Assembly (NCBI GenBank): GCA_900163555.1
Contig: FUHX01000052.1
Location: 1-64,000, forward strand
Origin: Actinomycetales bacterium JB111
GTDB lineage: Bacteria; Actinomycetota; Actinomycetes; Actinomycetales; Actinomycetaceae
DNA: 64,000 nt
Direction of reading: 5' to 3'
The notes beneath the pieces were generated by a model. The model had not been told where the DNA came from and did not search any database. It was given only the letters and a program-made list of their open reading frames with translations. Positions 1 to 64,000 of the stretch are shown in pieces. How positions within the stretch are numbered: position 1 is the first letter of the stretch; the number at the start of each line of letters is the position of its first letter. Made by a program: the position numbers and the translations under genes.

Positions 1-1518
1 TTAAGAGACTGGAGGGGTGGGCTGGGGGTCCTTCGTCTCGGCGCCGTCCTCGCCCTCGAAGCTCCGGCCCCATCCGGTGAGGATGGCGACGAGGATGACG
101 ACCGTGAGTACGAGCGGGTAGAACGCGGTCGTGAAGATCGCGACCGGGGACAGCGCGGGTACGCCGTCGCCGTAGCCCTGGGTCAGAAGACCGGCGATGA
201 GCAGGAACGAGCTGACGACCGGGACGACCGAACCGATGCCGAGGGTGAAGCAGTCCATGACGTTGGCGCGGCGGTAGGGGTGGAGCCCGACCCGGGAGCC
301 GACCCGGTCGGCGACCGGGCCGTACATGAGCATGCTCGGTCCGTTGACGCCGGCGAAGACCCCCGCGGTCAGCGCCGCGCCGAGCCCCATGACGAGCTCC
401 GTGCCGCGCGGGGTGTTCGTCAGCCTCGATCGGGCGGCGGCGTCGACGATCCGGTCGAAGATCCCGGCTCCCTGGAAGATGCCGATGATGCTGAACACGA
501 CGATTCCCAGGCCGATGAGCGGGAGGATGTCGGCGATGCCGGCCACGAGGAAGCCGCCGGCGGTGTCGTCCTCGTTGGCCGAGATGATGTCCGCCGGGCT
601 CAGCAGTCCGGCGAGCAGCCCGACGACGATGCCGCTCAGCAGGCCGACGGTCGTCGCGAGGAAGATGTCGCGCTTCCAGAAGGCGGTGAGGAGCAGGATG
701 GCGACCGGCACCAGCATGACGAGGCTGAGGGGGTCGTTGTCCGCGCCGCCCACCTGGGCGACACCGCCGTCGCCGGCGAGGGCCAGCCCGAGGACGAGGA
801 AAAGCACCGCGCTGATCGCGGCCGCGGTGAGCGCGTACTTCGCCCGGCTGCGCACGACGCCGCCGATCTCCGCGACCCCCGACCGGCGCCGGTACCGCTG
901 GGTGGAGGCGGAGACGATCGTCGAGTCGGAGATGGGCGCGAGGTTGTCCCCGAACAGGGCGCCGGAGAGGATCGCGCCCGCGAGCAGCAGGGGATCGGCG
1001 CCGAGGACGACGCCGGCCGGGTAGAAGATGGGGAAGGCCGTGAACAGGGTCCCGATCGACGAGCCCGTGGACATCGCGATCGCGCACACCATGAGGAAGA
1101 CGACGGCGACGAAACCACCGCCGCCGATCCCGATCTGGCCCGCCAGCCACACGAACCCGCCGGCGACGTCGGTCTGGCTGATGAGCGCCGACATGAGGCT
1201 GACGGACAGGAGGATGAGGAGGAGGGTGATCGACGTGCGTGAGGAGACGCCGGCGATCACCCAGTCCCAGAACCGGCCGTAGCTTCGGGCGAAGAGCGCG
1301 GCGACGAGCACCCCGACGAGACCGGAGGCCGTCAGTGCGTTCATGTCGAAGACGCCGTAGATCACGAAGTAGGCGATGACGCCGACCAGGAAGATGACCG
1401 GCGCGATGAACGCGCCGACCAGCCCGACTCGGAACGTCAGCGGCTCGCGTCCGGTCGAGGGCGTGTGCTCGGAGGCGGTCGCGTGATCTGTCGCGGCGGG
1501 TGCGTTCTCGGCGTTCAT
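1..1518 (-). CDS. NhaC-family Na+/H+ antiporter-like transporter
   Basis: A 505-residue polytopic membrane protein with about 11-12 hydrophobic segments, a short polar N-terminus and a polar C-terminal tail. The stretch GALFGDNLAPISDSTIVSA is the hallmark of the NhaC family, which exchanges Na+ for H+ or couples to organic acids (MleN-type malate/lactate exchange). The ATG at 1516-1518 overlaps the TGA of the upstream aminotransferase gene (ATGA), so the two are translationally coupled. I chose this start over an open extension upstream that only reads the aminotransferase gene out of frame. Being last in an operon with a class V aminotransferase, it may carry an amino or keto acid rather than serve simple Na+ homeostasis; that is inference. 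The substrate cannot be read from sequence. Confidence 0.88.
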   Translation of the reverse strand: MNAENAPAATDHATASEHTPSTGREPLTFRVGLVGAFIAPVIFLVGVIAYFVIYGVFDMNALTASGLVGVLVAALFARSYGRFWDWVIAGVSSRTSITLLLILLSVSLMSALISQTDVAGGFVWLAGQIGIGGGGFVAVVFLMVCAIAMSTGSSIGTLFTAFPIFYPAGVVLGADPLLLAGAILSGALFGDNLAPISDSTIVSASTQRYRRRSGVAEIGGVVRSRAKYALTAAAISAVLFLVLGLALAGDGGVAQVGGADNDPLSLVMLVPVAILLLTAFWKRDIFLATTVGLLSGIVVGLLAGLLSPADIISANEDDTAGGFLVAGIADILPLIGLGIVVFSIIGIFQGAGIFDRIVDAAARSRLTNTPRGTELVMGLGAALTAGVFAGVNGPSMLMYGPVADRVGSRVGLHPYRRANVMDCFTLGIGSVVPVVSSFLLIAGLLTQGYGDGVPALSPVAIFTTAFYPLVLTVVILVAILTGWGRSFEGEDGAETKDPQPTPPVS

Positions 1519-2678
1519 GCGAGCAGCTCCTTGTGGTCGCGGAGCACGGCGAGCGCGTGGTCGATGTCGGCCCCGGAGTTGTAGAAGTGGGGCGAGACGC
1601 GGAGGTTCCCGTCGCGCGAGCTGACCACGACCTCGTCCGCCGCCATGGAGGCGACCAGGGCGTCGACGTCGGTCGATCGCACCGCGATCAGCGGGCCGGG
1701 CGCGCTCGCCGGGGTGACGACGGTCCCGCCGAGGTCGGCGACCCCCGCGCGCAGGCGGGCGCACAACCCGGCGACGTGCTCCGCCGTCGCCTCGACGCCC
1801 ACCTCGAGCAGGAGGCCGATGCCGGCGGCCGCCGCGTACAGGCTGGGGACGGCCGGCGTGCCGGCCTCGTAGCGGCGGGCCGAGGTCGCCGGGTCGTAGG
1901 CGTCGATGCTCATCGCGAAGATGTCGCGGGCCGCGAACCAGCCGGTGCTCGTGGGGACGAGGTCCGCCGTCGTTGCCGGGTTGACGTACATGAAGCCCGT
2001 GCCGGGCGAGGACAGGAGGTACTTGAGCGCGCCGCCGACGAGGAAGTCCGGCGCGAGGGCCTCGACGTCGATCGGCCGGGCGCCGACGGACTGGTAGGCG
2101 TCGACGACGACCAGGGCGCCGTGGCGGTGGGCGATCTCGACCGCGGCGGCGAGGTCGACGTGCGCGCCGTTGCGGTAGCAGACGTGGGGCACCGAGACGA
2201 TGGCGGTGCGGTCGTCGACCGCGCGGTCCAGCTCGTCGAGGTCGAGCACGCCGGACGCATCCGTGGCGACGGTGCGGACCTCGGCGCCGCGGCGCTCCTG
2301 CGCGTGCCAGACCTGCGCGGCCGTGGGGAAGTCGAGGTCGGTCGTGACGATGACGCTGCGCTCGCCGGAGAAGTCAACGGAGCTCACGATCGCGCTCAGG
2401 GCGACCGAGGCGGACGCGGTGAGCGCGACGTTCTCGGACGCGGTGTTCAGCAGCCGGCCGACAAGCCCGCGCACCTCCTCCTGCTTGCCCACCCAGGCGT
2501 CCCAGTCCGAGCCCTTCGTCCGAAGGTTCGTGAGGTAGTCCTCGTAGGCCGCACGCACGGAGTCGGACAGCGCGCCCTGGGAGCAGCTGTTGATGTAGGT
2601 CAGGTTCTCGAAGATCGGGAACCGGTCGCGGATCGAGTCGGGCAGTGCGGCCGCTGCGGCCGGGGTGGGGCTGGTCAT
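1515..2678 (-). CDS. class V aminotransferase-fold PLP enzyme
   Basis: A 387-residue fold-type I PLP enzyme of the class V group (cysteine desulfurase, kynureninase and isopenicillin-N-epimerase relatives). Visible features are the Asp of VVDAYQS (residue 193) that would hold the pyridine nitrogen, and the Schiff-base lysine K219 in VGGALKYL. The N-terminus (RDRFPIFENLTYINS) matches the usual substrate-entry start of this family. The ATG at 2676-2678 follows the XRE-cupin stop by 37 bp, and the stop overlaps the NhaC start. The operon suggests a role in amino acid or amine breakdown under control of the upstream regulator. Exact substrate is unknown; a desulfurase role is less likely because no IscU partner or conserved desulfurase Cys loop is seen. 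Confidence 0.88.
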   Translation of the reverse strand: MTSPTPAAAAALPDSIRDRFPIFENLTYINSCSQGALSDSVRAAYEDYLTNLRTKGSDWDAWVGKQEEVRGLVGRLLNTASENVALTASASVALSAIVSSVDFSGERSVIVTTDLDFPTAAQVWHAQERRGAEVRTVATDASGVLDLDELDRAVDDRTAIVSVPHVCYRNGAHVDLAAAVEIAHRHGALVVVDAYQSVGARPIDVEALAPDFLVGGALKYLLSSPGTGFMYVNPATTADLVPTSTGWFAARDIFAMSIDAYDPATSARRYEAGTPAVPSLYAAAAGIGLLLEVGVEATAEHVAGLCARLRAGVADLGGTVVTPASAPGPLIAVRSTDVDALVASMAADEVVVSSRDGNLRVSPHFYNSGADIDHALAVLRDHKELLA

Positions 2679-2715
2679 GGGGTCTCCTGGTGGTGAGGGG
2701 TACGGGTGCCGCCGG

Positions 2716-3273
2716 TCAGTAGCTGGGCGGGGTGACCGAGACGATGAATCGCGCCGGGTCCGGGCCGGGGTTGAGGTAGCGGTGGGGCAGGCGGGAGTCG
2801 AAGGAGCACGAGTCACCCTCGGCGAGGGTCGTCGTCGTGCCGTCGACCTCGACGTCGAGCCGTCCCACGAGCACGACGACGCACTCGTCGGAAGGGTGGG
2901 AGCGAGGCTCGTCGGAGGAGCTGCCGCCGGGCTCGACCACACCCTCGAGGACCTCGACGCGGCTGGATCCCGCGGAGATCCGGGAGTAGGTGATCCTGCC
3001 GCCGGGGGAGGAGATGTGGGCGCGCGCGTCGCCGCGCACGACCGCGGGGACGGCGACCTCCTCGCGGAAGAGGTCGAAGAGCGGCAGGCTGAGCGCGACG
3101 GCGATCCGTCTGAGCGTCTCGAGGCTGGGGTCGGCGAGCCCGCGCTCGAGCTGGCTGAGGAACCCGGGGGAGACCCCGGCGCTCGCGGCGAGCGAGCGGA
3201 CCGAGAGGCCCCGCTCCTCGCGCGCGGAACGGATCCGACCACCGAGGGACATCTGCTCCGCCGCTTCGCACAC
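2716..3273 (-). CDS. XRE-family regulator with C-terminal cupin domain
   Basis: A 185-residue two-domain regulator. Residues about 12-66 form an XRE helix-turn-helix (RIRSAREERGLSVRSLAA...GVSPGFLSQLE), and residues about 108-182 a cupin with a metal-type HPSDE pocket and a PHRYLNP strand. This architecture is common in local regulators of amine and amino acid catabolism, the cupin binding the effector. The GTG at 3271-3273 has no Shine-Dalgarno but sits where a leaderless transcript from the promoter at 3281-3309 would begin. An internal ATG at 3250-3252 with GGAG three bases upstream is the alternative start. It heads the operon with the aminotransferase and NhaC genes, so it probably regulates itself and both. 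Confidence 0.87.
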   Translation of the reverse strand: MCEAAEQMSLGGRIRSAREERGLSVRSLAASAGVSPGFLSQLERGLADPSLETLRRIAVALSLPLFDLFREEVAVPAVVRGDARAHISSPGGRITYSRISAGSSRVEVLEGVVEPGGSSSDEPRSHPSDECVVVLVGRLDVEVDGTTTTLAEGDSCSFDSRLPHRYLNPGPDPARFIVSVTPPSY

Positions 3274-3280
3274 CTAAACG

Positions 3281-3309
3281 ATGATCGATGTGAGTAAACA
3301 GCGTGTCAA
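3281..3309 (-). promoter_or_regulatory. Promoter of the XRE-cupin operon (leaderless)
   Basis: Read on the minus strand, TTGACA (3304-3309) is followed after exactly 17 bp by GATCAT (3281-3286, four of six matches to TATAAT). Transcription would begin about seven bases on, at the GTG codon 3271-3273, so the message is predicted to be leaderless. It is a clear consensus promoter in very GC-rich DNA. Confidence 0.6.
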
Positions 3310-3445
3310 GGGTGCGGGGGCCGGGGGTGACCGCGGGGAGCGGGCGCGGGTGACCGCGGGGAGCGGGCGATCAGGGCATACTGCGAACGTCTCGCGATCG
3401 CCGAACGATCGCGCCGGTGACGAGCGGAAGTCCGGGAGCAGTGCA

Positions 3446-4066
3446 TTGAGCGAGGTCAGCAACGCCACCTACCACTGGCTCAAGCAGCGCATCACGACGA
3501 TGCCGAAGGACGAGAGCACGTTCCTCACGGAGGCGGCGGTCGCGGAGGAGTCGGGCGCGTCCCGCACCCCGGTGCGCGAGGCGATCATGCGGCTCGAGGC
3601 CGAGGGGCTGGTAGAGCGCATCCCGAAGCGCGGGGCGTTCGTGCCGCCGCTGTCCGACACCGAGATCCGGTCCGTCATGCGGGCCCGGGAGATGATCGAG
3701 CTGTGGGCGGTGGACGAGTTCCTGCTCCGCCCCCGGCCGGAGGCCACCGAGCGGCTGGACGCGATCATCGCGGCCCAGGAGTCGGCCATCGCCGACCCGG
3801 AGCGCTTCATCGAGCTGGACTCCGACCTGCACGGGCTGATCGTCGGCGTCGGGTCGAACAAGGTGGTCGAGCACTTCTACGCCGAGCTGCGCGACCGCCA
3901 GATCCGGATGGGCCTGCACGCCGTGAAGGCCTCGACCGGCCGCAGCGGGCACGTGCTCGGCGAGCACCGCGCGATCGTCGACGCCCTGCGCGCCGGGGAC
4001 CGCGACGCCGCCCGGACGGCGACGTCGGCCCACCTCGCACGCACGCTCGAGGTCATGCTGTCCTGA
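3446..4066 (+). CDS. GntR-family (FadR-type) transcriptional regulator
   Basis: A 206-residue regulator with a winged helix at residues about 5-70 (the SGASRTPVREAIMRLEAEGL recognition segment) and an all-helical FCD ligand-binding domain after about residue 80 (conserved ARE..E, D..H and E H metal-type positions such as SDLHGLI and GEHRAIVDAL). I chose the TTG at 3446 because GGGAG lies seven bases upstream. The frame is open further 5' to 3281, but that extension is low-complexity and overlaps the divergent promoter. It lies 184 bp before the truncated SDR gene, which is its most likely target. FadR-type regulators usually sense organic acids or sugar acids. Confidence 0.85.
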   Translation: MSEVSNATYHWLKQRITTMPKDESTFLTEAAVAEESGASRTPVREAIMRLEAEGLVERIPKRGAFVPPLSDTEIRSVMRAREMIELWAVDEFLLRPRPEATERLDAIIAAQESAIADPERFIELDSDLHGLIVGVGSNKVVEHFYAELRDRQIRMGLHAVKASTGRSGHVLGEHRAIVDALRAGDRDAARTATSAHLARTLEVMLS

Positions 4067-4250
4067 CGTGGTCCGCCCGGGCCGGCGGTCGTCGTCGGGG
4101 GTGCGGGCGCTGCGCGCTCCGATGAGCGATTCGCGGACCCGATCGCATGCGCGCGGGCTCCAGGGGTAGTTTCGAACCGCCTCGGGGGAGGTGCGGGCAC
4201 CCGGTCCCTCCCGGCGGCATCGTGCAGTCAACGCGACGAAGGAGTTGCCC

Positions 4251-4972
4251 ATGTCGGACATCAAGACCCGGTTCTCGCTCACGGGGAAGAAGGTCATCGT
4301 CACCGGAGCCTCCCGCGGCATCGGCGAGGCGATCGCGGAGGTGCTCGCCGAGGCGGGCGCGGAGCTCCTGCTCACCGGCCGGGACGAGGAGGCGCTCGCC
4401 CAGACGAAGTCCAAGGTCGAGGCGAAGGGCGCGATCGCGCACACGCTGCCCGCGGACCTCACGACGGCGGCCGGCGCCCGCGAGCTCGGCCGGAAGGCCC
4501 TGGAGATCCTCGGTGGGCTGGACGTCCTCGTCAACAACGCGGGCGTCGCGCGGGTGGCCCCGTACGGGGAGCTCACCCAGGACGACTGGGACGTGACGAT
4601 GGCCGTCAACCTCACGGCCCCCTTCGCGCTCACGCAGGAGGTCGCCCCCACCCTCATCGAACAGGGCCACGGGAAGATCATCAACATCGCCTCGCAGACC
4701 GGCGTCATCGCGGCCGAGGACCACGCCGCCTATGCCGCGTCGAAGGGCGGGCTCATTGCGCTGACCAAGGTGCAGGCCGCCGAGTTCGGCCCCCACAACG
4801 TCACCGCGAACGCCGTGGCGCCGACCGTCATCCTCACGCCCATGGGCGAGCAGGTCTGGGGGCCGCCGGAGAAGGGCGACCCGATGAAGGCGAAGATCCC
4901 GCTCGGCCGCTTCGGCGACCCGGTCGAGGTGGCGGACCTCGTGCTGTACCTGGCCGCCCCGGCGTCGTCCGT
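4251..4972 (+). pseudogene. SDR oxidoreductase lacking its C-terminal end
   Basis: The frame from ATG 4251 (AAGGAG seven bases upstream) encodes a classical short-chain dehydrogenase: Rossmann motif TGASRGIG near residue 19, NNAG, the catalytic Ser in IASQTG, and YAASK. Homology stops at LYLAAPASS (residue about 240). The last segment of the family, about 17-20 residues ending in a DGG motif, is absent. Instead the frame runs without a stop to 5507 through the antisense of the convergent kinase gene, giving a 418-residue chimaera. The missing segment closes the dimer/tetramer interface, so function is doubtful. It could be a 3' deletion, or an assembly error; I cannot tell which. The kinase stop begins at base 4973, leaving no intergenic space. 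Confidence 0.75.
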
Positions 4973-6013
4973 TCAGGCCCGCGCGAGCCGCGCGTCGATC
5001 TCGTCCGAGGTGGGCGAGGTCGCCGGGCCGCGGCGCGTGACCGCGATGCCCGCGGCGACGTTGGCCCGCCGCACCGCCTCCAGCAGTGGCACGCCCGCGG
5101 CGAGGTCGGCGCAGAGCACGCCGGTGTGGGCGTCGCCGGCGCCGTTCGTGTCGACGGCCTCGACCTCGATGCCGGGCACCAGCTCGGGTGTCGTGCCCGG
5201 CCGGGCGACCCAGCACCCGCCCGCGCCCACGCGCACGAGCACGACGGCACCCAAGGACTCCGCGAGAGCCGCCGCGGCCTCCCTGCCGCCCGACGGCGCG
5301 TCCGCCCCGACCACGCGTCCGGCCAGGATCCCGGCCTCGCGCTCGTTCACCGTCCACACGGCCGCGGCCCGCCGCACCGCGGCAAGCGCGTCGTCGGGGA
5401 TCTCGCCGATGACGGGCGAGGCGTCCACGACGACCTGGGCGGTCCCGGACAACCGGGGCAGCGCCCGGGCGAGCATGGCCGCGTTGTCCGGGTGGAGCAG
5501 TGAGTAGCCGCTGACGTACACGACGTCGCCCGACCGCACCCGGAGCCCGTCGAGGGCGTCGAGGGGCACGTGCCCCTCCGCGCCGAGGGTGGAGACGAAG
5601 GTGCGCTCGGCGTCGTCGTCGACGATCGCCACGCAGAAGCCGGAGTCCAGGCCCGGGTGCGGCTCCAGCAGGAGCTCGACCTCCTCGGCCGCCAGTGCCG
5701 CGCGCACCTGGTCGCCGAACGGCCCCGTCCCGTGGCCGCCGACGTACAGCACGTCGGCGCCCTCGCGGCGGGCGGCGGCGATGACGTTGAAGCCGCCGCC
5801 CACCTCGAGCGCGTGGTCCCGGGCGAAGACGTCCTCGCCCGGCCGCGGTACCTCGCGCACCTGCATGACGACGTCGACGATCGCCTGCCCGGTATGCACG
5901 ACCCGGCCTGCGTCGTCGTCGGGCGGGGCCGGACCGACCGGACCGACCGAGCCGACCGAGCCGGCCGAGCCGACCGGCCCCGGACCGGCCGAGCCGGCCG
6001 GACCGCCCGTCAT
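4973..6013 (-). CDS. PfkB-family carbohydrate kinase
   Basis: A 346-residue ribokinase-fold kinase. The N-terminal GGGFN substrate motif is at 72-76 and the second PfkB signature with catalytic Asp (DTNGAGDAHTG, GAGD 291-294) is intact. Residues 1-33 are an extra Gly/Ser/Pro/Val-rich leader made by a DNA repeat. ATG 6011-6013 overlaps the TGA of the NCS1 permease. As last gene of the GntR-UTRA / ADP-ribosylglycohydrolase / permease / kinase operon it corresponds to E. coli YegV and probably phosphorylates a sugar or nucleoside released by the glycohydrolase (inference). The alternative, a pseudouridine kinase, is less likely because no psuG-type glycosidase is present. Confidence 0.9.
   Translation of the reverse strand: MTGGPAGSAGPGPVGSAGSVGSVGPVGPAPPDDDAGRVVHTGQAIVDVVMQVREVPRPGEDVFARDHALEVGGGFNVIAAARREGADVLYVGGHGTGPFGDQVRAALAAEEVELLLEPHPGLDSGFCVAIVDDDAERTFVSTLGAEGHVPLDALDGLRVRSGDVVYVSGYSLLHPDNAAMLARALPRLSGTAQVVVDASPVIGEIPDDALAAVRRAAAVWTVNEREAGILAGRVVGADAPSGGREAAAALAESLGAVVLVRVGAGGCWVARPGTTPELVPGIEVEAVDTNGAGDAHTGVLCADLAAGVPLLEAVRRANVAAGIAVTRRGPATSPTSDEIDARLARA
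5928..6008. repeat. Low-complexity GACC/GAGCC repeat in the kinase 5' end
   Basis: Imperfect short repeats of GACCG and GAGCCG units run across the first 30 codons of the PfkB kinase gene and encode GSAG/GSVG/GPVG steps. The reading frame is kept. Homologues normally start close to the strand now at residue 37, so this is probably a slippage-derived leader. Confidence 0.6.
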
Positions 6014-7500
6014 GACGAGACCGCGGACGGGTCGCGCCGGCCGGCGCGGGCACCGCCGAGCGCGGCGTACAGCCCGGCGGCGATGACGAACGTGGCCACC
6101 CACGCGAGCCCGTTGGACCCGATCCACGTCTCCGCGAGCGCGCCGGTGAACCAGACCTCGTGGTCGCTGACCTTCGCCTCGCTGAAGAGGTACCCGATGA
6201 CGATCGCGACCGCCCAGGCGAACGTCGACCGCCACTCGATGCCGCCGGTGTACCAGTAGCCGGAGGTGCGGCGCAGGTCCATGAGCGAGTCGGGGTGGTA
6301 GGTGCGCCGGCTGATCATGTCGACGACGAACACGCCCACCCACGCCGTGATCGGCACGGCCAGCAGCGAGATGAACGTGATGAACGGGCCGTAGAAGCTC
6401 TCCGCGATGAGCATGAAGTAGATGGCGCCGATCGTGGTGACGACGACGTCGAGGATGACCGCGTTCACGCGCTTGATGCGGATGCCGAGCGTGAGGGTCG
6501 TGAGCCCGGCCGAGTAGACGGACAGGTGGTTCGACAGCAGGAGCCCGCCGAACGCGGTGATGAGGTAGGGGATCGCGACCCAGGTGGGCAGGACCGAGCG
6601 GACGGCGGCGACCGGGTCGCCGGCGCTCGCGAGGCCGGAGTCACCGGCGCCGAGGACCGCGCCGAGGCCGATGATGATGACGAGCGGGATGCCGGCGCCC
6701 GCGGATGCCGACGCGATGAGCGCCCCGGCCTTCACCCGCGGCGACTGGTAGCGCGCCATGTCGGCGCCCGCGTTCGCCCAGCCGATACCGGTGCCGGCCG
6801 CGATGGTGCCGACGCCGATGATGACGGCCGAGGCCGGTCCCGCGGGTGCGGCCAGGACGACGTCCCAGTTCACGGTGGTGACGAGGTAGGCGGCGACGAA
6901 GATGTTGAGCGCCCCGAAGATCCACGTCGCCCACTTCTGGACGAGGACGAGGAACGCGTGCCCCATGCCGGACACGGCCACGGTGCAGGCCACGAAGATC
7001 GCGATGCAGACCAGCGCGAGGACCGGCGTCTCCTTCGCGTTCGGGTTGGTGCCGAGCACGAGCGTCGAGAGTGAGAGCAGCGCGAACGCGCCGGTCGTCG
7101 TGTTGACGGTCTCCCAGCCGAGGCGGGAGGCCAGCGAGACGATCGTGGGGCCGATGTTCCCCCGGACGCCGAAGATCGCGCGGGACAGCGTGAGGCTCGG
7201 CGCCCCGCCGCGGCGGCCCGCGATCGAGATGACGCCGACGATCGCGAACGAGCCGAACGCGCCGAGGGCGGCGGCGAGGAGCGCCTGCCAGACATTCATC
7301 CCGAGCGCGACGAGCGTGACGCCGAGGGGGATGCCGAGGATGGAGAGGTTCGCGGCGAACCAGACCCAGAACAGGTCGAGCGGGTTGCCCTTCTGCTCGT
7401 CGGTCGGCACGGGCTCGATGCCGCGCTGCTCGTACGTCGACAGGATGCGCTCCTGCGTCGCGGCGGCCGCGGTCGGCGCGGCCTGGGGGTCGTGGGACAT
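6010..7500 (-). CDS. NCS1-family nucleobase/cytosine permease
   Basis: A 496-residue membrane protein with about 12 transmembrane segments. The N-terminus (IEPVPTDEQKGNPLDLFWVW..NLS) and early motif GAPSLTLSRAIFGVRGN are typical of NCS1 transporters (cytosine, hydantoin, nucleobase:cation symporters), as is GWANAGADMARY in the middle. It would import a nucleobase, nucleoside or hydantoin-like compound. It sits 111 bp after the ADP-ribosylglycohydrolase gene and overlaps the kinase start. In E. coli the corresponding yeg operon uses an MFS nucleoside transporter, so this looks like a replaced transporter with conserved downstream enzymes. Substrate unproven. Confidence 0.92.
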   Translation of the reverse strand: MSHDPQAAPTAAAATQERILSTYEQRGIEPVPTDEQKGNPLDLFWVWFAANLSILGIPLGVTLVALGMNVWQALLAAALGAFGSFAIVGVISIAGRRGGAPSLTLSRAIFGVRGNIGPTIVSLASRLGWETVNTTTGAFALLSLSTLVLGTNPNAKETPVLALVCIAIFVACTVAVSGMGHAFLVLVQKWATWIFGALNIFVAAYLVTTVNWDVVLAAPAGPASAVIIGVGTIAAGTGIGWANAGADMARYQSPRVKAGALIASASAGAGIPLVIIIGLGAVLGAGDSGLASAGDPVAAVRSVLPTWVAIPYLITAFGGLLLSNHLSVYSAGLTTLTLGIRIKRVNAVILDVVVTTIGAIYFMLIAESFYGPFITFISLLAVPITAWVGVFVVDMISRRTYHPDSLMDLRRTSGYWYTGGIEWRSTFAWAVAIVIGYLFSEAKVSDHEVWFTGALAETWIGSNGLAWVATFVIAAGLYAALGGARAGRRDPSAVSS

Positions 7501-7611
7501 GGTGCACCCTTCGTTGGATGGTCCGGGGGTATGTGGTGGGGCGGCGCGGGAGTGCGCGTCTGTGCGCGGGATGGTCGGGGTCGGTTCGGGTACGGGCAGG
7601 TGGAGGGTCGG

Positions 7612-8622
7612 TCAGCTCTGGGCGTGCGAGCGGCGCAGCTCGAGCAGCTCGCGGGTGGTGCCGGCCAGGTCGAGGCCGGACACGTCTGCGACGGTCGCGA
7701 CGGCGTCGGCCGGGAAGGCGGCCTCGCCGCGGCAGGCGCCGAGGATCGCGCCGGCCATCGCGGCCACGGTGTCCGTGTCCCCGCCGATCGTGGCGGCGAG
7801 GCACAGGCCCGCGTACGGGTCGTCGCGGAAGCGGCTCGCGATGACGAGCGCGCTGACCACGGACTCCTGGGACTGCACGGACGTCCCGACGACGCCCACC
7901 AGGAAGTCCGCCAGCTCGCCGACGTCCATGGCCCGGGTGGTGCGCAGGGCCCACTCGGCGCGGTCGGGGATCGAGGCGCCGGCGATCCAGTGACCCATCG
8001 ACTCCGCGCGGCGGGCGAGGTCGACGCCGTAGGCCAGGGCTGCATCGACGTCGGCGCCGTCGATCGCGGCCGAGACCGCGCCCGCGACCGCGGCCGCGCC
8101 GGACAGGCCGAGGCCGGTGTTGTGGGTGACGAAGCTGAGGTCGTGCACGGCGCGGAGCAGGGCCTCGGGGTCCGCGGACGGGACGGCGAGCGCGACCGGC
8201 GTGATCCGCATGGCCGCGCCGTTGGTGGTCCCGCCCTTCCCGGCCTCCGCGGGGTCGGCGCCCTGCGCGATCGACGCGATCGCGGCGGAGGTGGAGGGCC
8301 CGAGGAGGTCGAGCGAGCCCTTGGCGCGCATGCGCTCCTCCCAGGCCATGAGCGCGTCGGCGAACGCGCGGGGCGTGACCTGCCCGCCGCCGTCGATGAG
8401 CAGCCGGGCGACCAGGAGGGCCTGCTCGGTGTCGTCCGTGACGGAGCCCGCGGGCATTCCGGGGGCGATCGGCTGGTCGTCCCGCGCGTCGATCAGCCCG
8501 GTGACGGGGCCGATCTCGCGGGCGATCCGCTCGCGGGAGAGGGACTGCGTGGGCATGCCGAGGGCATCCCCGAGGGCGAGGCCGGTCAGCGCGCCGAGGG
8601 CGCGGTCGGTCAGGGTCGTCAT
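7612..8622 (-). CDS. ADP-ribosylglycohydrolase-family protein
   Basis: A 336-residue all-helical ADP-ribosyl-acceptor hydrolase fold (DraG/YegU family). The di-magnesium site ligands are visible: GDALG at 18-22, TDDTE at 62-66 and GGDTDT at 280-285. Members remove ADP-ribose from proteins or cleave related N-ribosides. The ATG (8620-8622) overlaps the TGA of the GntR-UTRA regulator. Sitting between a nucleobase permease and a PfkB kinase, it more likely hydrolyses an imported ribosyl compound than modified proteins, by analogy with yegU (inference). All catalytic ligands are present, so the enzyme should be active. Confidence 0.9.
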   Translation of the reverse strand: MTTLTDRALGALTGLALGDALGMPTQSLSRERIAREIGPVTGLIDARDDQPIAPGMPAGSVTDDTEQALLVARLLIDGGGQVTPRAFADALMAWEERMRAKGSLDLLGPSTSAAIASIAQGADPAEAGKGGTTNGAAMRITPVALAVPSADPEALLRAVHDLSFVTHNTGLGLSGAAAVAGAVSAAIDGADVDAALAYGVDLARRAESMGHWIAGASIPDRAEWALRTTRAMDVGELADFLVGVVGTSVQSQESVVSALVIASRFRDDPYAGLCLAATIGGDTDTVAAMAGAILGACRGEAAFPADAVATVADVSGLDLAGTTRELLELRRSHAQS

Positions 8623-9347
8623 GCGGGGAAGTCTCCGAACGTGAGCTGCAGGCTGAAGTGGTCGGGGTCGAGGAAGGACTCGACGTGCTCGACGACGCCG
8701 CCGTCGGCGGCAAACGAGAGCCGGGTCGTGCGCAGCACGGCCGTGCCGGGCGTGTGCTCGAGGTAGGCGGCGACGTCGTCGGGGGTGGGGACCACGCGCG
8801 CCTCCTGGCGGCCGTGGTGGGCGACCAGGCCGGCGGCGCGCAGCGACGCGGTGAGCGAGCCGTCGACCAGGCCGGTGGTCGGGAGGTCCCGCAGGGGGCC
8901 GGCCGCGGGGACGACCGCGTGCTCGAAGGAGACGGGGTGGCCGCGCAGGAGGCGGCGGCGGGAGACGACGACGACGTCGCGGCCGGCGAGCTCGCCCGGC
9001 AGGGTGCCGTCGTGCTCGCCGTCCAGGTGGAGGGCGATGCGGAGGATCTCGGTGGCCACCTCGGCGCCGGCGTCGGTCAGCGCGCGGGCCCAGCCGACGT
9101 CGGGGTCGAGCGGGAGGCCGTCAAAGGTGACGAAGGATCCGAGTCCCGGGCGGGTGGCGATGAGGTCGAGCCGCTGGAGCTCGGCGAGGGCGGCGCGGAC
9201 GGTACCGCGCGAGACGCCGAACTCGCCGGCGATCTCCGTCTCGCTGCCCAGGCGGTCGCCGACGCGCAGAGCGCCACCGCTGATGCGGGTGGACAGCTCC
9301 GCGACGATGCGTTCGCGCTGGGTCATCGCGACACTGGGACGAGACAT
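8619..9347 (-). CDS. GntR-family regulator with UTRA effector domain
   Basis: A regulator of about 242 residues: winged helix at about 8-75 (ETEIAGEFGVSRGTVRAAL) followed by a UTRA/chorismate-lyase-like ligand domain (SFEHAVVP, PGTAVLRTTR, VVEHVESFLDPDHF). Three in-frame ATGs lie at 9362, 9356 and 9347. I chose 9347 because the predicted -10 box (9358-9363) covers the first and transcription should begin near 9351, leaving little or no leader. First gene of the four-gene operon; equivalent to E. coli YegW. Probably represses its own operon through the palindrome over its promoter. Confidence 0.86.
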   Translation of the reverse strand: MSRPSVAMTQRERIVAELSTRISGGALRVGDRLGSETEIAGEFGVSRGTVRAALAELQRLDLIATRPGLGSFVTFDGLPLDPDVGWARALTDAGAEVATEILRIALHLDGEHDGTLPGELAGRDVVVVSRRRLLRGHPVSFEHAVVPAAGPLRDLPTTGLVDGSLTASLRAAGLVAHHGRQEARVVPTPDDVAAYLEHTPGTAVLRTTRLSFAADGGVVEHVESFLDPDHFSLQLTFGDFPA

Positions 9348-9349
9348 GC

Positions 9350-9384
9350 TGAACATGTTCATACCTGTTCACTCGAATCGTCAA
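9350..9384 (-). promoter_or_regulatory. Promoter and GntR operator of the yeg-like operon
   Basis: The 12-bp perfect palindrome TGAACATGTTCA (9350-9361) covers the proposed -10 TATGAA (minus strand, 9358-9363) and start site. A -35-like TTGACG lies at 9379-9384, with a 15-bp spacer. A second TGTTCA half-copy follows on the plus strand (9366-9371). The arrangement fits autorepression by the adjacent GntR-UTRA protein. Confidence 0.5.
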
Positions 9385-9405
9385 GCCCGTGCGGTGGGTG
9401 GACGG

Positions 9406-9447
9406 CCGGCCCGAAGGGCCGGGCGGAGGTGGCGGGCCCGGAGGGCC
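9406..9447. repeat. Two GGCCC hairpins in a 247-bp intergenic region
   Basis: Two small hairpins (CCGGCCC-GAA-GGGCCGG at 9406-9422 and GGCCC-GGA-GGGCC at 9435-9447) repeat in tandem between the divergent GntR-UTRA and FGGY kinase genes. No gene is seen between 9385 and 9609. Confidence 0.4.
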
Positions 9448-9609
9448 GGGCCACCCGGTGACCCGGAAGGCCCAGCGGGCCCGACGGTCCCGGCGACCCG
9501 GCCATCTGCTCATCTGAGCAACGACGCCCTCGGTGAGCGTCCGCCGTCGGGCCGGACGAGGCCCGCTGCTAGCCTCGACGCGCAACGCTGCGACGCCTGG
9601 GAGGCTCCA

Positions 9610-11181
9610 ATGGAGAAGTACTTCGCCGGTATCGATGCCGGTACGACCGGCACCACGGTGATGATCTTCGACGGTGACGGCACCGTCATGAGCAGTGGGT
9701 ACGCCGAGTACCGCACGAAGCACCCCCACCCGGGTTGGGTGGATCAGGACATGAACGAGCTCTGGGACGGGCTGTGCACCGCCGCCAAGCAGGCGACCAG
9801 CCGGTTCCGCGGGGACCTGACCAAGATCGTGTCGATCGGGGTGTCCTCGCAGCGCGGGTCGTTCGTGCCGGTGGGTGAGGACTGGGAGCCGCTCTGCGAC
9901 GCGATCGTCTGGTCGGACGGGCGCGCGACCACCGAGACGCAGTGGATCCGGGACGAGTTCGGGCACGACGGCTACTGCCGCATCACCGGCCTGAACCCCT
10001 CGAGCCTGTGGGTCTACCCGAAGCTCAAGTGGCTCAAGGACCGCCGGCCGGAGATCTACGACCGGACGCGGAAGATCCTCAACGGGCACGAGTGGATCCT
10101 CCACCGGCTGGGGTCGACCGAGCTGTTCGCGAACCCGTCCGCGCTGAACTACAACGGGATGTTTGACATCTCCACGCTCGACTACTCGGCCGAGCTCTTC
10201 GACCGCGCCGGGCTCGACCTGGACCTCATGCCGCCGATCGTGAACGAGCTGCGCCCGGTGGGCGCGGTGTCCGCCGCGGGGGCGGCGGCCACGGGCTTCG
10301 CCGAGGGCACGGTGCTCGCCCCCGGCGGCGGCGACCAGCAGTGCGCGGCCGTGGGGTCCGGCGTGAACAAGGCCGGCATGGCGGAGCTCTCGCTCGGGAC
10401 CGCGGCGGTCATGGTCGCCCAGCTCGACGAGGCACCCGACATGGAGGCCAACCTGCACAGCGGCGTCTCCTTCGGCGCCCACGCGATCCCCGGCCGCTGG
10501 GACATGGAGGGCACCGCCCACGCGGCCGGCGTCGTCCTCCGCTGGTGGCGGGACACCTACGGCCAGCCCGAGATCGCGGCCGCGGAGGCGCTCGACGTCA
10601 GCCCGTACGACCTCATCACGCTCGAGGCGTCCCAGGCCCCGGTGGGGTCCGACGGCCTGCTGTTCTTTCCGTTCTTCAACTCGCAGGCCAACCCGCACTT
10701 CCACGACAACGCGCGCGGCGGCATGCTCGGGCTGACCCAGATCCACACGCGCAAGCACGCGGCGCGCGCCGTGCTCGAGGGCGTCATCTTCGAGCTGCGG
10801 ATGGCGGTCGAGGCGATGGAGGGCGCGCTCGGGCGCCCGTTCGACACGATCCGGCTCTCCGGCGGCGGGGCGAAGTCGCAGTTCTGGACGCAGATGCAGG
10901 CGGACATCTACGGGTGCAGGGTCGAGCGGCTCAAGAACTCCGAGTGCGCCGTGCTCGGCGCGGCGATCCTCGGCGGCGTGGGCGCGGGCGAGCTGGCCGA
11001 CGTCGACACGGCCATCGACGCGATGGTCCACACGCACGGCTTCGTCGAGCCGGACATGGAGGCGCACGCCGTCTACACCGACTACTTCCAGGTGTTCGAG
11101 AAGGCGTTCCTCGCGCTCGCGAACGCCGACGTCTACAACGACCTCGCCGAGGTCAACAAGCGGCACAGCGGCGAGGACTGA
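9610..11181 (+). CDS. FGGY-family carbohydrate kinase
   Basis: A 523-residue sugar kinase of the FGGY family. The N-terminal phosphate loop GIDAGTTGTTVMIFD (residues 7-21) and the C-terminal ATP-domain signature (LSGGGAKSQFWTQMQADI) are both complete. The ATG at 9610 follows GGGAGG by five bases. Family members phosphorylate xylulose, gluconate, glycerol, ribulose or erythritol-type polyols; the specificity cannot be read off. It is a monocistronic unit ending at a strong terminator, divergent from the GntR-UTRA operon. It may have belonged to the same sugar pathway as the truncated SDR (inference). Confidence 0.92.
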   Translation: MEKYFAGIDAGTTGTTVMIFDGDGTVMSSGYAEYRTKHPHPGWVDQDMNELWDGLCTAAKQATSRFRGDLTKIVSIGVSSQRGSFVPVGEDWEPLCDAIVWSDGRATTETQWIRDEFGHDGYCRITGLNPSSLWVYPKLKWLKDRRPEIYDRTRKILNGHEWILHRLGSTELFANPSALNYNGMFDISTLDYSAELFDRAGLDLDLMPPIVNELRPVGAVSAAGAAATGFAEGTVLAPGGGDQQCAAVGSGVNKAGMAELSLGTAAVMVAQLDEAPDMEANLHSGVSFGAHAIPGRWDMEGTAHAAGVVLRWWRDTYGQPEIAAAEALDVSPYDLITLEASQAPVGSDGLLFFPFFNSQANPHFHDNARGGMLGLTQIHTRKHAARAVLEGVIFELRMAVEAMEGALGRPFDTIRLSGGGAKSQFWTQMQADIYGCRVERLKNSECAVLGAAILGGVGAGELADVDTAIDAMVHTHGFVEPDMEAHAVYTDYFQVFEKAFLALANADVYNDLAEVNKRHSGED

Positions 11182-11210
11182 GCCGGGCGCCGTACCCGGT
11201 AGGAACGCCG

Positions 11211-11265
11211 CGGCCCCGCCGGCGCCGGTCTCGGAGAGATCCGAGGCCCGGCGCGGACGGGGCCG
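11211..11265. terminator. Bidirectional terminator between convergent genes
   Basis: A long stem pairs CGGCCCCGCCGGCGCCG-type sequence near 11211-11227 with the complementary segment at about 11249-11265, with an inner CTCGGA-GAGA-TCCGAG hairpin. It lies between the 3' ends of the FGGY kinase and the serine hydrolase and can serve both. Confidence 0.65.
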
Positions 11266-11283
11266 TTCGTTCGTGTGTGATGC

Positions 11284-12222
11284 TCAGTCGAGGAGCGCGA
11301 TCGCCTTGTCGACGAGCTCCTCGAGGCGGACGACGTCGACCTGGTGGGCTGTGGTGATGACGATGGCCTCGCGGTCGGGGACGATCGCGAGCGACTGGCC
11401 GTCGGTCCCGTGGCCGAAGAAGATGCCGCGGCGGTTGCTCAGCCAGAGGCTGGAGCCGTAGGCCCAGCGGCGGAAGAGCGGGTTGGTCGGGGTGTCGACG
11501 CCGGGCGAGAAGTCGGTGAACTGCTTCATCCGCTCGATCCACCCCGGCGTCACGATGCCCTTCCCGCCGTGCAGGAGGACCTCGCCGATGGCGAGCAGGT
11601 CGTGCGGGGTCAGCCAGAGCCGCGTGGCGCCGGCGACGTACTTCCCGTAGCGCTCCCACGTGTAGCCGGTGATGCCGAGAGGCGCGAAGAGCACGCGGTC
11701 GGCGTAGGCCTCGAGGTCCTCGCCGAGCAGCTCCTGGAGAACGACGGTGAGGAGGAAGAAACCCGCGTTCGAGTACAGGTAGTGGTCGCCGGGCTCGTGC
11801 ACGATCGGCTCGTTGACGATGTAGTCGAGGTAGTCGGCCGGATCCATCCCGTCGATGTCCCCGCGCATCATGAGAATCCGGTCGAAACCGATCGTGTGGT
11901 TGAGCAGGTGCCGGATCCTCACCCGCCCGAGCTTTTCCCGGTTCTCCTCGTGGGTGAGCGTCACGAGCGGCTCGATGATCGGCCAGATCGGCGTGTCCTC
12001 GCTGACATCGTCCCGGCTCTCGACGACCGTGCCCGCGATCAGGGCCATGATCGTCTTCGACAGGGAGCGGATGTCCGACCGCTCGGTGCGCCCTCCGAAT
12101 GCGTGGAAATGCTCGGTCTCGCCCTGCTTGACGAGCAGGTAGTGCATGTTGAGCGGATCGCCGTCGCGATCCCGTGCCGACTCGAAAAGATTCACGAGCC
12201 CGTCGAACTGCTGCTTGTCCAT
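11284..12222 (-). CDS. Serine hydrolase of the beta-lactamase/PBP fold
   Basis: A 312-residue protein with all three active-site elements of the class C beta-lactamase / esterase EstB / DD-peptidase fold: SLSK at 53-56 (nucleophile and general base), YSN at 150-152, and HGTDG at 271-275 in place of KTG. No signal peptide, so it is cytoplasmic. This points to an esterase, amidase or D-amino acid peptidase, not a secreted antibiotic-resistance enzyme. ATG at 12220-12222. It stands alone between the kinase terminator and an acetyltransferase gene. Substrate unknown. Confidence 0.87.
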   Translation of the reverse strand: MDKQQFDGLVNLFESARDRDGDPLNMHYLLVKQGETEHFHAFGGRTERSDIRSLSKTIMALIAGTVVESRDDVSEDTPIWPIIEPLVTLTHEENREKLGRVRIRHLLNHTIGFDRILMMRGDIDGMDPADYLDYIVNEPIVHEPGDHYLYSNAGFFLLTVVLQELLGEDLEAYADRVLFAPLGITGYTWERYGKYVAGATRLWLTPHDLLAIGEVLLHGGKGIVTPGWIERMKQFTDFSPGVDTPTNPLFRRWAYGSSLWLSNRRGIFFGHGTDGQSLAIVPDREAIVITTAHQVDVVRLEELVDKAIALLD

Positions 12223-12295
12223 CTCGTCCCTGCGTCGATCCGTGGAGGAATTTCCAGGCTATCAGCGGCCTGACGGCCGATCCTGGCCCGGCCTG

Positions 12296-12865
12296 TCAGT
12301 CGGCCCAGGTGCTCAAAGGTGCACTCCCGATCCACTGCTCGGCATCGAACTCGACGAACGTGCCCGCGTGCGCGAAGCCGAGCCGCTCGGCGAGGGCGAG
12401 CGCGGGGGAGTTGGCCACCTGCGTGACGACGACGACCGGCTGGTCGGGGAGGTGGGCGGCCGCTTCGCGCAGCAGGAGCTCGGCGGCCTCGCGGGCCAGC
12501 CCCTTCCCCCAGTGGGCGCGGCGCAGGGCGTAGGACAGCTCGAGCTCGTTCCCGCCGTCGACGACGTGTCCGGGCCGGTGCGGGGGCCGTCGCTCGAGGA
12601 CGACCATGCCGAGCATCTCGTCCGTGCCGGCGTCCGCCACGACGAACTGCCCGGCGCCGGCGGTGGACCAGTCGATGCTCCGCGTGGTCAGGAGCTCGCG
12701 CACCCTCTCGGCCGGGACGGGCCCGCCGAGATGGCGGCGTCCGACCGGGTCGGACCGCATGTCGACCAGCGGCTCGAGGTCGAGGTCGACAGCCTTCCGC
12801 AGGGTGACGCGGTCACCGCTCGCGGTCCGGAACGGAAGATCGACGTCGGGCACGGCCCCGATCAT
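12296..12865 (-). CDS. GNAT-family N-acetyltransferase
   Basis: A 189-residue acetyltransferase of the RimJ/RimL-like GNAT group. The start (FRTASGDRVTLRKAVDLDL) is the usual first strand, the acetyl-CoA loop is RRAHWGKGLAREA, and the NSPALALAERLGF helix-strand closes the fold. Members acetylate protein N-termini, small amines or antibiotics. The gene is transcribed towards the serine hydrolase with a 73-bp gap. No partner suggests its acceptor. Confidence 0.88.
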   Translation of the reverse strand: MIGAVPDVDLPFRTASGDRVTLRKAVDLDLEPLVDMRSDPVGRRHLGGPVPAERVRELLTTRSIDWSTAGAGQFVVADAGTDEMLGMVVLERRPPHRPGHVVDGGNELELSYALRRAHWGKGLAREAAELLLREAAAHLPDQPVVVVTQVANSPALALAERLGFAHAGTFVEFDAEQWIGSAPLSTWAD

Positions 12866-12956
12866 GCCAGCGCGCCGCGGAAGGTGACCACCTGTTTACG
12901 GCCGCCGGACGCCACCACCAGACCGCGCGACGAGCGGCCCGAAGCCCCGCCGCTCC

Positions 12957-13017
12957 TTGACGACGTTTCAGTCTCTATGCAAACATCCTGTTCGTCATCC
13001 GATCAAAGCAGATGACG
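12957..13017 (+). promoter_or_regulatory. Promoter and candidate operator of the catabolic operon
   Basis: In an A/T-richer island before the DUF6282 gene, TTGACG (12957-12962) is followed by a weak -10 near 12980-12986. Downstream, CGTCATC (12993-12999) and GATGACG (13011-13017) form a perfect 7-bp inverted repeat with an 11-bp spacer. This is a plausible site for the IclR protein encoded at the operon end. Confidence 0.4.
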
Positions 13018-13042
13018 CGAACCACGTCGAAGGAGACGCTGA

Positions 13043-13951
13043 GTGACCTCCCATCCCCCGATCGCCGACGTCCTCGACGGTGCCGTCGACCTCCACTGCC
13101 ACTCCGGGCCGAACCCTTTCGCGCGGGAGTTCGACCACGTCGAGGCCGCGCGGGACGCCGAGCGCCTGCACATGCGGGGGATCCTCGTGAAGTCGCACCA
13201 CCACAACACCGTGATGGACCTGCTCGCGATGAAGCGCGAGCTCGCCGAGGTTTCGACCCCGGTCTTCGGCGGCATCGCGCTGAACGCGCAGGTCGGCGGG
13301 ATCAACCCGTACGCGGTCGCGATGTGCCTGCGGATGGGCGGCCGCGCCGTCTGGCTGCCGACCTTCTCGAGCCGGCAGCACGTCGAGAACGAGCACCACG
13401 GCTTCCCGGAGTCCGACATCGAGATCCCCAACCGGATCGTCGACGTCGTGGACGCCGACGGCGAGCTCGTGCCCGAGCTGTTCGAGGTGTTCGACCTGGT
13501 CGCCGAGACCGACGCACTCCTGTCCGTCGGCCACCTCAGGCCGAGCCAGAGCCTCCAGGTCGCCCGCGCAGCCCGCGAGCGCGGCGTGCGGCGGATGGTC
13601 ATGAGCCACCCCGACTTCGTCGTCGACGCCGACATCGACCAGTGCCTCGCGATGGCGGACCTCGGCGTCTACATCGAGCACGAGATCGGCATGTACGACC
13701 CGCTCGGCTACCGCAAGTGGGACCCGGACGCGCTCGTGGCCTGGATCCGCCGGGTCGGGCCCGACCGCACCGTCCTGTCCTCCGACCTCGGGCAGCGCGG
13801 GCGCCCCATGCCCGTGGACGCGTTCCAGCGGGTCGGGCACGAGCTGCTCGAACGCGGAGTCAGCGTGGCCGAGGTCCGCCAGCTCATGTCGAACAACGGT
13901 GCCTTCCTCCTCGGCCTCGACGACGAGCGTCCCCGGGCGGTGGCGGCATGA
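13043..13951 (+). CDS. DUF6282-family putative metal-dependent hydrolase
   Basis: A 302-residue protein related to the amidohydrolase/PHP TIM-barrel group. The first-strand metal motif HCH is at 18-20, a histidine triplet at 52-54 (KSHHHNT), then VGHL and MSHPDFV segments, and a C-terminal aspartate in LSSDLGQ. These are positions expected of an amidohydrolase-type metal centre. GTG at 13043 has GGAG seven bases upstream. It opens an eight-gene operon with ATGA coupling to the cupin gene and probably performs a hydrolytic step on the compound imported by the operon's ABC system. The family is uncharacterised as far as I know; I use DUF6282 by resemblance only. Confidence 0.75.
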   Translation: MTSHPPIADVLDGAVDLHCHSGPNPFAREFDHVEAARDAERLHMRGILVKSHHHNTVMDLLAMKRELAEVSTPVFGGIALNAQVGGINPYAVAMCLRMGGRAVWLPTFSSRQHVENEHHGFPESDIEIPNRIVDVVDADGELVPELFEVFDLVAETDALLSVGHLRPSQSLQVARAARERGVRRMVMSHPDFVVDADIDQCLAMADLGVYIEHEIGMYDPLGYRKWDPDALVAWIRRVGPDRTVLSSDLGQRGRPMPVDAFQRVGHELLERGVSVAEVRQLMSNNGAFLLGLDDERPRAVAA

Positions 13952-14883
13952 CCGCCGTCTACCCGCCGGGCGACCCGCGCGCGCAGCTGACGCAGCCGGC
14001 CGTCTCCACAGCGAACCGGGCGGTCGGCGACGACGTCCTCCCGTTCCAGCACACCGAGCTGGGCGCGACACAGCCCGACGACGTCACGCCCGGCGGCTCG
14101 GCCTCCTGGATCCATCGGGGCCAGAACGTCGTCGTCGTGACGACGGACCTCGCGGCCGGGGACGTCGTCGAACGGACCGACGTCGACGAGGTCATGCTCG
14201 TCGTCGCCTCGTCGGGGCCGGTTCTCGTCGAGGCCGGGGCCGAGAGTGCGGAGCTGACGGCGACGTCGATCGCGATGATCCCGCCGGGTACCTCCCGGCT
14301 GACGGCCTCGGGCGGGGCCCGGATCGTCCGGCTCTTCGCCCCGACGGCGCGTGACCTCGCGACCGCGGCCGCGAACGCCGAGCTGTACGACCCGGCGCCG
14401 GGGTCGATCGCGGTCCACGAGCCGTGGCCGGCGCCCGCGGGAGGCCACCGCCTTCTCGTCTACCCCGACCTGGAGTCGATCGAGCCGTCCCCCGACCGTA
14501 TGGGGCGGATCTTCCGCAACAGGCACGCCATGGTGAACGTCCTCTACCCGCGTACGGGCCCGCGCGACCCGCGAACCCTCTCGCCGCACGACCACGACGA
14601 CTTCGAGCAGATCAGCCTCGCGTACGAGGGCGAGTACGTGCACCACATCCGGGCGCACTGGGGCAAGGACCGCACGCAGTGGCGGGAGGACGAGCACGTG
14701 GCGAGCACGGCGCCGTCGATCGCGGTCATCCCGCCGCCGCTCATCCACACGAGCGAGGCCGTCGGCGCCGGGGCCAACAAGATGCTCGACATCTTCGCGG
14801 GCCCCCGGGCGGACTTCTCGGCCCGCGAGGGCTGGGTGCTCAACGCGGCCGACTACCCCGCGCCCGGCGAGGCGGTGGGCTGA
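13948..14883 (+). CDS. Cupin-domain protein of a catabolic operon
   Basis: A 311-residue protein whose sequence looks like two cupin-type halves. The N-terminal half (about 30-135) has a typical IPPGTSRL turn but few metal ligands. The C-terminal half carries a histidine-rich first cupin motif (SPHDHDDFEQISLAYEGEY) and a later IPPPLIHTSEAVG that could complete a metal site. No signal peptide. The start overlaps the previous stop by ATGA and its stop overlaps the aldolase start (TGATG). A dioxygenase, isomerase or lyase role is possible. I do not recognise a specific family. Confidence 0.72.
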   Translation: MTAVYPPGDPRAQLTQPAVSTANRAVGDDVLPFQHTELGATQPDDVTPGGSASWIHRGQNVVVVTTDLAAGDVVERTDVDEVMLVVASSGPVLVEAGAESAELTATSIAMIPPGTSRLTASGGARIVRLFAPTARDLATAAANAELYDPAPGSIAVHEPWPAPAGGHRLLVYPDLESIEPSPDRMGRIFRNRHAMVNVLYPRTGPRDPRTLSPHDHDDFEQISLAYEGEYVHHIRAHWGKDRTQWREDEHVASTAPSIAVIPPPLIHTSEAVGAGANKMLDIFAGPRADFSAREGWVLNAADYPAPGEAVG

Positions 14884-15650
14884 TGTTCCTCCGCACGCCA
14901 CCGCCCCACGGCACGCCCCGCGAGGGCACGGCCTTCGGCGCATGGGTCAAGCTCCCCGGCGTCGAGAGCCCGGAGATCCTCGCGGACGCCGGCTTCGACT
15001 TCCTCGTCGTCGACACCGAGCACACGCTGCTCGACCTGGCCGCCGTCGAGCGCCATCTCGTCCTCGGCCGCACGCTCGGCATGCGGGTCTTCGTCCGCGT
15101 CCCCGGGACCGACCAGGGGACGATCCAGCGCCTGCTCGACAGCGGCGCCCACGGCGTCGTCGTCCCGCACGTCGACGACGTGGCGACCGCCCGTCGCGTC
15201 GTCGCCGCCAGCCACTTCCCACCTCGCGGCACCCGCGGCTCGGGCGGCACGTCCCGTGCCGGGCGGTTCGGGACCGCGCCCCGCGCCGACTACCTCGCCG
15301 GCGGCGGGGGAGTGGTCGCACAGGTCGAGAGCGTCGCCTCCGTGCTCGCGGTGGGGGAGATCGCCGCCGTCGAGGGCCTGGGCGCCCTCCTGCTCGGCCA
15401 GGCCGACCTCGGTCTCGACCCTCGTCGCGGCGAGCTTGGTCCGGCCGAGGACGTCGCGGCCGCGGTCATCGCCGCGGGCCGTGCGGCGGGCGTGCCGGTC
15501 GGCACGGCCTGCTCACCCGGCGCCGCCGCCGCGCAGCGCGACGCCGGCTTCGACTTCGTCGTCTGCGCCAACGACGCCACCCTGCTGGCCTCCGCGGCGC
15601 GCGACGTCATCCGTTCCCTGACCCCCACGGAAGAGGCAGCTCATGCCTGA
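14883..15650 (+). CDS. HpcH/HpaI-family aldolase
   Basis: A 255-residue class II aldolase of the HpcH/HpaI family. VVDTEHTLLDL near residue 41 matches the catalytic His strand, FVRVPG carries the carboxylate-binding Arg, and the metal ligands are E (in AQVES) and D (in GQADLG). Such enzymes split 2-keto-4-hydroxy acids into pyruvate plus an aldehyde. It overlaps the ABC ATPase gene by 8 bp. Its presence implies that the operon's substrate is funnelled to a hydroxy-keto acid, which is inference. Confidence 0.88.
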   Translation: MFLRTPPPHGTPREGTAFGAWVKLPGVESPEILADAGFDFLVVDTEHTLLDLAAVERHLVLGRTLGMRVFVRVPGTDQGTIQRLLDSGAHGVVVPHVDDVATARRVVAASHFPPRGTRGSGGTSRAGRFGTAPRADYLAGGGGVVAQVESVASVLAVGEIAAVEGLGALLLGQADLGLDPRRGELGPAEDVAAAVIAAGRAAGVPVGTACSPGAAAAQRDAGFDFVVCANDATLLASAARDVIRSLTPTEEAAHA

Positions 15651-16431
15651 CACTCCACCTCCCCGCACGTCCGACATCACCATGCGGTTCGACGGAGTCT
15701 CGAAGCAGTACCCGAACGGCACGCTCGCCGTCGAGGACTTCGACCTCGACGTCCGGGACGGCGAGTTCGTCTCCATCGTCGGCCCGAGCGGCTGCGGCAA
15801 GAGCACCATGCTCAAGCTCGTCATGGGCCTCGAGCCCATGACCGGCGGGACCCTGGAGTACACGGCCGAGGCCCGGACGGCGGCGAGCGCCACCGGGATG
15901 GTCTTCCAGCAAGCGCTCCTCCTGCCCTGGCTCAACGTGCTCGACAACGTGCTCGTGCCGTCCACGCTGGAGGGCAGGGGCAACAAGAAGCGGGACACCC
16001 CGCGCGCCCGTCAACTCCTCGCGCTCATGGGACTGTCCGACTTCGCGGACAAGCACCCCTTCGAGCTCTCCGGCGGCATGCAGCAGCGGGTCGGGATCGC
16101 CCGCGCCCTGCTGCACGACCCCCGCATCCTCCTGATGGACGAGCCCTTCGGTGCGTTGGACGCGATGACCAGGGACCAGCTGACGATGGAGCTCCTCGAC
16201 ATCTGGGAGCGCGACCGCAAGACCGTCCTCTTCGTCACCCACAGCATCCCCGAGGCGATCGTCCTGTCCGACCGCGTCGTCGTCATGACCCCGCGTCCCG
16301 GGCGCATCGCGGCCGTCGTCGACGTCGATCTCCCGAGGCCCCGCACGCTCGAGACGATCAACACGCCCGAGTTCGGCGAGATCGCCCACCACATCCGCCA
16401 GGTCCTCGACGGTACGGAGGTCGCCGCATGA
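15643..16431 (+). CDS. ABC importer ATPase (SsuB/TauB-type)
   Basis: A 262-residue ATP-binding subunit. Walker [10 protein letters not shown] at 47-55, Q-loop VFQQALLLPW, signature LSGGMQQR and Walker B LLMDEPFGALD are intact. The sequence style (LLPWLNVLDNV, DRVVVMTPRPGRI) is that of the nitrate/sulfonate/taurine/thiamine-precursor subfamily. It pairs with the permease starting at 16428 (ATGA overlap) and the lipoprotein at 17361. Confidence 0.93.
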   Translation: MPDTPPPRTSDITMRFDGVSKQYPNGTLAVEDFDLDVRDGEFVSIVGPSGCGKSTMLKLVMGLEPMTGGTLEYTAEARTAASATGMVFQQALLLPWLNVLDNVLVPSTLEGRGNKKRDTPRARQLLALMGLSDFADKHPFELSGGMQQRVGIARALLHDPRILLMDEPFGALDAMTRDQLTMELLDIWERDRKTVLFVTHSIPEAIVLSDRVVVMTPRPGRIAAVVDVDLPRPRTLETINTPEFGEIAHHIRQVLDGTEVAA

Positions 16432-17297
16432 CCGCGCAGCAGACCGGCACTCGCGAGAAGCGGTCGGCCGAGACCCTCACCGTGCGCCGCACCGCGTCCG
16501 GTGCGCCGAGGCGTCGCGTCTCGGACCTGCCCGGCGTCCTCCTCGCCACACTCGCGGTCCTCGCCCTTCTCGTCGTCTGGGAGGTGTGCGTCCGCGTCTT
16601 CGACATCTCGAGCATCGTGCTGCCCGCCCCCACGAGGGTCGCCGACGCGCTGTGGACCGGCTTCACCGTCGGGCCCCTGTGGGAGCACACGTGGGTCACC
16701 CTCCAGGAGATCCTCCTCGGGTTCGCGATCGCGGTCGTCGCCGGCATGGTCGTCGCGGTCGTCATCAGCTCGTCCCGCCTGGCGGAGAAGGCGTTCCTGC
16801 CGATCATCGTCGTCCTCCAGACCGTCCCGAAGGTGGCGCTCGCGCCGCTGTTCCTCGTGTGGTTCGGCTTCGGCATCGAGTCGAAGATCTTCACGACGGC
16901 GCTCATCGCCTTCTTCCCGGTCCTCATCAACGCCACGCTCGGCTTCAACTCCACGAGCTCCGAGCAGGTCGACATGATGAAGTCCTTCGGCGCGTCGAAG
17001 TGGCAGATCCTCACGCGGCTCCGGTTCCCCACCGCCGTGCCGAGCATCGTGGCAGGACTCGACGTCGCCGTCGTCCTGGCCGTCATCGGCGCGATCGTCG
17101 CCGAGTTCGTCGGTGCCCAGGCCGGCCTCGGCTACATCATCCTCGCCTCGAACACGACCCTCGACGTCGCGACGATGTTCGCCGTCCTCGTCGTGCTGTC
17201 CGTCATCGGACTTGTCCTGCACTACGCCGTCGTCCTCATCGGCAACCGGCTGGCCTTCTGGTCCGAGGAGCAGCGCAGCCGCTCCGCCAGGCGCTGA
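16428..17297 (+). CDS. ABC importer permease (SsuC/TauC-type)
   Basis: A 289-residue permease with about six transmembrane segments after a charged cytoplasmic start. The EAA-like coupling loop is MMKSFGASKWQILTRLRFP. It belongs with the ATPase and the binding lipoprotein as a nitrate/sulfonate/NMT1-type importer. The 63-bp gap to the binding-protein gene holds that gene's ribosome-binding site. Confidence 0.92.
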   Translation: MTAQQTGTREKRSAETLTVRRTASGAPRRRVSDLPGVLLATLAVLALLVVWEVCVRVFDISSIVLPAPTRVADALWTGFTVGPLWEHTWVTLQEILLGFAIAVVAGMVVAVVISSSRLAEKAFLPIIVVLQTVPKVALAPLFLVWFGFGIESKIFTTALIAFFPVLINATLGFNSTSSEQVDMMKSFGASKWQILTRLRFPTAVPSIVAGLDVAVVLAVIGAIVAEFVGAQAGLGYIILASNTTLDVATMFAVLVVLSVIGLVLHYAVVLIGNRLAFWSEEQRSRSARR

Positions 17298-17360
17298 CCG
17301 CCCGACGTCGCCCCCCACCCCCGCAGTCTCCCAGCTCGACCACACAGAGAGGTGTGCACC

Positions 17361-18461
17361 ATGACCACGACCCACCGTCGACTTCGGACGATCACCATCG
17401 GAGCGGCCGTCACGGCGCTCGTCCTCGCCGCATGCTCCTCCGGGGAGGACGACGCCGACGGCGCCGACCTCGAGGAGGTCAGCATGACCGTGGCGACCCC
17501 CACCTGGAACGCGGGGATCGCGAGCCTCGCCGTCTCGGAGGCCATGGGCTACTTCGAGGACGAGGGCCTCGACATGGAGGTCGTCCTCACCGACTCCGCG
17601 ACGACGCAGCTCACCCAGGTCGCCACCGGCAACGCTGCGACCGGGGCGATCAGCCCGGAGCCGATCATCCTGGGGCACCAGGACGGCACGGACATCGACC
17701 TGTCGTACTTCATGTACTACTACGCGACGAACATCTACGGGGTCATGGTTCCCGAGGACTCCCCGATCCAGTCGCTCGAGGACCTGGAGGGGACGACGGT
17801 CGGGGCGATCTCCCTGGCGAGCAACTCGGTGACGCAGCTCCAGGTCGCCATGGAGCTGGAGGGCCTCGACCCCGACTCGGTCACCTTCGTGGCGATCGGC
17901 GTCGGAGGGCAGCAGGCGGCCGCGGTCGAGAATGGCCAGGTCGACGCCGCCGCCCTGCTCGACACGTCCTTCCAGGTCCTGCAGAACCAGGGCATCGAGC
18001 TGCGCCCGATCGAGCTGGCCGCGACCGAGAACCTCACGGCCGGCGGGCTGGCCGCCCCCAGCGCGGAGCTGGAGAGCAACCCCGACCTCTACGAGCGGAT
18101 CGGCCGGGCGGTGGCGCGGGGCGTCGTGTTCGCGCAGGCGAACCCGGAGGCGGCCATCCGCATCCTCTTCGAGGAGCACCCCGAGGCCATGCCGCAGGGC
18201 GTCGAGGAGGAGCAGGCGGTGGCGGGCGCCGTCACGGTCCTCGAGGCGCGTCTCGCGAACCTCGGCATCGAGGACGGTGCGACCGAGTACGGGCGGTTCG
18301 ACCCCGCGGCGCTCGAGAGCAACGTCGAGTTCCTGCTCAGCGCCGGTGAGATCGACACCGCCGTCCCGGTCGAGGACTTCTGGAACGACTCGCTCATCGA
18401 CGGCATCAACGACTTCGACTTCGACGAGGTCCGCGAGGAGGCGGCGAACTACGGTGAGTAG
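17361..18461 (+). CDS. ABC substrate-binding lipoprotein (NMT1/SsuA-like)
   Basis: A 366-residue lipoprotein: Arg-rich start, hydrophobic core and lipobox LAAC with lipidated Cys 25, then an acidic linker and a type II periplasmic-binding fold. Motifs TPTWNAGIASLAVSEAMGYF, VATGNAATGAI and GVGGQQAAAVENGQVDAA are those of the NMT1/SsuA group, which bind sulfonates, pyrimidine precursors, aromatics or similar organic ions. ATG 17361 was preferred over GTG 17352 because of GAGAGG upstream. The 3' end overlaps the flavin reductase gene by 8 bp. Substrate unknown. Confidence 0.9.
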   Translation: MTTTHRRLRTITIGAAVTALVLAACSSGEDDADGADLEEVSMTVATPTWNAGIASLAVSEAMGYFEDEGLDMEVVLTDSATTQLTQVATGNAATGAISPEPIILGHQDGTDIDLSYFMYYYATNIYGVMVPEDSPIQSLEDLEGTTVGAISLASNSVTQLQVAMELEGLDPDSVTFVAIGVGGQQAAAVENGQVDAAALLDTSFQVLQNQGIELRPIELAATENLTAGGLAAPSAELESNPDLYERIGRAVARGVVFAQANPEAAIRILFEEHPEAMPQGVEEEQAVAGAVTVLEARLANLGIEDGATEYGRFDPAALESNVEFLLSAGEIDTAVPVEDFWNDSLIDGINDFDFDEVREEAANYGE

Positions 18462-19104
18462 GTCGTACGTCGCGGTTGACGCCGACGATCTCGTCGCGTC
18501 GACCGCGTACCGGCTGCTCACCGGGGTCGTCGTCCCGCGGCCCATCGCCTGGATCACGAGCAGGTCGGCCGACGGCGTGCTCAACCTCGCGCCCTTCAGT
18601 GCCTTCACCCTCGTGTCGAACGACCCGCCGATGGTCGGCGTCAACATCGGCCTGCGTGCAGGGAAGCTGAAGGACACGGCGGCGAACATCGAGGCCACCG
18701 GCGAGTACGTCGTCAACATCCCGTCCTGGTCGATGCACGAGCAGGTGCACGAGAGCTCGGTCGCGCACCCGCATGGCCACGACGAGGCTGAGGGTCTCGG
18801 GCTGGCGACCGAGCCCAGCGACGTCGTCGGCGTGCCCAGGCTGGCGGACGTTCCCGTCGCGCTCGAGTGCCGGTTCGACCAGTTCGTCAGCTTCGGACGC
18901 GCCGGCTCGCGGTTCACTGTCGGGGAGGTGGTCCGATTCCAGATCCGGGAGGACCTCCTGGAGGACGGGAAGATCGATACCGTCGCCGTGGACCCCGCCG
19001 CACGGATCGCGGGGCCGAACTATGTGCGCATCGGCGAGACGTCCCGGTTGCGTCCGATCGCCATCGCGGTGACTTCGTCGGACGCGGCCTCGATAGGAGA
19101 ATGA
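18454..19104 (+). CDS. Flavin reductase-like FMN-binding protein
   Basis: A 216-residue split-barrel protein of the flavin reductase-like group (DIM6/NTAB, YwrF-like). RLLTGVVVPRPIAWITS, LAPFSAFTLVSNDPPM and the VNIPS strand are the FMN-binding core. Such proteins reduce flavin with NAD(P)H for a partner monooxygenase or act as stand-alone FMN enzymes. No partner monooxygenase is in the operon, so it may act directly or serve an enzyme coded elsewhere. GTG at 18454 lies inside the end of the binding-protein gene. Confidence 0.88.
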   Translation: MSRSYVAVDADDLVASTAYRLLTGVVVPRPIAWITSRSADGVLNLAPFSAFTLVSNDPPMVGVNIGLRAGKLKDTAANIEATGEYVVNIPSWSMHEQVHESSVAHPHGHDEAEGLGLATEPSDVVGVPRLADVPVALECRFDQFVSFGRAGSRFTVGEVVRFQIREDLLEDGKIDTVAVDPAARIAGPNYVRIGETSRLRPIAIAVTSSDAASIGE

Positions 19105-19107
19105 GGC

Positions 19108-19851
19108 ATGGCATCGAACGGCGTGGACATCCAGGCGGTGAGCAGGGTGGGGCTGATCCTCGGCCTCTTCGGTCCCACCAGGGAGACCGTCAGCACCGCT
19201 GAGGCGGCCGAGCTCATCGGCGTCAACCGGACGACCACGTACCGGTACCTCGCGTCGCTCGTCACCGCGGGCATCCTCGAGCCGAGGGAGGGGCGGAGCT
19301 ACGGCCCCGGCCCCATGCTGCTCCAGCTCGGCGCGTTCGCCCTCGGCAAGCAGGATGTCATGCATCACGCGCCCGGGCCGATGGCCGCGCTCGCCCGGCG
19401 GACCGCGATCACGACCGTGCTGTCGGTGTGGGGGGAGCGTTCGCCCGTCGTCGCGCACGTCGAGGAGAGCCCGGGGCGGGAGATCCTCGTGACCGTGCGT
19501 GTCGGGATGCACCTGCGCAGCACCGCGGCCCAGGCCGCGGTGTTCCACGCCTTCCGGGCCGACGACGCGTCCGTCCGGGCCTCGCTGAAGGCCATGTCGG
19601 CCGACGAGCGGGAGGACGTGCTGCGCGCGGCCGACGATGTCCGCACCTCCGGGTACTCCGGACGCGTCAGCGTCCGCGGCATCGCGGTGCTGGCCGTGCC
19701 GGTGATCGTCGGCGGCCGGATGGTCGCCTCGCTCGGCCTGTTGTCTACCCGGGATGTCATCGACGTCGGCGCCGAGTCGAAGGAGCTTGTGGCGCTGCGG
19801 GAGTGCGCGGACGAGATCGCGGCCTCGATGGGGGGCAGCGGGAACCGCTGA
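19108..19851 (+). CDS. IclR-family transcriptional regulator
   Basis: A 247-residue IclR-type regulator with an N-terminal winged helix (STAEAAELIGVNRTTTYRYL, residues about 29-48) and a C-terminal GAF-like effector domain (VRVGMHLRSTAAQAAVFHAF; SGRVSVRGIAVLAVPV). It is the last gene of the 13.0-19.9 kb operon, three bases after the reductase stop. It most likely responds to the operon's substrate or an intermediate and acts on the promoter near 12957-13017. Confidence 0.9.
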   Translation: MASNGVDIQAVSRVGLILGLFGPTRETVSTAEAAELIGVNRTTTYRYLASLVTAGILEPREGRSYGPGPMLLQLGAFALGKQDVMHHAPGPMAALARRTAITTVLSVWGERSPVVAHVEESPGREILVTVRVGMHLRSTAAQAAVFHAFRADDASVRASLKAMSADEREDVLRAADDVRTSGYSGRVSVRGIAVLAVPVIVGGRMVASLGLLSTRDVIDVGAESKELVALRECADEIAASMGGSGNR

Positions 19852-19867
19852 CGAGCCGGCAGGGCCG

Positions 19868-19929
19868 GACTGGTGGGACGGAACTGGTTCGTCCGGCGTC
19901 GAGAACGTGTCAGTTGGGTCCCACCAGTC
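19868..19929. repeat. Nested-palindrome element, family B copy 1
   Basis: Perfect 12-bp outer arms GACTGGTGGGAC (19868-19879) and GTCCCACCAGTC (19918-19929) enclose a second partial stem (AACTG with CAGTT, GTTC with GAAC). It lies 17 bp after the IclR stop. The same arms occur twice more near 38.8 kb. It may also act as operon terminator. Confidence 0.6.
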
Positions 19930-20006
19930 GGGTAGGGGAGTGAGGCCGCCGCCCGCGCTGCGCCCCCACCCTTGAAACCCCACCGACCGAGGCGTCCAAT
20001 GGGGGC

Positions 20007-20570
20007 ATGACCACTCCGGCGACGACTTCGGCGACGACACCCGGCGGCTTCCCCGTCGCCCACCACGCGGACGACGCGCCGCTCCTGGCGATCACCGTCG
20101 ACGACTCCGCGTGCGACCCGAACGACCTCGCCCAGTGCGGCGGCGTCGAGGTCACGGCCGCCGCCGACGTGCGCTGGGACGACCTCGTCGACCGCGCCGT
20201 CGCCTCCGGATGGCCCGGCTTCGAGCTTCTCCACGGGGCGGCCGCGACCGTCGCGGACGCCGTCCGGGACAACGTGGCGCGGCACGGCCAGGCCGTGGCC
20301 GACGTCGTCGCCTCGGTGCGGGCCGTCGACCGGACCGACGGCGCCCGCCGCTCCCTCGCGTTCGCGGAGTGCGACTTCGTCCCCGGCGGCTCCCGGCTGG
20401 CCGAGCGCTTGCCCGACGGCGGGCTCCGCCACGAGATCCTCGACGTCTCCTTCCTCCTGCGGCAGGGCGACCTCACCGCCCCGATCAGGGATGCGGACCT
20501 CGCCCGCACCCTCGGCGTCGAGCCCGGCGCCCGGGTTCCGCTCGCGGACGCGGCGCGGCTCGTCCGCTGA
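20007..20570 (+). CDS. Degenerate MurB-like protein (truncated)
   Basis: A 187-residue protein that aligns by eye to the middle of actinobacterial UDP-N-acetylenolpyruvoylglucosamine reductase (MurB). RWDDLVDRAVASGWPGFE, the HGQAVADVVASVRAVDR strand, and TAPIRDADLARTLGVEPG correspond to conserved MurB positions. The N-terminal FAD-diphosphate segment and the C-terminal domain (with the SAGSFF-type Ser and final Glu) are missing. The SGIPG and catalytic FGYR-type motifs are replaced (LHGAA, FVPG). So it cannot be a working MurB reductase. It lies alone upstream of purF. It is either a decaying paralogue or a repurposed fragment; the frame is intact with normal codon use. Confidence 0.68.
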   Translation: MTTPATTSATTPGGFPVAHHADDAPLLAITVDDSACDPNDLAQCGGVEVTAAADVRWDDLVDRAVASGWPGFELLHGAAATVADAVRDNVARHGQAVADVVASVRAVDRTDGARRSLAFAECDFVPGGSRLAERLPDGGLRHEILDVSFLLRQGDLTAPIRDADLARTLGVEPGARVPLADAARLVR

Positions 20571-20720
20571 GCCCGAGCCGCCGCCACGGCACGTCCGTCA
20601 TCCGCCTGGACCCGCGCCCGCCGCCCGCCCGAGCTGCCGCCCACACACGCCCTCACACTGGCCCCCACGTACCCCACCCACAGACGCGGACGTCACATCG
20701 GCGCCGCCGCGCCCTGTGGG

Positions 20721-20726
20721 AAGATT
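20721..20726 (+). promoter_or_regulatory. purF -10 element; predicted leaderless start
   Basis: AAGATT (20721-20726) ends six bases before the purF GTG at 20733, the spacing expected when transcription starts at the start codon. No Shine-Dalgarno is present. A matching -35 is not evident. Confidence 0.35.
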
Positions 20727-20732
20727 GGGCCC

Positions 20733-22190
20733 GTGGTACGTGGCGACGGCCGGCTCTCGCATGAGCTCCTTCCGGGTGAAAAAGGACCCCAGGACGCCTG
20801 TGGCGTGTTCGGGGTATGGGCACCGGGGGAGGAAGTCTCGCGACTCACCTACTTCGGCCTCTACGCCCTCCAGCACCGCGGGCAGGAGGCGGCGGGCATC
20901 GCCACGTCCGACGGCGAGAAGATCCTCGTCTACAAGGACACCGGCCTCGTCTCCCAGGTGTTCGACGACCAGGCGCTCAGCTCGCTGACAGGCCACATCG
21001 CCGTCGGCCATACCCGCTACGCCACCCAGGGCGGCCGCGCCTGGCAGAACGCCCAGCCCACCCTCGGCCCCACCGCGACCGGCACCGTGGCCCTCGCGCA
21101 CAACGGCAACCTCACGAACACCCGCGAGCTCATGCGGCTCGTCCACGACCGGACGGGCGAGGACCTCTCCGCCGACCTCGGCAAGGGGTCCTCCACCGAC
21201 ACGAGCGTCATCACGCACCTCATCGGTACCGAGCCGCCGAGCGACGGCGGCCTGCGCGACGCCGCGATGGCGGTCCTCCCGCGCCTGCGCGGCGCCTTCT
21301 CCCTGTCGTTCATGTCCGAGACCACGCTCTACGCGGCCCGCGACCCGCAGGGCATCCGCCCCCTCGTCCTGGGTCGCCTCGACAGTGGGTGGGCGGTCGC
21401 CTCCGAGACCGCTGCGCTCGACATCGTGGGCGCCACCTTCGTCCGCGAGGTCAACCCCGGCGAGCTGCTCATGATCGACGAGGACGGCGTGCGCTCCGAG
21501 CGCTTCGCCGAGGCGAACCCGAAGGGCTGCATCTTCGAGTACGTCTACCTCGCCCGCCCGGACACGACGATCGCCGGCCGGCCCGTCAACGCCTCCCGCA
21601 CCGAGATGGGGCGCGTCCTTGCCCGCGAGCACCCCGTCGACGCCGACCTCGTCATCCCCACCCCGGAGTCCGGCACGCCCGCCGCGATCGGCTACGCGCA
21701 GGCCTCCGGCATCCCGTTCGGCCAGGGCCTGGTGAAGAACGCGTACGTGGGCCGCACGTTCATCCAGCCCACGCAGACCATTCGGCAGCTCGGCATCCGG
21801 CTCAAGCTCAACCCGATGCGCGAGGTCATCGCGGGCAAGCGGCTCGTCGTCGTCGACGACTCGATCGTCCGCGGCAACACCCAGCGCGCGCTCGTCCGCA
21901 TGCTCCGCGAGGCCGGTGCCAAGGAGGTCCACGTGCGGATCTCGTCCCCGCCCGTGCAGTGGCCGTGCTTCTACGGCATCGACTTCGCCACGCGCGCCGA
22001 GCTCATCGCCAACGGCATGAGCGTCGAGGAGATCCGCGAGTCCCTGAACGCCGACTCGCTCGGCTACATCTCGCTCGACGGCATGGTCGAGGCCACCGCC
22101 ATCGACTCCGACCGTCTCTGCACGGCGTGCTTCTCCGGCACGTACCCCGTTCCCCACGAGATCCCCGAGCTCACCGAGGTGTCCCGATGA
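20733..22190 (+). CDS. purF: Amidophosphoribosyltransferase
   Basis: A 485-residue enzyme that commits PRPP to purine synthesis by making phosphoribosylamine from glutamine. A 22-residue propeptide precedes the catalytic Cys 23 (DACGVFGVW). The Ntn-glutaminase domain runs to about 240, with HTRYATQG and AHNGNL. The phosphoribosyltransferase domain carries the PRPP loop VVVDDSIVRGNT near residue 371, and the C-terminal ligand cysteines in CTACFSG fit an Fe-S cluster form. GTG start as judged from the leaderless promoter. It overlaps purM by ATGA, the classical actinobacterial purF-purM pair. Confidence 0.97.
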   Translation: MVRGDGRLSHELLPGEKGPQDACGVFGVWAPGEEVSRLTYFGLYALQHRGQEAAGIATSDGEKILVYKDTGLVSQVFDDQALSSLTGHIAVGHTRYATQGGRAWQNAQPTLGPTATGTVALAHNGNLTNTRELMRLVHDRTGEDLSADLGKGSSTDTSVITHLIGTEPPSDGGLRDAAMAVLPRLRGAFSLSFMSETTLYAARDPQGIRPLVLGRLDSGWAVASETAALDIVGATFVREVNPGELLMIDEDGVRSERFAEANPKGCIFEYVYLARPDTTIAGRPVNASRTEMGRVLAREHPVDADLVIPTPESGTPAAIGYAQASGIPFGQGLVKNAYVGRTFIQPTQTIRQLGIRLKLNPMREVIAGKRLVVVDDSIVRGNTQRALVRMLREAGAKEVHVRISSPPVQWPCFYGIDFATRAELIANGMSVEEIRESLNADSLGYISLDGMVEATAIDSDRLCTACFSGTYPVPHEIPELTEVSR

Positions 22191-23368
22191 CTTCCCCGAC
22201 GTCGAACGGCAGCCAGGCGCACCACGCCGCCCCCGCCCCGGGCGGGGCGGGCGACGTCGCCGGCGTGACCTACGCGGACGCCGGCGTCGACACGGAGGCC
22301 GGCGACCGCGCCGTCGAGCTCATGAAGGACGCCGTGAAGGCGACCCTCTCGGAGAAGGTGCTGGGCGGCGTCGGCGGGTTCGCGGGGCTCGTGGACGTCA
22401 GCGTCCTGAAGGACTACGAGCGGCCGCTGCTCGCGACCTCCACCGACGGCGTCGGGACGAAGATCGCGATCGCCCGCGCCATGGGCGTCCACGACATGAT
22501 CGGCCAGGACCTCGTGGCCATGGTCGTCGACGACATCGTCGTGGCCGGTGCGAGGCCCCTGCTCATGACCGACTACATCGCGTGCGGCAAGGTGAACCCC
22601 GAGCTCATCGCGGACATCGTCCGCGGCATCGCGCAGGCCTGCCAGGCGACCGGCGTCTCCCTGCTCGGCGGCGAGACCGCGGAGCACCCGGGCCTCATGG
22701 CCCCGGACGAGTACGACGTCGCCGGCGCCGCCACCGGCGTGGTCGACGCGAAGGACGTGCTCGGACCGGACCGCGTGCGCGGCGGCGACGTCCTCATCGG
22801 CATGGCCGCCTCGGGCCTGCACTCCAACGGCTACTCGCTCGTGCGGCGCATCGTCGCCGACGCCGGCTGGGCCCTCGACCGGGACGTGCCCGAGCTCGGC
22901 CGCACGCTCGGCGAGGAGCTCCTCGAGCCGACCCGCCTGTACACGCTCCCGTGCCTCGATCTCGCGGCCGACCTCGGCGACGGCCTCCACGCCCTCACCC
23001 ACGTGACCGGCGGGGGACTGGCCGCGAACCTCGCGCGCGTCCTGCCGGCGGGCGCGGTCGCGGACGTCGACCGCTCGAGCTGGACGGTGCCCCCGGTGTT
23101 CGGCCTCATGCAGTCGCTCGGGCGCGTGCCGTGGGACGACCTCGAGGGCACCCTCAACCTCGGGATCGGCATGGTCGCCGCCGTCGACCCCTCGGTCGCC
23201 GACCGGGCCGGCGAGGTCCTCGCCGCCGCCGGCATCGAGACCTCGATCCTCGGTACCGTCCGGCCCGACGACGGCGCCCGGCTGGGGGCGGACGTCCGGG
23301 TCGTGGCCGGGACCAAGGGCGTCACCGCGGGCGCCGTGCACATGCGTGGCTTGTACCGCGTCTCCTGA
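22187..23368 (+). CDS. purM: Phosphoribosylformylglycinamidine cyclo-ligase
   Basis: A 393-residue AIR synthetase, the fifth step of purine synthesis. A disordered Ala/Pro-rich start (about 30 residues) precedes the conserved core: TYADAGVD, STDGVGTK, GQDLVAMVVDDI, LLGGETAEHPG and the ATP-grasp-like GLHSNGYSLVR, with HVTGGGL in the C-terminal half. It starts within the purF stop. No further pur genes follow here. Confidence 0.97.
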   Translation: MTSPTSNGSQAHHAAPAPGGAGDVAGVTYADAGVDTEAGDRAVELMKDAVKATLSEKVLGGVGGFAGLVDVSVLKDYERPLLATSTDGVGTKIAIARAMGVHDMIGQDLVAMVVDDIVVAGARPLLMTDYIACGKVNPELIADIVRGIAQACQATGVSLLGGETAEHPGLMAPDEYDVAGAATGVVDAKDVLGPDRVRGGDVLIGMAASGLHSNGYSLVRRIVADAGWALDRDVPELGRTLGEELLEPTRLYTLPCLDLAADLGDGLHALTHVTGGGLAANLARVLPAGAVADVDRSSWTVPPVFGLMQSLGRVPWDDLEGTLNLGIGMVAAVDPSVADRAGEVLAAAGIETSILGTVRPDDGARLGADVRVVAGTKGVTAGAVHMRGLYRVS

Positions 23369-23499
23369 CGCCGGGGTGGGGGTCGGCGACCGCGGGCGGA
23401 AGCCGCTCGGGCGCCGGGACGACCCCGTACGCTGGGATTCGCCGCGGCGACGGTTGGGGGCACGTCGTCTCGGGAACTACTGTTGTCTCTCGAGTCACA

Positions 23500-23522
23500 G
23501 ATGTCGGCGACAGGCCGACATC
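23500..23522. promoter_or_regulatory. Hairpin upstream of the holin-X-like gene
   Basis: GATGTCGGC (23500-23508) and GCCGACATC (23514-23522) form a perfect 9-bp stem with a five-base loop GACAG, 27 bp before the GTG at 23550. It may be an operator or a 5' leader structure. Confidence 0.4.
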
Positions 23523-23549
23523 GCCGCGTCACGGAGGAGTTGATCCACG

Positions 23550-24008
23550 GTGAGCCATTCCGCTGAGGAAGGCGTCCACGAGGCGTCCGGTGCGACCGCG
23601 CCGGGTGCCACGCCCACCGATCCGGGCAAGGAGCCCTCCATCGGGGAGCTCGTCGGCAAGATGTCGTCCCAGGTCACCGGCCTGGTCAAGGGCGAGATCG
23701 CGCTCGCGAAGGCCGAGGCGAGCGCCAAGGTCTCGAAGATCGCGGGCGGCGGCGTGCTGCTCGCCGTCGCGGGGGTCCTCGCCCTGTACGGGCTGGGGCT
23801 GGCGTTCCTCACCATCATCTGGAGCATCAACGAGGCGCTGCCCCTGTGGCTGTCCGCGCTCATCGTGACGGGCGGTGTCTTCCTCGTGGTCGCGATCCTC
23901 GCGCTCGCCGGCATCGCCACGCTGAAGAAGCACAAGAAGTTCAACGTCGCGCCGCAGGAGGGTCTCAAGGAGACCGCAGACGCGCTGAAGAAGGGGCTCG
24001 GCAAGTGA
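23550..24008 (+). CDS. Phage holin family/actinobacterial holin-X membrane protein
   Basis: A 152-residue protein with a polar N-terminus (residues 1-30), an amphipathic segment (GELVGKMSSQVTGLVKGEIAL), two hydrophobic helices (about 68-95 and 102-122) and a basic Lys-rich tail. This matches the holin-superfamily DUF1469 proteins that are widespread actinobacterial chromosomal genes, not phage lysis genes. GTG start; GGAGG lies about a dozen bases upstream. It overlaps the DUF3618 gene (GTGA), and the pair is a conserved envelope-associated module of unknown function. Confidence 0.83.
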   Translation: MSHSAEEGVHEASGATAPGATPTDPGKEPSIGELVGKMSSQVTGLVKGEIALAKAEASAKVSKIAGGGVLLAVAGVLALYGLGLAFLTIIWSINEALPLWLSALIVTGGVFLVVAILALAGIATLKKHKKFNVAPQEGLKETADALKKGLGK

Positions 24009-24322
24009 CGACCGACTCGACCGACGCATCGTCGGAGCCGAAGAAGATGACCGCCGAGGAGATCAAGGCGGACCTGGAGCGCCAGCGCGCCGAGCTGACC
24101 GCGACGGTCGGCGAGCTCTCCTACAAGGTGAACCCCAAGCGTCAGGTCGAGGCCGCCAAGGCCGGGGCCCGGGACGCCGCGAACGGGCTGAAGGACTCGG
24201 CCGCGCAGTTCGCGGACGACGTGAAGGCGGGCGACCGCAAGGCGCTGTCGATCGCGGGCGCCGTGGCCGCCGTCGCGGGCCTGTTCGTCGTCGCCGCCGT
24301 GCGGGGACGCAAGAACTCCTGA
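24005..24322 (+). CDS. DUF3618 domain protein
   Basis: A 105-residue protein: a soluble helical segment (IKADLERQRAELTATVGELSYKVNPKRQ) typical of DUF3618, a variable linker, and a single C-terminal transmembrane helix (about 81-98) with a short basic end. It starts inside the stop region of the holin-X-like gene, so both are made together. The function of this pair is unknown; it is usually thought to be linked to the membrane or cell wall. Confidence 0.83.
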   Translation: MTTDSTDASSEPKKMTAEEIKADLERQRAELTATVGELSYKVNPKRQVEAAKAGARDAANGLKDSAAQFADDVKAGDRKALSIAGAVAAVAGLFVVAAVRGRKNS

Positions 24323-24384
24323 GCACCGCCTGATCGGCCCGCCCCCGCCCCCATCGCCGGGCGCGGGCCCGCCCGGCACCCTCC

Positions 24385-24417
24385 CCGGGCGTCGTGGGCG
24401 AATGTGCCCAACGACGC
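24385..24417 (+). terminator. Hairpin after the DUF3618 gene
   Basis: GGGCGTCGT plus GGGC pairs with GCCC plus ACGACGCCC across a GAATGT loop with one bulged base. It lies 62 bp after the DUF3618 stop and lacks a T-run, as usual in high-GC actinomycetes. Confidence 0.5.
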
Positions 24418-24546
24418 CCCTGCTGGAATGGGCACCGTCCGCATCCGCGGGGTACGGTGGCCCCACGACACACTTGACCACTCAGCCGGGACCCCACCGC
24501 TTCCGCGGTGCTTGCCCCGGTTCCTACGTTGGAGGGGGTCGGCTCC

Positions 24547-24732
24547 ATGGGGCGCGGCCGTCAAAAGGCAAAGCAGACCAAGGTTGCCCGCAAGCTGAAG
24601 TACTTCAGCCCGGAAACTGACTATGCGGCACTCGAGCGGGAGCTCGGTGCGCGCAGGGACGGTTCCGACGACCTCGGGTCGTGGGACTCCCCTCAATCGT
24701 CCGACGACGACTGGGACGACACGCGGCCCTGA
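24547..24732 (+). CDS. DUF3073 domain protein
   Basis: A 61-residue protein. Its first 34 residues (MGRGRQKAKQTKVARKLKY then the SPETDYAALEREL segment) are the DUF3073 signature found in nearly all actinobacteria; the rest is acidic and disordered (DDDWDDTRP). The basic start suggests nucleic acid or ribosome contact, but no function is established. ATG 24547 follows GGAGGG at a normal spacing. Confidence 0.88.
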   Translation: MGRGRQKAKQTKVARKLKYFSPETDYAALERELGARRDGSDDLGSWDSPQSSDDDWDDTRP

Positions 24733-24753
24733 CCGGGCCGACGTCACACCGTC

Positions 24754-26625
24754 GTGAGTCGGGCAGCGGGCCCCGGGCCGAACCATCGGGCGAGGACATC
24801 GTTCCTCGCGGGTCTTGCGCTCGTCCTCATCCTCGGCGGGGCCACCGGCCCCGCCTTCGGTGAGCCCTCGACACCGGACGAACCGGGCTCGGGCGAGACC
24901 CCGACGTCGGGGGAGGGTGGCGAGGACGCGACGACGTCCGACGACGAGCTGACGCCGTCCGACGACCCCCTGCTCGTGGACGCGCTGCGGGCGCTCCGGC
25001 CGGCCGTGACGGCTGCGCCCGCGGCGCCGCTCCCGGTGACGAACGCGCCGCCGTCGAGCGGCGGACTGTCCGGGCCGCTCGGCCACGGGACGTACGCGCT
25101 GACCTCCTACATGGGGCCGCGGTGCATCCCGGTCCTCTACGGGTCCTCGAGCCACGGCGGCATCGACATGGGCGCGGCCGCCGGCACGCCGATGTACGCG
25201 ATCGCCGACGGCGTGGTCGTCAACCAGTTGTCCGACCCCGTCGCGGGGCAGTGGCTGCTCGTGCGGCACGTCATCGACGGCCGCTACGTCTTCGCCAGCT
25301 ACTCGCACACGACCGACTTCGACCGGTACGTCCGCACGGGCGACCGGGTGACCCGCGGACAGCGCATCGCCGACGTCGGGACGACCGGCGTCTCCACGGG
25401 TCCCCACCTGCACTTCGAGATGTGGCTGGACGCCTACCTCCGGGGCACGCGCGTGGAGCCGATGGCGTACTTCGCCGCGCGCGGCGTGGACCTCCGGGCC
25501 GCCGCCGTGCGGGCGCTGCCGCAGACCACGCCCGCCAGCTGCGGGTACTACGCGATCGGGTCCACGCCGATCCGGTCCGCCCCGTCGGCGGGCGCGAGCG
25601 TGCTGACGATGGCCGCGAACTACACGGCGATGACCGGGTGGCCCGGGGACAAGACGGGCGACTGGGTGCACGTGCGGGTCGGCGGGGTGACCGGCTGGGC
25701 GCACGCCGGCAACGTCTCGCCCGTGCGCACCGGGGAGCCCGACGCGCGGGCGGCGCGGGCGACGACCGTGCGGTCCTCCCGCCAGGTCGTCCCCGGCAAC
25801 GAGATCTCCACGGTGTCCGCCGGGACGCGGATCGAGGAGGTCGGCGCGCTCGTCGACGGCTGGTACCGGATCAGCGTGGGCGGCACGGAGGGCTGGGTGC
25901 CCGCCGCGGACGTGACGCTGACCGCCGGGGTCCGGCGCGGCATCGACGAGGGCTTCTTCCTGGCCAACTCGTTCCGCACGTCCGCCACGACCGTCTTCTC
26001 GTACGGCGAGTACTACGACCGCTTCTACGTCGGCGACTTCGACGGCAACGGGACCGACACGTTCGCCTACCGCCGGGACGCCGTCTACCGGATCCGGAAC
26101 ACGAACTCGCCCGGCAACCCGGACGTGACGATCGCCTACGGCCGCGCCGAGGACGAGGTGCTCGTGGGGGACTGGGACGGCGACGGCACGGACACCCTCG
26201 CCGTGCGCCGAGGGAACGAGTTCCACCTGCGCAACTCCCTGACCTCCGGCCCGGCGGACGTGGTGCTCAGGTTCGGCCGGCCCGGGGACGAGGTCCTCGT
26301 GGGCGACTGGGACGGGAACGGGACCGACACGCTCGCCGTGCGACGGGGCTCGCGGGTCTTCGTGCTCAACACGGTCCGGTCGGGGCCCGCGGACGTCGAG
26401 TTCAGCTACGGGCGGGCGAGCGACGCCGTGTACGTCGGGGACTTCGACGGCGACGGCAGCGACTCGTTCGCCGTGCGCCGCGGGGCGACCTACTTCGTGC
26501 GCAACTCGCTGTCCGGCGGGGCTGCCGACGTCCAGATCGTCTACGGGCGCGTCGGCGACGAGACCTACGTGGGGGACTGGGACGGCGACGGCGCCGACAC
26601 CCTCGGCATCTACCGGTTCTTCTGA
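24754..26625 (+). CDS. Secreted M23 peptidase with SH3-like and FG-GAP-type repeats
   Basis: A 623-residue exported protein. A signal peptide (residues 1-36, cleavage near AFG) and an acidic linker precede an M23/LytM endopeptidase domain at about 105-245. Its zinc ligands H134 and D138 (HGGIDMG) and the HLH motif at 218-220 are all present. Residues about 255-395 look like two SH3-type wall-binding modules. The tail (about 400-623) is five repeats of some 45 residues, each with VGDWDGDGTDT-like calcium loops (DxDxDGxD), as in FG-GAP/VCBS domains. It should cleave peptidoglycan cross-links at the cell surface. GTG start with no clear Shine-Dalgarno. Confidence 0.88.
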   Translation: MSRAAGPGPNHRARTSFLAGLALVLILGGATGPAFGEPSTPDEPGSGETPTSGEGGEDATTSDDELTPSDDPLLVDALRALRPAVTAAPAAPLPVTNAPPSSGGLSGPLGHGTYALTSYMGPRCIPVLYGSSSHGGIDMGAAAGTPMYAIADGVVVNQLSDPVAGQWLLVRHVIDGRYVFASYSHTTDFDRYVRTGDRVTRGQRIADVGTTGVSTGPHLHFEMWLDAYLRGTRVEPMAYFAARGVDLRAAAVRALPQTTPASCGYYAIGSTPIRSAPSAGASVLTMAANYTAMTGWPGDKTGDWVHVRVGGVTGWAHAGNVSPVRTGEPDARAARATTVRSSRQVVPGNEISTVSAGTRIEEVGALVDGWYRISVGGTEGWVPAADVTLTAGVRRGIDEGFFLANSFRTSATTVFSYGEYYDRFYVGDFDGNGTDTFAYRRDAVYRIRNTNSPGNPDVTIAYGRAEDEVLVGDWDGDGTDTLAVRRGNEFHLRNSLTSGPADVVLRFGRPGDEVLVGDWDGNGTDTLAVRRGSRVFVLNTVRSGPADVEFSYGRASDAVYVGDFDGDGSDSFAVRRGATYFVRNSLSGGAADVQIVYGRVGDETYVGDWDGDGADTLGIYRFF

Positions 26626-26690
26626 GGCTCGGCCCGGGGTGGTCGGGTCCGGGCGAGTGGCGTGCGGTCCTTCGGGCTGCGGATGCGCCC

Positions 26691-26756
26691 GGTGGAGCGT
26701 TGAGTCACCGAGTGGAGCGTGTCGTAGCGCTCCACCCGACGACTCAACACTCCACC
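26691..26756. repeat. Nested-palindrome element, family A copy 1
   Basis: Outer arms 26691-26706 and 26741-26756 match at 15 of 16 positions (GGTGGAGCGTTGAGTC on the left). Inside, GTGGAGCG (26712-26719) and CGCTCCAC (26728-26735) are perfect with loop TGTCGTAG. A 36-bp core is identical to that of the copy at 30971. The right arm supplies the stop codon of the MocR gene on the minus strand. Confidence 0.7.
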
Positions 26757-28159
26757 CGATGGCGTGGGGGCGCGCCCGGCGAGGTCTCTGCCAGGAAGCG
26801 GACAGCCCGGTCCAGCTGGTCGTCCGTCAGCCAGACGGGCAGCCGCAGGAAGGTGCCGTGCCCGTCATGCGGCGAGAAGGCCGGTCCGGCCGTCAGGCGG
26901 ATCCCGTGGGCGCGTGCCCGGAGGCCGAGTGCGACCGCGTCCTCGCCCGTGTCCACCCAGACCCCCGACCCGCCGGCCGGCAGCCACCACGTCCAGTCCG
27001 GCACGGCGCCGGCCAGCCCGGCCGTCAGCGCCTCGAACCGCTCGGAGAGGACGCGGCGGCGTTCGTCGCGCTGCGCGTCGATGCCGGGCACGAGCGCGAG
27101 GGCCGCCAGCTGGTCGAGCACGGAGCCCGACAGGTCGAGCCCTCGACGCAGGTCGGTCAGGCTGCCGATGAGCGCGCGCGGCCCGCGGACCCACCCCACC
27201 CGGATGCCGCCCCACACGAGCTTCGACAGCGTGCCGACCACGAGCAGCCGCTCCGGATCGACGAGCCCCTCCATGCCGCGCAGCCGCGAGGACCGCGTCC
27301 AGGACAGGTCCGCCCCGGACTGGTCGTCGACCACGAGCGCGTCGGTGCCGGCCAGCGCCTCCGCGATCCGGGCGCGGGCGGCCGCGGAGGTGTGCACGCC
27401 GGTCGGATTGTGCAGCGCGGGCTGGAGGTAGACGAGGTCGGCGGACGCCGCCGCGCTCGCCAGGAGCCCGACGTCGATGCCGCCCGGGCGCATCGGCACG
27501 CCCCGCAGCAGGGCGCCGTGGTCCGCGAAGGCCTCGAGCGCCCCCCGGTAGGCGGGGTCCTCCACGACGACCGTGCTGCCGGGCCCGGTGAGCGCGGACG
27601 CCAGGAGCCAGACCGCCTGCTGCGACCCCGCCGTCACGAGGATCTCCTCCGGGCTCGTCGGCAGGCCCTGCGCGGTGGTCGTGCGCGCCAGGTGCTCGCG
27701 CAGCGGCTGCAGGCCGGCGGGGTGATACCCCATGTCGTCCGCGTGGCGCTCGCGCAGCGCCGCCGCCACATCCGTGAGGACCGAGGCCACGGCCGCCGAG
27801 CCGGGCAGGGCTCCGGACGAGAGGTCGAGAACGGCCGAGCCGTCGTCGTCGAAGGACGTGAGGCGGCCCTCGGCCGCCCGGCCAGGCGCCCGCGGGTGCC
27901 GGACGATCGTGCCGGACCCCGGCCGGGCCACGAGGTGACCGGAGTCCGCGAGGTCGGAGAAGGCCCGCGAGACGGTGCCCCGCGCGATACCGAGCGAGGC
28001 CGCGAGCGTGCGCTGACCGGGCATCCGGTGGCCGGCGGGCAGGCGCGCGCCGTCGATGAGCTCGGCGAGACCGTTCGCCAGCGCGCGCGACGTCCCGCTC
28101 CCGGGCGGCGCCCAGTCGCCGAGCAGCCGGACCAGCCTGGTGGGCGGTATCGACGCCAT
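26744..28159 (-). CDS. MocR-type regulator (GntR + aminotransferase fold)
   Basis: A 471-residue MocR-family regulator. Residues about 20-88 are a GntR winged helix (RTLAASLGIARGTVSRAFSD), and residues about 110-465 an aspartate-aminotransferase-like domain with the PLP lysine K313 (GTLSKLVWGG), YLQPALHNPTG and DDQSG. MocR proteins use PLP or its adducts as effector and bind direct repeats. The gene is divergent from the UPF0261 operon with only 111 bp between starts, so this operon is the likely target. The last residues and stop codon lie inside the family A repeat. Confidence 0.9.
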   Translation of the reverse strand: MASIPPTRLVRLLGDWAPPGSGTSRALANGLAELIDGARLPAGHRMPGQRTLAASLGIARGTVSRAFSDLADSGHLVARPGSGTIVRHPRAPGRAAEGRLTSFDDDGSAVLDLSSGALPGSAAVASVLTDVAAALRERHADDMGYHPAGLQPLREHLARTTTAQGLPTSPEEILVTAGSQQAVWLLASALTGPGSTVVVEDPAYRGALEAFADHGALLRGVPMRPGGIDVGLLASAAASADLVYLQPALHNPTGVHTSAAARARIAEALAGTDALVVDDQSGADLSWTRSSRLRGMEGLVDPERLLVVGTLSKLVWGGIRVGWVRGPRALIGSLTDLRRGLDLSGSVLDQLAALALVPGIDAQRDERRRVLSERFEALTAGLAGAVPDWTWWLPAGGSGVWVDTGEDAVALGLRARAHGIRLTAGPAFSPHDGHGTFLRLPVWLTDDQLDRAVRFLAETSPGAPPRHRVEC

Positions 28160-28180
28160 CGACTGCTCGCCCTTCCTCGG

Positions 28181-28206
28181 GTGGACCGGTTCGCCCCAAG
28201 TGGACC
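28181..28206. promoter_or_regulatory. Candidate MocR operator (GTGGACC direct repeats)
   Basis: GTGGACC occurs at 28181-28187 and again at 28200-28206, 19 bp start to start (about two helical turns), in the short region between the divergent MocR and UPF0261 genes. MocR regulators commonly bind direct repeats, so this is a good candidate site. Confidence 0.45.
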
Positions 28207-28270
28207 ACACGACGCCCCTCCGGGTGTCCCAGACTGACGGGAACGGCCCCGGACTCAAGGAGGAGTACTC

Positions 28271-29494
28271 ATGGCAACCGTTGTTCTCATCGGCACCCTG
28301 GACACCAAGGGCGCCGAGTACGACTGGCTCGCGGACAAGGTGCGCGAGCACGGAGCCGAGGTGCGCACGATCGACGTCGGGACGCACTCCGCGCACGGCG
28401 CGGACGCCACGCCGGCCGAGGTGGCCGCGGCCAGCGGTCAGGACCTCGAGGCACTGACCGCGGCCGACGACCGCGGTGCGGCCATGGACGCGATGGCCGA
28501 CGGCGCCGCCGCCATCCTCCTGGAGTGGTTCGGGACGGGGGAGATCCACGGGGTGCTCGCGCTCGGCGGGTCCGGCGGGTCGTCAGTCGCCTCCCGGGCG
28601 ATGCGCGCGCTGCCGGTCGGCGTACCGAAGCTCCTCGTCTCCACCATGGCGGCCGGCGACGTCTCCCCGTACGTGGGGGAGTCCGACGTGACGATGATGT
28701 ACTCGGTCGTCGACGTGGCCGGCATCAACTCCGTCTCCGAACAGGTCTTCGGCAACGCCGCCGCCGCGATCGCCGGCATGGCCGCCGAGGAGGAGGCGCG
28801 ACGCTTGCGCCCCGAGGGCGACCACAAGCCGCTCATCGGCATGTCCATGTTCGGCCTGACGACGCCGGCCGTCGACGAGGCCCGCGCCGAGCTCACCGCG
28901 CTCGGCTACGAGGCTCTCGTCTTCCACGCCACCGGCTCGGGCGGGCGGGCCATGGAGAAGCTCGCGACGGACGGCCGGCTCGCCGGGGTCCTTGACCTCA
29001 CGACGACCGAGCTCGCCGACGACCTCGTCGGTGGCGTGCTCACGGCCGGGCCGCGCAGGCTCGAGGCCGCGGGCGCCGTCGGGATCCCCCAGGTGGTCTC
29101 GCTCGGCGCGATCGACATGGTGAACTTCGGGCCGCGGGAGCTCGTGCCGGAACGGTTCGACGGGCGGAACTTCGTGGTCCACAACCCGACCGTCACGCTC
29201 ATGCGCACGACGGTCGAGGAGAACGCCGAGCTCGGGCGTCGGATCGGGGCCAAGCTCGCCGCGGCGACCGGCCCGGTGGCCGTCGTTCTGCCGGCCGGCG
29301 GGCTGAGTGGGATCGACGCGCCGGGGAAGCCCTTCCACGACCCCGAGGCGGACACGGCGGCCTTCGCCGCCGTCCGCGAGGGGGTGGCCGGCTCGGCGGT
29401 CGAAGTCATCGAGTCCGAGCAGCACATCAACGATCCCGGTCTCGGCCGGGACGCCGCCAGGACGCTTCACGCGCTCATCCAGCAGGCCGGCTGA
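28271..29494 (+). CDS. UPF0261 (Tm-1-like ATP-binding) protein
   Basis: A 407-residue member of UPF0261. The start VVLIGTLDTKGAEYDWLADK is the family signature. The N-terminal nucleotide-binding half includes LALGGSGGSSVASRAMRALP, and the C-terminal half VFHATGSGGRAMEKL and DLTTTELADDLVGG. It is homologous to the N-terminal, antiviral domain of tomato Tm-1; its bacterial role is not settled. AAGGAGG lies eight bases before ATG 28271. It is followed by the PEP-hydrolase-like gene, the other half of Tm-1. Confidence 0.93.
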   Translation: MATVVLIGTLDTKGAEYDWLADKVREHGAEVRTIDVGTHSAHGADATPAEVAAASGQDLEALTAADDRGAAMDAMADGAAAILLEWFGTGEIHGVLALGGSGGSSVASRAMRALPVGVPKLLVSTMAAGDVSPYVGESDVTMMYSVVDVAGINSVSEQVFGNAAAAIAGMAAEEEARRLRPEGDHKPLIGMSMFGLTTPAVDEARAELTALGYEALVFHATGSGGRAMEKLATDGRLAGVLDLTTTELADDLVGGVLTAGPRRLEAAGAVGIPQVVSLGAIDMVNFGPRELVPERFDGRNFVVHNPTVTLMRTTVEENAELGRRIGAKLAAATGPVAVVLPAGGLSGIDAPGKPFHDPEADTAAFAAVREGVAGSAVEVIESEQHINDPGLGRDAARTLHALIQQAG

Positions 29495-29555
29495 CCGGTC
29501 GGCCTGCTGACCGACTGCGTGGCCGTTCGGCCGACCGACCGACCGGCCGAACGGC
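29481..29555. other. Two intercistronic hairpins
   Basis: AGCAGGCCG / CGGCCTGCT (29481-29489, 29500-29508) spans the UPF0261 stop. GCCGTTCGGCC / GGCCGAACGGC (29522-29532, 29545-29555) encloses three GACC units. Both are perfect stems lying 30-100 bp before the next start and may set relative expression or mRNA stability. Confidence 0.5.
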
Positions 29556-29585
29556 TTGATTCCCACGACGACGAAGGAGAACCAC

Positions 29586-30413
29586 ATGGATCGCACGACC
29601 GCACTCGAGAGGCTGCGGGCAACCGTGGCGGCCGGACGCCCGATCATCGGCGGCGGCGCCGGCACGGGCCTGTCGGCGAAGTCCGCCGAGGCCGGCGGCA
29701 TCGACATGATCATCATCTACAACTCCGGCCGGTACCGGATGGCCGGTCGAGGCTCGCTCGCCGGGCTCCTCGCCTACGGCGACGCGAACGCGATCGTCAT
29801 GGAGATGGGCAACGAGGTGCTCCCGGTCGTCAAGGACACGCCCGTCATCGCGGGCGTCAACGGAACCGACCCGTTCCGGGTGATGGGCCGGTTCCTCGAC
29901 GAGGTGAAGGCCGCCGGCTTCGCGGGCGTGCAGAACTTCCCGACCGTCGGTCTCATCGACGGGGTGTTCCGGCAGAACCTCGAGGAGACCGGCATGGGCT
30001 TCGCCCACGAGGTCGAGATGATCCGGCTGGCCGCCGAGCGCGACCTGCTGACCACCCCGTACGCGTTCGACGCCGACCAGGCCCGTGAGCTCGTGGCCGC
30101 CGGCGCGGACGTCCTCGTGCCGCACATGGGGCTCACGACGAAGGGGAGCATCGGGGCGAGTACCGCACTGACCCTGGACGAGTGCGTGGAGAAGATCCAG
30201 GAGATCCACGACGCCGCGAAGGAGGTCAACCCCGACGTGCTCGTCCTGTGCCACGGCGGTCCGATCGCCGAGCCCGCGGACGCGCAGTACGTGCTCGAGC
30301 GCACCACCGGCGTCGTCGGTTTCTACGGCGCCAGCTCGGTCGAGCGGCTGCCCACCGAGGTCGCCATCCGCGAGCAGGTCGAGACCTTCAAGGCGGTCAC
30401 CTTCGGCGGCTGA
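29586..30413 (+). CDS. PEP hydrolase-family TIM-barrel protein
   Basis: A 275-residue TIM-barrel protein of the phosphoenolpyruvate hydrolase-like family (PF09370 type). [19 protein letters not shown] at the start, [35 protein letters not shown] and the barrel end [12 protein letters not shown] are conserved. It corresponds to the C-terminal domain of plant Tm-1, and such genes nearly always follow UPF0261 genes. GAAGGAG precedes ATG 29586. Substrate and reaction are unproven. Confidence 0.9.
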
Positions 30414-30463
30414 GCCGGGACGGACCGGACATCGAGGACGACGTCAGACACGGAGGAGACATC

Positions 30464-30883
30464 ATGGCGACACACACCAGGCAGGCCGACCTGCGGACCG
30501 AGACCTTCGCGTGGGGATCGATCAAGTGGTCCGTCACCGGCGAGCACTTTCCCGGGGCGCCGCTCACGCTCGGCGAGGTGGTCATCAACCCCACGAAGGG
30601 CCACGACCGGCACACGCATCCCGAGTCGGACGAGGTGCTCCACGTCCTCGAGGGGACGGGCATGCAGACCGTCGGCGACTCCGGCGAGTTCGAGGTGGGG
30701 CCGGGGGACTCGATCTTCGTCCCGCGCGGCACCGAGCACTCGACCTTCAACACCGGCTGGCGGCAGATGCGCCTGCTCGCGATCTACATGCCGGGCGGCG
30801 CCGAGGAGGCGCTGAAGGGCGACCCGGACTACCGGGTCCTCGAGCCCGGGGTCGCACCGGTGTGGGAGCGGGCCGCCGACTGA
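30464..30883 (+). CDS. Small cupin-domain protein
   Basis: A 139-residue single-domain cupin. Motif 1 (GHDRHTHPESDEVLHVLEG) carries two histidines and a glutamate, and motif 2 (PGDSIFVPRGTEHSTFN) the third histidine, so a metal site is complete. GGAGGAG precedes the ATG at 30464. As last gene of the UPF0261 operon it could be an isomerase, dioxygenase or effector-binding accessory for the same pathway. Confidence 0.87.
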   Translation: MATHTRQADLRTETFAWGSIKWSVTGEHFPGAPLTLGEVVINPTKGHDRHTHPESDEVLHVLEGTGMQTVGDSGEFEVGPGDSIFVPRGTEHSTFNTGWRQMRLLAIYMPGGAEEALKGDPDYRVLEPGVAPVWERAAD

Positions 30884-31200
30884 CGGGGCCGGACCCGCGT
30901 GAGGGTGCGGACCATCGGGCCGCTGAGGGGTGTGCCCGACTGAGGGTGGGCCGGGCAGACCCGCGGAAGCGTCGAGTGGAGCGCTTGGTCATCGAGTGGA
31001 GCGTGTCGTAGCGCTCCACCCGACGACTGAACGCTCCACTCGACGACGTGCAGTCACCCATCGAGCCGAGCAAGCCAGTATCTCGGCCGCCGACGCAGAG
31101 TCACTCGCGAGGGTGGAAGATGCCCGCGCGCATGCGCCGCGGCGGGAACATCGAGAAGGGGAGGGGCCCCGTCGCCCAGCGTCCCTGACGACGACACAAC
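30884..31200. other. Intergenic region between cupin gene and tRNA cluster
   Basis: No gene is supported here. It holds the family A palindrome (30971-31044) and otherwise GC-rich sequence with short GTGAGGGTG / CTGAGGG-type repeats near 30900-30955. A short open frame in this space has no homology features. Confidence 0.6.
30971..31044. repeat. Nested-palindrome element, family A copy 2
   Basis: Outer arms begin with perfect 13-bp GTCGAGTGGAGCG / CGCTCCACTCGAC (30971-30983, 31032-31044) and continue imperfectly to 20 bp each. The inner stem GTGGAGCG / CGCTCCAC with loop TGTCGTAG and its flanks are identical to copy 1 over 36 bp. Confidence 0.7.
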
Positions 31201-31234
31201 GAAGGGGCCGGATCAAGAATGATCCGGCCCCTTC
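31201..31234 (-). terminator. Terminator of the tRNA Glu-Asp-Phe cluster
   Basis: A perfect 14-bp stem (31201-31214 with 31221-31234, core GGGGCCGGATC / GATCCGGCCCC) closes on a six-base loop AAGAAT, six bases beyond the 3' end of tRNA-Phe on the minus strand. Confidence 0.85.
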
Positions 31235-31239
31235 GGCTG

Positions 31240-31312
31240 TGGCTCCGACCGGGGTCGATCCGGTGACCTTCCGATTTTCAGTCGGACGCTCTACCAACTG
31301 AGCTACAGAGCC
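31240..31312 (-). tRNA. tRNA-Phe (anticodon GAA)
   Basis: A full 73-nt cloverleaf on the minus strand: acceptor GGCTCTG / CGGAGCC, D-arm TAGCTCAGTTGGTAGAGC, anticodon loop CTGAAAA, T-arm with GATCGACCC. CCA is not encoded. Third gene of a Glu-Asp-Phe cluster. Confidence 0.95.
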
Positions 31313-31347
31313 ATTCGTCGAGCTCCGGCTTGCCGGCGGCTCGCCTG

Positions 31348-31421
31348 CGACCCTGACGGGACTTGAACCCGCGACCTCCGCCGTGACAGGGCGGCGCGCT
31401 AACCAACTGCGCTACAGGGCC
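31348..31421 (-). tRNA. tRNA-Asp (anticodon GTC)
   Basis: A 74-nt cloverleaf on the minus strand: acceptor GGCCCTG / CAGGGTC, D-arm GCGCAGTTGGTTAGCGC, anticodon stem CCGCC with loop CTGTCAC, and T-loop GTTCAAGTC. Middle gene of the cluster. Confidence 0.95.
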
Positions 31422-31475
31422 TTGCGTGTACTGCTGGTGGATCCTCTCGCTGGCGAGAGCATCCGGTCGGGAGCG

Positions 31476-31548
31476 TACCCCCAACGGGATTCGAACCCGT
31501 GCTACCGCCGTGAAAGGGCGGGGTCCTAGGCCGCTAGACGATGGGGGC
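31476..31548 (-). tRNA. tRNA-Glu (anticodon TTC)
   Basis: A 73-nt cloverleaf on the minus strand: acceptor GCCCCCA / TGGGGGT, D-arm CGTCTAGCGGCCTAGGAC, anticodon loop CTTTCAC, T-arm GGGTTCGAATCCC. First gene of the cluster. Confidence 0.95.
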
Positions 31549-31677
31549 TCGGAACTCCCGTTTCCTCAGTCGTCCTGAGGCCTGGAACAGCATACGGGTG
31601 TCCGGGCCCGTGCTCCAAACCGTATCGGTGTGCGCTCCGTCTCCCCCGAGCGGTCCGGCACGCGGGATGATGGGGGC

Positions 31678-32046
31678 ATGGTCGAGATGAGCGAGCAGGA
31701 CTTCGAGGATGCGGTCGCGGACGCCCTGGACCTCATCCCGCCGGAGCTGGCGGCCGCCATCGACAACGTCGTCGTCCTCATCGAGGACGAGCCGACCGCC
31801 GAGCAGCTCGGCGACGCCGAGGTCGAGGACCTGCTGGGCCTGTACGAGGGCACGCCGCTGACCGAGCGCGACGACGGATGGGCCGGCTCCCTCCCCGACC
31901 GCATCACGATCTTTCGGGGCCCGACGCTGCGCTGGTGCGAGAGCGTCGACCAGGTCGTCGACGAGGTGGCCGTCACTGTCGTGCACGAGATCGCTCACCA
32001 CTTCGGTATCTCGGACGAGCGTCTGCACGAGCTCGGCTGGGACTGA
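31678..32046 (+). CDS. Zincin-like metallopeptidase family protein
   Basis: A 122-residue protein of the actinobacterial minimal metallopeptidase family (PF06262 type). The zinc motif HEIAHHFGISDERLHELG at the C-terminus holds HExxH plus the downstream ligand; the N-terminal part ends in FEDAVADALDLIPPEL, the conserved helix. ATG 31678 with G-rich sequence before it; ATG 31687 is an alternative. Cytoplasmic; physiological target unknown. Stand-alone gene between the tRNA cluster and the MscS gene. Confidence 0.92.
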   Translation: MVEMSEQDFEDAVADALDLIPPELAAAIDNVVVLIEDEPTAEQLGDAEVEDLLGLYEGTPLTERDDGWAGSLPDRITIFRGPTLRWCESVDQVVDEVAVTVVHEIAHHFGISDERLHELGWD

Positions 32047-32092
32047 GCGGCGCGCGCCCACGGCTGACGGGCGTGGGCAATAGCCTGGAGCC

Positions 32093-34243
32093 ATGACCAC
32101 CTCCGTATCCGACGACACGGCGATCGAGACGACGCTCGATGCCCTGGGCATCGGGATGTCCGTGGCGATCGGCGCCGTCGTCGGGCTGCTCGTCGCCCTG
32201 GGGATCGGCGTGGTCCTCGGGATCGTGGGACGGCGGCACCCCGGCGTGACCGTCTTCCACAGGCGGATCCGGGGCGCGGTGCGCCTCCTGCTCGCCGTCG
32301 TCGGCGCGTGGATCGCCTTCTACTGGACCACCCGCCTGCCCGCGGACTCGCAGGTGCCGGGCTGGCGGGGGCTCGCGCAGCACGGGCTGCTCATCGCCGT
32401 CATCATCTCGGTCACCTGGCTCGTGGCCGCCACGCTCCGGGTGCTGGAGGACCTGGCGCTGCGGACGGTGCGGCTGCAGGCCGAGGGGGACGAGCTCACC
32501 ACCCACGCCCGGCGCATCCAGACCCAGGCGGTCATGCTCCGGCGGGTCGGCGTGGTGGTCGTGTGGGTCGTCGGGCTGGCGGTCGTCCTGCTCACGTTCC
32601 CGGAGGCCCGCGCGGCCGGCACCTCGATGCTCGCCTCGGCCGGAATCCTGTCGGTCGTCGCCGGTCTCGCCGCGCAGTCCACGCTCGCCAACCTCTTCGC
32701 GGGCATGCAGCTCGCGTTCACCGACGCGATCCGGGTCGACGACATCGTCATCGTCCAGGAGGAGTTCGGGTACATCGAGGAGATCACGCTGACGTACGTG
32801 GTCGTGCGCGTGTGGGACGACCGCCGCATCATCGTCCCCTCGTCCCACTTCGCCGCCAACCCGTTCGAGAACTGGTCGCGCCAGGAGCCGAAGATGCTCG
32901 GGACGTTCCTCATCGACGCGGACTGGCGCGTGCCGATCCCGGCGCTGCGGGCCGAGCTGGACCGCGTGCTCGCCGGCTCGCAGCTCTGGGACGGCCGCAA
33001 CGGCATCCTGCAGGTGTATGACGCACGCGGCGGTTTCATCACGCTCCGGGTCCTGCTCTCGGCCAAGGACCCCGGGACGCTCACCGACCTGCAGTACTAC
33101 GTCCGCGAGCAGCTCGTGGACTGGCTGCAGGTGCACGCGCCGTACGCGCTGCCGAGGACCCGGTACGAGCAGTCGGAGGCGCCCCCGCTCGACGCCGTCC
33201 CCACCCCGAACCCGGAGCTCTCCGCCGAGCTCGCGGAGGAGCTCGCCGAGCTCGCGTCCCTCGACGTCGGGGCCAAGGCGCCGACCCAGGAGGTCGCGGC
33301 CGAGACGCCGAGCACCCGGGCCGAGCGGGAGCTGCGACGCCAGCGCGAGCAGGCGCAGCGCAGGGCTCGGCGCCGGGCGACCCGCGACGACCGACGCAGG
33401 GCGCGCCTCGGGCCCGGCGGCATCGGCCGGGGCGAGGACGTGGCCCGGCACGACGACACCGTCTCGGAGACCCAGGTCATCAGCAGCGCGTCGCTCGCCG
33501 CCATCATCGGCGAGCCGGGCAACGCGCCGAGGATCGCGGACGAGGACGACCTCGCCGCCCTCGACGGCGTGGAACCCGCGCAGGACGCCGGCACGACGAC
33601 GGGGCCCACCGGCCGCGCGCAGGCAGGCGCGACCTCGACCGGCGCCGAGACGCCGGCCGACGCGGGCGAGGACGAGGACTGGGCGCACGCGCCGACGTCG
33701 GACGGGGCGGACGCCGACTGGGCGGTGCCCGATGCGGACGCCGAGGCCGACGAGGACTCGCCCGACGAGGCCGCGCCCGACGGCGACGACGAGCGGGCGC
33801 AGGCCCGCGCGATCGTCGCGGAGGTGCTGGCGGCCGAGGGACCCGCGCGCACGAGCCTGCTCAAGCGGTTCGGCCTTCTCCCTCTGCCGGTCGAGGACAC
33901 CCAGCCCACCGGGTACGAGTCGGCGCTGTTCTCCGGGAGCCCCGAGAACGAGGAACGGAACGCGGCCTTCAGCGGTCCGTCGGAGCAGGAGCTCGCCGAG
34001 CGCGCCCAGCGGACCGAGCGGCGCCGCGGGACCACGGACGAGTTCGACGTCGTCACGGGAGAGATCCCCGCGGCGGACGGGCCGGCCGGCGAGCCCGACG
34101 GCGACGCGCACCTCGACGAGGGCGACGCGCCCGACGACGACCACCGGGCCCGCGGCCCGCACGGGCCGGTACTCCAGGCCCCCAACGACGGCCACACGGC
34201 CGTGTTCGACGCGCGGGATCTCCCGCCAGATGGTCGGGCGTGA
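32093..34243 (+). CDS. Mechanosensitive ion channel (MscS-like) with long disordered tail
   Basis: A 716-residue protein. Four or five transmembrane helices (about residues 20-45, 60-80, 95-115, 145-165, 178-198) lead into the pore helix and MscS beta-domain ([45 protein letters not shown]), then the alpha/beta vestibule to about residue 350. The remaining half is hydrophilic: a basic helical block ([17 protein letters not shown]) and a long acidic Ala/Asp/Glu/Gly-rich tail. It should open under membrane tension to release osmolytes. The tail is unusually long for the family and probably cytoplasmic. Confidence 0.9.
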
Positions 34244-34274
34244 CGAATCGCGCGCACGGGCGCACCATGGACCC

Positions 34275-34697
34275 ATGAGCGAGCGGACCGGAACCTACGC
34301 AGTCACCAAGACCGACGACGAGTGGCGCGCGGAGCTGGACCCCGCGGAGTTCCAGGTCCTCCGGCTCGCCGGCACCGAGCGCCCCTTCACGGGGGAGCTG
34401 CTGAGCGAGGGCCGCGAGGGCATCTACTCGTGCCGCGCCTGCGGGCAGGAGCTGTTCCGCTCGGAGACCAAGTTCGAGGCGCACTGCGGGTGGCCGTCGT
34501 TCTACGAGGCGAGCGACTCCGACGCCGTCGAGCTCATCGAGGACCGCTCGCTCGGCATGGTGCGCACCGAGGTGCGCTGCGCGCGCTGCGGGTCGCACCT
34601 GGGCCACGTCTTCCCGGACGCGCCGCAGACCCCGACCGGTGACCGGTACTGCATGAACTCGGTGTCGCTGAGCTTCGCCGCGGCTGACGGGGAGTGA
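34275..34697 (+). CDS. msrB: Peptide-methionine (R)-S-oxide reductase
   Basis: A 140-residue MsrB that repairs Met-(R)-sulfoxide. Zinc cysteines are C53/C56 (CRAC) and C102/C105 (CARC), the catalytic cysteine is C126 in [10 protein letters not shown], and HCGWPSF and GSHLGHVF are conserved. ATG 34275 is 31 bp after the MscS stop. Its stop overlaps the next gene's GTG. Confidence 0.96.
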
Positions 34698-35623
34698 GTC
34701 GGCGGGGCGCGCTGCGGGTCGCCACCGTCAACCTTCAGCACGCCACGCCCGCGGGCGGCGGGAGCGCGAGCGCGCGCTCGCTCGCGGAGGCGGGTGAGGC
34801 GCTGCGCGCCCTCGACCTCGACGTCGTCGCGCTCCAGGAGGCCGACACCGGCCAGCGCCGCTCCGGCTACGTCCACCAGACCCGGCTGCTCGCCCGCATC
34901 CTCGGCGCGACCTGGTGGCGCTTCGTTCCCGCCGAGGTCGGGCCGCGCGGCGCGGCGTTCGGGGTCCCGCTCGCCGGCCTGCTGGGCCGGGCGGCGCCGC
35001 GGCTCGCCGAGGCCGCGGCGAGCCTGCCGTGGGACCCGGCGTACGGCGTCGGGCTGATCTCGCGACTGCCCGTGGTGCGGACGGCGTCCGTCTCCCACCC
35101 GGGACGCATCCGCGTGCTGCCCGTCGGCCATCGGCTGGCGAGCGGGCCGGTGAGACGCGTGGGGCGCTGGGTCGTCCGTCGCGACGAGGCCCGCGCGGCC
35201 GTCCTCGCCACCGTGGCCGCCCCGTTCGGGCGGGTGGCGATCGGCGCCACCCACGCCGCCACGGACCCGCGTGCCGCGGCCGTGCAGATCGGGCGGCTGG
35301 CCGAGCGGCTCGCCGACCTCGCGGGGCCCGACGGCGCGCGACTGCTGCTCGGTGACCTCAACCTCCCGCCGTCCGCGGTGCAGGCGGCCGTCGACCGGGT
35401 CGGCGGACGCGCGCTCGCGCCCCTCGCCGTCGGCGCGACCTTTCCGGCGCCCGCCCCCCGCTCCCAGATCGACCACGTCCTCGGCTCGGCCGGCCTCGCC
35501 GGGACCGGCGAGACCGTCCGCCTGCCGATCTCCGACCACCTGGCGCTCGTCGCGACGATCGACGAGATCGCCCCAGACGACGACGACGACCGGGCCGGCT
35601 ACGCGGGACCGGTGCGGCCGTGA
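34694..35623 (+). CDS. Endonuclease/exonuclease/phosphatase family protein
   Basis: A 309-residue member of the DNase I-like EEP superfamily. Visible catalytic elements are [10 protein letters not shown] (metal-site Asn), ALQEAD (Glu), a THAATD strand (His), [10 protein letters not shown] (the GDxN pair) and SQIDHVL plus SDHLALVA (C-terminal Asp-His). No signal peptide. GTG 34694 overlaps the msrB stop; the 3' end overlaps the AEC transporter gene. Might cleave DNA, phosphoinositide-like or sphingolipid-like substrates; unknown. Confidence 0.88.
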
Positions 35624-36546
35624 GCGGGGTGCTGGACGTCCTCACCGGGTTCGTGGGGCTGGGGCTCGTGGTTGTCGTCGGGTACGTCCTCGCGCGGTTC
35701 GAGGTGGTCGGGCCGGGAGCCGCGCACACCCTCACCCGGATCGTGTTCTACGCGGGCGTGCCGATGCTCATGGTGACGACCCTCGAGGAGGCGGACCTCG
35801 GGAGCGTCTTCTCCGCGGCGGCCGTCGTCACGATCGGCACCGCGGCGACCATCGCGGTCGCGTTCGGCCTGCTGGCGCGACTCTCCGGCCGCACGGACGG
35901 CTCGGGCGCCGTCATCGGAGCCCTGAGCGCGAGCTACGTGAACGCCGGCAACCTCGGGCTGCCGATCCTCGTGCTCGTGGCCGGCACGGCCGCGCCGGTG
36001 GTGCCCGCGCTCATGCTCCAGCTGCTCGTCATGGTGCCCGTCAGCTTCGCGCTGCTCGACCGCACGACCGGCCGCAGCGGCCCCGGGATCCGGGCGATCC
36101 TCTCGCCCATCACGTCCCCTCCCGTGCTCGGCGTCGTCGCCGGCCTCGTCCTCGCCCTGACCGGGGCGCGGCTCCCGGAGCCGGTCGCGATGCCGGTCGG
36201 CATGCTGGCGGACATGACGGTTCCCGCGCTGCTCATCGCGTTCGGGCTGTCGATCCGCGGCGGCACCGAGCCGGGCGACCGGGCCCCGACGTCGATCGTC
36301 TGGTCCGCGGTCGTCGTCAAGACCGTGGTTGCCCCGGCGCTCGCCCTCGGGCTCGGGGAGCTGTTCGGGCTGCGCGGCGACCTGCTCCTCGGGGTCGTGG
36401 CGGTCGCGGCTCTGCCGACGGCGCAGAACGTGTTCGTCTACGCCATGCGTTACCAGGTCCACGTGGACCTGGCGCGGCGCGCGGTCCTGTACTCCTCCGC
36501 GCTGTGCGTGCCGGTCATCGTGCTGGCCGCGGGCGTCATCCGATGA
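35620..36546 (+). CDS. AEC-family transporter
   Basis: A 308-residue membrane protein with ten predicted helices, an auxin-efflux-carrier family member (MdcF/YfdV type). The central motif SASYVNAGNLGLPI and the C-terminal LPTAQNVFVYAMRY correspond to the two broken helices of the fold. Such carriers move malonate, malate or other organic anions. It is coupled by overlap both to the EEP gene and to the EamA gene that follows. Confidence 0.9.
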   Translation: MSGVLDVLTGFVGLGLVVVVGYVLARFEVVGPGAAHTLTRIVFYAGVPMLMVTTLEEADLGSVFSAAAVVTIGTAATIAVAFGLLARLSGRTDGSGAVIGALSASYVNAGNLGLPILVLVAGTAAPVVPALMLQLLVMVPVSFALLDRTTGRSGPGIRAILSPITSPPVLGVVAGLVLALTGARLPEPVAMPVGMLADMTVPALLIAFGLSIRGGTEPGDRAPTSIVWSAVVVKTVVAPALALGLGELFGLRGDLLLGVVAVAALPTAQNVFVYAMRYQVHVDLARRAVLYSSALCVPVIVLAAGVIR

Positions 36547-37574
36547 GCCCCGGGGCCGCGGCCCCGGGGGCGCACGGGTGGCTGGACCGCGTGCCGCCGC
36601 CGGCCTTCTTCGTGGCCTCCGGGTTCAGCCAGTACCTCGGGGCGGCGATCGCGATCGGGCTGTTCGTCACCGCGCCGTCGTTCGCGGTGGCGTGGGCGAG
36701 GATCGCGGTCGCTGCGCTCGTCCTCCTGGCCTGGCGCAGGCCGTGGCGGCTGTGGATGCGCGGGAGGACCGAGGGGCGAAAGTCTGACGGGGGCAGGGCC
36801 GAGAGGCGAACGACCGAGGGGCGAACGACCGAGGGGCGTACGCCCGACGGGGGCAGGAACGCCGGGCGCGGAGCTTCCGGGCGCGGGCTCAGCGGCCGGT
36901 CGGTCTGGCTCGTCGTCCTGTTCGGGCTCGCGCTCGGCGGCCTGAACATCGCCTTCTACCTGGCGATCGCCCGCATCCACCTGGGCACCGCGGTCTCGCT
37001 GGAGTACCTCGGTCCGGTCCTCGTGGCCGCCGTCGGCGGCCGCGGCTGGGCCGGTCGCGTCGCGGTCGGGCTGGCACTCACGGGCGTGGGGGCGATCGGC
37101 GGCCTCGGCCTCGACCTGTCCGCCCCCGGCACGATCGCGGGCGCCGCCTTCGCGATCGGCGCCGGCGCGTTCTGGGCGGCCTACGTGGTGCTCGGTCGGC
37201 GCGTCGCGACCAGCCTCGCCGGCATGGACGCGCTCGCCCTGGCGATGACCGTGGCCGCGCTCGCCTACGCGCCCGTCGCGCTGCCGGCTGCGCTGCCCCT
37301 GTTCGGTTGGGACACGCTCGCGGCCGTGATCGGGGTGGCGGTGCTGTCCTCGGCGGTGCCATACGCGGTGGACCAGCTCGCCTTCGCCCGGATCCCGGCG
37401 GCGACCTTCGCGCTGCTCACCGCCCTGCTGCCGGCCACCTCGCTCGCGGTCGGCCTCGTGGTGCTCTTCCAGGTGCCGTCGCTCGCTGAGGTCCTCGGCC
37501 TCGTCCTCGTGTCGATCGCCGTGTGGCTTGCGAGCACGCCTCGCTTCACGCCGCCGCGCCGCCCGGCCGACTGA
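36543..37574 (+). CDS. EamA/DMT-family transporter with repeat-expanded loop
   Basis: A 343-residue drug/metabolite-type transporter with ten helices in two EamA halves. Between helices 2 and 3 (about residues 76-118) a charged loop is expanded by 15-bp DNA repeats encoding TTEGR-like units. Motifs SLEYLGPVLVAAVGGRGW and YVVLGRRVA are typical of RhtA-like exporters of amino acids. ATGA overlap with the AEC gene. Confidence 0.88.
   Translation: MSPGAAAPGAHGWLDRVPPPAFFVASGFSQYLGAAIAIGLFVTAPSFAVAWARIAVAALVLLAWRRPWRLWMRGRTEGRKSDGGRAERRTTEGRTTEGRTPDGGRNAGRGASGRGLSGRSVWLVVLFGLALGGLNIAFYLAIARIHLGTAVSLEYLGPVLVAAVGGRGWAGRVAVGLALTGVGAIGGLGLDLSAPGTIAGAAFAIGAGAFWAAYVVLGRRVATSLAGMDALALAMTVAALAYAPVALPAALPLFGWDTLAAVIGVAVLSSAVPYAVDQLAFARIPAATFALLTALLPATSLAVGLVVLFQVPSLAEVLGLVLVSIAVWLASTPRFTPPRRPAD
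36801..36845. repeat. 15-bp tandem repeat inside the EamA gene
   Basis: Three units (36801-36815, 36816-36830, 36831-36845) close to GAGGGGCGAACGACC, flanked by two copies of GACGGGGGCAGG. The repeat keeps frame and encodes part of a cytoplasmic loop. Confidence 0.7.
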
Positions 37575-37657
37575 GACTGCCGCCCGCCGTGGCGACCCGC
37601 GGCGGACGGGACGGGCCGGGAGACGCGGGCGCCGACGTCGGGCGCTACGGTCGATCC

Positions 37658-38695
37658 ATGGTCGTTCCCGGTGAGCTCGACGTCCCGATCGTCGCCGCGC
37701 CCATGGCGGGCGGCCCGTCCACCCCGGCGCTCGTCGCCGCCCTGGACCGCGCCGGCGGGCTGGGGTTCCTCGGCTCCGGCTACCTGACGGCCGAGGCGAT
37801 GCGCGAGCAGATCGACGCCAACCGGGCCGCCGGGGCGCGCCGGTTCGGCGTCAACCTCTTCGTCCCCGACCCGGCCGATCCCGACCTCGACGCCGCCGCC
37901 GAGTACCGCATGCTCCTCGGACCCCTGGCCGCACGCCTCGGCATCGACGAGCTCCCCGCCGCGCGCGACGACTCCTTCTCCTACCTCGACAAGCTGGCGG
38001 ACCTCGCCGCCCGCCCCGTCCCGGTCGTCTCCTTCACGTTCGGCCTGCCGGCCGTGGAGCACGTCCGCACTCTGCGCGAGGCCGGCAGCCGCGTGTGGGT
38101 CACGGTGTCCTCGCCCGACGACGCCGTCGCGGCCGCGGAGGTGGGGGCCGACGTCGTGGTCGCCCAGGGGACGGAGGCCGGCGGGCACGTCTCGACGTTC
38201 ACGGTCGCGGAGCCGGCCCCGGGGATCCCGCTGCTGGACCTGCTCGCCGACGTCCGACGTCGGGTGGACGTCCCTCTCGTCGCGGCGGGTGGGCTGACCA
38301 CCGGCCCCGCCATCGCGGACGCGCTCGGCCTGGCTGACGCGACCCAGCTCGGCACCGCCTTCCTCGACGCCGACGAGGCCGGGACGTCGGCCGTCCACCG
38401 CGCAGCCCTCAAGGACCCGCGCTTCACCGAGACGCGCGTGACCCGCGCGTTCACCGGGCGCCCGGCCCGCGGCCTCACCAACGCGTTCATCGAGGAGTAC
38501 GACGACGTCGCCCCCGCCTCGTACCCGTCCCTCCACGTGCTGACCGGCCCCGTGCGCGCGGCGAGCGCGGCGCGGGGGAACGGCGAGGGGGCCGCGCTGT
38601 GGGCGGGGGTGCGCTGGCGTGAGGCGCCGAGCGGCTCGGCCGAGCGCATCGTCGCCGGGCTGGCGGCGGAGGCAAGGAAGGCCGACGGGCGCTGA
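37658..38695 (+). CDS. Nitronate monooxygenase-family FMN enzyme
   Basis: A 345-residue TIM-barrel flavoprotein (NMO/2-nitropropane dioxygenase family). PIVAAPMAGGPSTPALVAAL at the start, VVAQGTEAGGH with the catalytic His, PLVAAGGLTTG and LGTAFLDADEAG bind FMN and act in catalysis. It oxidises alkyl nitronates such as propionate-3-nitronate, a detoxification task. ATG 37658 after 83 bp of spacer. Monocistronic, followed by two family B palindromes. Confidence 0.92.
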   Translation: MVVPGELDVPIVAAPMAGGPSTPALVAALDRAGGLGFLGSGYLTAEAMREQIDANRAAGARRFGVNLFVPDPADPDLDAAAEYRMLLGPLAARLGIDELPAARDDSFSYLDKLADLAARPVPVVSFTFGLPAVEHVRTLREAGSRVWVTVSSPDDAVAAAEVGADVVVAQGTEAGGHVSTFTVAEPAPGIPLLDLLADVRRRVDVPLVAAGGLTTGPAIADALGLADATQLGTAFLDADEAGTSAVHRAALKDPRFTETRVTRAFTGRPARGLTNAFIEEYDDVAPASYPSLHVLTGPVRAASAARGNGEGAALWAGVRWREAPSGSAERIVAGLAAEARKADGR

Positions 38696-38753
38696 GCGGG
38701 GCGGCAGGCCGAACGGGAGGTCGGCCGGTAGGACGCCGGCCGCGTCCGACTCA

Positions 38754-38813
38754 ACTGGTGGGACCCGATCGGCGGGTTCTTTGCGGTGAGAGCGCCGATT
38801 GTGTCCCACCAGT
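38754..38813. repeat. Nested-palindrome element, family B copy 2
   Basis: Perfect 11-bp outer arms ACTGGTGGGAC (38754-38764) and GTCCCACCAGT (38803-38813) with an inner perfect 7-bp stem ATCGGCG (38768-38774) / CGCCGAT (38793-38799). Confidence 0.65.
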
Positions 38814-38836
38814 CGGTGTGCAGGTGGTTCTGGTCA

Positions 38837-38896
38837 ACTGGTGAGGCCTATTCGCCGGGTTTCTGGCGGGGAGGGCGCCGGTTGCGTCCCACCAGT
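38837..38896. repeat. Nested-palindrome element, family B copy 3
   Basis: A diverged tandem neighbour of copy 2. The right arm GTCCCACCAGT (38886-38896) is intact, the left (38837-38846) has drifted to ACTGGTGAGG, and the middle segments (CGCCGGGTTTC, GGCGCCGG) are clearly related to copy 2. Confidence 0.6.
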
Positions 38897-38951
38897 CGGG
38901 GGCTCGGCGCGTGGGGGAGGCATTGGGCCGGCCCGACGCGACATGTCCCCG

Positions 38952-39434
38952 TCAGCCGCGCGCCGCGCGCGCCTCGTGCAGGGCGCGGACGCGCTCGGCG
39001 TACTCCTCGAACGGCCCGTCGGTGGGGACCGACGGCGCGACCTCGGCGATCCCGAGCGGGGCGATCGGCGAGGCCGGTGCGCCCATGGCGGCGCGCCAGG
39101 CCGACAGCTGCGAGGTCGACGTGGCGAACACGATGCGGCCGAGCCCCACCCAGGCATGGGCCGCGGAGCACATCGCGCAGTGCTCGCCGGACGTGTAGAC
39201 GGTGGCGGCCGCGCGCTCGGCCGGGGCGAGGTGCTCGACCGCCCACCGGGCGATCGCGAGCTCGGGGTGCTGAGTCTGGTCCCCGCCGGAGACGTGGTTG
39301 TGGTCCTCGAACAGGCGCTCGCCGTCGGCGGAGACGAGGACCGACCCGAAGGGTTCGTCGCCCGCGGCGACGGCGTCGGCGGCGAGCTCGACGGCGCGAT
39401 CGAGGTGGCCACGGCCGGTGTCGGTGAGGTTCAT
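38952..39434 (-). CDS. Nucleoside/guanine deaminase family protein
   Basis: A 160-residue zinc deaminase of the CMP/dCMP and guanine deaminase fold. The start is typical (RAVELAADAVAAGDEPFGSVLV). The active site is TQHPELAIARW (His ligand and catalytic Glu) and SGEHCAMCSAAH (two Cys ligands). Two positions vary: HPE instead of HAE and HCAMC instead of PCxxC, so a non-standard base or pterin-like substrate is possible. ATG 39432-39434. It is divergent from the MFS gene. Confidence 0.88.
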   Translation of the reverse strand: MNLTDTGRGHLDRAVELAADAVAAGDEPFGSVLVSADGERLFEDHNHVSGGDQTQHPELAIARWAVEHLAPAERAAATVYTSGEHCAMCSAAHAWVGLGRIVFATSTSQLSAWRAAMGAPASPIAPLGIAEVAPSVPTDGPFEEYAERVRALHEARAARG

Positions 39435-39668
39435 GGCCCCATCCTGGCCCACCCGGATCCGCTGGCGGCACCCATGGCGGCCGGCGGTCGGTCCCGGGCT
39501 GCGCGACGGCCCGGACCGTGAGGGTTTTCGCCGACCCAACGGGAATAGCGATGGTCCCCGCGGAGAACCGCGCGATACCGGGCAGCCGTGCGCATCGTCC
39601 GGGGCTGGTGTCGGGTCCCACAGGGGCCAGGACTTCCGCGTTGGGCCGCCGGTGGGTTGGCTGGAGAC

Positions 39669-41012
39669 GTGAATGCTCTCGAACAGGACTCCCGCTCCCG
39701 AATCGCGCTCGCGATCTTCGCCCTCGCGATCGGGAGCTTCGCGATCGGCACCACCGAGTTCGTGACGATGGGCGTGCTGCCGGAGATCAGCCAGGGGCTC
39801 GGCGTCGACGAACCGACCGCTGCCCACGGCATCACCTCCTACGCGCTCGGCGTGGTGGTGGGCGTCCCGGTGCTGACGATCCTTGGCGCCCGCCTGCCCC
39901 GCAAGGCGTTCCTCATCGGCCTCATGGCCGCGTACAGCCTGTTCAACCTGCTCACGGCCTTCGTCGACTCGTACGAGGTGTTCGTCCTCGTCCGGTTCCT
40001 CGACGGTTTCCCGCACGGCGCCTACTTCGGCCTCGCCTCCCTCGCCGCCGCCAACATGGTGCCGCCGATCCGCCGAGGCCGCGCCGTCGCCTCGGTGATC
40101 ATGGGCCTGTCTGTCGCCAACATCATCGGCGTTCCCTCGGCCTCCTGGCTCGGCCAGCACCTCGGATGGCGGGCGTCGTACGTCGCGTGCGCGTTGCTGG
40201 CCGCGGCCGCCGCCGCCATGGTGGCGGTCTTCCTCAAGCGGCAGCCGGCCACGCACGAGGGGCGGGGCACCGGCGCCGCGAAGCGGTTCTTCTCCAGCGC
40301 GCAGGTGTGGATCACCCTCGCGGCGGGGTCCGTCGGGTTCGGCGGCATGTTCGCGATCTACTCGTACGTCGCCACCACCGTCACGTCGATCTCCGGGCTC
40401 AGCTCGTCCGTGGTGCCGATCTTCCTCCTCGCCTTCGGCCTCGGCATGACGCTCGGGACCTGGATCGGTGGCGAGCTCGCCGCCTGGTCCGTCTACAAGT
40501 CGCTGCTGTTCGCCTCCATGGGCACCGTCTGCGTGATGTTCCTGTTCTGGGTGTCCTCGCCGTACGGCTGGTTCGCGATCGTCGGCCTGTTCGGTGTCTC
40601 GACCGTCTCGTCGATCACGGTCACGAACCTGCAGCTGCGCCTCATGGACGTCGCCGGCGACGCATCCACGCTCGGCGCCGCCATGTCCCACGCCGTGCTC
40701 AACATCGGCAACGCGGTCGGTGCCGCCGCCGGTGGTGCCGTCATCGCGGCCGGCTACAGCTACCGCGCGCCGGCGCTGGTCGCGGTGGGGCTGGCCTTCA
40801 TCGGCCTGCTCATCATCTCGGCCTCGGGCCTGCTCGAGCGGAAGACCGGCAACCGCGGGTCCGCGGCGGTCGCCGCCGACGAGGCGCGCGCCGCCCGCGC
40901 GGCCGAGGCCGAGGCCAAGTCCGACGGCGCGGTTGCCCCGGCGGCCGACGACGCCGCCGCGGTCGGCGACGTCGAGGCCTCCGACACGTCCGCGGGCGCC
41001 CACATCCGCTGA
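39669..41012 (+). CDS. MFS transporter (DHA1-like)
   Basis: A 447-residue major facilitator with 12 helices. The first helix and loop (IGSFAIGTTEFVTMGVLPEI) and the RFLDGFPHGAYFG loop place it in the DHA1 group near AraJ/YdhP arabinose or purine exporters. The C-terminus is a 50-residue Ala/Glu/Asp-rich cytoplasmic tail. GTG 39669 was chosen because it begins just before SRSRIALAIF, the usual start; the frame is open upstream to 39588. A purine-like export role would suit the divergent deaminase gene (inference). Confidence 0.88.
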   Translation: MNALEQDSRSRIALAIFALAIGSFAIGTTEFVTMGVLPEISQGLGVDEPTAAHGITSYALGVVVGVPVLTILGARLPRKAFLIGLMAAYSLFNLLTAFVDSYEVFVLVRFLDGFPHGAYFGLASLAAANMVPPIRRGRAVASVIMGLSVANIIGVPSASWLGQHLGWRASYVACALLAAAAAAMVAVFLKRQPATHEGRGTGAAKRFFSSAQVWITLAAGSVGFGGMFAIYSYVATTVTSISGLSSSVVPIFLLAFGLGMTLGTWIGGELAAWSVYKSLLFASMGTVCVMFLFWVSSPYGWFAIVGLFGVSTVSSITVTNLQLRLMDVAGDASTLGAAMSHAVLNIGNAVGAAAGGAVIAAGYSYRAPALVAVGLAFIGLLIISASGLLERKTGNRGSAAVAADEARAARAAEAEAKSDGAVAPAADDAAAVGDVEASDTSAGAHIR

Positions 41013-41032
41013 CCGGCCACACCCACCCACGT

Positions 41033-41091
41033 CGAGACACCTCGAGATGAGGTGTTATGGCTCGTGTGACGCCTGACTTCGAGGTGTCTCG
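41033..41091. repeat. Nested-palindrome element, family C
   Basis: Perfect 13-bp outer arms CGAGACACCTCGA (41033-41045) and TCGAGGTGTCTCG (41079-41091) with an inner AGGTGT / ACGCCT pairing (one G-T). Same size and design as families A and B; one copy seen. It lies 20 bp after the MFS stop. Confidence 0.6.
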
Positions 41092-41206
41092 GCGAGTGTG
41101 TGGGCCCGGTACGCGCCGGGGTCTCGGTCCGTAGCCCTCGGTCCGTCGTCGGGGCGGGGCGTGGAATCGTAGGCGCCACGGACATCGACACGGGACGAGG
41201 AGTGGT

Positions 41207-42034
41207 GTGACTCGCATGGTCATGGAGCAGGTGGGCGAGGAGATCCTCCGGCTCGACGCGGTGGACTTCGTCCGGAGCGGCAAGCCGATCCTCTCCGACA
41301 TCTCGATGACCGTGCGGGCCGGCGAGCACTGGGCGCTCATCGGCCCGAACGGCGCCGGGAAGAGCACGATCCTGTCCATGTGCGGCGCCGAGCGGCACCC
41401 GACGCGCGGCACCGTCCACGTGCTCGGGCGGCAGCTCGGCCGCGTCGACATCCGCACGCTCCGGGAGTCGATCGGGCACGTCAACCCGCGGCAGCCGATC
41501 CGTGCGGCGCTCGGGGTGCGCGAGGTCATCCTCACCGGCGCGACCGGCACCAACGACTACATGATCCGGTGGGAGCCGGACCCCGCGCTGGTCCGGCGGG
41601 CCGACGAGCTCATCGACATGCTCGGGCTCGAGGCGCTGCGGGACGCTGAGTGGCCGACCATGTCGCAGGGCGAGCGGGGGCGCACCCTCATCGCCCGCGC
41701 GCTGCTCACCGACCCGCCCCTGCTCCTGCTGGACGAGCCGTCGACGGGTCTGGACGTGGCCGCCCGGGAGCAGCTGCTCAGCACGATCGACGAGCTGCAC
41801 CGCACGCACCCGACGCTCGCCACCGTCCTCGTCACGCACCACCTGGAGGAGCTGCCCGAGACGACGAGTCACGCCGTCCTCATCTCCCACGGCAGGATCC
41901 TCGCCGCCGGCTCCGTCGACGACGTGCTCACCACAGAGCTCGTGACCGAGGCCTTCGAGTACCCGATCCGCATCGAGAAGTCGGACGGCCGGTTCTCCGC
42001 GCGCGCCGGTCGGGCGCGGCCGGTCGTCGGGTAA
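41207..42034 (+). CDS. Orphan ABC-type ATPase (ModF/YlmA-like)
   Basis: A 275-residue single ATPase domain. Walker A GPNGAGKST at 46-54, signature MSQGERGRTLIARAL, Walker B LLLLDEPSTGLD and H-loop VTHHLEELP. The MSQGE signature and the ELPETTSHAVLISHGRI end are typical of stand-alone ModF-like ATPases; no permease or binding protein is near. GTG 41207 follows GAGGAG. It may not be a transport subunit. Confidence 0.88.
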   Translation: MTRMVMEQVGEEILRLDAVDFVRSGKPILSDISMTVRAGEHWALIGPNGAGKSTILSMCGAERHPTRGTVHVLGRQLGRVDIRTLRESIGHVNPRQPIRAALGVREVILTGATGTNDYMIRWEPDPALVRRADELIDMLGLEALRDAEWPTMSQGERGRTLIARALLTDPPLLLLDEPSTGLDVAAREQLLSTIDELHRTHPTLATVLVTHHLEELPETTSHAVLISHGRILAAGSVDDVLTTELVTEAFEYPIRIEKSDGRFSARAGRARPVVG

Positions 42035-42048
42035 CGCGGGCGGCCCGA

Positions 42049-43383
42049 TCAGGACGTGTGGCTGCTTCCGATCCCGGCGTGACCCGTCCGGCGCACCCCG
42101 CGCCACATGAGGACCCCAAGGCTGAGCACGAGCACGGTCAGCACGCCCGAGTGGGCGACCTTCGCGGCCACGCTCACGCCGAGCGGGACCGGGGAGGCGA
42201 ACCCGAGCAGCGTGCGGCCCATCAACGCGCCCCACGCGAACGCGGCCGCGTGGGCCGGTGACCACGTTGCCGACCGCGTCCATCGTCCGACCGCGAACGA
42301 CACCACGCCGGCCAGCACCACGATCCCGGCGACCGCCCACCACGTGAACGGAGCGAGGTCGACGAGCGCCATCCCGATCGCGCCGAGTGCGATCAGCAGG
42401 ATCGGGCGGGGTGGCGTGAGGGCCCCGGTTCGCTCCGGCGAGAGAGCGTAGGGCGCGAGCGGAGAGGCCCCGACGGCTGCCGGCCCCGCGTCGGATACCC
42501 CGGCGTCGGTCGATCGGGCAGCGGACGCCCCGACGTCGGACGCCCCGACGTCGGACGCCCCGCCCGGCCGCCGGCCCACCCGGGTGAACGCCAGGGCGAC
42601 GACGGCGAGCACCGCGAGGGCCGAGACCGCGAGGCGGACGGGCCCCGCCTCGACGTCGTTCGCGTCCCGCTCGCCGAGGTGGATGGCGACGGCGACGGTG
42701 AGGAATCCCGCGGACCACAGGACCAGGCCGATCGACCCGAGCCACGGCCGTCCGCGCAGGCTGCGCGCGGTTGAGGCGACGACCGTCTGGGGGACGAGCA
42801 CGCTCATGACGACGTGGCCGAGCACCCACGTGACCAACGCGTAGGCGCTGAGATCGAGGCCGGGGATGCGCGTCGTCGACTGAAGGTCCGCCCAGAACTC
42901 GATGTCCGGGTTCGTCGGCGTCCACAGCGAGAGGTCGATGATCGCGGTCATCGACAGGCCGAAGGCCGCCGCGAGCAGCGCACGCCCCTGCCAGCGCAGC
43001 CCGGCGCGGAGCGCGACCTCCCGGATGAGGATCGCCGCCCCGCCGTACAGCGGCATGAAGAACACGACGGCGAACAGCGACTCGGCCAGGTTCCCGGTGA
43101 TGTCCAGGTAGGCGACGAGGAACTCTGCGCAGATCGGGGCGAGGGCCGCGAGGGCCACGACGGCGCCCCAGCGCCTCAGGCGGGACGGGCCGGGCCCGGC
43201 CCCGGCCGGGTCGGCGGCCCCGTCGTCGGCGGCCGGGTGGGCGGGCAGGTTGTCGACGTCGGAGGTGGGCTCGGGAAGGGGACCGTCGACGTCGCGGGTG
43301 GAGCCGGGATCGGAACCCTCGATGTCGGGGGTGGGGGCGGGAGTGGGACCGTCGGCGTCGGACGGCCGTCCTCGTGCGCTCAT
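42049..43383 (-). CDS. Hypothetical polytopic membrane protein
   Basis: A 444-residue protein with a disordered Pro/Asp-rich N-terminus (about 70 residues), then some ten transmembrane helices in two groups. The first (LAPICAEFLVAYLDITGN, MPLYGGAAILIREVALRAG) resembles a family of uncharacterised actinobacterial membrane proteins. The groups are joined by a loop (about 265-305) with GASDVGASDVGAS repeats encoded by a 15-bp tandem repeat. ATG 43381-43383 follows AGG. Convergent with the orphan ATPase gene, 14 bp apart. Function unknown. Confidence 0.75.
   Translation of the reverse strand: MSARGRPSDADGPTPAPTPDIEGSDPGSTRDVDGPLPEPTSDVDNLPAHPAADDGAADPAGAGPGPSRLRRWGAVVALAALAPICAEFLVAYLDITGNLAESLFAVVFFMPLYGGAAILIREVALRAGLRWQGRALLAAAFGLSMTAIIDLSLWTPTNPDIEFWADLQSTTRIPGLDLSAYALVTWVLGHVVMSVLVPQTVVASTARSLRGRPWLGSIGLVLWSAGFLTVAVAIHLGERDANDVEAGPVRLAVSALAVLAVVALAFTRVGRRPGGASDVGASDVGASAARSTDAGVSDAGPAAVGASPLAPYALSPERTGALTPPRPILLIALGAIGMALVDLAPFTWWAVAGIVVLAGVVSFAVGRWTRSATWSPAHAAAFAWGALMGRTLLGFASPVPLGVSVAAKVAHSGVLTVLVLSLGVLMWRGVRRTGHAGIGSSHTS
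42523..42562. repeat. 15-bp tandem repeat inside a membrane-protein gene
   Basis: GGACGCCCCGACGTC occurs at 42523-42537 and 42538-42552, then partly at 42553-42562. It adds VGASD units to a loop between two helix groups. Confidence 0.7.
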
Positions 43384-43544
43384 GGACCTACCGTTCCACG
43401 GGCCGCGAGGGGCCGCGCGGCGAGAACTCCCCGGCATGCCACGCGTGCCGCGGCGTCGCGGCTGGCCGTCGGTGCCCGCCTGCCGGGCGTTCTCTGGCTG
43501 ACACGGCCTGACGTCGGCGGCCCGTCTTTTGGCACAGTGCACGT

Positions 43545-44555
43545 GTGCCAGTCCCGTCCACGACAGCCCCCGCAGGCGACCAGATCCGCGTGGGGCGCAT
43601 CCTGGCCACGTCCGTCGCACCCCTGACGTGGGCGACCACGTACTACGTCGCGTCGGAGTTCATGCCGCCGGACTCGGTCATGTTCACGTCCCTCATGCGT
43701 GCGCTGCCCGCCGGGATCATCGCCCTGCTCATCGCGCGCAAGCTGCCCACCGGCTCCTGGTGGTGGAAGTCCTTCGTGCTCGGCGCGCTCAACATCGGCG
43801 TCTACTTCCCGCTGCTTTTCACGGCCGCCGAGCGACTGCCCGGGGGAGTGGCCGCGACCCTCGGCGCGTGCCAGCCGCTCATCGTGGTCCTGCTGACCGT
43901 CGCCATCCTCTCCGAGCGGCTCTCCCCGTGGCGGCTGACGTGGGGAGTGGTCGGCATCGTCGGGGTGGGGCTCGTGGTCCTTGGCCCGGGGGCCGTGTTC
44001 GACCCGGTCGGCATGGTCGCGGGGCTCGTCGGCGCGGCCTGCATGGCGACCGGCATCGTGCTCACCAAGAAGTGGGGCAGGCCCGAGGGGATCTCGCCGG
44101 TCGGGTACGCCGGCTGGCAGCTCGGCGCGGGCGGGATCATCCTGCTCGTCCCGACCCTCGCGATCGAGGGCGTGCCGAGCGGGATCGACGCGACGGCGGT
44201 CGCCGGGTACGCCTGGCTCGGCCTGGTCGGCGGGCTGCTCGCGTACACGCTCTGGTTCGCCGGCATCCGGGTGCTCCCGGCCCCGGCCACCTCCCTGCTC
44301 AACCTCCTCATCCCCCTCGGCGCCGCCGCGCTCGGCGTGGCCCTCGCCGGCGAGACGCTCAACGCGCTGCAGCTCATCGGGTTCGCGCTCGCGCTGTGCG
44401 CGATGGCGGCCGGCCAGTTCCCGCCGCCGGGGTCGCGGACCGGTGCCGCGGCGGACGCACGGTCACGCCCGACGGCGGAGCAGCCCGCGCCGTCCGGCGC
44501 GTGGACCGAGCCCGCCGCGCAGGCCGGCCGGCCGGACCGGGAACCCTCGGCGTAA
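43545..44555 (+). CDS. EamA-family transporter
   Basis: A 336-residue DMT-type exporter with ten helices in two EamA repeats (VAPLTWATTYYVASEFMPP start; ATLGACQPLIVVLLTVAILSE; SLLNLLIPLGAAALGVALAGE), plus a 40-residue disordered tail. GTG 43545. Shares a divergent 161-bp region with the hypothetical membrane protein. Export of metabolites is likely; substrate unknown. Confidence 0.9.
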   Translation: MPVPSTTAPAGDQIRVGRILATSVAPLTWATTYYVASEFMPPDSVMFTSLMRALPAGIIALLIARKLPTGSWWWKSFVLGALNIGVYFPLLFTAAERLPGGVAATLGACQPLIVVLLTVAILSERLSPWRLTWGVVGIVGVGLVVLGPGAVFDPVGMVAGLVGAACMATGIVLTKKWGRPEGISPVGYAGWQLGAGGIILLVPTLAIEGVPSGIDATAVAGYAWLGLVGGLLAYTLWFAGIRVLPAPATSLLNLLIPLGAAALGVALAGETLNALQLIGFALALCAMAAGQFPPPGSRTGAAADARSRPTAEQPAPSGAWTEPAAQAGRPDREPSA

Positions 44556-44609
44556 CGTTGTCTCGCCGGGGCTCTCCGGCCGCCCGCGAACGATCCCAAG
44601 GAGATTCCC

Positions 44610-45632
44610 ATGCGCGCTGTCGTCATGCACGCACCCGGAGACGTCCGGGTCGACCAGGTCGCGGACCCCGCGATCGAGCTGCCCACCGACGCCGTCTTCC
44701 GCGTGACCGCGGCCTGCGTCTGCGGGTCGGACCTGTGGCCCTACCGCGGCCACAACGAGATCACCGAGCCGAAGCAGATGGGGCACGAGTACATCGGCGT
44801 CGTCGAGGAGATCGGCGACGAGGTCACCACGCTGAAGGTGGGCGACGCCGTCGTCGGGTCGTTCATGGCCTCGGACAACACGTGCGAGATCTGTGCGGCC
44901 GGGTTCCAGTCCCGCTGCGCCCACGTGGTCGGCATGGGCGGGATCGGCACGCAGGCCGAGTATGCGCGCGTGCCGTGGGCGGACGGCACGCTCGTGCGTA
45001 TCCCGGGAACGCCCACCCACGCGCAGCAGATGAGCCTGCTCGCCGCCTCGGACGTCCTCGGCACCGGCTGGTTCGCCGCCGACGCCGCCCAGGCCGGCCC
45101 CGGGAAGACCGTCGCCGTGGTGGGGGACGGGGCCGTCGGCCTGCTCGGCATCCTTGCCGCGCGCCGGTTCGGGGCGGACCGCATCATCGCGATGAGCAGG
45201 CACGCCGACCGGCAGGCGCTCGCCCGCGGGTACGGCGCCACCGACATCGTCACCGAGCGCGGCGAAGAGGGCGTGGAACGCATCACGGAGATGACCGGCG
45301 GGTACGGGGCACACTCCACGATCGAGGCCGTCGGCACGCAGGAGTCCATGCTGCAGGCGATCGGCGCCACCCGGCGCGGCGGGCACGTCGGGTTCGTCGG
45401 CGTCTCCCACGACGTGACGCTCGACGGCTCGATGCTGTTCGGGGCCACCGTCCACCTGCTCGGCGGGCCGGCGCCCGTGCGCCGCTACCTGCCGGAGCTC
45501 GTCGACCTCATCATGTCCGGCGAGATCGACGCCGGCGGCGTCTTCGACCTCTCGCTCCCGCTGGACGAGGCCGCCGAGGCCTACCGGGCGATGGACGAGC
45601 GCCGCGCCACGAAGGTGCACCTGGCGGTCTAG
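44610..45632 (+). CDS. Zinc-dependent alcohol dehydrogenase family protein
   Basis: A 340-residue medium-chain dehydrogenase. Catalytic-zinc ligands C38 (CVCGSDLWPY) and H59/E60 (GHEYIG), a structural-zinc lobe (CEICAAGFQSRC, shorter than usual) and Rossmann motif VVGDGAVGLLG near 172. AAGGAG precedes ATG 44610. It follows the EamA gene by 54 bp. The YRGHNE and KQMGHE segments are like those of L-threonine/sorbitol-type dehydrogenases, but the substrate is open. Confidence 0.92.
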   Translation: MRAVVMHAPGDVRVDQVADPAIELPTDAVFRVTAACVCGSDLWPYRGHNEITEPKQMGHEYIGVVEEIGDEVTTLKVGDAVVGSFMASDNTCEICAAGFQSRCAHVVGMGGIGTQAEYARVPWADGTLVRIPGTPTHAQQMSLLAASDVLGTGWFAADAAQAGPGKTVAVVGDGAVGLLGILAARRFGADRIIAMSRHADRQALARGYGATDIVTERGEEGVERITEMTGGYGAHSTIEAVGTQESMLQAIGATRRGGHVGFVGVSHDVTLDGSMLFGATVHLLGGPAPVRRYLPELVDLIMSGEIDAGGVFDLSLPLDEAAEAYRAMDERRATKVHLAV

Positions 45633-45786
45633 GAGCCGCGGCTCTCGGCGACGTCCCGGTCCTCGACGACGTCCCGACGCCCGACCGGCCTCGGGCGTCT
45701 TTCACGGGGCAGGCCGCACCTCCGTCGGGCAGACCCGACCGGCAAGACGTCCGGCCCCACCGCCCGTGCCTCCGCCTCCAGCGGAC

Positions 45787-46248
45787 TCAGTCCAGGCAGA
45801 ACTCGTTGCCCTCGGGGTCGATCATGACGATGAACCCTCCGCTCATCGGCGGATCCGGCTCGTGCCGCTCCAGCCGGTTCGCGCCGAGGGCGACCAGCCG
45901 CTCGCACTCGGCCTCCAGTGCGGCCATCCGCGCGTCGCCCTCGAGGCCGGGGGCCGCGCGGATGTCGAGGTGGACCCGGTTCTTCGCGGTCTTGTCCTCC
46001 GGCACCTGCTGGAAGAACAGCCGGGGTCCGTCGCCGTCCGGGTCCACGAGCGCGGACGCGCTGTTGCGCAGCTCGAGGGGCATTCCGGTGCTCTCGCTGA
46101 ACTCGTCCCACGCGGCCTGTCCGTCGACGTCCGGCGGCAGCTCGACGCCGGGCGGCGCCGGGTGGAGGTAGCCGATCGCATGCTGCCAGAAGGCGGACAG
46201 CGCCCGGGGGTCGTGGGAGTCGAACGTGATCTGGAGTGTCCTGCTCAT
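45787..46248 (-). CDS. VOC-family (glyoxalase-like) protein
   Basis: A 153-residue vicinal oxygen chelate protein of the actinobacterial glyoxalase-like type: LQITFDSHDPRALSAFW start, NRVHLDIRA centre and MIDPEGNEFCLD end, with metal-type H/E positions. It overlaps the TetR gene (ATGA) and is presumably controlled by it. May bind or modify a small toxic molecule. Confidence 0.88.
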   Translation of the reverse strand: MSRTLQITFDSHDPRALSAFWQHAIGYLHPAPPGVELPPDVDGQAAWDEFSESTGMPLELRNSASALVDPDGDGPRLFFQQVPEDKTAKNRVHLDIRAAPGLEGDARMAALEAECERLVALGANRLERHEPDPPMSGGFIVMIDPEGNEFCLD

Positions 46249-46814
46249 GTCGACGCTTCCGTGAGTCGAGCGGGCGAGAAGATCGTGCGCACGGTCGCCG
46301 CGATGACCGCGTCCGCGTCGACGCTACCGTGCCGCCCGATCTCGTGCAGGAACAGGCCCTCGAAGCACGTCGCGATCAGCTGGACGGCGAGCAGCGGGTC
46401 GGGCGCGCCGAGGGTGACGAGCGGCGGCAGGATCGCCCGCTCGACGCCGACGCGTCCGGTCGCGAGCGCGGCCCGGACCGCCTCGTCGTGCCCGCCCTCG
46501 ACGATGAGTGCGAGGCGCGCGGCCGTCCGCGACCGGGACGGCCCGGTCATGAACCGGTAGAGCGCGATGAGTGACTCGGTGAGCTCCTCGGGCGTGGCCG
46601 CGGCGAACCCCGTGTCGATCTCCGGGCGCTCGCCGGCGACCATGTGCTCGCAGACCCCGCGGAGCAGCGCCCCGCGCGTGCGGAAGACGTTCGAGGTCGA
46701 TCCCCGCGGCAGCCCGGCCGCCTTGTCCACCCTCAGATGCGTCAGCGCGCGGATCCCGCCGCTCGCGAGCAGATCGACGGATGCGGTGATCGCGCGGTCG
46801 CGGGTGGTGGCCAC
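46245..46814 (-). CDS. TetR-family transcriptional regulator
   Basis: A 189-residue TetR-like repressor. The helix-turn-helix is at about 10-45 (ALTHLRVDKAAGLPRGSTSNVF), with a helical ligand-binding C-terminus. GTG 46812-46814 start. The gene lies next to two CTAC-N7-GTAG sites in the divergent promoter region and is coupled to the VOC gene. It likely represses itself, the VOC gene and the membrane protein opposite. Confidence 0.88.
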   Translation of the reverse strand: MATTRDRAITASVDLLASGGIRALTHLRVDKAAGLPRGSTSNVFRTRGALLRGVCEHMVAGERPEIDTGFAAATPEELTESLIALYRFMTGPSRSRTAARLALIVEGGHDEAVRAALATGRVGVERAILPPLVTLGAPDPLLAVQLIATCFEGLFLHEIGRHGSVDADAVIAATVRTIFSPARLTEAST

Positions 46815-46823
46815 CCCCCGAAT

Positions 46824-46863
46824 CTACTATAAATGTAGTGACGAACAACTACGATCGCAGTAG
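46824..46863. promoter_or_regulatory. Paired TetR operators over divergent promoters
   Basis: CTAC-TATAAAT-GTAG (46824-46838) and CTAC-GATCGCA-GTAG (46849-46863) have the same half-sites and spacing, with centres 25 bp apart. The first contains TATAAA, usable as a -10 for either strand. They sit between the TetR start (46814) and the membrane protein start (46873). Confidence 0.65.
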
Positions 46864-46872
46864 CGTGTCGAG

Positions 46873-47298
46873 ATGGACATGCTCGACGTCGTCGCGTGGG
46901 GAGTACTGGTCGCGCTCGTCGCGACCGCGGTCCTCGGTGTGACGTCGCTCGTCCTCTGGCGGCGCCACGGCGCCGCAGGCTTCCCGACGGCGAAGGTCGC
47001 CGCCCACGTCACGCTCCAGGTCGTGAGCATCGCGCTCTGGGTCGTCTTCCTTCTCACGACGAGCCCGTGGCTCGCCTGGCTCACGTTCGGTGTCATCACG
47101 GCCGGCCAGGTCGTCGGCGACCTGCTCATGTTCGCGAGCTACCGGGCGCGGCGCCGGGTCGACCGGGTCGGGAGCTACCTCGCGGCGGCGGGGGAGCTCC
47201 TCCGCTTCTCGCGTCCGATACCGGCGCTCCATGCGCTGATCGGAGCGGTCGGATGGTTCGGCATGCTCCTCGCCTGCCTCCTCGCGACGCTCGCCTAG
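46873..47298 (+). CDS. Hypothetical four-helix membrane protein
   Basis: A 141-residue protein with four hydrophobic helices (about 7-28, 43-64, 68-90, 117-138) and a basic internal loop (SYRARRRVDRVG). No family recognised. Its promoter lies in the TetR operator region, so it is probably the repressor's main target and may serve in export or envelope defence; inference only. Confidence 0.75.
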   Translation: MDMLDVVAWGVLVALVATAVLGVTSLVLWRRHGAAGFPTAKVAAHVTLQVVSIALWVVFLLTTSPWLAWLTFGVITAGQVVGDLLMFASYRARRRVDRVGSYLAAAGELLRFSRPIPALHALIGAVGWFGMLLACLLATLA

Positions 47299-47373
47299 CG
47301 GCGATCCCAGTACCGACGACGCCCGCGGCCCACACCTTCGCGCCGCCGCGTCCCCACCCGATCGGACAGTCCC

Positions 47374-47727
47374 ATGAACCTCCTCGTCACGCCCGTCGTC
47401 TCCGTCCTCATCGGACTGTTCGTCCGGTCCCGACTCCTCGCGGCGATCCTCTACCTCTCGATCGCGGCGATCCTCTTCACCTTCCAGACGCTCACGGTGC
47501 TCCTGGTGTGGCTCGGCGGGGAGGGCGGCTTCGGCGGCTCGGCCGAGCAGGGCGCGTTCGGTCCCGGCCCGACCGGCGGTCTCCCGTTGCAGTTCGACGA
47601 GGGCGAGCTGTGGGCCTACGGGCTCGTCAACGTGGGCATCCTGCTCGTCGGGGTGGCCCTGACGATCCTCGTCGTCACGCTGCGGAACCGCAGCCGCGCG
47701 AAGCACGCCGACGTCACCGCTGCCTGA
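47374..47727 (+). CDS. Hypothetical small membrane protein
   Basis: A 117-residue protein with three hydrophobic segments (about 1-17, 21-47, 82-103), an extracytoplasmic Gly-rich loop (GGEGGFGGSAEQGAFGPG) and a short basic tail. No family recognised. It follows the TetR-controlled gene by 75 bp on the same strand and may be co-transcribed. Confidence 0.7.
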   Translation: MNLLVTPVVSVLIGLFVRSRLLAAILYLSIAAILFTFQTLTVLLVWLGGEGGFGGSAEQGAFGPGPTGGLPLQFDEGELWAYGLVNVGILLVGVALTILVVTLRNRSRAKHADVTAA

Positions 47728-47748
47728 GGCGCTCCGCGACCGCCCCGC

Positions 47749-48375
47749 TCAGAGGTGGTCGATCAGCGCGTCGAGGCGCGGGCCGGGAAGGACGAGGTCG
47801 GCGACCGCCGTCAGGCTCGTCGAGCCCCCGAAGGCGACCCCGAGGCCGGCCGCGCGGACCATGTCGATGTCGTTCGCGCCGTCGCCGACCGCGATCGTGC
47901 GCTCCATCGGGATCCCTTCGGCTTCGGCGATCGCGCGCAGGTGGGTCTCCTTGCCCGCGCGGTCGACGATCTCGCCGAGCACCCGGCCGGTGAGGGCGCC
48001 GTCCGCGATCTCGAGCCGGTTGGCGCGGATCCCGGTGATCGGCATGTCGGCCGTGAAGGGGTCGAGCAGGTCGTGGTAGCCGCCCGAGACCAGGTAGACC
48101 GGCCAGCCGTTCGTGCGCGCGTGCTCGAGGAGCTCGGGCGCGCCCGGGGTGGGTGACATCGTCGCGCGCACGCGCTCGAGCGCCTCGACCTCGAGGCCGG
48201 TGAGGGCCTTCGTCCGCTGACGCAGCGACTCGGCGAACTCGATCTCGCCCTGCCGCATGCGCTCGGTGATCTCGGCGACGAGCTCGCCGGTTCCTGCCTC
48301 GAGCGCGAGGAGATCGAGCTGTTCCTGGGGGATGAAGGTGGAGTCCACGTCCATGACGAGGAGCCTGCGGTCCAT
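47749..48375 (-). CDS. serB: Phosphoserine phosphatase
   Basis: A 208-residue HAD phosphatase. The nucleophile motif is VMDVDST (D9, D11), motif II VSGGYHDL, motif III and metal residues in VGDGANDIDMVRAAG; the cap begins with FIPQEQLDLLA, as in SerB. It lacks the ACT domain found in longer actinobacterial SerB2. It makes serine from phosphoserine. Third gene after MocR and yggS, 55 bp from yggS. Confidence 0.93.
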   Translation of the reverse strand: MDRRLLVMDVDSTFIPQEQLDLLALEAGTGELVAEITERMRQGEIEFAESLRQRTKALTGLEVEALERVRATMSPTPGAPELLEHARTNGWPVYLVSGGYHDLLDPFTADMPITGIRANRLEIADGALTGRVLGEIVDRAGKETHLRAIAEAEGIPMERTIAVGDGANDIDMVRAAGLGVAFGGSTSLTAVADLVLPGPRLDALIDHL

Positions 48376-48403
48376 GGGGGTTTCCTTTCGGGGGAGGGGT
48401 GGT

Positions 48404-48438
48404 CAGGGCTCAGGGCTCAGGGCTCAGTGCTCAGGCCT
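48404..48438. repeat. Heptanucleotide tandem repeat at the yggS 3' end
   Basis: Five 7-bp units: CAGGGCT three times, then CAGTGCT and CAGGCCT. It lies between serB and yggS and includes the yggS stop codon (minus strand, 48431-48433). Confidence 0.8.
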
Positions 48439-49183
48439 CATGGGTCGGCCAGTAGTGACTGTCGGGGGTCGAGCGCTCGCCGAAGATGGCCTGGCCGACG
48501 CGCACGACGGTCGCGCCCTCCTCGATCGCCGCCTCGTAGTCGCCGGACATCCCCATCGAGAGCCCGCCGGGACCGACCAGGCCGGGGTCGACGTCGCGGG
48601 CCCGGTCCCGCAGGTCGCGCAGGAGGCGGAAGCAGGAGCGGACGCGTGTGGTGTCGGGTGTGAACACGGCGAGGGTCATGAGCCCCTGCACGCGCAGGGA
48701 GTCGAAGGCGGCCAGGCGCGCGAGGGTGTCGAGGACGTCGTCGGGGTGGAGCACGTACTTGGACTCCTCGCCCGAGGTGTTGACCTGGACGTAGACGTCC
48801 AGGCCCCGTCCGGCCGCCTGCAGCCGGCGGTCGAGGGCCTCGGCGAGCCGGAGGGAGTCGAGCGCGTGGAACTCCTGGGCGATCGCCACGACGTCGCGCG
48901 CCTTGTTCCTCTGGAGGTGGCCGATGATCGACCACGAGACGTCCGTCTCGAGGAGCGCGTCGTGCTTGCGCACGGCCTCCTGGACCTTGTTCTCGCCGAG
49001 CCGGTGGCAGCCGGCCTCGATGGCGAGGCGGACCCGGTCCTCGGGCACGGTCTTCGACACCGGCAGGAGGCGGACCTCGTCGGCGCCGCGGCCCGCGCGG
49101 CCGGCCGCCTCGTCGATCCTCGCGCGGACGCGTGCGAGGTTGCGGGTGAAGTCCTCGACGCTGAGCGCAGTCGGGTAGTCCAT
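48431..49183 (-). CDS. yggS: YggS-family PLP homeostasis protein
   Basis: A 250-residue PLP-binding TIM-barrel protein of the YggS/PROSC family. The PLP lysine is K44 in LLPVSKTV, with HRLGENKVQEA, IGHLQRNKA and LSMGMSGDYEAAIEEGATVVRVG conserved across it. It controls intracellular PLP and amino acid balance. The start is 15 bp after the MocR stop, a notable pairing with a PLP-sensing regulator. Confidence 0.95.
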   Translation of the reverse strand: MDYPTALSVEDFTRNLARVRARIDEAAGRAGRGADEVRLLPVSKTVPEDRVRLAIEAGCHRLGENKVQEAVRKHDALLETDVSWSIIGHLQRNKARDVVAIAQEFHALDSLRLAEALDRRLQAAGRGLDVYVQVNTSGEESKYVLHPDDVLDTLARLAAFDSLRVQGLMTLAVFTPDTTRVRSCFRLLRDLRDRARDVDPGLVGPGGLSMGMSGDYEAAIEEGATVVRVGQAIFGERSTPDSHYWPTHEA

Positions 49184-49198
49184 GGTGCTCCCTTCGGG

Positions 49199-50506
49199 TC
49201 AGGTGTCGAGGACGGCGGCGAGGTCGGCCGCGAACGCGGCCGCCTGGTCGGGGGTGAGCGTCGACGTCGTCACCCGGATCGCCGACGTCGGACGCTCGCC
49301 GATCGCGAAGTCCGCACCCGGGCGAACGGCCCAGCCGCGGTCGGCGAGAGCCGTCGTGATGCGGGTGGGGTCGCCGACGACGGGGATCCAGGCGTTGAGG
49401 CCGTCCGTGCGGTCGGGGGCCGGGAGTCCCTGCGCACGCAGCGCATCGGCGAGCAGGAGGTTGCGGCGGGCGTACTCGCTGCGGGCGCGGTCCAGGAGGC
49501 CCGGCGTCCGGTCGTCGGTGAGCAGGCGATGGGTGAGGTGCTGGAGGATGTGGCTCACCCAGGTGGTCGCCGGGCCGAGGCGCGCCCCGAGGCGCGCGGT
49601 GGTGTCCGGGTCGGAGAGGACGAGGGCCACGCGCAGGTCGGGGCCGAGGAACTTCGAGACCGACCGGACGAGCGCCCACCGGGCCGTGCTCGGCGGCGTG
49701 GCGCGCAGGTACGGCTCGACCGAGATCGCCGAGAAGTGGTCGTCCTCGACCACCAGCACGCCCGGGTGGTCGGCGAGCACCGTCCGCAGGGCGTCGGCGC
49801 GCTCAGGGGTCAGGCCGGCGCCGGTGGGATTGTGCGCGCGAGGGGTGAGGACGACAGCGCGGGCCCCGGCCCGCAGCGCGGCCGTGAGGCCCTCGACCGT
49901 CATCCCCTCGTCGTCGACCGGGACCGGGGCGGTCGCGTACCCGCCGAGCCGGAGGATGCCGATGCTGGAGAGGAAGCAGGGGTCCTCGACGGCCACCGTG
50001 TCCCCTCGGGTGAGCGACGCGGCAAGGATCCGCTCGACGGCGTCGACCGCGCCGTGGGTGAGGACCAGGCCGTGGTCGGCCGCGACGTCGGGCGAGAGGT
50101 GCGCGGCCGACCAGTCGCGCAGGCCCGCCAGGATCGGCTCGGCCCCGTAGAGCGATCCGGCGAACGGCTCGCGCATGGCGTCCCGCAGGTCCGGGAGAAG
50201 GTCCGGGTCCGGGTTGCCGCTGGCGAGGTTGACGAGGCCGCTCCGTGCGCCTCGGCCCTCGCCGTCCAGTGCGGGGAGGCCGAGGATCACGGTGCCGCCG
50301 CGCCGCCGGGTCTCCACGATGCCGGCGGCGGCGAGCTGCCCGTACGCGGCGGCCACCGTGTTCCGGTTGACGCCGAGCGAGTCCGCGAGCGAGCGGATCG
50401 GCGGCAGGGTGTCCCCGGGGTGGAGCCCGCCCGTGCGGAGGAGGTCGCGCACCGAGCCGACGAGCTCGCCGGCGCTCGCGCCGACGATCGGTCCGTGCTC
50501 CACCAC
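49199..50506 (-). CDS. MocR-type regulator (PtsJ-like)
   Basis: A 435-residue MocR-family protein. Residues about 10-75 are a GntR winged helix (SLADSLGVNRNTVAAAYGQL); the rest is an aminotransferase-fold domain with K285 (VRSVSKFLGP), NPTGAGLTPERA and EDDHFS. The short linker and layout are like PtsJ/PdxR regulators of vitamin B6 genes. GTG 50504-50506 has GAGGTGG at seven bases. It leads the yggS-serB operon and probably controls it through PLP. Confidence 0.9.
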   Translation of the reverse strand: MVEHGPIVGASAGELVGSVRDLLRTGGLHPGDTLPPIRSLADSLGVNRNTVAAAYGQLAAAGIVETRRRGGTVILGLPALDGEGRGARSGLVNLASGNPDPDLLPDLRDAMREPFAGSLYGAEPILAGLRDWSAAHLSPDVAADHGLVLTHGAVDAVERILAASLTRGDTVAVEDPCFLSSIGILRLGGYATAPVPVDDEGMTVEGLTAALRAGARAVVLTPRAHNPTGAGLTPERADALRTVLADHPGVLVVEDDHFSAISVEPYLRATPPSTARWALVRSVSKFLGPDLRVALVLSDPDTTARLGARLGPATTWVSHILQHLTHRLLTDDRTPGLLDRARSEYARRNLLLADALRAQGLPAPDRTDGLNAWIPVVGDPTRITTALADRGWAVRPGADFAIGERPTSAIRVTTSTLTPDQAAAFAADLAAVLDT

Positions 50507-50530
50507 GCCCGTGCCACCTCACCTTCGCTT

Positions 50531-50542
50531 TGTCCTAGGACA
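50531..50542. promoter_or_regulatory. Palindrome upstream of MocR-yggS-serB
   Basis: TGTCCTAGGACA is a perfect 12-bp palindrome 25 bp before the MocR start, in a locally A/T-richer stretch where the promoter should lie. Candidate operator for the regulator. Confidence 0.45.
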
Positions 50543-50685
50543 TAAGGCTACATCCAGGCGAGGGTGTCAGGATGACGTGTCTGGGGGATACCGAGGGGCG
50601 GGCACGACGGTGGTCGAGGGGTGCCGACCGGCGGTCGACCTGAGGCCGTGGCTGCACGTGTGGCTACAGCTGATCGGAGAACTGG

Positions 50686-50758
50686 TAGGCCCCGTGGGGC
50701 TCGAACCCACAACCCACGGATTAAAAGTCCGTTGCTCTACCGATTGAGCTAGAGGCCC
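50686..50758 (-). tRNA. tRNA-Lys (anticodon TTT)
   Basis: A 73-nt cloverleaf on the minus strand: acceptor GGGCCTC / GGGGCCT, D-arm TAGCTCAATCGGTAGAGC, anticodon stem ACGGA / TCCGT with loop CTTTTAA, T-arm GTGGG / CCCAC. CCA not encoded. Confidence 0.95.
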
Positions 50759-51076
50759 CTGAATCGGCGACCAGGGTACGTCGCGATCCCTCCGCCGCGT
50801 GCCGATATCCATGCCCGTCTTACGTCGTCGCGCACCGGCCGGGGCGGCCGAGCGCCGCCGGCCGGACGGTCGCGTCGCCGCGCCCGCCCGCCACACATGC
50901 CCGGCCCACCGGACCACTGCTCCCGACCACCGCCCCCGCCCGCCAGGAGTGCGCGCCCCGGGCGATCGGGTGGACAATGGGTCCGGGCCGCACCGGCGGA
51001 CCGGATCCTCGCGTTCACCGGCGGACCCGCACACCGCCCCGCGGACGCGGGGCGGGCAGTCGAATCGGAGGCCGAG
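50759..51076. other. 318-bp intergenic region before the mshD operon
   Basis: No gene is supported. It holds a long GC stem-loop near 50835-50865 and, at about 50971-50977, a GTGGACAATGG stretch that could be a -10 (GACAAT) for the downstream operon. The promoter of tRNA-Lys should lie at its left end. Confidence 0.5.
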
Positions 51077-51721
51077 ATGGCGGAGAGCAGGAAGCACCGA
51101 CGGCCGGCCATGCTGGATCCGGCCGTGGCGGAGGAGATCCTCGGGGACGAGGACCCCGCGACCCGGTCCGAGCTGGCCCACACGACCGCGCACGCGATTG
51201 TCGACGGCGGCCGCAAGGAGTCCGGCACGGACCCCGACCTTCTCGACCGCCTCGTGCGGCTCGTGGACGCCGAGGGCCTCGACACGATCGCCGAGCTGTG
51301 GTCGCGCAGCCCGGCCGACACCCTGCCCGGCGCGCTGTGGCGCCTGTACCTGCTGCGCGAGTGGGTGCGGCGCGACCCGGTGACGATCGCCTCCCGCTAC
51401 CGCGAGGGGCTCACTCGCGCCGAGGTCGAGGGCGTCGTCGCCGGCGTGGCCGACCCGAACGGCGCCGAGGAGGTCGCCCGCGTCGTCGACCAGGTGCTCT
51501 CCGGCGTCTACGCCGGTGACCTCGCGGTCGCCCTGGACCGGGCCGCCGCCTTCCTCCGCGTCCTCGCCACGGGCTCCGCCCTGCACGCCGACTACGCCGA
51601 CGACGAGGGCGACGGCGCCGACCTCGCCTTCGAGATCACGCGCCGTGCCGGCGGGCTGCTGTCCACGGCCGAGGACCTCGAGCACGCCGCCACCCTTCAC
51701 GGATCGGGACAGCTGGACTGA
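51077..51721 (+). CDS. Conserved hypothetical protein upstream of mshD
   Basis: A 214-residue soluble, mostly helical, acidic protein (LDRLVRLVDAEGLDTIAELW; LPGALWRLYLLREWVRRDP). Similar genes precede mshD or ppk genes in related actinobacteria, as far as I recall. ATG 51077 was chosen because GGAGG lies five bases upstream. Its TGA overlaps the mshD ATG. No catalytic motif seen. Confidence 0.75.
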   Translation: MAESRKHRRPAMLDPAVAEEILGDEDPATRSELAHTTAHAIVDGGRKESGTDPDLLDRLVRLVDAEGLDTIAELWSRSPADTLPGALWRLYLLREWVRRDPVTIASRYREGLTRAEVEGVVAGVADPNGAEEVARVVDQVLSGVYAGDLAVALDRAAAFLRVLATGSALHADYADDEGDGADLAFEITRRAGGLLSTAEDLEHAATLHGSGQLD

Positions 51722-52593
51722 TGACGCACACCCCGCAGGTCGCCGACCGCCTCACCGCCGACCAGGCCGCCGCCGCCCGCCGGCTCGCCGACGACGCCCG
51801 CGCGGCCGACGGCACCGCCGCCCTCGACGAGCAGACCCTCCTGCGCCTCGACCCGGGTTCGGCCCGCTCCGCCACGCACGTCCTCCTGCCCGACGACGAC
51901 GGCTCGGGCCTCGCCGGGTACGCCCAGCTCGCGGAGGGCTCGGCCGAGCTGGTCGTCGCGCCGTCGGCGCGACGGGACGGCCGGGGCCGGGCCCTGCTCG
52001 GGGCCGTCAAGGAGGCCGACCCGGCCGCCGCGGTCTGGGCGCACGGCGACCTGCCCGCGGCCCGGGCGCTCGCGGCGTCAGCCTCGCTGACCCGCACCCG
52101 GGAGCTGCTGCGGATGGGGACGGCCCTCGCGGCCGCCACGCGGCCCGAGCCCCCCGCCGGCGTCCGGATCGAGACCTTCGACCCCGCCGCGCACGCCGAG
52201 GCATGGGTCCGGCTCAACGCCGCCGCGTTCGCCTCGCACCCCGAGCAGGGGTCGATGACCCTCGCCGACCTCCGCGAGCGGGAGAACCAGACCTGGTTCG
52301 ACCCCTCGCTCCTGCTCCTCGCCTTCGACGACGGCGCGGACGCGCCGGTCGGCTTCATCTGGATGAAGCCGGGCGAGACGGCCTCGGAGGCCGAGCTCTA
52401 CGTCCTCGGGATCGACCCCTCCGCCCAGGGGAGGGGGCTCGGACGGCTGCTGACCGGCGTCGGGCTGGCGGAGGTCGCCGAGCGCGGACGCACCGAGATC
52501 GACCTGTACGTGGAGGGCGACAACGCGCCCGCCCTGGCCACCTACCGGCGGGCCGGCTTCGACGTCGTCGAGCGGCACGCGCAGTACTCCTGA
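51721..52593 (+). CDS. mshD: Mycothiol synthase
   Basis: A 290-residue protein of two tandem GNAT domains. The C-terminal, active half has NAAAFASHPEQGSMTLADL, WFDPSLLLLAF, and the acetyl-CoA loop LGIDPSAQGRGLGRLL; the N-terminal half is degenerate, as in known MshD. It acetylates Cys-GlcN-Ins, the last step of mycothiol synthesis. This is a firm actinobacterial marker. Coupled to the upstream hypothetical gene. Confidence 0.93.
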   Translation: MTHTPQVADRLTADQAAAARRLADDARAADGTAALDEQTLLRLDPGSARSATHVLLPDDDGSGLAGYAQLAEGSAELVVAPSARRDGRGRALLGAVKEADPAAAVWAHGDLPAARALAASASLTRTRELLRMGTALAAATRPEPPAGVRIETFDPAAHAEAWVRLNAAAFASHPEQGSMTLADLRERENQTWFDPSLLLLAFDDGADAPVGFIWMKPGETASEAELYVLGIDPSAQGRGLGRLLTGVGLAEVAERGRTEIDLYVEGDNAPALATYRRAGFDVVERHAQYS

Positions 52594-52667
52594 CGTCCCG
52601 TCCGCCGGCGGGCCGCATGCCGAGCCGTGTGCACCCGCCATTCACAGTTGGGTGATTGGATAACCGC

Positions 52668-54974
52668 ATGGCGACCACCTCCGCTCTGAGCGAGCAGAAC
52701 CCGGACGTGCACGAGGACCCCGCGGACGCCGAGGCGCGGGCGGCCCGGCAGGCCGCGGGGGCGACCACCGGCTCCGACGCCGGCCCCGGCCCCGACGCCC
52801 GGCCGCGGGTCTTCCACATCACCTCCGACGAGGCGGTGAGCGAGGACGAGCTCGAGGACGGCCTGCCCGCCGACCGCTTCGCCGACCGCGAGCTCAGCTG
52901 GCTCGCGTTCAACAAGCGCGTGCTCGAGCAGGCCGAGGACACCTCGGTGCCGATCCTCGAGCGGGCCTGGTTCCTCGGGATCTTCGCCTCGAACCTCGAC
53001 GAGTACTTCATGGTCCGCGTGGCCGGCCTCAAGCGGCGCATCGAGACCGGCATGGCCGTCACCGGCGCGTCCGGGATCAACCCCCGCCAGCTGCTCGAGC
53101 GCATCCTCGTCGGCGCCCGGGAGCTCATGGAGCGCCACGCGCAGGTGTTCAGCGAGGACGTCCAGCCGCGGCTGTCGGACGAGGGCATCGACATCCTGCA
53201 CTGGGACGACCTCGCGGACAGCGAGCGCGAGCGGCTGCGAAAGTTCTTCCGCAAGCAGATCTTCCCCGTCCTCACGCCCCTGGCGGTCGACCCGGCGCAC
53301 CCGTTCCCGTACATCTCGGGCCTGTCGCTCAACCTCGCGGTCCTCGTGCGCAACCCCTCGACCGGCACCGAGCACTTCGCCCGCGTGAAGGTGCCGCCGC
53401 TGCTGCCGCGGTTCATCGCCGTCGACGAGAACGGCAAGCCCTACCGGCCCGAGGAGGTCCCGGAGGACGCGGGCGGCCGCACCTCGTACGTGCCGCTCGA
53501 GGAGATCATCGCCCACCACCTCGACACCCTCTTCCCGGGCATGGAGATCGTCGAGCACCACACGTTCCGCGTCACGCGCAACGAGGACCTCGAGGTCGAG
53601 GAGGACGACGCCGAGAACCTGCTCAAGGCCCTGGAGAAGGAGCTCACCCGCCGCCGGTTCGGCGCGGCCGTGCGCCTCGAGGTCGACGAGCACATCTCCC
53701 CGCGCGTCCTCGACCTGCTCGCGCGCGAGCTCGGCGTGTCCGAGAACGAGATCTTCCCGCTGCCCGCGCCGCTGGACCTCACCGGCCTCAACGTCATCCA
53801 CGACCTCGACCGGCCCCACCTGAAGTACCCGAAGTACGTGGCGGTCACGGCCGCCGGGCTCGCGAAGGTCGAGTCCGCGACCCCGACCGACATCTTCGCG
53901 GCGATCCGCGAGCGGGACGTGCTCGTGCACCACCCGTACGACTCGTTCTCGACGTCGGTCCAGCAGTTCCTGCAGCAGGCGGCCGCTGACCCGCACGTGC
54001 TCGCCATCAAGCAGACCCTGTACCGCACGTCCGGCGACTCGCCGATCGTCGACGCCCTCATCTCCGCCGCGCACGCAGGCAAGCAGGTCCTCGCGATCGT
54101 CGAGATCAAGGCCCGGTTCGACGAGCAGGCGAACATCGAGTGGGCGCGCCAGCTCGAGCGCGCCGGCGTCCACGTCGTCTACGGCATCGTCGGGCTGAAG
54201 ACCCACTGCAAGCTGTCCATGGTGGTCCGCCAGGAGCCGGACGGCCTGCGCCGCTACTGCCACGTCGGCACCGGCAACTACCACCCGAAGACCGCCCGCG
54301 GGTACGAGGACTTCGGCCTGTTCACCTGCCACCGCGACGTCGGCCAGGACCTCACGCGGCTGTTCAACCACCTCTCCGGGTACGCGCCGAAGACGAAGTA
54401 CCACCGCCTCCTCGTGGCCCCCCGCGACATCCGCCCCGAGCTGCTCAAGCGCATCGACCGGGAGATCGTCAACCACGAGGCCGGCAGGCCCGCCTACATC
54501 AAGTTCAAGATGAACTCGATCGTGGACGAGCCGCTCATCGACGGCCTGTACCGGGCGGCCCGCGCGGGCGTGCCGGTCGACGTCGTCGTCCGCGGCATCT
54601 GCGCGATCAAGGTGGGACTGCCCGGGATCGGCGACAACCTGCGCGTCCGCTCGATCCTCGGCCGCTACCTCGAGCACTCCCGGGTCTTCGCGTTCGCGAA
54701 CGACGACGACCCGCAGTGCTACATCGGCTCCGCGGACCTCATGCACCGCAACCTCGACCGCCGCGTCGAGGCGCTCATCCAGGTCTCCGACCCGGAGCAG
54801 ATCGAGCGGCTCGTCGGCATCATCGACCTGTCGGTCGCCGACGACACGGCCTCCTGGCGGCTCGGCGCCGACGGCTGGCACCACGTGTCGACAGACGCGG
54901 ACGGCAAGCAGCTGCGCGACATCCAGGTGCACCTCATGCGCGAGGCCCGACGGCGGGTCGCCGGATCGCGATGA
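52668..54974 (+). CDS. ppk1: Polyphosphate kinase 1
   Basis: A 768-residue enzyme that makes polyphosphate from ATP. A disordered N-terminus (about 60 residues) precedes the PPK core: [34 protein letters not shown], and the autophosphorylated histidine H513 in [12 protein letters not shown], then [14 protein letters not shown] and the second PLD-like half ([14 protein letters not shown]). ATG 52668 lacks a good Shine-Dalgarno; an in-frame TTG at 52656 is the alternative. Coupled to the Nudix gene and next to pst genes, consistent with phosphate storage. Confidence 0.96.
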
Positions 54975-55939
54975 CCGGGAAGTCGGTCGAGCGGGCCGCC
55001 GGGCTCGTGGCCTGGCGGGAGGCGGGGCGCTCGCTGGAGGTCCTGCTCGTCCACTCGCCGCGCTACGGCGAGTGGGGGTTCCCCAAGGGCAAGGTCGACA
55101 AGGGGGAGACCCTCCAGGAGTGCGCCGTGCGGGAGGTGGCGGAGGAGACCGGGCGACGCCTCGTCGTCGGGCAGCCCCTGCAGACCGTCCGGTACAAGCT
55201 GCGCTCGGGCAAGCCGAAGGAGGTCCGCTACTGGGCCGCCCGCGAGCACACCCCCGACGGCGCCTGGTCGCGCGTGCGCACCGACCCCCCGCCGGCCCTG
55301 GCCTCCGAGATCGACCGCTCCGAGTGGTTCGACGTGAAGAAGGCGGCGCGCGTGCTCGCCTACCAGCAGGACCGCGACCTCCTCGGCCACGTCGTGGACC
55401 AGTGGAAGGACTCCCGGCTCGAGACCTGGACGGTGCTGCTCGTGCGGCACGCGCGTGCGAAGAAGCGCAGCGCCTGGAAGGGTGACGAGCAGACCCGACC
55501 GCTGACCGGGGCCGGGGCCGAGCTGGCGGCGCGGATGACCGCGCTGCTGTCCGCGTACGGCGTCGAGCGGCTCGTCAGCTCCCCCTGGGAGCGCTGCATG
55601 GCCACCGTCCGCCCCTACGCCGAGTCCGGTCAGATCGAGATCGTCGTCAAGGACGAGCTCACCGAGGCCGCCCACGCCGAGCGCCGACGGCCGGTGCGGT
55701 CGCTCGTCGACCGCGCCCTGCGCGACCCCGACCTGCCCACGGCGATCTGCACGCACCGGCCCGTGCTGCCCACCGTCGTCGGGACGCTGCTGGAGCGGGC
55801 GCCGAACCGGCTCCGCAAGCGGGTCCCGGACGAGGACCCGTTCCTGAGGACCGGCGAGATGCTCGTGGTCCACTGCGCCCGCCGCGCCAAGCACGGGCCG
55901 GCGGTCGTGGCCGTCGAGAAGGTCCGCACACCGCTGTGA
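54971..55939 (+). CDS. Nudix hydrolase fused to histidine phosphatase domain
   Basis: A 322-residue two-domain protein with the layout of mycobacterial MutT1. The Nudix box (about 40-62, [20 protein letters not shown]) is complete. From about 150, a phosphoglycerate mutase-like domain has RHAR at 159-162 and a second His in ICTHRPVL. MutT1 proteins clear 8-oxo-GTP, 8-oxo-dGTP or diadenosine polyphosphates. ATG overlaps the ppk1 stop. Closeness to ppk1 suggests a link to polyphosphate or nucleotide turnover. Confidence 0.92.
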
Positions 55940-55955
55940 GATACGCGATGGACCC

Positions 55956-55973
55956 GTTCACCGAGTGTTCACC
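55956..55973 (+). promoter_or_regulatory. PHO box upstream of pstS
   Basis: Two perfect GTTCACC units (55956-55962, 55967-55973) are 11 bp apart, the arrangement bound by PhoP in actinobacteria. They lie 89 bp before the pstS ATG. This predicts induction of pstSCAB on phosphate starvation. Confidence 0.8.
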
Positions 55974-56061
55974 AGGCCCGTGCGAGGCGTACACCCTCGC
56001 TCCTTAGCGTGACATCTCGGTCGGGGTACCCCCGGACCTGACTCCACACGTAGAGGATGGA

Positions 56062-57288
56062 ATGACCGTGAAGCTTGCTGGTTCCCGGCGTCTGGCTGGC
56101 ATTGCCGCCATCGGCGCTGTCGCCATGACCCTGGCCGCCTGCGGTGGCGGCGACGACGAGAGCACCTCGACCGAGGACAACGAGGGCTCGTCCGAGCCCG
56201 AGGAGTCCCCCTCCGAGGAGACCTCGTCCGAGACGGAGTCCGACGACGCCCCCACCGAGTCCGACTCCGACGCGCCTGCCGCCGGCGGTTCCGACCTCGG
56301 CATCGACTACTCGACCCTCTCGGGCGAGATCAACGGCTCTGGCGCGTCGTCGCAGGGCAACGCCATGCAGGCGTGGCGCGACAACTTCGCCACCCAGGCG
56401 ACCGACCTGACCGTCAACTACACGCAGACCGGCTCGGGCACCGGCCGCGAGCAGTTCGTCGGCGGCGAGGTGTCGTTCATCGGCACCGACTCGCTGTTCG
56501 AGGGCGACGAGCTCGCCGCCGCCGAGGAGCGTTGCGGTGGCGCGATCGCCGAGCTCCCGACCTACGTCTCCCCGATCGCCGTGGCCTTCAACCTGCCCGG
56601 CGTGGAGACGTTGAACCTCACGCCGGAGACGATCTCCTACATCTTCGACGGCACCATCACCACCTGGGACGACCCGGACATCGCGGACGCGAACCCGGAC
56701 GCCGAGCTCCCGGCGCTGCCGATCATCCCGGTCAACCGCTCGGACGACTCCGGCACGACCGAGAACTTCACCCAGTGGCTCGTGGACTCGGGCTCGGGCT
56801 GGGAGTACGAGGCGGCCGAGCCGTGGCCGATCTCGGGCACCCAGTCGGCGGAGGGCACCTCCGGTGTCGTCCAGCTCGTCGAGGGCACCGAGGGCGCCAT
56901 CACCTACGCGGACGCCTCGCAGATCAACGACCTCGGCACCGCCGCCGTCGGCCTCTCCGACGGTAGCTTCGTCGAGTACTCGGCCGAGGCCGCCGCCGCG
57001 ATCGTCGACGGTTCGCCGGCGCACGAGACCGCGACGGACACCATCCTGTCCGTGGACCTCCTGCGCGACGGCTCCATCGCCGACGCGTACCCGATCGTCC
57101 TCATCTCGTACCACGTCGCCTGCCTCACGTACGAGGACGAGGCCGAGGCCGCGAACGTCCAGGGCTTCCTCGCCTACATCGCGTCGGCCGAGGGCCAGGA
57201 GGCGGCCGCCAACTTCGGTGTCGCCCCCATCTCGGACGAGCTCCGCGAGACCGTGAACGGCGTCATCGAGCAGATCTCCGCCGGCTGA
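56062..57288 (+). CDS. pstS: Phosphate ABC transporter substrate-binding lipoprotein
   Basis: A 408-residue lipoprotein: signal with lipobox LAAC (Cys 27), a Ser/Glu/Asp linker of about 50 residues, then the PstS fold with GSGASSQGNAMQAW, QTGSGTGREQFVGG and RSDDSGTTENFTQWL that bind phosphate. ATG 56062 has AGAGG five bases upstream. First gene of pstSCAB behind a PHO box. Confidence 0.97.
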   Translation: MTVKLAGSRRLAGIAAIGAVAMTLAACGGGDDESTSTEDNEGSSEPEESPSEETSSETESDDAPTESDSDAPAAGGSDLGIDYSTLSGEINGSGASSQGNAMQAWRDNFATQATDLTVNYTQTGSGTGREQFVGGEVSFIGTDSLFEGDELAAAEERCGGAIAELPTYVSPIAVAFNLPGVETLNLTPETISYIFDGTITTWDDPDIADANPDAELPALPIIPVNRSDDSGTTENFTQWLVDSGSGWEYEAAEPWPISGTQSAEGTSGVVQLVEGTEGAITYADASQINDLGTAAVGLSDGSFVEYSAEAAAAIVDGSPAHETATDTILSVDLLRDGSIADAYPIVLISYHVACLTYEDEAEAANVQGFLAYIASAEGQEAAANFGVAPISDELRETVNGVIEQISAG

Positions 57289-57309
57289 TCTCGTTCGACC
57301 GTCACGGCT

Positions 57310-57341
57310 GACGGCCCGATCCTTCAGGGGATCGGGCCGTC
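57310..57341 (+). terminator. Hairpin between pstS and pstC
   Basis: GACGGCCCGATCC (57310-57322) and GGATCGGGCCGTC (57329-57341) make a perfect 13-bp stem with loop TTCAGG, 22 bp after the pstS stop. It probably limits read-through so that the binding protein exceeds the permease. Confidence 0.8.
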
Positions 57342-57431
57342 GGCCCGCGCGGTGGCCGGGTAGGTTGAGCCCGTCCAGTACCGGGCCGCCACGGCCCACC
57401 CCCTCTCCGCCACGGCGACTGGAGTCCATCC

Positions 57432-58562
57432 GTGTCTGCATCTGCCCCTCCCACCGAGGCCCCGCCCTCCGAGGCGCCTCGTTCCGCGAGCACCGGCCGA
57501 AAGAAGGTGCGCACCGGGGACAAGGTCTTCTCGGGCGTCTCGTTCGGAGCGGGCGCGGTCATCCTCGCCGTGCTCGGCGCGGTGGCGCTGTTCCTGCTCA
57601 TCAAGGCCTTCCCGGCGCTCACCGCCTCGAGCGAGGACGTCGCCGCGGCCGCCCCGTTCACGCTCGGGCACGGCTTCTGGGCCTTCGCGGGAATCACCAT
57701 CTTCGGCACGCTGCTCGCCGCCATCATCGCGCTGATCATCGCCGTCCCGTTCGCGATCTGCATCTCGCTGTTCATCTCGCACTACGCGCCGCGCAGGCTC
57801 GCCCAGGTCCTCGGTTACATCATCGACCTGCTCGCCGCCATCCCCTCGGTCGTCTTCGGCCTGTGGGGCATGCACGTGCTCGAGCCGCTCCTGCGCCCCG
57901 CGTTCACGTGGGTCTCCGAGACCTTCCAGCCGCTGCTGGCCTGGATCGCCGGCCACCCCGGCGACCGCCGCGCGGGCGAGAGCGCCGACCAGTGGTACGG
58001 CGGGCTGCCGGGCTTCAGCTACATGGCGGAGCACCACGACTGGTGGCCGCTCACGCCGAACCTGCTCGACTTCACGCCGCCGGCCCGCAACATCCTCATG
58101 GGCGGCCTCGTGCTCGCCATCATGATCCTGCCGATCATCACCTCGCTGTGCCGCGAGGTCTTCCTCCAGACGCCGCGCCTCCAGGAGGAGGCCTCGCTCG
58201 CGCTCGGCGCGACCCGCTGGGAGATGATCAAGCAGACGGTCCTGCCCTTCGGCCGCTCCGGCATGGTGTCCGCCGCGATGCTCGGACTGGGACGAGCGCT
58301 CGGTGAGACCATGGCCCTTCTCATGGTGCTCTCGCCGGGCCTCGCCGTGAACTTCTGGCTGATGTCACCCGGGCAGCACACGACGATCGCCTCGCAGATC
58401 GCGGCCAAGTTCCCGGAGGCCCACGCCACCGGCAACCCGGTCGCCGGCCAGGAGGTCCTTATCGCGATCGGTCTCATGCTCTTCATCGTGACCTTCGTCG
58501 TGAACTACATCTCCCGGGCCATCGTCGCCCGGTACGCCGAGTTCTCGGGAGCGAACGCATGA
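57432..58562 (+). CDS. pstC: Phosphate ABC transporter permease PstC
   Basis: A 376-residue permease with six helices. An extended extracytoplasmic insert (about 165-210, HPGDRRAGESADQWYGG) is typical of actinobacterial PstC. The coupling loop is EEASLALGATRWEMIKQTVLP. GTG start at 57432; ATGA overlap with pstA. Confidence 0.95.
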   Translation: MSASAPPTEAPPSEAPRSASTGRKKVRTGDKVFSGVSFGAGAVILAVLGAVALFLLIKAFPALTASSEDVAAAAPFTLGHGFWAFAGITIFGTLLAAIIALIIAVPFAICISLFISHYAPRRLAQVLGYIIDLLAAIPSVVFGLWGMHVLEPLLRPAFTWVSETFQPLLAWIAGHPGDRRAGESADQWYGGLPGFSYMAEHHDWWPLTPNLLDFTPPARNILMGGLVLAIMILPIITSLCREVFLQTPRLQEEASLALGATRWEMIKQTVLPFGRSGMVSAAMLGLGRALGETMALLMVLSPGLAVNFWLMSPGQHTTIASQIAAKFPEAHATGNPVAGQEVLIAIGLMLFIVTFVVNYISRAIVARYAEFSGANA

Positions 58563-59698
58563 GCACCGTCGAGACCACGTCCCCGTCGAAGAGCTCGCCC
58601 GAGCCGTCGCCGCTCGTCGGCCGCTCGCAGGCACACGGCCGCCGGCTGCCCAAGTGGGTGAACCCGGCGATGGCCGCGGTGGGCCTCGCCGTCGGCTTCT
58701 TCTTCGGGTCCCGGACCGCCACGTACTCCCCGTCGCTCGACAAGGGCGAGTACTCGCTGCCGATCCTCACCGTCGGCCTGTACGCGGTCGTCACCTACGT
58801 CGTCGTCATGGTCGTCGTGTCCTACCTCTACGAGGGGCGCCGCTACGGCGGCGACCGCGTGGCCACCACCGTCATCACCGGCGCATTCATCGTGGCGGTC
58901 CTGCCGCTGGTGTCGCTGCTGTGGACCTCGGTCGCCAACGGCCTCGGGGTGATGAACTGGACGTTCCTCACCGAGAACCACCAGGGCTTCTCGATCGAGG
59001 GCTCGGCCACGGGGCTCGGGCACGCGATCGCCGGAACGCTCATCGTCACGCTGCTCACCGCGGTCATCGCGGTGCCGCTCGGCATCTTCACCGCCATCTA
59101 CCTGGTGGAGTACGGCCGCGGCCCGTTCGCGCGGATCGTCACCTTCCTCGTCGACATCATGACGGGCATCCCGTCGATCGTCGCCGGCCTGTTCGCGGTC
59201 GCCATGGTCACCCTGCTCATGGGCCAGTTCGGCGTGAACAACGCGGCCGGATACCGCTCCGGGATGGTCGGTGCCGTCGCGCTCATCGTGCTCATGACCC
59301 CGATCGTCGTGCGCAACACCGAGGAGATGCTCCGCCTCGTCCCGAACGAGCTGCGCGAGGCCTCCTACGCTCTCGGCGTGCCGAAATGGTTGACCATCGT
59401 CAAGGTCGTGCTACGGACCGCGCTCGCCGGCATCATCTCGGGCGTCGTCATCTCGGTGGCCCGCGTCATCGGTGAGTCGGCCCCGCTGCTCATCACCGCG
59501 ATGTCCACCGACGTCTACAACCTCAACCCCTTCAAGGGGTACATGATGACGCTGCCCGTGTACGTCTACAACCAGTTCAAGGCGGGCAACCTCGACCAGG
59601 CCTGGGGCGCCGCGCTGGTCCTCATCGTCATCGTCCTGCTCTTCAACCTCATCGCCCGGTTCGTCGCCGCGAGGTTCGCGCCGAAGGGTGAGAAGTGA
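58559..59698 (+). CDS. pstA: Phosphate ABC transporter permease PstA
   Basis: A 379-residue permease with a longer N-terminal part (two extra helices at about 38-52 and 70-90) before the six-helix core. The loop REASYALGVPKWLTIVKVVL and AGLFAVAMVTLLMGQFG are the family's. Coupled to pstC and followed 93 bp later by pstB. Confidence 0.95.
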   Translation: MSTVETTSPSKSSPEPSPLVGRSQAHGRRLPKWVNPAMAAVGLAVGFFFGSRTATYSPSLDKGEYSLPILTVGLYAVVTYVVVMVVVSYLYEGRRYGGDRVATTVITGAFIVAVLPLVSLLWTSVANGLGVMNWTFLTENHQGFSIEGSATGLGHAIAGTLIVTLLTAVIAVPLGIFTAIYLVEYGRGPFARIVTFLVDIMTGIPSIVAGLFAVAMVTLLMGQFGVNNAAGYRSGMVGAVALIVLMTPIVVRNTEEMLRLVPNELREASYALGVPKWLTIVKVVLRTALAGIISGVVISVARVIGESAPLLITAMSTDVYNLNPFKGYMMTLPVYVYNQFKAGNLDQAWGAALVLIVIVLLFNLIARFVAARFAPKGEK

Positions 59699-59791
59699 CG
59701 GCCGCCGCCGCGCGGCCCGCGGCCCCGGCCGTCCACCCCCTGCACCACCTCGCCGACACCGTGCCGGCGACCCACGGAAGGATCTGACCGC

Positions 59792-60571
59792 GTGTCCAAG
59801 CGCATCGAGGTCAAGGACCTCAACATCTACTACGGCTCCTTCAGGGCGGTCGAGGACGTCAGCGTCACGATCGAGCCCCGGTCCGTCACGGCCCTCATCG
59901 GCCCGTCCGGCTGCGGCAAGTCGACCTTCCTCCGCACGCTCAACCGCATGCACGAGGTCATCCCCGGTGCGCACGTCGAGGGTGAGGTCAACATCGACGG
60001 CCAGAACCTCTACGCCCCCGACGTCGACCCGGTCGACGTGCGCGGCATGGTCGGCATGGTCTTCCAGCGCCCGAACCCGTTCCCCACGATGTCCATCGCG
60101 GACAACGTGCTCGCGGGCGTGCGGCTGAACAACCGGAAGATCTCGCGGTCCGACGCCGAGGCTCTCGTCGAGCGGTCGCTGCGCGGCGCCAACCTCTGGA
60201 ACGAGGTCAAGGACCGCCTCGGCCGCCCGGGCTCCTCGCTCTCCGGCGGTCAGCAGCAGCGCCTGTGCATCGCCCGCGCCATCGCCGTGAAGCCGGACGT
60301 CCTGCTCATGGACGAGCCGTGCTCCGCGCTCGACCCGATCTCCACGCTCGCGATCGAAGACCTCATCGCGGAGCTCAAGGAGAACTACACGATCGTCATC
60401 GTCACGCACAACATGCAGCAGGCCGCGCGCGTGTCCGACAAGACGGGCTTCTTCAACATCGCCGGCACCGGCAAGCCCGGCAAGCTCATCGAGTTCGACG
60501 ACACCGAGACGATCTTCCAGAACCCCGCCAACCAGCAGACCTCGGACTACGTCTCCGGCCGGTTCGGCTAG
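59792..60571 (+). CDS. pstB: Phosphate ABC transporter ATPase PstB
   Basis: A 259-residue ATPase: Walker [10 protein letters not shown] at 37-45, Q-loop [13 protein letters not shown], signature LSGGQQQR, Walker [27 protein letters not shown] and the [16 protein letters not shown]-like end ([16 protein letters not shown]) are PstB hallmarks. GTG start. Last gene of the operon; no phoU follows. Confidence 0.97.
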
Positions 60572-60590
60572 ATCCCCCGACGACGGTCCT

Positions 60591-60628
60591 CGCCGCCCCG
60601 CACCCGGTCACCCGGGTGCGGGGCGGCG
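60591..60628 (+). terminator. Terminator after pstB
   Basis: A perfect 16-bp GC stem, CGCCGCCCCGCACCCG (60591-60606) with its complement (60613-60628) and loop GTCACC, 20 bp after the pstB stop. Confidence 0.85.
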
Positions 60629-60657
60629 TCGTCGTGCGGGAGGCCGCTCGCAGACGA

Positions 60658-60694
60658 CTCGGGCCCGGAAGCATGTGGTGCTTCCGGGCCCGAG
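60658..60694 (-). terminator. Terminator of the septum-formation lipoprotein gene
   Basis: A perfect 16-bp stem, CTCGGGCCCGGAAGCA (60658-60673) with its complement (60679-60694) and loop TGTGG, 39 bp beyond the stop of the minus-strand gene. Confidence 0.8.
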
Positions 60695-60733
60695 GCTCAG
60701 TACGTGGGTGCCGACCGTTGGTCGGCGGAGGCG

Positions 60734-61171
60734 TCAGGCGCCGTGGTTCTCCAGCGACTCGGTCAGCGTCTGGCCGGGGATCTGGGCGATGCAGATGCCG
60801 GAGCGGTCGTCCGCGCGGTCCCAGCTGTCCTCGGTCGGGTGCAGGACGTTGATGTAGACCTCGCTGGTCTCGTACGGGGCGCCGATGTAGGCCTCGAAGT
60901 TGTCGACGCAGGCCTGCTGCAGCTCCTCGGAGACCGCCTGGACGCCCGGGTAGTCGTCGCCGTCGAAGTCGTGGATGTAGAAGACCTCGCCGTCGTGCTC
61001 GTCGGAGCAGTCGACGACCGGGACCTCGGAGACCTCGCCCTGGGCGTCGCTCAGGTCGAGGCACTCGCCGACCGAGAACTCCTGGACGGAGGCGCCGCAG
61101 GCGGCGAGGAACGGGAGGGCGAGCGCACCGGCTGCGAGCGCAGCGGCGCGGCGGACGTTTCGTGCGCGCAT
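60734..61171 (-). CDS. Septum formation family lipoprotein
   Basis: A 145-residue lipoprotein with lipobox LAAC (Cys 25). The mature part (VGECLDLSDAQGEVSEVPVVDCSDEHDGEVF; CVDNFEAYIG; SGICIAQIP) has the paired cysteines and the PVVDCSxxHxxEV core of septum-formation proteins. ATG 61171 with GGAAGGA about 11 bases upstream. A role in cell division is assumed from the family name only. Confidence 0.85.
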   Translation of the reverse strand: MRARNVRRAAALAAGALALPFLAACGASVQEFSVGECLDLSDAQGEVSEVPVVDCSDEHDGEVFYIHDFDGDDYPGVQAVSEELQQACVDNFEAYIGAPYETSEVYINVLHPTEDSWDRADDRSGICIAQIPGQTLTESLENHGA

Positions 61172-61255
61172 AGTGGGAGGTGTCCTTCCGGGGGACGAAA
61201 GAGTGACGGGAGCGGCCGAATCGACCGCCTTCACAATAGCGGACGGCTCACGGGC

Positions 61256-61269
61256 GAATCGGCCGATTC
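61256..61269. promoter_or_regulatory. Palindrome in the septum-lipoprotein promoter region
   Basis: GAATCGGCCGATTC is a perfect 14-bp palindrome. It overlaps the expected -35 position for a minus-strand -10 TATTGT at 61233-61238, upstream of the lipoprotein gene. Possible operator. Confidence 0.35.
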
Positions 61270-61309
61270 CATGGGGAGTTGAGCCCCCGGAAGGCGGCGG
61301 CCATCGGGC

Positions 61310-62329
61310 CTACGACGCGGTCGGGGACCCCAGGATCGCGAGGTGCAGGACCGAGGCCAGGAGGGCGGCGGTGACGGCCGCCAGCGGAAGGGTGGCGAGC
61401 CAGCCGACGACGACCCGGCGCACCGCGAGCCAGCGGATCCGCCCCCAGGTGACGAGGCTCGAGCCGATCATCGCCGTGCCGATCGTGTGGGTGGTGGACA
61501 CGGGCACGCCCAGGCCGAGCGACAGGACGCCCGTCGTGACGATCGTGGCGCCCTGGATCGAGGCGCCGCGGACCATCGACCGGCCGACCATGAGCTCGCC
61601 GAGGGTGGCGATGATGCGGCGGCCGCCGAACACCATGCCAAGGGCGCACATGGCGCCGGCGGAGATGACGACCCACGCCGGGACCGTGCGCAGATCGTGC
61701 CCCGCGAGCGTGAGGGCGAGGGAGAGGACGAGGACGGTCTTCGCCGAGCCGAGCAGGCCGACCATCATCGCGGTCGTGGCGCTGGCAGCGGCCAGGATCA
61801 CCTGGGCCACCGGCTCGACGCCGGTGGAGTCCACCGACATCGCGAGCCGGCGGCCGACGGCCGTGCAGGCCCAACCGATGACGAACGCGGCGGCGGCGCA
61901 CAGGGCCATCGGCACCAGGAGCCTTGCCACGAGACCGGCCCAGTCGACGACCTGGCCCGTCGCCCACGTCCCGCCGGCCATCGCGGCCACCAGCGTGTGG
62001 GTGGACGACACCGGCAGCCCCGAGCGGGCCGCGACCAGCAGCCAGCCGCACACGCAGACGAGGACCGCCCCGAGGACGACCAGCCCGCCGTCGCCGGGTG
62101 GGGGAGGTGCGACCTGGAGGCCCGCGGCGTCGGGCACGGTGAGGTCCAGCGCCCAGGCGGAGACGGTGCCGACGAAGGCCAGCCCCGCCGCCACGTAGGA
62201 CGCGGAGCGGACCTCGAGCGAGTGGGTCGCGACCGCCGTGGCGATCGCGTTCGGGACGTCCTGGACGCCGACGCAGAAGCTGAAGGCCAGCGCCAGGACG
62301 ACGACCGTGACCAGCAGGACCGTGGTCAC
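61310..62329 (-). CDS. PiT-family inorganic phosphate transporter
   Basis: A 339-residue low-affinity phosphate symporter with about ten helices. The two inverted PiT signatures are visible (GVQDVPNAIATAVATHSL; PVSSTHTLVAAMAGG and PVSTTHTIGTAMIG). The usual GxNDxxN is GVQDVPN here. GTG start overlaps the stop of the DUF47 gene; the pair forms a PiT module. Confidence 0.92.
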   Translation of the reverse strand: MTTVLLVTVVVLALAFSFCVGVQDVPNAIATAVATHSLEVRSASYVAAGLAFVGTVSAWALDLTVPDAAGLQVAPPPPGDGGLVVLGAVLVCVCGWLLVAARSGLPVSSTHTLVAAMAGGTWATGQVVDWAGLVARLLVPMALCAAAAFVIGWACTAVGRRLAMSVDSTGVEPVAQVILAAASATTAMMVGLLGSAKTVLVLSLALTLAGHDLRTVPAWVVISAGAMCALGMVFGGRRIIATLGELMVGRSMVRGASIQGATIVTTGVLSLGLGVPVSTTHTIGTAMIGSSLVTWGRIRWLAVRRVVVGWLATLPLAAVTAALLASVLHLAILGSPTAS

Positions 62330-62952
62330 AACCGGCCGGCTCCCGCCGCGAGGATGCGCATGTCGCCGATCACGGCGGTGATGTCGGCGACCACGTCCGC
62401 GAAGACCGCGAGCATCTCGGCCGCCCGGCGCGCGCCACCTCTGTGCGAGGACACGGAGGCCTCGCCGATGACGTGCTGACGGGTGCGCTCGAGGTCGAGG
62501 TGGATACGGCCGGTCTCGCGGGCGATGTTCGGCAGCCGCGAGGGCTTGCGCAGGGCGGCCGTGGCCACCACGAGCAGCTCCGTGGCGCGCAGGACCTCGT
62601 CCGCGCCGTGCGAGACCGTCTCCGGCGACTGCCGGGTGCGGTCGGCGAGAAGGGTGCGCGAGGCGCGCAGGAGCGCGTGGACGATGTGCGTCTCGGTCCG
62701 GGAGATCCGGTGCAGGTCCGCGCGCTCGAACGGGAGGACGAGATCGGAGACCAGGCGGTCGCTGATCTCCTCGGCCAGGCGGGCCGTGGTCACGTGGAGG
62801 TCACCGAGGCGCTCGTCGAGGTCCGGGACCTGGGAGGTCGTCGCGCCGACCACCTGCACGAGGAGGTGGGCGGAGTCGACCGTGAGGCGGGCGGACTTGG
62901 TGATGCTGGGTCCGTCGCCGGACACGACTGACGGGCGGCGCGAGAGGCGCAC
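62326..62952 (-). CDS. DUF47/PhoU-like PiT accessory protein
   Basis: A 208-residue all-helical protein. DUF47 proteins resemble PhoU and accompany PiT transporters, probably gating them. Hydrophobic heptads run through the chain (LDERLGDLHVTTARLAEEI; ADEVLRATELLVVATAAL). GTG 62952 with GGAGGAG two bases upstream. Identification rests on gene context and helix pattern more than on strong motifs. Confidence 0.75.
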   Translation of the reverse strand: MRLSRRPSVVSGDGPSITKSARLTVDSAHLLVQVVGATTSQVPDLDERLGDLHVTTARLAEEISDRLVSDLVLPFERADLHRISRTETHIVHALLRASRTLLADRTRQSPETVSHGADEVLRATELLVVATAALRKPSRLPNIARETGRIHLDLERTRQHVIGEASVSSHRGGARRAAEMLAVFADVVADITAVIGDMRILAAGAGRL

Positions 62953-63341
62953 TGCTCCTCCGGGTGAACGAGTAGCGACGGGCAGGTGATCGGAACCCTA
63001 ACAGCCCTCGTCGCGGCGCAACCGGGCGGATTCGGGCGTGGGCACGGGGCCGCCTCGGGCGGGTGGTGAAGGGCACGCCGACCGCCCGAGAGATCCGGGT
63101 GGATCGGCGTGGGGCGGGTGGTGGGGCGACGCTGCCTCACCGTCCTCGGTGCCGGCGGTCGACCGGCTGATGGCCAGGACGACGGACCGGAGAGCGCCTG
63201 TCGGCGCGAAGGCCGCTCGTAGCGGCAAATGTTGGAGCCCGGGGCTTTCGCGGCCCGCCGTCGACAGACAACGTAAACCCGCGACGGGGGAGTTGTCACG
63301 TCGAACGGCCCGGCGTGGCTGGGGCTGCCCGGTGGCCGGAG
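62953..63341. other. 389-bp intergenic region, no gene seen
   Basis: Between the DUF47 and GlnR-type genes. It contains a possible minus-strand -10 TAGGGT (62995-63000) for DUF47-PiT, a small perfect hairpin GCCGCT-CGT-AGCGGC (63212-63226) and otherwise unassigned GC-rich sequence. Confidence 0.5.
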
Positions 63342-64000
63342 CTACTCGGCGTCGCCGTCGTCGTCGGACGACGCCGGCTCGCTGCCGCGCGGGTCGAAGC
63401 GGTACCCGACGTTGCGGACCGTGCTGATGAGCTGGTCGTGCTCCGCCCCGAGCTTCGCGCGCAGGCGGCGGACGTGGACGTCGACCGTGCGGGTGCCGCC
63501 GAAGTAGTCGTACCCCCAGACCTCCTGCAGGAGGTGGGCGCGCGTGTGGACGGTCCCCGGGTGCGAGACGAGGTGCTTGAGCAGCTCGAACTCCCGGAAG
63601 GTGAGGTCGAGCAGGCGCCCGTCGACCCGCGCGGTGTACGCCTCGGAGTCGATGAGGACGTCGCCCGACTCGACCTCGTTGCCGGTGCGGGTCACCGGCG
63701 ACGGGGCGGCGCGGCCCACGAGGAGGCGGATGCGCGCCTCGATCTCGGCGGGACCCGCCGTCGAGACGATGAGATCGCCCGCGCCCCAGGACGGGGAGAC
63801 GGCCGTGAACCCGCCCTCGCTGAGCACGAGGAGGACGGGGATCGCGCCGGCGAGGATCCCCTCCGTGCCGGCGGTCCGGCACAGGGAACGTGCGGACACC
63901 AGGTCGAGGCGACCGTCGATGAGCAGGACGTCCGCCTCCGCCTGTGCGGCGAGCCCCGATGTGGTCATCGGTGCGAGCGTGACGTGGTGCTGGAGGAGGG
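63342..64000 (-). CDS. GlnR-type response regulator (5' end beyond window)
   Basis: An OmpR/PhoB-fold regulator. The C-terminal winged helix is complete (LLDLTFREFELLKHL, LLQEVWGYDYFGGTRTVDVH, LISTVRNVGYRF). The receiver-like half has VLLIDGRLDLVSARSLC, LLVLSEGGFTAV and GPAEIEARIRLLVG, as in GlnR, whose phospho-site is atypical. An internal ATG at 63966-63968 gives 208 residues, but the frame continues upstream (ending QHHVTLAP) to the window edge, so the true start is outside. In mycobacteria a GlnR gene is next to mshD and pst genes, fitting this neighbourhood. Confidence 0.85.
   Translation of the reverse strand, partial: LLQHHVTLAPMTTSGLAAQAEADVLLIDGRLDLVSARSLCRTAGTEGILAGAIPVLLVLSEGGFTAVSPSWGAGDLIVSTAGPAEIEARIRLLVGRAAPSPVTRTGNEVESGDVLIDSEAYTARVDGRLLDLTFREFELLKHLVSHPGTVHTRAHLLQEVWGYDYFGGTRTVDVHVRRLRAKLGAEHDQLISTVRNVGYRFDPRGSEPASSDDDGDAE

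Follow-up and report, generated by a model that had tools for sequence, protein, structure and literature searches.

The window analysed here is a stretch of 64,000 nucleotides from Actinomycetales bacterium JB111 (contig FUHX01000052.1). An open reading frame on its forward strand, at 20007–20570, starts with ATG, ends with TGA and encodes a stand-alone paralogue of MurB domain II with 187 residues. It is followed by purF (20733–22190), which was identified by reading the sequence. MurB is essential for peptidoglycan synthesis and is a drug target. The initial annotation had described the frame as intact, with the middle of MurB recognisable and both the FAD-binding start and the C-terminal catalytic domain gone, and had offered two readings, a fresh remnant of a duplicated murB or a domesticated fragment. 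The 187 codons are open throughout, and the GC content at the three codon positions (0.80/0.55/0.96) is like that of the other members of the short family described below.

A MurB profile search had been named beforehand as a check on the relationship. The NCBIfam model PRK13903 matched the window protein at E=1.8e-23 with 83 bits (curated cut-off 231), and TIGR00179 matched at E=2.2e-7 with 30.4 bits (cut-off 144.5). The aligning part, residues 27–183 (20085–20555, forward strand), covers only positions 78–225 of the 362 in PRK13903, which corresponds to domain II and also resembles MurB structures in the PDB when modelled. The scores lie well below both cut-offs. Since the match is confined to this central part, both ends of MurB are missing, as had been claimed. 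The best sequence relative in the PDB is M. tuberculosis MurB (5jzx, E=1.8e-7), and a profile built from 15 short-family members reached M. tuberculosis MurB at E=9.4e-16. Both MurB models matched 15 of the 15 short members scanned. A Pfam search of the window protein gave zero matches, and five of the 15 members reached the Pfam family FAD_binding_4. The silence of Pfam does not refute the relationship, because the dedicated MurB models match. At the level of profile similarity, descent from MurB is confirmed well beyond chance.

A full murB was also looked for elsewhere in the genome, and an ordinary one is present (G000:C1:3820-4875; 150.8 bits on TIGR00179 against the cut-off of 144.5). 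It adjoins a MaoC-like gene, recognised by reading. All 15 carriers of the short gene that were tested possess a full MurB above the TIGR00179 cut-off. Two matches at E<=1e-30 were obtained in 12 of the 13 Propionibacteriaceae genomes whose short gene is uninterrupted; genome G1010 gave a single match, and its full murB did not show up at this threshold.

The short family consists of 26 uninterrupted members, the window protein included, of 172–227 residues, and one interrupted copy. The carriers belong to the family of the window organism (with Georgenia), to Occultella and to the Propionibacteriaceae. Those named in a scan of public genomes are Georgenia species, Oceanitalea stevensii, Occultella gossypii, O. 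aeris and two Tessaracoccus strains. That scan, when based on an alignment, returned 25 loci from public genome contigs, 11 short and 14 full MurBs; a single-sequence scan of public genome contigs with the window protein returned no match. Among 99 relatives searched, the short form was found, besides the window, in only two genomes of one genus. Profile searches placed it in all six genomes of the Georgenia genus, in at least 10 of 213 genomes of the window's family (a further match, G058, is a full MurB in a frame of 394 residues), in at least 8 of 396 genomes of the order sample (a further match, G069, is again a full MurB), and in at least 14 of 198 Propionibacteriaceae, at least 13 uninterrupted and one interrupted (G941). 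In the class sample of 394 genomes, 36 passed E<=1e-38, and among the matches listed only the window's own was short. The counts for the window's family, the order, the class and the Propionibacteriaceae are lower bounds, with 8 to 17 candidates scored per genome. The gene is present in 3 of 24 genomes of the Occultella family and in 3 of 4 of the Occultella genus. Member frames were read directly; for the window gene, direct reading and two of the searches give 187–208 residues, against 748 in one automatic listing. The member from G964 runs into N before its end is reached. The interrupted copy (L207, 8730-9229 in G941) was left out of all protein alignments and trees. The patchy distribution, together with this interrupted copy, indicates that the short gene is dispensable.

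The residues that distinguish the short proteins from MurB were compared by aligning the 26 short proteins with 57 full ones (2 of the 59 full rows were dropped), numbered by the window protein. The initial annotation had called the internal motifs altered, and seven domain II residues bear this out: all 57 full MurBs have P86, Q88, G91, Y126, R127, K132 and Y162, and none of the 26 short proteins has any of them. G83 is retained in two short members and G54 in four. Position 127, Arg in all 57 full MurBs, is occupied in the 26 short proteins by Gly (20), Ser (3), Asp (2) or Ala (1). Counted by alignment, it corresponds to E. coli Arg159; the Tyr-Arg pair occupies positions 156–157 of the 340-residue chain in 1uxy, which are 158–159 of the 342-residue chain in 1mbb. 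According to a review (PMC12844806), Arg159 and Glu325 of MurB contact the substrate carboxylate and Tyr190 contacts the diphosphate. The FAD module of MurB is formed by domains I and II and the substrate module by domain III, as stated in PMC10058398. The GGGSN loop of domain I (G[GS]GSN), which serves the FAD pyrophosphate, and the GSFF motif of domain III, the domain that supplies the catalytic Ser (A/S-x-SFF) and Glu, are found in none of the 26 short members, whose frames end before the latter motif; the full rows were selected by having G[GS]GSN and SFF, so neither motif counts as evidence when short and full proteins are compared. The alignment shows that the short proteins should be unable to work as MurB, since they lack the substrate-binding Arg, the residues of the FAD loop and the entire catalytic domain.

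Other residues have been kept or gained. W57, G71, E73, L75, G94, D108, L169 and R176 are found in all or nearly all rows, short and full alike. Fixed only in the short family are an acidic residue at position 84 (Asp or Glu, 26/26), L150 (26/26) and D162 (25/26). A proposed further novelty, C36, was withdrawn, as 19 of the 59 full MurBs have C-x(6-8)-C[GA][GA], aligned one column off. All 26 short proteins are acidic, with pI values of 4.09–4.72. It could be proposed that the truncated protein pairs with the full MurB chain and restores or boosts its activity, and the full MurB in all 15 genomes tested would be in keeping with such complementation. However, the FAD and substrate residues are consistently replaced, which is unexpected for part of an active site, and complementation is very unlikely. 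A conserved and selected frame without catalytic residues, in a genome that also has a full paralogue, is on sequence grounds a pseudoenzyme.

The predicted structure of the window protein agrees with the profile matches. AlphaFold2 given the 15 short rows alone produced a poor model (pLDDT 55.8). With 58 rows, 43 of them full MurBs, the model was confident (pLDDT 87.4, pTM 0.79), and this confidence borrows from MurB because it rests on those 43 rows. All 18 matches of the model in the PDB at E<=0.001 are MurBs, so the structural check, leaning as it does on the full rows, again returned a MurB-like fold. The best match is M. tuberculosis MurB (TM 0.70 by query length), and DprE1 comes next after the MurBs. 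It is likely from this model that the short protein folds like MurB domain II.

Trees were built on the shared domain from 15 short and 44 full rows and, in a larger version, from 26 short and 43 full rows (15 and 16 of the 59 full rows, respectively, had been dropped). The short proteins form one clade in both, each time with support of 100/100. The window protein groups with Georgenia members (97/92 in the smaller tree, 87/90 in the larger). Occultella groups with Tessaracoccus OS52 (99/96 and 81/73), which fits transfer between orders. The window protein lies outside all sampled full MurBs and is not sister to the murB of its own genome, and a duplication of that murB as the origin of the window gene was rejected on this account. 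The likeliest source suggested by the sequences is the full MurBs of a family designated f38, which group with those of Phytoactinopolyspora (Jiangellaceae). These have the nearest appearance: one of them, G591, has the top profile score outside the short family (165.9 bits), and their C-x7-CGG segment resembles that of the short family, although they are complete enzymes of 350–510 residues with GGGSN and GSFF. The larger tree separates them from the remaining full MurBs with support of 84/74. A further Cys, placed seven residues ahead of the conserved CGG, was seen in L078, L079, L097 and 15 other full MurBs of f38 and Phytoactinopolyspora.

Two members look like intermediates. The copy in Tessaracoccus sp. 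OS52 (L075, 5920-6600, 227 residues) and that in G1010 (L206, about 6350-7009, 220 residues) each have a recognisable but decayed domain I, with GGGSN replaced, and lack domain III. The TIGR00179 match of the OS52 copy spans positions 13–168 of 290. L206 sits on a long branch in the larger tree and its place is uncertain. From these two members we infer that domain III and the FAD loop were lost first and the rest of domain I later.

Comparison of dN/dS across relatives, another of the checks proposed at the outset, gave ratios of 0.14–0.46 for the short gene in 12 of 12 pairs (each Fisher p <= 8.7e-5), calculated by the Nei-Gojobori method without codon-bias correction and from pairs that share branches. 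In a set of 14 pairs the range was 0.14–0.53. The murB of the same genomes gave 0.12–0.20 in the 12 pairs without the window, and the short gene lay above murB in 11 of these, which indicates weaker constraint and faster evolution. For the two pairs that include the window, the values were 0.58 and 0.54 for murB and 0.50 and 0.53 for the short gene. The estimated ratios show purifying selection on the short gene. The suggestion that the frame was left behind by a recent murB duplication and is now decaying gains something from the interrupted copy in one Propionibacteriaceae genome, as some copies evidently do decay. It is opposed by 26 uninterrupted members with similar boundaries in three groups, a single clade, dN/dS well below 1, a conserved upstream element, a window copy that is not sister to its own murB and a frame conserved among distant relatives, and is highly improbable. 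Of the two readings first offered, it is the domesticated fragment that the data favour: the short protein is very probably a conserved, non-catalytic, domesticated paralogue of MurB.

What this paralogue does is approached less directly. The gene might encode a decoy or immunity protein that mimics MurB domain II and titrates a MurB-directed toxin, antibiotic or phage factor. A single, mobile-looking gene with a patchy occurrence across orders and relatively fast amino-acid change would suit that role. It is nevertheless an unlikely one, as the family has no defence-family match, no relative on viral contigs and no close plasmid relative; PADLOC (defence) and PHROGs (phage) matched none of 15 short members, and the literature covered, which was searched with other questions in view, gave no known MurB-targeting agent. 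A mobile or phage origin of the short gene was rejected, since the viral contigs searched held no relative of the family. The plasmid collection contained no close relative; of the two weak matches that reached E<=1e-5, the first carries the annotation UDP-N-acetylmuramate dehydrogenase and the second lies in a record of 11.85 Mb. The sole match in the phage collection (L209, MT836661.1) is a full MurB, as GGGSN and GSFF are both present in its frame of 735 residues. MT836661.1 is filed as 'Bacteriophage sp.' from human faeces and may be a misfiled bacterial contig.

The initial annotation had also drawn attention to purF. No adjacent gene is common to the short-gene loci when they are compared across genera, and a functional link to purF was rejected for this reason; judged from gene order, purF is a chance neighbour. 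A lipoprotein-like gene lies upstream of the short gene in five of the six genomes of the Georgenia genus. In five Propionibacteriaceae loci, among them that of the interrupted copy, a cluster of ParB, thioredoxin reductase, D-Ala-D-Ala ligase-like and SURF1 genes lies to one side of the short gene or to the other. Within 10 kb, a handful of genes are common to the window and Georgenia, at different distances. A large, secreted-looking repeat protein is encoded at 24754–26625 of the window, 4.7 kb downstream of the short gene; in four genomes of the Georgenia genus its homologues precede the short gene, at a distance of about 1–7 kb upstream. A UPF0261 protein followed by a PEP-hydrolase-like protein is encoded at 28238–30005, with homologues 4–6 kb away from the short gene in one Georgenia genome. 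An Rfam search of positions 18000–23000 of the window matched no RNA element. The comparison shows the short gene to behave, in its arrangement, as a single unit with its own upstream element. With no conserved operon partner, guilt by association is uninformative, and a link to the Mur pathway rests on descent alone.

The context across genera, tied neither to murB nor to other cell-wall genes, speaks for the possibility that the function is unrelated to peptidoglycan precursors, the small protein binding or sensing a different ligand or partner. The residues newly fixed in the short family and its fast evolution point in the same direction. There is, however, no positive pointer to another pathway, and PADLOC, PHROGs and Rfam gave no match. 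Such a function is possible, at odds of roughly one against two. Action of the non-catalytic paralogue on MurB or the Mur pathway can be put forward only tentatively and is less likely than not.

An upstream element precedes the start codon in most of the family genes. In the window it consists of a -35-like hexamer, TTGAAA (19972–19977, forward strand), and a -10-like hexamer, TCCAAT (19995–20000, forward strand), which begins 17 nucleotides after the first and ends 6 nucleotides before the ATG. TTG occurs at the same spacing in 23 of 27 family genes, the -10-like hexamer takes the family form T[GC]NNAT, and TTG-N20-T[GC]NNAT precedes the start codon with a gap of 6 nucleotides in 21 genes and 7 in two. 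The element is absent from three Occultella genes (L065-L067) and from L206, and it is present with the 7-nucleotide spacing in the interrupted copy. In the 21 of 27 upstream regions that align at 6 nucleotides (omitted were L065-L067 and L206, without the element, and L060 and L207, with the longer spacing), T-35, T-34, G-33, G-16, G-13, T-12, A-8, T-7 and G-5 are invariant, and position -11 is G (17) or C (4). Sigma70 sites have A at -11. The starts of 14 Propionibacteriaceae loci were chosen partly by a match to T[GCA]NNAT at -12 to -7, so the count favours these positions; TTG at -35, G-16 and G-13 were not used in the choice.

The geometry fits a sigma70-type promoter with an odd base at -11 and transcription from the ATG, and conservation of the element suggests a leaderless mRNA. 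In 12 genomes the strict pattern of the element occurred eight times, once in each genome that has it and always at the short gene, with none in the other four; the reversed pattern, as a control, did not occur in the same genomes. In the window's genome the exact pattern occurs once, at the short gene. Chance predicts few strict matches, so that one per genome tells us that the exact form is private to this gene and is no sign of a dedicated regulator site. A search of the same 12 genomes for the usual leaderless layout, TTG-N20-TANNNT-N6-ATG, gave 69 matches against four when reversed. A role for the short protein as a DNA-binding autoregulator is unlikely, since its pI is 4.09–4.72 in all 26 members.

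A binding or regulatory pseudoenzyme is the most economical reading of a protein that is acidic, lacks the catalytic residues and has kept the fold. The family descends from a full MurB; domain III and the FAD-pyrophosphate loop were probably the first parts to go, followed in most members by what remained of domain I. A sigma70-like promoter would drive expression from a leaderless mRNA, and the resulting acidic, cytosolic domain would fold like MurB domain II and work by binding. By contacting MurB or a MurB partner or ligand, it may tune the step that makes UDP-MurNAc. Taken as a whole, a domain II family with leaderless expression that acts as a binding or regulatory pseudoenzyme on the MurB step is the best explanation, and we give it a probability of about 0.5. 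A wider proposal, that MurB-derived regulatory pseudoenzymes have spread between actinobacterial orders with a private promoter and sense or set the flux through the MurB step, is speculative and would be right in perhaps one case out of four.

In the open-licence PMC literature, as far as its accessible text extends, no prior description of short, truncated or pseudoenzyme MurB paralogues was recognised. Current annotation would tend to label such proteins MurB fragments or pseudogenes. A conserved one-domain derivative of MurB that has been stripped of the active site and has moved together with its upstream element would be a natural modulator or mimic of MurB. The two members with a decayed domain I would provide a stepwise record of the passage from an enzyme to a non-catalytic domain protein.

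Compared with MurB itself (TIGR00179, PRK13903; 5jzx and E. coli 1mbb), the short proteins share the domain II sequence, the predicted fold and the invariant fold residues. They lack domain III, the GGGSN loop, the catalytic Arg and the Gln, Pro and Gly of the FAD loop, and their scores lie far below the cut-offs. With pseudoenzymes generally, as these are described in the available excerpts of PMC5106787 and PMC10211241, they share a retained fold, the loss of catalytic residues and the presence of an active paralogue.
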